Below, piece after piece: positions 1-21,233 of a DNA stretch of 21,233 nt; the stretch's first letter is position 1, and each line of letters begins with the position of its first letter. The stretch comes from a virus. Position numbers and translations under genes: made by a program. The DNA lies in the IMG/VR virus record IMGVR_UViG_3300034109_000943, positions 1 through 21,233 of that record. The stretch is one strand, 5' to 3'. Below the pieces are notes generated by a model. It did not search any database, was not told the origin of the DNA, and saw only the letters and a program-made list of their open reading frames with translations.

Positions 1-19
1 TTAATAATTAAGATTAACT

Positions 20-31
20 TATAATCTTTAT
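20..31 (+). promoter_or_regulatory. -10 promoter box placed for a leaderless transcript
   Basis: A perfect TATAAT lies at 20-25 and is followed by exactly six bases before the GTG at 32. RNA polymerase normally starts six or seven bases after the -10 box, so the transcript would begin at or next to the start codon. No Shine-Dalgarno sequence precedes the GTG, which fits. The -35 region falls at or beyond the window edge and cannot be judged. The same arrangement recurs at 6038-6050. Confidence 0.6.
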
Positions 32-2692
32 GTGAACATTAACTTTCGTAAAGGCTCTTGGGCGATACTCCCTGCGTTAATTGTATCTTTTGTATCTATA
101 TTTGTGTCTTCCCCATATGCAAGCGCAAACCCTGTCTCTATCCCCGATGCGGGGTTTGAAGATAACACCTTTACTGGCTGGTCAAGAGGATCACAAACAG
201 GAACTCTTGGAGCATCAATTAATGGGAACGGTACTGGCGTAACAATCTTTAATGGTTCAAGAACTTTTACTCATGGCGCAAATGGGGCGATGGGAAGTCC
301 AACACTTTCAAATGGTAGCCCAAACCCATATTATGCTTCTGCAGTTGCTGCGGGTAGCTGGACTTTTTCTCCAAAGGGTGGGACTTATGCTGTTGCCCTA
401 CAACCAAGAGGTCAGCAAACATTTGACCAAGCAACTAATGCCGTTGGTCTTTCTGGAGCAAATAACTCCGCAATTAGAACCATGCTTGCACAGCAGGCTG
501 CTGCTGCTGGATTTGGCGGTGGTAATCCAACCGATGCAGCATGGATTACTCGTGAAGTTCAATTAACTGCGGGGGTAGTTTACACGATGTCTTGGAACTA
601 CATGGCAACTGATTATGTTCCATTTAATGATGGCTCAATTACCTCACTTGTCCCTGTCACCGTTGCATCAACTCCAGTTATAACTGTAAATAATTTTGAA
701 CAATCATATGCACTTCTTGGTTTTACAAATCCAGGCACAGGAGACTATTCAACAAACTCCTACGGTGCTACTGGCTGGCAAGTGTCAACTTATGAAGTTT
801 CTGTGTCAGGAACATACAAACTTGGCTTTACATCATTTAACCTAGATGACCAAGGTTTGCCACCAGTTTTGATGGTTGATGATGAAATAGGCTCAACGCA
901 GAAATGTGTTCAGGGTGGATCTTGCGAAACATTTGGCGGGGTTGAGCCAAATAACGAAACTGCTCCAACACTTCCTCCGACTACTACCACAGAGGCAACT
1001 ACTACAACGACCACTACTACAACGACCACTACAACGACCACCACAACAGTTCCAAATACAACCACTACTACAACTACCACCACGACCACCAGTGTTGTAC
1101 CCTACTTTAATTCAATTCAAAATTTAACAGCTACAGCGAATGAAAATGGGAGTGTAACTCTAAATTGGGATGCACCGAATGCAAGCAATACACAGCCATA
1201 CATGTACAACATTCTTTTTTATGATTTGAATAACGGGGTAGAGTCTGGCGGCTGGGGTGTCTGGACATATGGCGCAAACACTACTTACACAATCAACACA
1301 TCCTCACAGACTGGCTATGGCTCTGTGCGATTTAAAATTCAAGCAGGTACATCTCCATGTGTGGGGGAGGGGGTTGGGAATTGTTTGTATGGTCCTCAAG
1401 AAGTTATTGACATAACAACATCTGAGCCTATTGCGGCTACAACCACCACCTCTACAATTTTTATAAATATACCAGAGCCCCCTGTCATTGTATATCCACC
1501 TATAAATACAACAGTGGAGCTCCCAGAGCCCTCTGAGCCCCTACCTGAGATTGAAACGGTAATTGAGGAACCAGCAATTACGGTACCTGAGTTTGAACCC
1601 ATAGACTCAATTTTAGAAGAAGTTGAAGTGGACACCAGCTTGCCAGACTTTGAAATCATAGATACCGAAATTTCAGAACCTGAAATTGTGGACACTTTTA
1701 TTCCAGAGTTTGAAGTTGTTATAACTGAAGAGGTATTAACGGAAGAGCAGGTTGGTCAAGTCATTGATGAGATTATGAACGCTTCTGTAGAAGATGTCAT
1801 ATATTTAATTGACACACTTTCTGTTGAGCAACTAGATCAGGTTTTTGAAGAAGTATCTGTGGAGCAGTTGACAGAAATCCTAGACAGCCTTTCGGCAGAA
1901 GAGGTTCTGGATGTTATTGAAAACATTGAATCAGTTGACGCACTAGAAAATGTCATTGACGCAATCAGTGAAGAGACAATTGATCCAGATACTGCGATTG
2001 CAGTTATTGAAAATGGAAACTTTGAAGAACTTCCTATTGAACAAATTGCGGAAGTGTTCGCTGCAATTGAGCCAGATCAATTTACCGAAGAGCAGAAAAC
2101 AGAATTAGCAACAGCACTTACTGACGCTCCTGCTGAAATTAAGGAATCGTTTGAGGAAGAAGTTGACATCTATGGAGATGGGTTTGATGACTACACCCCT
2201 ACAGGTTCTTCTATTGATGTTGGAACCCGTAAATCAATCTTGGCTGCAACAGCCGCAGTAGCCGCAATAGCTGTTGGCTCTGCATCTACTGGAGGAAGCA
2301 CTGGTGGTTCATCTGGTGGATCTGGTGGTTCGGGCGGGTCTGGTGGTTCTGGAAGTTCTGGGGGAACAGAAGGTCGTTCTAGAAAAGAAGAAGAATCAGA
2401 AGGCGGGTTCTCTGGAGAGATTGCAGGTCCAGGGGAAGACGATGGTGAAGATTTTACAAAAAATAGTATATACAAGTATTATATAAGGGAGGGTAAAGAA
2501 ATGAAAAAGTTTAATTGGTTTGGTTTTAGCAAAAAGATGTGGGATATTACTGCTGGATTGGCATTTACCCTCGCAGGAAGCCTTGTTGTCTACATTACGC
2601 TTTCTGGGGTAACTCAGAGAATTGCTGGAATTGCAACACTAACTGCTATCCTCGTGCATTATGTGCATGAAATTCTAAAAAATGACGAATAA
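32..2692 (+). CDS. Secreted, threonine-rich, membrane-anchored surface protein
   Basis: I do not recognise a named family. The 886 residues read as an exported modular protein. Residues 1-32 form a signal peptide (basic start, hydrophobic core, ASA before NP). Residues 34-300 are a Gly/Asn/Thr-rich, probably beta-sandwich domain beginning with a GFEDNTFTGW-type motif seen in secreted carbohydrate-binding-like proteins. Residues 317-353 are a threonine-run linker, likely O-glycosylated or mucin-like. Residues 357-465 resemble a fibronectin type III domain. Next come a Pro/Glu-rich stalk (480-560), helical 12-residue repeats from 585, a hydrophobic stretch (about 734-750), a Gly/Ser linker, an acidic segment and two membrane segments at the C-terminus. 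The GTG start is chosen because it begins the signal peptide and sits six bases after a TATAAT. Export suggests it decorates the infected host's surface (adhesion, superinfection exclusion or lysis control), not the virion; this is inference. The last 63 residues may be a separate gene, described at 2501. Confidence 0.75.
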   Translation: MNINFRKGSWAILPALIVSFVSIFVSSPYASANPVSIPDAGFEDNTFTGWSRGSQTGTLGASINGNGTGVTIFNGSRTFTHGANGAMGSPTLSNGSPNPYYASAVAAGSWTFSPKGGTYAVALQPRGQQTFDQATNAVGLSGANNSAIRTMLAQQAAAAGFGGGNPTDAAWITREVQLTAGVVYTMSWNYMATDYVPFNDGSITSLVPVTVASTPVITVNNFEQSYALLGFTNPGTGDYSTNSYGATGWQVSTYEVSVSGTYKLGFTSFNLDDQGLPPVLMVDDEIGSTQKCVQGGSCETFGGVEPNNETAPTLPPTTTTEATTTTTTTTTTTTTTTTTVPNTTTTTTTTTTTSVVPYFNSIQNLTATANENGSVTLNWDAPNASNTQPYMYNILFYDLNNGVESGGWGVWTYGANTTYTINTSSQTGYGSVRFKIQAGTSPCVGEGVGNCLYGPQEVIDITTSEPIAATTTTSTIFINIPEPPVIVYPPINTTVELPEPSEPLPEIETVIEEPAITVPEFEPIDSILEEVEVDTSLPDFEIIDTEISEPEIVDTFIPEFEVVITEEVLTEEQVGQVIDEIMNASVEDVIYLIDTLSVEQLDQVFEEVSVEQLTEILDSLSAEEVLDVIENIESVDALENVIDAISEETIDPDTAIAVIENGNFEELPIEQIAEVFAAIEPDQFTEEQKTELATALTDAPAEIKESFEEEVDIYGDGFDDYTPTGSSIDVGTRKSILAATAAVAAIAVGSASTGGSTGGSSGGSGGSGGSGGSGSSGGTEGRSRKEEESEGGFSGEIAGPGEDDGEDFTKNSIYKYYIREGKEMKKFNWFGFSKKMWDITAGLAFTLAGSLVVYITLSGVTQRIAGIATLTAILVHYVHEILKNDE
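980..1090 (+). repeat. ACN-rich tract encoding threonine runs
   Basis: About 37 codons are nearly all ACT, ACA, ACC or ACG, encoding threonine interrupted only by Glu-Ala and Val-Pro-Asn. Codon choice varies irregularly, so the tract is kept at protein level and is not a pure DNA microsatellite. It links the N-terminal domain to the fibronectin-like domain and probably acts as an extended spacer. Confidence 0.85.
1784..1927 (+). repeat. Tandem 12-residue helical repeats (four units)
   Basis: Residues 585-632 of the surface protein hold four consecutive 12-residue units: SVEDVIYLIDTL, SVEQLDQVFEEV, SVEQLTEILDSL and SAEEVLDVIENI. A degenerate fifth follows. The pattern is Ser-(Val/Ala)-Glu then alternating hydrophobic and acidic positions, consistent with a short helix-turn solenoid or coiled stalk. 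DNA identity between units is modest, so the duplication is old or kept by selection on the protein. Confidence 0.75.
2281..2375 (+). repeat. Gly/Ser-rich linker repeat (GGS units)
   Basis: Codons for Gly-Gly-Ser repeat about nine times, directly after a hydrophobic stretch of the surface protein (residues about 734-750) and before an acidic segment. This is a flexible linker of low complexity. It may be prone to expansion or contraction. Confidence 0.7.
2458..2466 (+). other. A AAA AAT slippery heptamer followed at once by TAG in the -1 frame
   Basis: In the surface-protein frame the codons are ACA AAA AAT AGT. The heptamer AAAAAAT at 2458-2464 has the X XXY YYZ form of a -1 slip site. A slip there makes the next codon the TAG at 2464-2466 and ends the protein at about residue 811, before the nested small membrane protein. 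One extra A in the run, by transcript slippage or assembly error, would give the same stop. Confidence 0.45.
2501..2692 (+). CDS. Nested in-frame small membrane protein, holin-like (63 aa)
   Basis: An ATG at 2501, in the same frame as the 886-residue protein, is preceded six or seven bases upstream by a very strong Shine-Dalgarno sequence (AAGGGAGGGT at 2485-2494). That is hard to explain unless translation starts there. The 63-residue product begins MKKFNWFGFSKKMWD and has two hydrophobic segments (about residues 16-36 and 41-58) separated by a short turn with an Arg, then a charged tail. This size and shape match small phage holins or antiholins, and it lies just upstream of two more small membrane proteins and an endolysin. 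The preceding codons (2456-2500) read like translated leader sequence. Either the protein is made both alone and as the anchor of the long protein, or the two genes are fused only in this sequence. Holin function is inferred from topology and context. Confidence 0.55.
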   Translation: MKKFNWFGFSKKMWDITAGLAFTLAGSLVVYITLSGVTQRIAGIATLTAILVHYVHEILKNDE

Positions 2693-2704
2693 AAAACTCT
2701 GAGA

Positions 2705-2710
2705 TATAAT
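2705..2710 (+). promoter_or_regulatory. -10 promoter box upstream of the lysis genes
   Basis: TATAAT lies 13 bases past the stop of the preceding gene. A start around 2717 would give a leader of about 30 nt that contains a small GC hairpin (GCCC, loop GTTG, GGGC at 2721-2732) and then the ribosome binding site for 2747. No convincing -35 box is visible. Confidence 0.45.
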
Positions 2711-2746
2711 ATATATCAACGCCCGTTGGGGCAAGGAGGTGGTCTT

Positions 2747-2944
2747 TTGTCTACTTTGTTGAATGAGAATAATAAGAAGATGCTTGCATCTTGGGTAAGA
2801 TCCTTTATCGGAGCTTCATTGGCTGTCTATATGACAGGTAATCATGATCCTAAAGCAATTGCTACAGCAGGTGTTGCTGCTCTTGCACCTGTGATTATGC
2901 GTTGGTTGAATCCAAACGATACTGCATTTGGTCGTACTAAGTAA
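2747..2944 (+). CDS. Small two-segment membrane protein, putative holin (65 aa)
   Basis: The start is TTG at 2747, six bases after a near-perfect Shine-Dalgarno sequence (AAGGAGGT, 2733-2740). The upstream in-frame TTG at 2726 has no such site and would translate the Shine-Dalgarno region. The product has two moderately hydrophobic segments, roughly residues 13-29 (WVRSFIGASLAVYMTG) and 37-52 (AIATAGVAALAPVIMR), joined by a short Asp-containing loop. The C-terminus is RWLNPNDTAFGR. I recognise this ending from small phage proteins often annotated as putative holins or left hypothetical. Neighbours are another small membrane protein and the endolysin, so a role in permeabilising the inner membrane for lysis is likely but not shown. 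It could instead be an antiholin or pinholin. Confidence 0.65.
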   Translation: MSTLLNENNKKMLASWVRSFIGASLAVYMTGNHDPKAIATAGVAALAPVIMRWLNPNDTAFGRTK

Positions 2945-2968
2945 TACCAAATTAATTTAGAGGTTAAA

Positions 2969-3226
2969 ATGGCACAAGTTAAGAATATCCTTTTGAGGAT
3001 ATTGGCTACATTTGCTGCATCGGGTTTAAGTGTAATCGGTGCTGGCGCTATAGCTAATGTCCCTTTGTGGAAAGCCTGCTTCATGGCAGGCATCGCTGGC
3101 GTTGCCGTAGTTGTGGAAGGACTCTCACGAGCATTCCTAGATGATGGTAAACTTAGTTTAGATGAAATTAATGCGGTATTTTCTAAAGTTGATAGAAAGA
3201 AAACCGCAGAAGGAGAGACCAAATAA
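2969..3226 (+). CDS. Small membrane protein, probable holin (85 aa)
   Basis: An ATG preceded by AGAGG starts an 85-residue protein. Residues about 8-30 and 33-50 form two hydrophobic, Ala/Gly-rich segments, followed by a charged C-terminal tail, a typical small-holin layout. The tail contains DDGKLSLDEI, which resembles the second half of an EF-hand loop (Asp-Gly, hydrophobic, then Glu) but lacks the first two metal-binding acidic positions; similar tails occur in holin-like proteins of Gram-positive phages. The stop codon overlaps the next start (TAATG at 3224-3228), so translation is probably coupled to the endolysin, the classic holin-endolysin pairing. Of the small membrane proteins here it is the best holin candidate by position. 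No enzyme motif is seen. Confidence 0.7.
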   Translation: MAQVKNILLRILATFAASGLSVIGAGAIANVPLWKACFMAGIAGVAVVVEGLSRAFLDDGKLSLDEINAVFSKVDRKKTAEGETK

Positions 3227-4068
3227 TGGCTAAGAGAACAGAATGGGATTATATTGTTGAAGTTAAACTTCCAGTAGCGCTGAAAGGTATTGAGCCAGGC
3301 AAGTTGCACCCAAGTTTACTGAGAGATATCCCAGGCGGCGGTAAGTTGTTTTATCTTGCTGCTGATGCATGGCTGGCAATGGTTGAAGCTGCAAAGGCTG
3401 ATGGTGTTGAGCTTAAACCCACGAGTAGCGGAGATTTATATCGCAGTTATGACAGCCAAAAGGCAGGATTCCTTACCCGCTACCAGCTTGAGCCGATTCC
3501 TGGTCAGAGCACAAAAACTTTTGAAGGTAAGACTTGGTACTTGAAGAAGGGCATGGCGATGCTTGCCACGCCTGGCAAGTCACAGCATAACCTCGGCTTG
3601 GCAGTTGACATTGCTAATGCAAGTGACAAGAAAAGAATTAATTGGCTGATTGCTAATGTTGAAAAGTTTGGGTGGAGTTGGGAAGTAGTTCCTTCAGAGC
3701 CTTGGCACATTCGTTATGTATGTGGTGATGCAGCGCCTCAAGCAGTTAAGGATTATGTTGCTCGTAATCCAAGACCAGGCGGACCATTTGGTTCCGTTGC
3801 AGATCAGAAAGCCGCTGCTGAAGCAAAGACTGCAGCGCCAACCGCAAATGTTCAAGCTGCTGCAACAAAAAGAACTGTTAAGCAAGGAAGCGCTGGTCCT
3901 CTTGTAAAAGAAGCTCAAACTCTTTTAGTTAAGCATGGTGTTGTGTGTAAAATTGACGGTGATTTTGGTCCAAAGACCGCACAGTTAGTTAAGGATTTTC
4001 AAACTAAAAATGGAATCACTGCAAGTGGTGAAGTAGACCAAGCAACTTGGTCAATATTGCTGGCATAA
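3226..4068 (+). CDS. Endolysin: VanY-type D-Ala-D-Ala carboxypeptidase with peptidoglycan-binding domain
   Basis: This 280-residue enzyme should cut peptide stems in host peptidoglycan. Residues about 35-175 form a VanY / peptidase M15 domain: LYRSYDSQ (71-78) matches the conserved Arg-containing motif, SQHNLGLAVD (119-128) supplies zinc ligands His121 and Asp128, and EPWHIRY (158-164) supplies catalytic Glu158 and zinc ligand His161. An Ala/Pro-rich linker (about 185-215) leads to a PG_binding_1 domain (217-279) with the usual GxxGPxVKxxQxxL and DGDFGPKTAxxVKxFQ patterns. All catalytic residues are present, so it is probably active. There is no signal peptide, so release would depend on the holin-like proteins upstream, with which it is translationally coupled. 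A virion-associated lysin is possible, since fibre and neck genes follow, but the holin coupling favours an endolysin. Confidence 0.9.
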   Translation: MAKRTEWDYIVEVKLPVALKGIEPGKLHPSLLRDIPGGGKLFYLAADAWLAMVEAAKADGVELKPTSSGDLYRSYDSQKAGFLTRYQLEPIPGQSTKTFEGKTWYLKKGMAMLATPGKSQHNLGLAVDIANASDKKRINWLIANVEKFGWSWEVVPSEPWHIRYVCGDAAPQAVKDYVARNPRPGGPFGSVADQKAAAEAKTAAPTANVQAAATKRTVKQGSAGPLVKEAQTLLVKHGVVCKIDGDFGPKTAQLVKDFQTKNGITASGEVDQATWSILLA

Positions 4069-4080
4069 CCAATCTTTGAT

Positions 4081-4100
4081 AATATCTTATAGGAGATATT
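4081..4100 (+). promoter_or_regulatory. Inverted repeat enclosing the ribosome binding site
   Basis: AATATCT at 4081-4087 and AGATATT at 4094-4100 are perfect 7-bp complements around a 6-base loop that ends in GG. The Shine-Dalgarno AGGAGA at 4091-4096 lies partly in the loop and partly in the right arm, directly before the ATG at 4101. As RNA, the hairpin could partly hide the site; as DNA, it could be an operator. GATAAT at 4078-4083 overlaps the left arm and could be a -10 box. The stem is AU-rich and weak. Confidence 0.4.
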
Positions 4101-4433
4101 ATGGCTGCAACTAGAAATATTACTATTTATCAAGGCGATACCTACGCTCATGAGCTTCGTATTAAAAATAGTGCTAATGCTAATGTAACTATTACATCTA
4201 GAACTTACACTGGTCAGATTAGAAAGAAAAGAAACTCTGACACGGTTGCAGCGACATTTACATCTGAAATTACAAACGGTGCTAATGGCATCGTTGTCAT
4301 GTCTTTAACCGCTGCGGCTACAGCTAATATTGCTGCAGGGACATATGTTTATGATTTTCAAGAAACTAATGGCACCGTTATCACCACACTGATTACTGGA
4401 ACGGTAACGGTAACTGGCGAGGTGAGCAGGTAA
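4101..4433 (+). CDS. Ig-like / baseplate-upper-like structural protein (110 aa)
   Basis: A small all-beta protein. Its opening (RNITIYQGDTYAHELRI), central TGQIRKK, and ending TGTVTVTGEVSR match a recurring phage structural domain found beside tail-fibre genes in marine and freshwater phages, with similarity to the N-terminal domain of BppU-type baseplate proteins. No catalytic motif or membrane segment is present. The likely role is a virion adaptor or decoration linking the fibre to the particle. It heads a run of genes with overlapping TAATG stop-start junctions (4431-4435 and 4730-4734), so it is probably co-translated with the next two genes in fixed proportion. The family match is from memory of similar sequences, so the exact role is uncertain. 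Confidence 0.6.
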   Translation: MAATRNITIYQGDTYAHELRIKNSANANVTITSRTYTGQIRKKRNSDTVAATFTSEITNGANGIVVMSLTAAATANIAAGTYVYDFQETNGTVITTLITGTVTVTGEVSR

Positions 4434-4732
4434 TGGCTGGGGACATCACAACCGTTCAAGTATCTAGTGGCGATGTTACATCCCTGTCTGTATCCACAGA
4501 TATTTCAAATATTACGGTAGCTTCTGATATTACAGGGGTAATTGTACAAACAAATGACACTACTGTGCTGACGCAATCTTCTGGGACAATCAATCTCGCT
4601 TCGTTATCTCTAGCGACAGCGGAACCAGAGGCGGTTGCTCGGTCTGGGAGTGTTGGTGTAAGTGCTTTAGCGGCTAGGGCGGATCATGTTCATAGTGCAG
4701 CAAATCTATTAATGGATGGAGGAAATTACTAA
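4433..4732 (+). CDS. Small fibre-associated structural protein with ADHVH motif (99 aa)
   Basis: Residues 1-60 are Thr/Ser/Val-rich with short alternating segments typical of beta-structured fibre or neck proteins. Residues about 70-90 contain an RSGSVGVSALAARADHVHS segment. The ADHVH signature is common in phage tail-fibre and collar proteins, where it marks a conserved short domain. The protein ends in LMDGGNY, and the next protein ends in TIDGGTF, so the two share a C-terminal DGG-polar-aromatic tag. The start overlaps the previous stop, and its own stop overlaps the next start. It is probably a virion component working with the 354-residue fibre, perhaps as a cap or connector. The precise function is unknown. 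Confidence 0.55.
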   Translation: MAGDITTVQVSSGDVTSLSVSTDISNITVASDITGVIVQTNDTTVLTQSSGTINLASLSLATAEPEAVARSGSVGVSALAARADHVHSAANLLMDGGNY

Positions 4733-5796
4733 TGGCGAATACGCTGAGAATTAAAAGAAGGGCGACTGGCAGTGCTGGCGCACCTACAAGTTTGGAGAAT
4801 GCAGAATTAGCATTTAACGAAGTAGATAATATTCTTTACTACGGTAAAGGAACTGGTGGTGCAGGTGGATCTGCAACCACTGTTGAAGTAATTGGCGGTC
4901 TTGGTGCTTTTCTTGCTTTAACAACTGATCAAACAATTACTGGCAACAAGACATTTAATGGCACAACGATTGTCGCAACTCCAACTGCAAACGGTCACGC
5001 AGCTACTAAACTTTATGTTGACACTGCAATTTCTGGTGTTACACTTACAAATACAGCAGTGACTGCCGCCTCTTATGGTGGTGCAGGAACTGTTGCTACA
5101 TTTACTGTACAGGCTGACGGTAGGTTAACTGCTGCTGCAAACGCAACTATTTCAATCACTGCTTCACAAGTTAGTGATAGAGCAACAAACCTTGTAACGG
5201 GTCTGACAGGGACTGCTAATGAAATTGCAGTGTCAAACTCTGGTGTCGGTGCAGTAACTCTGAGCCTTCCATCTAATGTCACTATTTCAAATAATCTTAC
5301 AGTCTCTGGAGATTTGATTGTTAATGGTAATACAACAACTCTTAACACAGCAACACTTGTTGTTGAAGATAAGAATATTGTTCTTGCCAATGTTGAATCA
5401 CCAACGGACACAACAGCAGATGGTGCTGGGTTTACGATTAAAGGTGCAACAGATAAGACACTTAACTGGGTTGACGCAACAGATGCTTGGACATCTTCTG
5501 AGCATTTCAATATTCTTACTGGTAAGTCATTCTACATTGGGGGCTCAGCAGTACTTTCAAATACAACTTTGGCTTCAAGTGTTGTTACCTCAAGTCTTAC
5601 AACCGTAGGAACTATTGGTACAGGTGTGTGGCAAGGTACTGCTGTAGGTATCGCTTACGGTGGTACTGGCTCTGCAAATGCTTCTGATGCAAGAACTGCA
5701 TTAGGTCTTGCAATCGGTTCAAATGTTCAAGCCTACAGCGCTCAGCTCGCAGCGCTTGCCGCTAACACTGCTACAATTGATGGTGGTACATTCTAA
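4732..5796 (+). CDS. Tail fibre protein (354 aa)
   Basis: The N-terminus (LRIKRRATGSAGAP, then AELAFNEVDNILYYG, residues 5-39) is a widespread phage fibre or head-fibre attachment motif. Repetitive beta-rich sequence follows, including a TVSGDLIVNGNTTTLNT segment (about 188-204) and a VEDKNIVLANVESPTDTTADG segment, both typical of T4-like and cyanophage fibre proteins. Near the C-terminus, TGVWQGTAVGIAYGGTG and ARTALGL are the common repeat that precedes receptor-binding domains. Here, however, the protein stops soon afterwards (IDGGTF) with no visible receptor-binding tip, chaperone or S74 peptidase domain. A separate protein may therefore supply the tip. The start overlaps the preceding stop (TAATG). 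It likely forms trimeric fibres on the virion. Confidence 0.8.
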   Translation: MANTLRIKRRATGSAGAPTSLENAELAFNEVDNILYYGKGTGGAGGSATTVEVIGGLGAFLALTTDQTITGNKTFNGTTIVATPTANGHAATKLYVDTAISGVTLTNTAVTAASYGGAGTVATFTVQADGRLTAAANATISITASQVSDRATNLVTGLTGTANEIAVSNSGVGAVTLSLPSNVTISNNLTVSGDLIVNGNTTTLNTATLVVEDKNIVLANVESPTDTTADGAGFTIKGATDKTLNWVDATDAWTSSEHFNILTGKSFYIGGSAVLSNTTLASSVVTSSLTTVGTIGTGVWQGTAVGIAYGGTGSANASDARTALGLAIGSNVQAYSAQLAALAANTATIDGGTF

Positions 5797-5809
5797 TTAA
5801 GAGGGGCTA

Positions 5810-6016
5810 ATGGCTAATGTAATAAAAATTAAAAATTCTGGCACAGCTAGTGCCGCTCCGACATCTTTGGAATATGGCGAATTGGCTATTAATTATGCTG
5901 ATGGTATTTTATTTTTTAAAGACTCAAGTAATGCGATTATATCATTTGATATAAAAGGTGTACTTAAAGTAGATGTTTCTGATTTAGCTGTTGATGTAGC
6001 AATGTCAATATTCTAG
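5810..6016 (+). CDS. Short paralogue of the fibre N-terminus (68 aa)
   Basis: Residues 1-40 mirror the start of the preceding fibre: IKIKNSGTASAAPTSLE and GELAINYADGILFF here, against LRIKRRATGSAGAPTSLE and AELAFNEVDNILYY there. The rest of the fibre is missing and is replaced by about 28 residues of unrelated sequence (DIKGVLKVDVSDLAVDVAMSIF). A GAGGGG ribosome binding site at 5801-5806 precedes the ATG by a rather short gap. It may be a remnant of a second fibre gene, or a working minimal protein that occupies or caps the same attachment site. The intact start signal and clean reading frame favour a functional small gene. Confidence 0.6.
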   Translation: MANVIKIKNSGTASAAPTSLEYGELAINYADGILFFKDSSNAIISFDIKGVLKVDVSDLAVDVAMSIF

Positions 6017-6029
6017 GGTGTAAAACCCT
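6015..6029 (+). terminator. Weak hairpin after the fibre genes
   Basis: AGGGT (6015-6019) and ACCCT (6025-6029) form a 5-bp stem with a GTAAA loop overlapping the stop codon of the 68-residue gene. Only two Ts follow directly, so it is a poor intrinsic terminator at best. It separates the fibre group from the promoter at 6035. Confidence 0.25.
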
Positions 6030-6034
6030 TATTC

Positions 6035-6049
6035 TGTTATAATTGAACT
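6035..6049 (+). promoter_or_regulatory. Extended -10 promoter placed for a leaderless transcript of the neck genes
   Basis: TG at 6035-6036, one base, then a perfect TATAAT at 6038-6043 make an extended -10 element, which can work without a -35 box. Exactly six bases separate it from the ATG at 6050, so the transcript should start at the ATG. There is no Shine-Dalgarno sequence. The geometry is identical to 20-32. Confidence 0.65.
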
Positions 6050-6976
6050 ATGGATGATGTAAAGATTGAAACAAGTAAAACGCTAACTTTAACGCTTCCG
6101 AGTGATCCAACATCTAATGTTGTGTCAGTTAGTTTGTATCATGAGTTTGGATCACTTGTTTCTGGTCCAACAAACGCAACAAGATCAAGCACTGGAGTTT
6201 ATACCATCACCTATGGTCAACAAGCGTCTGGTATCTATATTCTAAATGCTGCGGGGAAATACCGAGCTGACTTTACTTACACAGTGAGTGCTGTTTCGTA
6301 CACTCAATCTCAGTACTTTAATGTCTACACCCCGTATATAGACATTGATACATTTTTTGAGGATCACCCGACTCTTGAAGATGAATGGTATGACAAGTTT
6401 GATAAATTAGAAAAAAAAGTAAGAAATATTATTAATACTTTCTGTGGTCAGTCTTTTGATTATTATCCAAATAAATATCTTGAAGTCATGGGTTCTGGAA
6501 AAAAATCAATTCATCTTCCAAACCCAATAGCGACATTGAGAAAGGTCACTGCAGATCCAGGAACTAATGATGAAATTGTTCTCCATGACTATGAAGATGC
6601 AACAATGAACCATATTGAAAAGATTAAAGAGCAACACGCATTCGGCGGCTCTTACTATGTGCAGTTTAGAAAATCAATTCTTGATAGCGTAAATGTCCTT
6701 TTAATTGTTAATAAATTCAACCCAGAGAGCGTGTACAGAATTGAAGGGGATTTTGGTTGGAGATTTGTTCCTAACAATATAGAACAAGCCGCTGACCTTC
6801 TCTTGGAAGATATGATGAACGATGACTCAATCTATCGTAGGCATGGTATTTACACTGCAGACATGGATGTGCTTAGAATTCAGACAGGTCAAAACTTCTA
6901 TGAGTCAACAGGGAACATTGATGCAGACATATTGCTTATGGATTACACATTGTTTATCATGGACTATGTGGTTTAA
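6050..6976 (+). CDS. Head-tail connector (adaptor) with N-terminal Ig-like domain
   Basis: Residues 1-93 look like an Ig-like or baseplate-type beta domain (KTLTLTLPSDP, STGVYTITY, GKYRADFTYT, then QSQYFNV). Residues about 95-308 resemble the adaptor family of SPP1 gp15 / HK97 gp6, the ring that sits below the portal: a helical start (FFEDHPTLEDEWYDKFDKLE), the LPNPIATLRKV strand, YRIEGDFGWRFVP, and the conserved helix IEQAADLLLEDMMNDDSIYR followed by RHGI. Typical adaptors of this family are near 100 to 200 residues, so the Ig-like part is an added domain that may project outside the neck. This gene starts the neck run, and the next gene begins directly after its stop, which implies coupling. 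Confidence is good for the adaptor role and moderate for the Ig label. Confidence 0.7.
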   Translation: MDDVKIETSKTLTLTLPSDPTSNVVSVSLYHEFGSLVSGPTNATRSSTGVYTITYGQQASGIYILNAAGKYRADFTYTVSAVSYTQSQYFNVYTPYIDIDTFFEDHPTLEDEWYDKFDKLEKKVRNIINTFCGQSFDYYPNKYLEVMGSGKKSIHLPNPIATLRKVTADPGTNDEIVLHDYEDATMNHIEKIKEQHAFGGSYYVQFRKSILDSVNVLLIVNKFNPESVYRIEGDFGWRFVPNNIEQAADLLLEDMMNDDSIYRRHGIYTADMDVLRIQTGQNFYESTGNIDADILLMDYTLFIMDYVV

Positions 6977-7369
6977 ATGGCTGTGCAGAATTATTTCAAA
7001 TTCACTCACAAAGGGGATATATACGGAAAGACCACAAGCACAAATGATGCTGGTCAGAAATACGCATCGTACACAAAGGTAGATACAATATCTTTTCAAT
7101 TTCAAGCCCCCAGCACCAGCTCTTCTTCTGGGGATGAAAGAAGACTGACTCCGTATCAGGACAATGTGCCAAAATTTGAAGCAATTGTCCCTAGGAAATC
7201 AGATGCAAGTATTGCTTATGGTAATAGATTTCAAAACATAAAGGATAGGGATAATGTTGTGGTTGATAATTCTATTTATGAAATAGTTGGAATACAGCCA
7301 AAATTTGGGATTCATGGCAAAAAACACCATACGATTGTTACGCTTAGAAGAGTTGTGGAGTCGGAATGA
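6977..7369 (+). CDS. Head closure / head-tail joining protein (130 aa)
   Basis: The ATG follows the adaptor's TAA with no gap and no clear ribosome binding site, so translation is probably coupled. The length, beta-rich character, and C-terminal pattern (DRDNVVVDNSIYEIVGIQPKFG, then TIVTLRRV) match head-closure (stopper) proteins of the SPP1 gp16 / phage head-tail joining type, where a Val-x-Asp-x-x-x-Tyr-Glu-Ile-Val segment is typical. Its job would be to close the capsid channel after DNA packaging and to receive the tail. Position second in an adaptor, closure, completion, terminator order supports this. Sequence signatures in this family are weak, so the call rests largely on gene order and size. 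Confidence 0.6.
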   Translation: MAVQNYFKFTHKGDIYGKTTSTNDAGQKYASYTKVDTISFQFQAPSTSSSSGDERRLTPYQDNVPKFEAIVPRKSDASIAYGNRFQNIKDRDNVVVDNSIYEIVGIQPKFGIHGKKHHTIVTLRRVVESE

Positions 7370-7716
7370 TTAATGTAAAAATAACCAATAATTTGGATAA
7401 ACTTGTTAACAGATTAGATAAAATTAATATTGAAATTCAAACTGCTTTCAGTGAAGTAGCAATGTCTAAAGGTGATTTTATAAGAACGGAATTGAATGAC
7501 CGTTATGAGAATCTATTTGAAGGGTCTGAGATTGACTTTGTTCCAGGTGAGTCTTCTATGCGAATAACTATTACTTTTGCTGGAAAAAATTATTGGAAAT
7601 TTGTTAATGGATACAAATTTAATTTAGATGAAATGTACGGAGTGGTTAACACATTAATTTCTGATATTGTTAAAGAGAGCATTGGCAATTCTTTACGAGG
7701 TGAATCAATTGGCTAA
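7366..7716 (+). CDS. Tail completion / neck protein, HK97 gp10-like position (116 aa)
   Basis: It overlaps the previous gene by four bases (ATGA), with GGAG at 7357-7360 as ribosome binding site. The protein has an N-terminal coiled or helical segment (NNLDKLVNRLDKINIEIQT), a beta-rich middle with FVPGESSMRITITFAGK, and a helical C-terminus. No signature is decisive. Third position in the neck cluster, the size, and the opening helix that pairs short hydrophobic steps are typical of HK97 gp10-like tail-completion proteins. The end overlaps the next gene by eight bases. It likely joins the terminator ring in forming the head-tail interface. Confidence 0.45.
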   Translation: MINVKITNNLDKLVNRLDKINIEIQTAFSEVAMSKGDFIRTELNDRYENLFEGSEIDFVPGESSMRITITFAGKNYWKFVNGYKFNLDEMYGVVNTLISDIVKESIGNSLRGESIG

Positions 7717-8122
7717 ATTAAGTGTTTATGATGTAAATACTCATTTAAAAAATGATGCAGAAATACAGTCAATTGCGGGTAAAGTAATGAGCTTTGCCCC
7801 AATTGCCGCTACAAATGGTGAGTCAGCCCCGTTTGTAGTCTACTTCTACAGCCCATCAGTCCCCAACCCAGATGCTTACTGGATGAGAAAAGATAATATC
7901 AGGTATTCAATATTTGATACGGATGTAGATAGATTATTCAAAATTTCGGAGAGAATCCTGGAATTGCTCGGAAAAACTGGTACAATAGCTCAGGCGGGTG
8001 GAGTGACGGGTAGCAATAGTCGTATTCTTTCCAGCTATCAGACTGGCTCTAGTTTAGCGGCTCCTTTAGAGCTAAATGGCTGGTACAGAATGAATTTAGA
8101 CTTTAAGATCTGCAATGTATAG
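7709..8122 (+). CDS. Tail terminator protein (137 aa)
   Basis: The TTG at 7709 is taken as start because GAGGTGA at 7697-7703 sits five bases upstream; the earlier in-frame TTG at 7667 has no ribosome binding site and would extend the overlap with the previous gene to 50 bases. The product has an N-terminal helix (VYDVNTHLKNDAEIQSI), central strands, YSIFDTDVDRLFKISERILELLGK (a helix after a short strand, common in tail terminators of the gpU / DUF3168-like group), and a C-terminal GWYRMNLDFKICNV strand. Terminators form a hexameric ring that caps the tail tube once its length is reached and then docks to the head. The gene lies just before the tail tube gene, the usual place. Confidence 0.6.
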   Translation: MAKLSVYDVNTHLKNDAEIQSIAGKVMSFAPIAATNGESAPFVVYFYSPSVPNPDAYWMRKDNIRYSIFDTDVDRLFKISERILELLGKTGTIAQAGGVTGSNSRILSSYQTGSSLAAPLELNGWYRMNLDFKICNV

Positions 8123-8129
8123 AAGGGTA

Positions 8130-8138
8130 TGGTAAAAT
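8130..8138 (+). promoter_or_regulatory. Possible extended -10 promoter before the 65-aa gene
   Basis: TG, one base, then TAAAAT (8133-8138) is a one-mismatch extended -10. Eight bases lie before the ATG at 8147, which again lacks a Shine-Dalgarno sequence, so a leaderless or nearly leaderless transcript is plausible. It could drive the highly expressed tail tube gene that follows. Confidence 0.4.
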
Positions 8139-8146
8139 AATAACAT

Positions 8147-8344
8147 ATGGAGTATAGTACTATTACATATATTGGTAAAACACCGAGCTATGTCGTTAAG
8201 CTTCGTAACTCAGTTTACGAATTTGAATGGAATAAAGGTCTCGGTATTGGCAATCGCCTTGGCGAAGTCAATGCCAAAGATATAGAAAAGATCGCTAAAT
8301 GGCGTGATAAGAAAGGCAGAAAGATATTTCGCCTGGATAAATAG
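8147..8344 (+). CDS. Small hypothetical protein between terminator and tail tube (65 aa)
   Basis: Not recognised. The product is basic and looks compact: two short strands (YSTITYIG, YVVKLRNSVYEFEW), a Gly-rich turn (KGLGIGNRLG), then NAKDIEKIAKWRDKKGRKIFRLD, which reads as a helix and a final strand. There are no membrane segment, cysteine pairs or enzyme motif. No ribosome binding site precedes the ATG, whereas an extended -10 lies close upstream, suggesting leaderless translation. The next gene starts 11 bases after its stop, so the two are co-transcribed. A minor neck or tail component, or a small regulator of tube assembly, would fit the location; neither is shown. Confidence 0.6.
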   Translation: MEYSTITYIGKTPSYVVKLRNSVYEFEWNKGLGIGNRLGEVNAKDIEKIAKWRDKKGRKIFRLDK

Positions 8345-8355
8345 GAGGAAGTAAA

Positions 8356-8937
8356 ATGGCAGTTAATGTTTCTAACATTATCGTTGGCGAGGCAACCATT
8401 AAACTTGGTACAAATGCTAACGCAACAAACATTGCAGCAATGAATAACTTTGCTGACATTGGAGCAACACAAAACGGTTTGGAAATCTCGTGGGAACCAG
8501 ACATGGTTGATATTGAAATTGACCAATTTGGCGATGCCGCTAAGGTAATTCAGTCAAAGGTAAAGGTAATGGTTAAGACAACCCTTGCAGAAGGAACTCT
8601 TAATAACCTTGCAACAGCATGGAACTACGACAGTGAAACTGGCGGAGATTCGGTTAAGGCAAACAATGATGGCGCAAATACAAAGACATTCTTGTTTGGC
8701 GCACAGGGAGTAATCCCTTACGAGAAGGCACTCGTTGTTACAGGTACAGCACCTGGTTCAACAGCAGGTGACTTGCTTACCCGTTCATTCTACACAAAGC
8801 GTGCAATTTCAATGGAATCATCCACAATTGCAATGAAGCGTGCAGAAGCAACAATGTTCACAGTTGGCTTTAGAATTTTGCCAACAGTAGCAGATGTTGG
8901 TTACGAGTACGGCAAAATCATTGACGAAACCGCATAA
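8356..8937 (+). CDS. Major tail tube protein (193 aa)
   Basis: A strong ribosome binding site (AGGAGGA, 8343-8349) and ATG suggest high expression, as needed for a protein present in hundreds of copies. The sequence opens AVNVSNIIVGEATIKLG, which fits a tube protein's N-terminal strand. It contains GLEISWEPDMVDIEIDQFGD followed by KVKVMVKTTLAEGTLNNLATAW, the pattern of phage tube subunits in which an inner-face strand is followed by the alpha-helix 'leave-one-strand' loop. The C-terminal half is beta-rich. Position after the terminator and before the chaperone pair and tape measure is the standard siphovirus order. No Ig-like domain is appended at the C-terminus. The 109-nt gap that follows holds RNA hairpins described separately. 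Confidence 0.8.
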   Translation: MAVNVSNIIVGEATIKLGTNANATNIAAMNNFADIGATQNGLEISWEPDMVDIEIDQFGDAAKVIQSKVKVMVKTTLAEGTLNNLATAWNYDSETGGDSVKANNDGANTKTFLFGAQGVIPYEKALVVTGTAPGSTAGDLLTRSFYTKRAISMESSTIAMKRAEATMFTVGFRILPTVADVGYEYGKIIDETA

Positions 8938-8966
8938 TTGTAATTAAATAATTCAGCTAAAGGCAG

Positions 8967-9018
8967 TCGCCCCTTGGTATTTTGTGATAAACTTAATAAC
9001 CGAGGGGCGAAGCCCTTT
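8967..9018 (+). promoter_or_regulatory. Two mutually exclusive hairpins between tail tube and chaperone (attenuator-like)
   Basis: Arm 8967-8978 pairs with 8999-9010 in a 12-bp stem (one G-U pair) around a 20-nt loop. Within its right arm begins a second hairpin: AGGGGC (9003-9008), loop GAA, GCCCTT (9012-9017), followed by TATAT. The two cannot form together, as in attenuators. This gap lies where expression should drop from tail tube to chaperone. It may be a partial terminator with antiterminator, an RNA processing or stability site, or a control of translation at 9047. Confidence 0.55.
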
Positions 9019-9046
9019 ATATACGAGACATAAGGATGGAAACATT

Positions 9047-9352
9047 TTGAGTGATAAAAACAAAGACATTTTGGCAGGTAAGGAAATTACTTTTGCTGAT
9101 GGTAAGACAAGAACAATTAAGCCTCTAACTATTCGTAACTTGCGTAAGTTCATGGCGGTAGTTAAGGATTTGAAGACAGAAGATACTCTTTCTGATGCTG
9201 ATATTGACATCATGGTTGAAGCTGCTGGTATTGCATTGGCAACTGTTGATCCTGAGCTTGGTAACAACAAGGAAAAACTTGAAGATGTGCTTGACCTGCG
9301 TTCGTTTGGCGAACTCATGTCAGCCGCAATGGGTTCAGACCCTTCCTTCTAG
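9047..9352 (+). CDS. Tail assembly chaperone, short form (lambda gpG-like, 101 aa)
   Basis: The TTG at 9047 is chosen because AAGGATGG (9032-9039) lies seven bases upstream; the earlier in-frame GTG at 8984 would run through the hairpin region without a ribosome binding site. The protein has an N-terminal beta part (ILAGKEITFADGKTRTIKPLT) and then helices (NLRKFMAVVKDLK, DADIDIMVEAAGIALATV, KLEDVLDLRSFGELMSAAMG), typical of siphovirus tail chaperones whose opening resembles the 'element of the tube protein, then recruiting helix' plan. It would bind the tape measure and recruit tube subunits. It ends at TAG 9350-9352. The following reading frame, open in -1, supplies the long form. Position between tube and tape measure is diagnostic. 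Confidence 0.75.
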   Translation: MSDKNKDILAGKEITFADGKTRTIKPLTIRNLRKFMAVVKDLKTEDTLSDADIDIMVEAAGIALATVDPELGNNKEKLEDVLDLRSFGELMSAAMGSDPSF

Positions 9353-9406
9353 GCGAAGAGGGGGATCAGCTCACTTCAGGTCAGGAGGGTTCTGATCTGA
9401 AGTGGG
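9340..9406 (+). other. Programmed -1 frameshift region with downstream stem-loop
   Basis: The -1 frame is open from 9295 to 9693 and has no plausible start codon, so the downstream part must be reached by shifting before TAG 9350. Candidate slip site: C CCT TCC at 9340-9346 (first tRNA re-pairs fully as CCC, second needs a G-U pair at the middle base), not a classical heptamer. A stem-loop follows: 9370-9384 pairs with 9392-9406 in about 15 bp, loop GAGGGTT. The gap from slip site to stem is about 23 nt, longer than usual. Confidence 0.55.
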
Positions 9407-9696
9407 AGGATATTCCCCTGCTCAAATATGAATCTGAAATATTTGTAAAAACAGGAGCATGGGTTAGCCTGGGATCGCTAGAAGAACATTTAACCCTAAA
9501 TGAATTATTTTTGCTTTATAGAGCATGCAACAATGAAACAAGCATGCAGATGAAAATTGCTGCCGCCTCGCAAGGTGCTGAGGTTGATTTTGAAGATGAT
9601 TGGTATGATCCAACTCCACCAAGAGCAGCGCAGGTTCATGACATTATGGACATGAAGTTTGGTATGGGTTATGAAACTGTTAAGAAACAAGATTAG
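9352..9696 (+). CDS. Tail assembly chaperone, frameshifted C-terminal part (lambda gpT-like)
   Basis: This frame continues the chaperone after a -1 slip; the joined protein would be about 216 residues, entering at codons CTT CTA GGC around 9346-9354. It begins with a Gly/Glu/Ser-rich linker, then DLKWEDIPLLKYE and a helical SLEEHLTLNELFLLYRACNN segment typical of the T part of G/T chaperones, and ends in an acidic stretch (AEVDFEDDWYD) and KFGMGYETVKKQD. The linker-plus-helix layout matches the established plan in which T binds tube subunits while G binds the tape measure. The only in-frame start-like codon, TTG at 9511, lies inside the conserved helix without a ribosome binding site, so it is not an independent gene. 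Confidence 0.7.
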   Translation, partial: GEEGDQLTSGQEGSDLKWEDIPLLKYESEIFVKTGAWVSLGSLEEHLTLNELFLLYRACNNETSMQMKIAAASQGAEVDFEDDWYDPTPPRAAQVHDIMDMKFGMGYETVKKQD

Positions 9697-9718
9697 TCTT
9701 GCTTTAATTACCCCAATA

Positions 9719-9727
9719 TGCGATAAT
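9719..9727 (+). promoter_or_regulatory. Possible extended -10 before the tape measure gene
   Basis: TG, one base, then GATAAT (9722-9727) is a one-mismatch extended -10. A start near 9734 would leave a leader of about ten bases before the ATG at 9744, which has no good Shine-Dalgarno sequence. The match is weaker than at 20 or 6035. Confidence 0.3.
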
Positions 9728-9743
9728 TACTGTTGGCTGAATT

Positions 9744-12700
9744 ATGTCTGATACCTCTAACTCTAACAACGATGTCAATTTAAATGTTAATATGGAAGGT
9801 AATGCTGCACAACAGGCGGCTGAACTATCTGCCCAGATAGTTAATCTTTCGCAACATCTTGCTACTTTGTCACAAAGAGCTGTTCAGAATGCTAATGTAA
9901 CAAAAGCTTTTAACCAATCAATGGGGTTGAGCGCCAGTGGAGTTTCTCAATATTCAAGAGAAATAACTCAGTCATTGAATCCATTGGGGAGAATGACGAG
10001 AGCTGTAGAAATACAGAAGCGTGTATTGGACCAAGCAACTAGATCTGCAGAAGCGTACTCTGCAGCCCAGAGAATGTTGAATCAAAGCTCTGCTGACCCA
10101 ATGGCACTAACCAGATCAAACGCTGCAATGTCGCAAAGCGTAAAGCACATGAATGCAATGAAATTGTCAAGCAATGATTTGCAAAAAGCAATGAAGCAAG
10201 TCGCTCTTCTTGATTACTCCAGAAGAACAAGCGAGAATGCGATGAAGAATCAGCAGTCTGCTTATAACTTTTTTAGGAACTTTTCATTACCGTTAATCGC
10301 TGGCTTAAGAGAAGCATTTTTTAGTTATTCTAAACTTGCTACCGAAAGTAATAGAACTACAAAACTTATTCTTGACAACTTTAATCAGATAGGTGCAGGT
10401 GGTGATTTTGAAGGACAAGTGAAGGCGGCAAGAACATTTACCGCAGAGCTTGGAAAAGATTTAGATAAGATCACCAGAGATTGGGGCACCAGTAGAGTGC
10501 TTATACAATCACTCGCTGGAGACTTTGCTGAATTGGGCATATCAAGCAGAATTGTTCTTGGAGACCTTACAAGAATGACAGCAGAGACTGAGAAACTAGG
10601 AAACCTAGATATATCCCAGTCTTCTGAGTTTATTCAGACGATGTACCAAACAATTCTTCGTATCAGAAGAGAGACTGGTAAATCGGTTGATATCAACAGT
10701 GATCAGGTTGCGAATGAGATAATTAGCCAGCTAAGAGGTCAGTTGGCTGTGTTTAACACGATTGAAAACAAAACAGTTATGTCCCTAAGAAACATAGCTG
10801 ACGCATTCCCAGAAGTTACAGCTGCCGCAACAAGCTTTGGTTTGTCAATGACTGAAGCCATGTCGCTTGTTATTCCAATGATTGGCGCTGGATTCCAGGT
10901 GGGTGCATCCGCTAACTCGGTTAAGGTTTCTTTGCAAAGAATGGTTGCAATGACCAAACAGAATACGCAAATTATTAATCAGTTAAATGCTGAAATGGGA
11001 ACAGGGTTTAAATATTCAGCTGGCGTTGGAATGGAAAACATTCAAATGCTGACTGATGCGTACAGGACTTTATCAAAGTCTGTAAGTGAAGGCGGTAAGG
11101 GCAAACAAGGCGCTCTGGAATTCTTCTCAAGACTTTTCGGTGTTCGTCAAGGTCCAAGAATGGAGACCGCATTCGCTCAGCTAGCAGCTTTCCAAACAAG
11201 CTTAGAAACTTACGGCTCTGTTGAAAGAACAACGGCAGATATCCTGCAGAACTCAATCAATGTTGAGTTAGCCGCTATCGGGTCTAAAAAAATTGCAATC
11301 AATCAATTCTTGGATCTTAGCAATATACATAGAGCGGCTATTGAAAAAGATAGTAGTGATGTCTTAACTGCCCAAGCGCAAGCTATCCAAAGAGGTCAAA
11401 AAACAGCACAAAAACTTCTTGAGAGCGCTAACAGCAAAAACTCTGACTTTATATCTGGTATGTCTACTGAAGTTGGTAAAGCATTAATGGCGCAAGCTTT
11501 TGATGTTCAATCACTTGCTGGAAAACAATTTGAGGCAGAACTTAAGTTGTCTCAAGATACACCTGAAGTAAGATATCGCAGAGCAAAAGAATCGTTGATG
11601 GCTCTGGGTAGAGCAGTCGTTCCAGTTGTTGATGTTTTCCTCAAAGGTCTTCTTCCAGTCCTAGAGAAGCTTGCATCTTTTTTACAAAATAATCCATTTG
11701 TTGCAAAATTAGCAAGCGCCTTACTAGGCATTGTCGCATTGTCTGGTCCTGTAAGAATGATTTTCACAACAATACAGAATGCATTCGGCGGTGCAGTCGG
11801 CATATTTGTTAAGTTATCAAGAATTGTTTCTGGGACCACACTCCAGTTTGCAAGCCTTCAAGACTTAATTATGAATCCAAATTTGTTGCGTGGTCAACAA
11901 AGAGTTGTTCAGTACCTTGATGGTTTCTTGATCAAATCAAAGAGGGGGGCGAGAGAACTAAAAGAAGCTTATGATTTTAGCGGTATTTCGCTTCCTGCTA
12001 AAGAAGCTATTCAAGCTGGAGGCATTTACGGCTCAGATAAGGCTGTAAATATGAAACGGATGCAACCGTTTGTTCCTCAAACAGATCAGTTCATGAACGA
12101 TCTAAAAACCATTAATGCTCAAGGTGCGGCTCAAAGTGCTGCTCAAGTAGCAGCTGGTGCTGAAAGTGGTGTCACTAAAGGTGCAGCAAATCTATCTGAT
12201 GATATCGTAGCTCAATTTGCAAATGCGATGCATAGATTTCAAGGACCAAACCTTTTCGCTGGTCCAAACTATTTTCAGAACAATATTCCTTTTGGAGGAA
12301 CATCTGGTGGTCCTGGAAGTACAAGAACACCAAGAGCGCCAAGAGGATCTGGCGGTGCAATCGCTGATGACCTAACTCCAGAAGAAACCGTAGCGGCTGT
12401 TGCCGCAAATGAGGCAAGAAAGGCTAGGTTAAGACCACCAACAGTTACGACTTATCCAAAAGGAACATTGTTCCCAACATCTACTGCTAAATCATTTAAC
12501 GATTTAGAAAAAACTCTTAATAGTATTAAGAAGAGATCTGGCTCCCTCTTGTTCTCCCCTGCGAATGCAGCCGCTGGTGCAATGCAAGCAGCTTCTGCGG
12601 TTGCAAGACCTCAAGCCCCGTTCAACCCAGCGCAGTTGCTGTCTAATATAAGTCAAAACAGAATTGCTCTTGGGAGAGACCCACTTGGTCCAGTTGCTAT

Positions 12701-15700
12701 CCAGAGATTCTTATCAAGAGCTGGGGATAATGTAAAACTTTCTTTTGATCAGATCAGGGAATGGTATGTGCAGGCTGGCAAGCCTATTTCAGATCAACTG
12801 GAATATGCTTTTTCTAAAGGTGGTGTTTTTACTGTAAGTAAAGGCACTTTGGATGCGGTTAAAACAAAAATATTTGATAAAACTAAACAAGGTATTTTTA
12901 CATTAGCTACTGGAGAAGAAGGTCTTGATAAGAGACTAAAGAATTTGGCTTCAATCCGTGGCTTGAGGGGTATGGGTAAGGCAGTCCGAGCGGATCTCGC
13001 ACCAGTTATTGCATCTGTGTCAGACAGTATTGCTGAGCAAGTTAATGTTGGTCTCAATCAGACGCTGGCTACTATTAATGAATTGAGATTAGACAACATG
13101 CTGGATACTCCTATGGGAGCAACAGGGAGGACTATCACTGATTTGACTGCTGGAAAGCCAGTGCTCGTTAATGATGTTAAGCGAGCGATAGAAGACCACT
13201 TTATTGCGGCAGAATCAATTACTAATGGAGTAGTAAAACAATCATCAACAACAGTTGTTAATTCACTTAAAGATATAGATAAGCTTCTTCCAAACATTGT
13301 TGATGAGGTAGATATTATTGCTAATGAGGCTGGACCTCTATCTTCTTATGGTGATGATTTAAGAAGAGCATTCAGAAATGTTCGTGCAAAGACTCATAGT
13401 TTTGTAGAAAGCGTTAACGCTTCTGGCGAAAGGATGGTTACTCTTGTTAAAAACGAAGTACTTGTTCCAGGCAATGATGCGCAAGTACAGCTAAGAGCCG
13501 CAGATGAAGCAGCAAGAAAAGCGTTTGGGTCTGGCTCTGATTCGTTAGATGCAGATGCGGCTGCTGCTAAAAGAGCTGCTGCTGAAGCAAAAATAAAACC
13601 TGACTATGTTCTTAATAAGAGAATTGACGAAGCCAGGCTTAAAATTCAAAAATTAAGAGAAGCTAAAATTTCATCACTTGCTAGAGTTGCAAGTACAAAT
13701 CCACCTCTTCCTGTTACAAAAAATGAATTGCTAGGTTCGGTTTTAGGTCTTGATGAGTTAATCGCAGAACAAAAACAAGAAATGTTAGAAGCAAAGAAGA
13801 AATTGCAAACTTTATTGGATGAAGGAAATAAAGTAATTCTTGAAGAAATGGACCTGCAGCCTTCATCTAGAGGTAAAGCCCGTGTTCAAAAAGCTGGTGC
13901 TGAAAGATTAAAAGAAATCCAAGATGACTTTGATTTTGAATTTGATCTTATGCAGAAGCATGAGAAGAGACTTCTTGCTAGAAGAAACCTTGTATTGGAT
14001 GCATCACCAGCTGGTATACAAACTCAAATTGATGACATCATGCTGTCATTGCCAGATGATATAAAAGCTGGAATTCAAGATATTGATAAAGCGGTTAATG
14101 ATGGAGTAAGCGATCTATCTATGCGCTCTGAGAGAAGAGTTGCTCGTATGAAGAGAGCTTTCGCTGATGTCAAAAAAGAAATAAAAGCTGCTGTCCCTAT
14201 GAACCCAATGTGGAATGCTGTTAAGCAACAAATACCTATGGGGTCAGATGGCTCTCCATTAGATGCTTTTAGGTATAGTGGTTCTCGCTTCTTTAATGAC
14301 ACAAGGTTCCAACAGCCAAATGCAAGAATGTTTGACGCACGAAGGGGTTTGAGCCTTCCTACCTCAATCAAATCATTCTTTGGAATGGATCGTGTTAAGG
14401 GATCCTTTAAGGTACCTAAAAGCCTAAGCGCCGCTGCTATCACGCAAGGTGAACAAATTATTTTCCAATTTGCGGAACAGTTGGAAACACAGCTCGGAAG
14501 TGTTTTGGCAAATACCGCTCAAGCAGATATCAAGCATATTACGAGAGTATTGCAAAATTTGAAACCAACATCTGTAAGTAAAGACCTTGCTACATTTATG
14601 ACAAGTATTGTTAATCTCCCACAAGACCAAATTGAAATGGCAATGGGTAATACTTTGACTGAAATCAAGAGAGCTATCACTACGCAGACTGGCGCTGGTG
14701 TTGGTGGTAAGGGTATGAAATCTGGGTCGCTGCAAAGCTGGAAAGCATTGCTGGAAAGAATGCGTAGGGGTAGTCAAGGTCTTGACACTGATGCTAGCGG
14801 CAATCCTATAGTAAAGGGAATTAGAGAATTCTTCTTTTCTGGGAAAATTAAAAAGGGTGCTATTAATACCACATCTGCTAAGGGTATTAGCACTGCGCTA
14901 GAGAGCGCATTTGTTGCTTCTATGAAGGGTGGGTTTGAAGGTCTTGGTGGTGCGGATGATGCAGGCGTAACAGAGGTTGCAAGAAGATTAACTGTAGAAA
15001 GCAATAGACCTGGCTTGGGTAGACAAAGAGCGGCAAAGAAAGCTTTGAAAGATGCGGGTAAAAAGACAGCTGACGCAGTTAAGAGTATTGCAAATGATAT
15101 TGAAGGTTTCCTGACCGCACCTGCTGCTGTGATGGCTGACATTGCAAGCAAAGTAGATATGGCTGGTGCAAAGTCAAGTTCCATGATTAGAGCGGCTACG
15201 GATAAAGTAATGAAGCCAATTGTCAAAGTGTATAAGCCTGGCGAATTGTTCCCAGGTCGTGCTCCATCTATTACCCCAGCTGTTACTCAGGCTGTTAATG
15301 CAGCTACATCGTCTACTGTAACCCCAACACCTCAAACTCTAAAAGGTCTAAAAAACACTGAAATAGAATTGCCAGCAACAAAGAGACAAGCAGAAAAGAT
15401 GATGGAATCTGCTCAGCGAGAATTGGCAAGGCAGTTAGGTATTGATGCTAAAGCTTCTGGTGCTTCCGCAAAAATTAAAAAATTGTCGGTTGCAAACTTT
15501 GAAAAAGAAATTGAAAGACTTCAAGGGATGATTGCTGGGGAACAGAAACTCCTTGATACATTTACATCACCAGCGATGAGAAAAGGTCCAGAAAGAAATC
15601 TGGCTAAACTTAACAAGCAATTAAAAGAACTGGCTTTTGCAAGAGATAAGTATGTTGTTGCTGAGTTTGCACTTGCAACTGCTGCAGCTGAAGCAGTTCC

Positions 15701-18700
15701 AACAGCGCCATCTACAATTGCACCAACTGGAGCAACAGGTGCTACAGCACCAACAGCACCACCTCCGAGAGTTCCAACTCCTACAACACCAGTAATACCA
15801 ACTCCTGTAACGCCATCAGCAACTGGCGGTGCTGGAAAAGTTATAGATATTAAGAAAATTGGACATATATTTAAAGGACCAAACCTGTTTCAAGGTCCAA
15901 ACATTTTTGACTCAAGCCTCTCAGATTTAATTCCTAATTTTGATGAATTACTATCTCCAGTAGGGGAAGCTGCAGAAACAATGGCGGATGCTGGCGATGA
16001 AGTCGCAACATCATTAAGCCGTGTGCTAGCCGCATCTGAAGCACACAAGCTCACTGGTAACTTAGTCGGTCCAGGTGAAGTTGGTGAGGCATCCCGTCTT
16101 TCAAGAACAAGAACCCGATTGTTTGGTATGAAAGGAATCGGTGTACCTAGTGTAACAGCAGGTCTAGATGCGGCAAAAATAGCGGGCACAGCAGGCTTGG
16201 TAGAGGCATTAGCAGATAAGAAACTTAGATTAAAGTTTGACGATGCTGGTGCATTAATCGGAATGTCAAGAATTAAAAAACTTGGCGGGGAGATGGCGAT
16301 ATCTTTTGATCGTGCCAACTCAATCCTTGCTGGAAGATTACTGCCAAACTTTACAAGGTTCAAGAAACTTTTCTCTTCTGGGATTGTTAAGGGATGGGCT
16401 TTTGCTCTAACAGGTGGTCTCACAGCGGCAGTGAAGCCAGCTCAATCTTTACTTAAAGCAATAACAGCAACTGGGGAAGCCAGTATGCGTGGAAAAGCAC
16501 GAGCAGCTATTGACACCTTAGTTGAATCAAGAGATGGCAAGAAAACTGGAGTTGTAAGAAAAGCAATGGCTGGTCTGTCTGGGGCTACTGGTGGTATCAA
16601 CAGCCTAGCCGCCATAGGCAGTAAAGCCGCAGATGTAATGTTCAAAATTGTTAGAGCTATCGTAATGATTGGCACAGTAGCAGCAGTTGCGCTGCCGATA
16701 ATTGTTTTGATGTTTGGAATTTTCCAAGCGTGGAAGAGTGCTCAAGGAAGGTTGACTGCAACTACTGAGGCACTAAAGCAATCTCTTACAAATCTAAAAG
16801 ATGCCGTTGTTGCGCTGTTCGCCCCGATCCGTGACATGGTAAACGGTTTCCTTGGGGCAAGCAGTATTGGCTCAACATTCATGACACAAGGCGAAAAGAA
16901 TGCCGCAATGTTCTACGGTATCGCCACTGCTATTAAGAAAGCTACTGGATTTATGAAGAAGTGGGCTGAAACAACGGGCAAGGCATTTATGACTAACCAA
17001 GTCGCCCCATTCCTCGCTAGATTGATCAACAGATTCATTCTTCTTGGAGGTGCGATCAAGTCCGCATTCTCTGGAGATAAAGAGGCTGCAGGGAAGAAGC
17101 TTAAAGCATTCTTGTATTCATTGATATATGAACTTCTGAATTTTACAAAAGGAATAACTGATGTTATAGCAATGGTTCTTAAAGGACTAATTCCAGTTCT
17201 TGTAACTATTGCGAAAGTTGGCGTGGTTGTATTTAGAGAAATGTTCATAGCATTAGTGAGTATGGCAGCGGAAGCTGGCGCAGGGATGGCTCGGAATCTT
17301 GCTGCAGATTTGATGACTGCTGGGTTTGGCAAGGAATACCTCAAATACATTGGTGATCCATTTGCTAGTCTTGTAACAGGTAATGGCTTTAAGATTAAGG
17401 GCGAACAGTCATCCGAACAATTCTCAGACGGTTTTTCAACAGGTCTTAGTGGAAAATTAAGTAAATTAATTGACCCAATAAAAGGCGGGCTAGATAGCGC
17501 CCTTACAAAGGGAATGAGTGAAGTTGCTAAGAAATACGCTGAACTCATGGGACAAGGAATTAATATACCTCTTGCTCAAAGATTGAAAAACCCTAAAGCT
17601 TACCAGGATGCTCTTAAGTATAATGCAAAACAATCTGCTGACGCAGCTACAGCGGCAGGTGAAAGTCTTGGTGGAAATGTCAACAAAGGCATAAAAGACA
17701 AGATGAAAGAAATAAAAGATACCATTAAGGGTTACTTTTATTCAAATGTTGACGCTAAGTTTGAAAATATTATTCAGCAATATATTGATGCATTGACCAA
17801 GCAAAAAGATGAACAACTAAAAGCATACGATGATCAGATTGCTGGTATTGACGCTCTCGCTGAAGCAGAAGAGAGATTAACAGCTAAAAAAGAATATGAG
17901 ACAAAGCGTAGAGAAATGCTTGATCAGAGAGAAACTGATCGTGCAAATTACTTAGTAGAGAGAAGACTAGCGGTTTACGAGGGTCGTGCTTTTGATGTTA
18001 GAAAACTTGATAGAGAAGAGGCGCTGGCTCAAAGAAATTCTGCTCAAGAAATTAAAGAACTTGACTCTGGCAGATTGTCTCAGCTTCAGTCTGAGCAACG
18101 AGATTTGGCTAAGCAAGCAATTGCTAATCAAAAAGATCTTGCGGAGAAGCAGTTCCAAGAAGTGCTTGACACATTTGATCGGTTTATTGAAGATGTAAAG
18201 AACAAGAGTTTTGCAACGCAAGAAGAATTTGCTGCTGCTCTAGCAGGAGTTGGAGAGCGAGCAAATCTTTCTTCTGCTGAACTAGCCAAAGTATTCGCTG
18301 CAAATATTGGTGAACTACCAAGAATTATCGCTGGAGTTCGTGATCCGTCTATCAATATGTTTAACACAAACATGGATGAGTTGATTAAGGAAGCTTCTAA
18401 GAAATTTGGTCTGGATGCTAATGTAGCTAACCCTGCAACTCTTCTTGGTGCTGTAAGAATGATGGCTATCGGAAGTGAAGAAGGATTTAAAGCAGCATTT
18501 AACCCTGCCTTTGCCGCCGCATATGTGCAACCAGCAATTGATGCTATTGCAAAGATTACTTCATCGCTTTCAGAGAAAGGCAATAAGAATAACATTGCTG
18601 AAATTTGGCAAAAAGCTGGCACTGATGCATTTGAAAAACTAAGAGGAGAGCTGAATAGAGATATTGCATTCCCGAAGATTTTGGAAAGCTTTAAGAAACT

Positions 18701-21233
18701 GTTTGAAGATCTTAAGCCATTAGTCAAGCAAATAGTTGACCTTGCTGGGGAAGCGTCTGGCGCATTGGGTGGAATTGGTGACAATATAGTTCCTGGCGCT
18801 GCATTCACACAAGAAGATAGAAAAAATCTAGAGCAATACCTTTTGAAGTTTGCACCGAGCGATGCAGGAAGAAGGGGTGATTTTTCACTTAACTCTCCAT
18901 CGCTACAGAAAGTTGTTGGGATCATCATGCGTGATTACGATAAAGGCTCTGAATATATGATGTCAAACATCGGTAGCTATGGATTGAATGGGCTTGAAAG
19001 AGTGCTCTTACAAGGCTATTTGAATAATCAAACTGTCAGCCCTGGTGTTCCAACATTAATGAGACCACTCCCAGGTTCGGTTATTAGAAGTTACAACGGC
19101 GGTCATATCCGTCAATTTGTTCGTGGTGGATTCCTGGATGCACCATCTTCACAAGGTATTCCAGCGCTTCTGCATGGTGGTGAATACATTATCAACCATA
19201 AGGCGGTAGAAAAGTTTGGAAAAGGAAATCTTGAAAAAATCAATGCATTAAGACACGGTGGTGATTTGAAGGGATTTGCATCTGGTGGTTACATGACAAC
19301 CCCTGGTTTTGCAAATGGCGGATATATGACTACCCCTGGTTTTGCAAAAGGCGGTAGTGTAAGGAAGTACGGAGTTGAAGATCAAAAAGATATCCTTGCC
19401 AAGAAAGCATTACAGACTCTACAAGGACCGTATGCAACATCAATCCCTGTTGTTGCTTCTCCAACAATTAACTTAAGATCACTTCCGCTTGTTAAGAACA
19501 ATCTTGCAGGTGAAGGTGGTATATCTACTGTTCGCTCTGCATCTTTTGGGATTGGCAAGGGTGAAGTATTATTGCCAACAGTTGTTCAAGGAAAGATTTT
19601 ATCTAACACTAATGCTTTTAACGCATATGCTAGTGGTGGTTACAAAAACCATTTAGGTATTTATGCTAATACTGCTGCAGCAAGTAAAGCTGCTGAAGTT
19701 ATTCATCTTTCTGAAGCGAATAGAATAGGGCAGGTCGCTAAGGCGCAAGCTCAAAGGAATGTTGACTTGAAGAATGCGGGAATTGCCAAAAACTTTGTTG
19801 GACCAATAGCACCTGTTATTAAGCCAAAAGAAAAGAGTTGGTGGCAAAAAGCCCTCCCTATTGTAAAAGAAATTGCAAGACCAAGAAACTCTTTTGCAAT
19901 TGCTGGAGGAATAATTGGTGGAATTCTTGGTCTACCTGCCTTGGGCATCGGCTCTGTTGGTGGAAGTGCTATCGGAGCAGGTATTGGTGGTGCAATTGGA
20001 GAATTCACTGAGCAAATTTTTGATGATATAAAAGGGCTTCAGCCTTTTAATATTGCAAAGAATGCCTTAATGCAAGGAACGCTTGATTATGCTGGCGGAA
20101 AAGTTATGACGAAAGTTGTAGCGCCAATAATGAAAGCGAAGTTTCCTGGAGTTGGTACTTACCTAGAAGGTAAGATTGCCAGACCAATACTTGATTTGTT
20201 TAAAAAGCCTGGAATAAAACCTTTTAACCCATCTATATTAAAACCTGAAAATGTATTTGATATACAGATGCAGGGACCAAGACCTGCTATTCCACCAGCC
20301 CCAGTGAAAAACCCTGCGGTATCTGTTGAAGATGTCTTTAAAGATGGCTTTGCTCCTAGAGCAAGTGCCGCTTTTGCTGGTTCTGACGGTGCAATTGATA
20401 AGCAAGTTCTTGATCTATTTGACGAATTAGATAATATTGCAAGCGGTCAAACAAATAAATTAACAACTCAGCTCCAAAGAGATGTATTGAAAGCAAGATT
20501 GCAAGCCCAGGGTCTAATCCCTAGATCAATGGAAAGCCTAGACGAAGTTGGTTACTACAATTCTATTATAGACAATCTGCTTGGTGTTAGATCTAATGTA
20601 GCCCCAACGGATGAGATACTGGCAGAGTGGGCTGAGAACATGGGTAAGATAGACCCAGCTCAATTGGCAAATGATATATTCCAACAGACTGGCGATATTC
20701 CAATGCCAAAGTCTTTTGACCCAAGAATTATACCAGCCTCAAGGGAAGTAATAGATTTTAATAATTTGCAAAAAGATATTGCGTGGGCAACGAGCAGACT
20801 CCTAAAAGATAGTGATGGGGTACTGCCTCCAGATGTTCTTGAAAATATAGCAAAAGCTCGCAATATAAAACCAGGTATGGAGTGGTGGTTGCAAGAACAA
20901 TCTGATCTTTTGCTGCCAAAAGCAAACCAGCCAATTAGTTTTATTAATAAATTTGGTCCTGGCGGGAAAGATATTTACAAAGAAACAAGTGATATTTTTA
21001 TGTCCCTAAGGGAAAGAATGGCGCTTGCTCCTAAAGAGTTGACTACTGGTGGGTCAGGTGGTGCTCTTGAAATTATTAAAAAAATTACTCCGATAAAAAC
21101 ATATAAAGCTGGCACTGGCGTGCTCGGTGAAATGCCTAAATATAATTACGATACTGGCGGCTTAGACCTAAAACAACTAGGTCTGTATGTGCATAAAATT
21201 GGAAAAGAAAATGTTGTCTTTGGCGGAATGAAG
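9744..21233 (+). CDS. Tape measure protein, very long, runs off the right edge (at least 3830 aa)
   Basis: One frame stays open from the ATG at 9744 to the last base. It sets tail length and is ejected with the DNA. Residues 1-175 are helical, rich in Gln/Ser/Ala. About 175-470 resemble the TP901-type minor-tail core (PLIAGLREAFF; DAFPEVTAAATSFGLSMTEA; SVKVSLQRM). Hydrophobic segments lie at about 652-697, 2302-2330 and 2473-2515. Coiled-coil-like stretches lie at 1283-1370, 1913-1973 and 2676-2816, and a Pro/Thr linker at 1983-2033. A canonical tape-measure tip motif (GIPALLHGGEYIINHKAVEKFG) lies at about 3135-3156, but the frame continues for over 650 residues, including a glycine-zipper segment (3386-3423). 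A GPNLF motif occurs twice (830 and 2041). No lytic transglycosylase or M23 peptidase motif was seen. By length the tail would be several hundred nanometres. Confidence 0.9.
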   Translation, partial: MSDTSNSNNDVNLNVNMEGNAAQQAAELSAQIVNLSQHLATLSQRAVQNANVTKAFNQSMGLSASGVSQYSREITQSLNPLGRMTRAVEIQKRVLDQATRSAEAYSAAQRMLNQSSADPMALTRSNAAMSQSVKHMNAMKLSSNDLQKAMKQVALLDYSRRTSENAMKNQQSAYNFFRNFSLPLIAGLREAFFSYSKLATESNRTTKLILDNFNQIGAGGDFEGQVKAARTFTAELGKDLDKITRDWGTSRVLIQSLAGDFAELGISSRIVLGDLTRMTAETEKLGNLDISQSSEFIQTMYQTILRIRRETGKSVDINSDQVANEIISQLRGQLAVFNTIENKTVMSLRNIADAFPEVTAAATSFGLSMTEAMSLVIPMIGAGFQVGASANSVKVSLQRMVAMTKQNTQIINQLNAEMGTGFKYSAGVGMENIQMLTDAYRTLSKSVSEGGKGKQGALEFFSRLFGVRQGPRMETAFAQLAAFQTSLETYGSVERTTADILQNSINVELAAIGSKKIAINQFLDLSNIHRAAIEKDSSDVLTAQAQAIQRGQKTAQKLLESANSKNSDFISGMSTEVGKALMAQAFDVQSLAGKQFEAELKLSQDTPEVRYRRAKESLMALGRAVVPVVDVFLKGLLPVLEKLASFLQNNPFVAKLASALLGIVALSGPVRMIFTTIQNAFGGAVGIFVKLSRIVSGTTLQFASLQDLIMNPNLLRGQQRVVQYLDGFLIKSKRGARELKEAYDFSGISLPAKEAIQAGGIYGSDKAVNMKRMQPFVPQTDQFMNDLKTINAQGAAQSAAQVAAGAESGVTKGAANLSDDIVAQFANAMHRFQGPNLFAGPNYFQNNIPFGGTSGGPGSTRTPRAPRGSGGAIADDLTPEETVAAVAANEARKARLRPPTVTTYPKGTLFPTSTAKSFNDLEKTLNSIKKRSGSLLFSPANAAAGAMQAASAVARPQAPFNPAQLLSNISQNRIALGRDPLGPVAIQRFLSRAGDNVKLSFDQIREWYVQAGKPISDQLEYAFSKGGVFTVSKGTLDAVKTKIFDKTKQGIFTLATGEEGLDKRLKNLASIRGLRGMGKAVRADLAPVIASVSDSIAEQVNVGLNQTLATINELRLDNMLDTPMGATGRTITDLTAGKPVLVNDVKRAIEDHFIAAESITNGVVKQSSTTVVNSLKDIDKLLPNIVDEVDIIANEAGPLSSYGDDLRRAFRNVRAKTHSFVESVNASGERMVTLVKNEVLVPGNDAQVQLRAADEAARKAFGSGSDSLDADAAAAKRAAAEAKIKPDYVLNKRIDEARLKIQKLREAKISSLARVASTNPPLPVTKNELLGSVLGLDELIAEQKQEMLEAKKKLQTLLDEGNKVILEEMDLQPSSRGKARVQKAGAERLKEIQDDFDFEFDLMQKHEKRLLARRNLVLDASPAGIQTQIDDIMLSLPDDIKAGIQDIDKAVNDGVSDLSMRSERRVARMKRAFADVKKEIKAAVPMNPMWNAVKQQIPMGSDGSPLDAFRYSGSRFFNDTRFQQPNARMFDARRGLSLPTSIKSFFGMDRVKGSFKVPKSLSAAAITQGEQIIFQFAEQLETQLGSVLANTAQADIKHITRVLQNLKPTSVSKDLATFMTSIVNLPQDQIEMAMGNTLTEIKRAITTQTGAGVGGKGMKSGSLQSWKALLERMRRGSQGLDTDASGNPIVKGIREFFFSGKIKKGAINTTSAKGISTALESAFVASMKGGFEGLGGADDAGVTEVARRLTVESNRPGLGRQRAAKKALKDAGKKTADAVKSIANDIEGFLTAPAAVMADIASKVDMAGAKSSSMIRAATDKVMKPIVKVYKPGELFPGRAPSITPAVTQAVNAATSSTVTPTPQTLKGLKNTEIELPATKRQAEKMMESAQRELARQLGIDAKASGASAKIKKLSVANFEKEIERLQGMIAGEQKLLDTFTSPAMRKGPERNLAKLNKQLKELAFARDKYVVAEFALATAAAEAVPTAPSTIAPTGATGATAPTAPPPRVPTPTTPVIPTPVTPSATGGAGKVIDIKKIGHIFKGPNLFQGPNIFDSSLSDLIPNFDELLSPVGEAAETMADAGDEVATSLSRVLAASEAHKLTGNLVGPGEVGEASRLSRTRTRLFGMKGIGVPSVTAGLDAAKIAGTAGLVEALADKKLRLKFDDAGALIGMSRIKKLGGEMAISFDRANSILAGRLLPNFTRFKKLFSSGIVKGWAFALTGGLTAAVKPAQSLLKAITATGEASMRGKARAAIDTLVESRDGKKTGVVRKAMAGLSGATGGINSLAAIGSKAADVMFKIVRAIVMIGTVAAVALPIIVLMFGIFQAWKSAQGRLTATTEALKQSLTNLKDAVVALFAPIRDMVNGFLGASSIGSTFMTQGEKNAAMFYGIATAIKKATGFMKKWAETTGKAFMTNQVAPFLARLINRFILLGGAIKSAFSGDKEAAGKKLKAFLYSLIYELLNFTKGITDVIAMVLKGLIPVLVTIAKVGVVVFREMFIALVSMAAEAGAGMARNLAADLMTAGFGKEYLKYIGDPFASLVTGNGFKIKGEQSSEQFSDGFSTGLSGKLSKLIDPIKGGLDSALTKGMSEVAKKYAELMGQGINIPLAQRLKNPKAYQDALKYNAKQSADAATAAGESLGGNVNKGIKDKMKEIKDTIKGYFYSNVDAKFENIIQQYIDALTKQKDEQLKAYDDQIAGIDALAEAEERLTAKKEYETKRREMLDQRETDRANYLVERRLAVYEGRAFDVRKLDREEALAQRNSAQEIKELDSGRLSQLQSEQRDLAKQAIANQKDLAEKQFQEVLDTFDRFIEDVKNKSFATQEEFAAALAGVGERANLSSAELAKVFAANIGELPRIIAGVRDPSINMFNTNMDELIKEASKKFGLDANVANPATLLGAVRMMAIGSEEGFKAAFNPAFAAAYVQPAIDAIAKITSSLSEKGNKNNIAEIWQKAGTDAFEKLRGELNRDIAFPKILESFKKLFEDLKPLVKQIVDLAGEASGALGGIGDNIVPGAAFTQEDRKNLEQYLLKFAPSDAGRRGDFSLNSPSLQKVVGIIMRDYDKGSEYMMSNIGSYGLNGLERVLLQGYLNNQTVSPGVPTLMRPLPGSVIRSYNGGHIRQFVRGGFLDAPSSQGIPALLHGGEYIINHKAVEKFGKGNLEKINALRHGGDLKGFASGGYMTTPGFANGGYMTTPGFAKGGSVRKYGVEDQKDILAKKALQTLQGPYATSIPVVASPTINLRSLPLVKNNLAGEGGISTVRSASFGIGKGEVLLPTVVQGKILSNTNAFNAYASGGYKNHLGIYANTAAASKAAEVIHLSEANRIGQVAKAQAQRNVDLKNAGIAKNFVGPIAPVIKPKEKSWWQKALPIVKEIARPRNSFAIAGGIIGGILGLPALGIGSVGGSAIGAGIGGAIGEFTEQIFDDIKGLQPFNIAKNALMQGTLDYAGGKVMTKVVAPIMKAKFPGVGTYLEGKIARPILDLFKKPGIKPFNPSILKPENVFDIQMQGPRPAIPPAPVKNPAVSVEDVFKDGFAPRASAAFAGSDGAIDKQVLDLFDELDNIASGQTNKLTTQLQRDVLKARLQAQGLIPRSMESLDEVGYYNSIIDNLLGVRSNVAPTDEILAEWAENMGKIDPAQLANDIFQQTGDIPMPKSFDPRIIPASREVIDFNNLQKDIAWATSRLLKDSDGVLPPDVLENIAKARNIKPGMEWWLQEQSDLLLPKANQPISFINKFGPGGKDIYKETSDIFMSLRERMALAPKELTTGGSGGALEIIKKITPIKTYKAGTGVLGEMPKYNYDTGGLDLKQLGLYVHKIGKENVVFGGMK
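12231..12275 (+). repeat. First copy of the H-x-F-x-GPNLF-x-GPN-x-F motif in the tape measure
   Basis: The 15 codons encode HRFQGPNLFAGPNYF. A second copy at 15864-15908 encodes HIFKGPNLFQGPNIF, 1211 residues later. Each copy itself contains two GPN-x-F half units. The DNA of the two copies is also similar (GGACCAAACCT and GGTCCAAAC shared). Confidence 0.85.
15864..15908 (+). repeat. Second copy of the GPNLF motif in the tape measure
   Basis: This copy encodes HIFKGPNLFQGPNIF and follows a Pro/Thr-rich linker. A related short pattern, KGTLFP at about 12460 and PGELFP at about 15238, also occurs once near each copy, though in opposite order relative to GPNLF. The segments may be docking or boundary motifs. 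Confidence 0.85.
19284..19349 (+). repeat. Two tandem 33-nt repeats (GGYMTTPGFA) in the tape measure
   Basis: Units 19284-19316 and 19317-19349 encode GGYMTTPGFAN and GGYMTTPGFAK and differ at 5 of 33 bases, mostly silent. A GGC GGT start of a third unit follows. The repeat lies just after the tape-measure tip motif, in a Gly-rich region. Confidence 0.85.

Follow-up and report, generated by a model that had tools for sequence, protein, structure and literature searches.

The 886-codon ORF at the left end of the sequence analysed here (hereafter the window, the whole stretch of 21,233 bases from a viral record) is probably a two-product gene, encoding a membrane-anchored exported surface protein and, from a start nested in the same frame, a free holin-like hairpin. 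Three observations carry this reading: the fusion of surface protein and hairpin is unbroken, the nested ribosome-binding site is conserved, and homologues of the hairpin occur as free-standing genes. A first-pass annotation of this DNA had proposed a real fusion with a nested start and, in addition, a product of -1 slipping at an A-run; the fusion and the kept nested start have stood, and the slip product has not.

Layout of the long gene and its lysis neighbourhood

We place the source in a tailed phage, a freshwater bacterial virus. From left to right, the window holds the 886-codon ORF, a small membrane protein, a holin-like protein, a VanY-type endolysin and further ORFs (Table 1), and at the far right an ORF of 3,830 codons that is open at the window's end and that, read from its size and position, may encode the tape measure. 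The ORF listing carries the first gene from GTG 32 to a stop at 2690-2692, unbroken through the A-run and the nested-start site. Its product is ordered as a signal-like stretch, an ectodomain, threonine-rich linkers, acidic helical repeats, the hydrophobic segment TM0, a Gly/Ser linker, a charged stretch and the two-segment hairpin.

Table 1. Features of the 886-codon ORF and the genes that follow it, in window positions.
Feature	Position	Strand	Basis or remark
Full-length ORF, 886 aa: predicted exported surface protein with terminal membrane hairpin	32..2692	+	Same open frame in 48/48 usable viral relatives
Hydrophobic N-terminal stretch, residues 11-27, signal-peptide-like	62..112	+	Hydropathy alone
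Threonine-rich linker between ectodomain modules	961..1100	+	Translation
Acidic helical repeats, residues 577-648, sub-threshold MgtE_N match	1760..1975	+	19.7 bits vs Pfam cut-off 25.9
Hydrophobic segment TM0, residues 735-751, 5' of Gly/Ser linker	2234..2284	+	Hydropathy
A-run, proposed -1 slip heptamer	2458..2464	+	Intact in 13/40 distinct contexts; not conserved
Nested Shine-Dalgarno GGGAGGG	2487..2493	+	Sequence; kept in relatives
Putative gene nested in frame, coding for a phrog_29041-like membrane hairpin of 63 residues and two segments	2501..2692	+	Profile match E 6.9e-5, hydropathy, separate-gene homologues
Hairpin segment 1, residues 839-855 of long protein	2546..2596	+	Hydropathy
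Hairpin segment 2, residues 866-882 of long protein	2627..2677	+	Hydropathy
Adjacent small membrane protein; start set by eye at the TTG that follows AAGGAGG	2747..2944	+	ORF list gives frame from TTG 2726
Holin-like protein	2969..3226	+	phrog_443 holin E 3.7e-6; best match phrog_26427 labelled nuclease
Endolysin: VanY peptidase and peptidoglycan-binding domain	3226..4068	+	Profile matches

Among relatives the ectodomain is exchanged and the C-terminal part stays constant. The ectodomain is a legume-lectin domain in L037 (E 7.1e-44) and a right-handed beta-helix in L019, gives sub-threshold PA14 matches in L017, L026 and L051, and carries DUF4082, RCC1 repeats or DUF285 in cellular relatives. 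The MgtE_N match of the helical repeats rises above the Pfam cut-off in L026 (38.5 bits). TM0 was found in all surface portions checked, both those with the hairpin fused (window, L017, L040, L055 and L064) and those with it separate (L101 and L066), and Lys/Arg residues precede the first hairpin segment. AlphaFold2 models of the ectodomain and of the C-terminal region were too poor to use (mean pLDDT 39.4 and 47.6, respectively).

The hairpin matches most of the phrog_29041 profile (positions 2-45 of 55), a family of unknown function that has no ectodomain. Beyond this, searches gave a weak match to phrog_18585 for one relative and no sequence match to a named holin family, and we consequently call the hairpin holin-like rather than a holin. 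It is small, has two hydrophobic segments and carries four Lys/Arg residues before the first of them, as a holin of the two-segment, N-in C-in type would. A gene beside the endolysin gene is a further holin trait, seen in the window, in 73 of the 100 fused viral contexts whose sequence extends 1.5 kb or more beyond the hairpin, and in 7 of the 8 viral contexts where the hairpin is separate, and this neighbour suggests a lysis role for the hairpin. No endolysin lies just downstream in the other 27 of those 100 fused contexts, among them phage DSL-LC01, and the cellular genomes likewise lack the adjacency, which weakens a purely lytic role. The hairpin also resembles the small membrane protein encoded after it (28% identity across 36 residues, single-comparison E 0.001); homology between the two was rejected, as the pairwise match is weak and profile comparison gave a probability of 5.

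Fused and separate forms of the hairpin

Homologues were found at 51 viral loci, of which L034, L036 and L053 begin inside the hairpin and were left out. All 48 usable loci have one open frame upstream of the hairpin as far as their sequence runs, with at least 40 open codons there in 46 and the whole ORF seen in 23. We also assembled a wider set from further searches, two of which were limited to the 80 best relatives out of 190 and out of 143, so that the set represents part of the family. With near-copies collapsed, it comprises 142 distinct contexts, 117 fused, 17 separate and 8 undetermined, called by length alone (at least 100 open codons before the motif counting as fused), so that the 117 wrongly include L089, a 147-residue protein that is not a surface protein and that was excluded from the nine cellular fusions considered below. 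The hairpin motif itself was present in 250 of 252 loci, L069 and L245 being the exceptions. In a tree built from 113 hairpins (54 columns), at least six switches between the separate and the fused state are needed, but the starred branches force only one. Repeated fusion or splitting of the hairpin and the surface protein is suggested by this tree.

The separate forms are of several kinds. In the viral sibling L101, the surface frame is closed by an in-frame TAA that is followed by GAGGAG and an ATG at the homologous place, leaving the hairpin as a separate gene; such a stop agrees with the hairpin being an independent gene. It is also a free-standing gene, of about 55 codons, in L282, L286, L288, L289, L295, L296 and L301, seven further viral contexts that all have a VanY endolysin within 3.5 kb downstream. 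These genes have their own start with no Shine-Dalgarno match and therefore do not show what a start in this family needs. No surface protein precedes the free-standing gene in the four contexts inspected. Among 221 genomes of the family of genome G001, 16 had a match, 8 of them fused, 7 arranged as two genes and 1 other. In the seven two-gene genomes, 5-40 nt separate the end of the surface frame from the start of the hairpin gene; in G585 the surface frame is just 128 codons long in the piece examined. An earlier profile run against 395 genomes of the class gave matches in 8, three of which are either weak or different in kind (G077, G173 and a split G025 counted twice).

Among INPHARED phages no stand-alone hairpin was found, and a second, diverged stand-alone hairpin (L073) used as query gave no match. 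The sole match was to Actinomycetia phage DSL-LC01, which is metagenome-assembled and comes from Dishui Lake (PMC10611076). Its protein WJZ48438.1 (OQ999401.1), annotated as a 944-aa hypothetical protein, is a fused homologue and has a Shine-Dalgarno sequence and an in-frame ATG before the hairpin. It differs in that the hairpin is 63% identical, the start is shifted and the gene does not lie beside an endolysin.

The nested start and competing explanations

As the first-pass annotation described, a strong Shine-Dalgarno sequence and ATG 2501 lie in frame inside the 886-residue gene. The GGAGG core ends 8 nt 5' of the ATG, and the 63-residue frame that opens there carries two hydrophobic segments by hydropathy. 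The long gene thus contains both a start codon and a ribosome-binding site. Such sites are rare in the window: a Shine-Dalgarno match of at least 5 at a distance of 4-12 nt precedes only 2 of the 148 internal in-frame ATGs in its 15 ORFs, ATG 2501 being one. Synonymous recoding of the seven upstream codons gave an equally strong site, judged by pairing energy, at p=0.0145 in the window, and p fell below 0.05 for 18 of the 19 window-type rows, which are related by descent (exception L015, p 0.18). The contrast recurs within fused ORFs. At the hairpin, 46 of 96 ATGs have a match of at least 5 and 83 have one of at least 4; for the 665 ATGs lying further upstream the counts are 7 and 44. The hairpin figures take the best ATG within a 19-codon stretch, which favours the hairpin.

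Conservation of the site goes beyond what the coding sequence needs in the window's clade. The nested ATG with GGAGG is kept in all 48 usable viral loci. All 29 distinct sequences have GAG as codon -4 (Glu), in a region where GAA and GAG otherwise stand at 223:70, and with sister lineages added it is GAG in all 35 contexts that have Glu at this position. Codon -5 is likewise AAG or AGG in 29 of 29, with AAA:AAG at 153:93 and AGG making up 9 of 118 Arg codons elsewhere in the region. For comparison, a single codon is used in just 6 of 29 conserved two-fold columns. In this clade, then, the nested site looks selected at synonymous positions.

Other lineages have moved, weakened or lost the start. 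DSL-LC01 has no ATG at the window's column and instead carries, six codons closer to the first hydrophobic segment (h-15 versus h-21), an in-frame ATG preceded by AAGGAG, with a recoding p of 0.065 (0.033 in a wider test). Among the nine cellular fusions a match of at least 5 is found in L055 alone, a contig titled Actinomycetota bacterium in which GGGAGGT stands 6 nt before the ATG (p 0.0155; 0.09 in the wider test). The large L054-type lineage has only GGAG, at a distance of 8 nt, and its recoding p is above 0.1 in most cases; its relatives have Leu in the start column, as TTG or TTA. Within the 117 contexts called fused, 13 have an ATG with no match of 4, 13 have GTG or TTG only, and 8 have no in-frame start (L102, L110, L136, L137, L140, L142, L146 and L169); in all of these eight except L169 an ATG is there, out of frame. 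Because of these eight contexts, the weak L054-type site and cellular fusions that mostly have no strong one, the nested site is, on the lineages compared, a trait of some of them, the window's included, and not of the whole family.

Such losses are what would be expected if the 886-residue protein alone were made, with the hairpin as its anchor and the nested site as a relic of a once separate gene. We regard this as the most credible alternative, if an unlikely one: fused lineages with no in-frame start do exist and host fusions mostly have no strong site, but a relic would not readily account for synonymous positions that are fixed in the window's clade while neighbouring ones vary, nor for an ATG with GGAGG in 48 of 48 loci, and TM0 already offers an anchor.

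It is very improbable that the short product, although made, comes from its own transcript through an internal promoter. TTTACA-18-TATTAT at 2453-2482 scores 10 of 12, and all 29 distinct sequences read TAT at codons -8 and -7; such sites are, however, no commoner than in shuffled sequence (4 against a shuffle mean of 3.0, sd 1.6), L017 and other relatives have a different upstream hexamer, and a transcript starting about 7 nt after TATTAT would begin inside the Shine-Dalgarno sequence. The promoter was rejected on the comparison with shuffles.

Slimmer still is the case for programmed -1 frameshifting at A AAA AAT, which the first-pass annotation had invoked for a third, secreted product of about 811 residues. 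The heptamer and the -1-frame TAG that follows it (2464-2466) are present in the window as described. The heptamer requires merely Lys-Asn codons after a codon ending in A, and among 40 distinct window-type contexts the run reads AAAAAAT in 13 and TAAAAAT in 14 and is broken in the remainder, so that a slippery heptamer is intact in 13 and absent or altered in 27. The TAG is kept in 35 of the 40 because the conserved Asn-Ser codons AAT AGY create it. Thus, of the three elements to be compared among relatives, the run is not kept, the TAG persists through its codons, and the nested start is retained; slipping was rejected. Nor would the slip product (about 810 residues) have to be freely secreted, since TM0 lies upstream of the A-run and would remain in it.

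The simpler account offered at first, two ordinary genes with one A lost from the run in the window sequence, is almost certainly wrong: the hairpin is indeed a separate gene in L101 and in seven cellular genomes, but the long frame runs into the hairpin in 48 of 48 usable viral relatives, many with the run different or absent, and the relatives therefore confirm that the fusion is real and no base is missing. Seven As with a fixed stop occur nowhere in the window's clade; one more distant sibling, L101, does have an in-frame stop before the same ATG.

A proposed two-product mechanism and its known parallels

In the two-product reading, the long protein would be exported through its signal-like N terminus to display the variable ectodomain, cross the membrane at TM0, hold the Gly/Ser and charged linker in the cytoplasm, and end in the two-segment hairpin with both of the hairpin's termini inside. 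This topology is predicted from hydropathy and charge only. Under the positive-inside rule, a flank rich in Lys and Arg stays cytoplasmic; given the Lys/Arg residues before hairpin segment 1, the linker with the nested start would be cytoplasmic, and fusing or splitting the protein there would leave its topology unchanged. The ribosome-binding site and ATG in the linker would let the same message also yield the hairpin alone, 63 residues long.

We read a partner that occurs both fused and separate, and that retains its own start when fused, as one that is probably needed in free form too, and we therefore favour the two products meeting in the membrane. Free hairpins would assemble there and incorporate full-length copies as a minority component, with the surface protein clustered by the holin-like assembly, tempering it, or both. 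A co-assembly role of this kind is put forward tentatively. Improbable, in our estimate, is the further step in which tethered copies let the swappable ectodomain (lectin, PA14-like, beta-helix or other modules) restrain or trigger the free hairpins on contact with a ligand. Were it true, the timing of lysis would be set by something outside the cell, and in host bacteria the module would act at the surface in a non-lytic capacity, whether split or fused. If the products do co-assemble, a phage surface protein would be physically linked to the lysis region.

The principle of an in-frame nested start is already known from filamentous phages, CRISPR proteins and secretion proteins. Gene I of filamentous phages has an internal in-frame start that yields an N-terminally truncated membrane protein, gp11, which forms a complex with gp1, both being needed (PMC5408679). 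The window gene shares with gp1/gp11 a phage gene, an internal in-frame start and a truncated membrane product, a likeness in gene organisation that is not claimed as homology. By contrast with the window gene, gp1 has a cytoplasmic ATPase domain, not an exported ectodomain, gp11 has one TM segment, and the role is in assembly and not in a lysis region. In cas8b, translation from a nested in-frame start likewise yields the C-terminal part on its own, as the small protein Cas11b, which is important for effective interference (PMC11899642); these are soluble cellular CRISPR proteins with no membrane hairpin or phage lysis context. The short form of SctQ/SpaO, too, is a C-terminal part, reported as conserved across such systems and as joining the full-length form in a complex (PMC13059759), although that pair is a cytosolic scaffold of a secretion system and unrelated in sequence as far as seen. 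For the hairpin itself, the nearest description is that of LysF1a of actinobacteriophages, a small two-segment holin-like protein, predicted N-in C-in, whose lysis cassette encodes at least one other holin-like protein (PMC13056207). LysF1a is a separate gene, and it is likened to the hairpin by description, not homology.

In open-licence PMC text we found no description of an exported swappable ectodomain joined to a nested holin-like hairpin. Here the nested start sits at the junction of those two parts, which across phages and cells occur separate, split by a single in-frame stop, fused with an internal start and fused with none; because all these arrangements occur in nature, comparing them offers a test of whether a free form is needed. 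At a locus that may make two proteins, gene callers will report a single one, and the DSL-LC01 record lists only the long protein.

Relatives of the surface fusion and its nested start

Close relatives exchange the ectodomain ahead of a constant C-terminal part that includes the membrane hairpin (L017, L019, L026, L037, L051, L063-L065), and the swapped types at these loci comprise lectin, beta-helix, PA14-like, DUF4082, RCC1 and DUF285 domains. Shortly 5' of the nested start, TTTACA-18-TATTAT is promoter-like (window 2453-2482). At codons -8 and -7, counted upstream from the nested ATG, TAT is present in all 29 distinct sequences, a uniformity that exceeds need. A fused lineage (L102, L110, L136, L137, L140, L142 and L146) still carries the Shine-Dalgarno sequence and an ATG, which is out of frame and opens only a very short frame. 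Genome G536 encodes, at L089, a protein of 147 residues with a similar hairpin at its end; after it come an endolysin-like ORF and more small membrane-like ORFs.

A phage-like contig in a bacterial bin

L054 (JAURLY010000091.1), a phage-like contig within a genome bin titled Gammaproteobacteria, encodes the surface fusion, a VanY endolysin and a holin-like gene. Because IMG/VR contig L174 is near-identical to it, L054 is probably mis-binned phage DNA.

Possible tail-related features of the window

Among PHROG families, the window endolysin (3226-4068) matches phrog_16823 best. That family is one of tail tape measure proteins, and the match covers its positions 916-1070 of 1948, apparently through a peptidase domain that the endolysin has in common with tape measure proteins. 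Immediately upstream of the very long ORF lies a pair of overlapping frames, arranged like those of frameshift-made tail assembly chaperones.

Overlapping frames within window 8984-9696
Feature	Position
First frame, stop	9350-9352
Second frame	continues in the -1 frame to 9696
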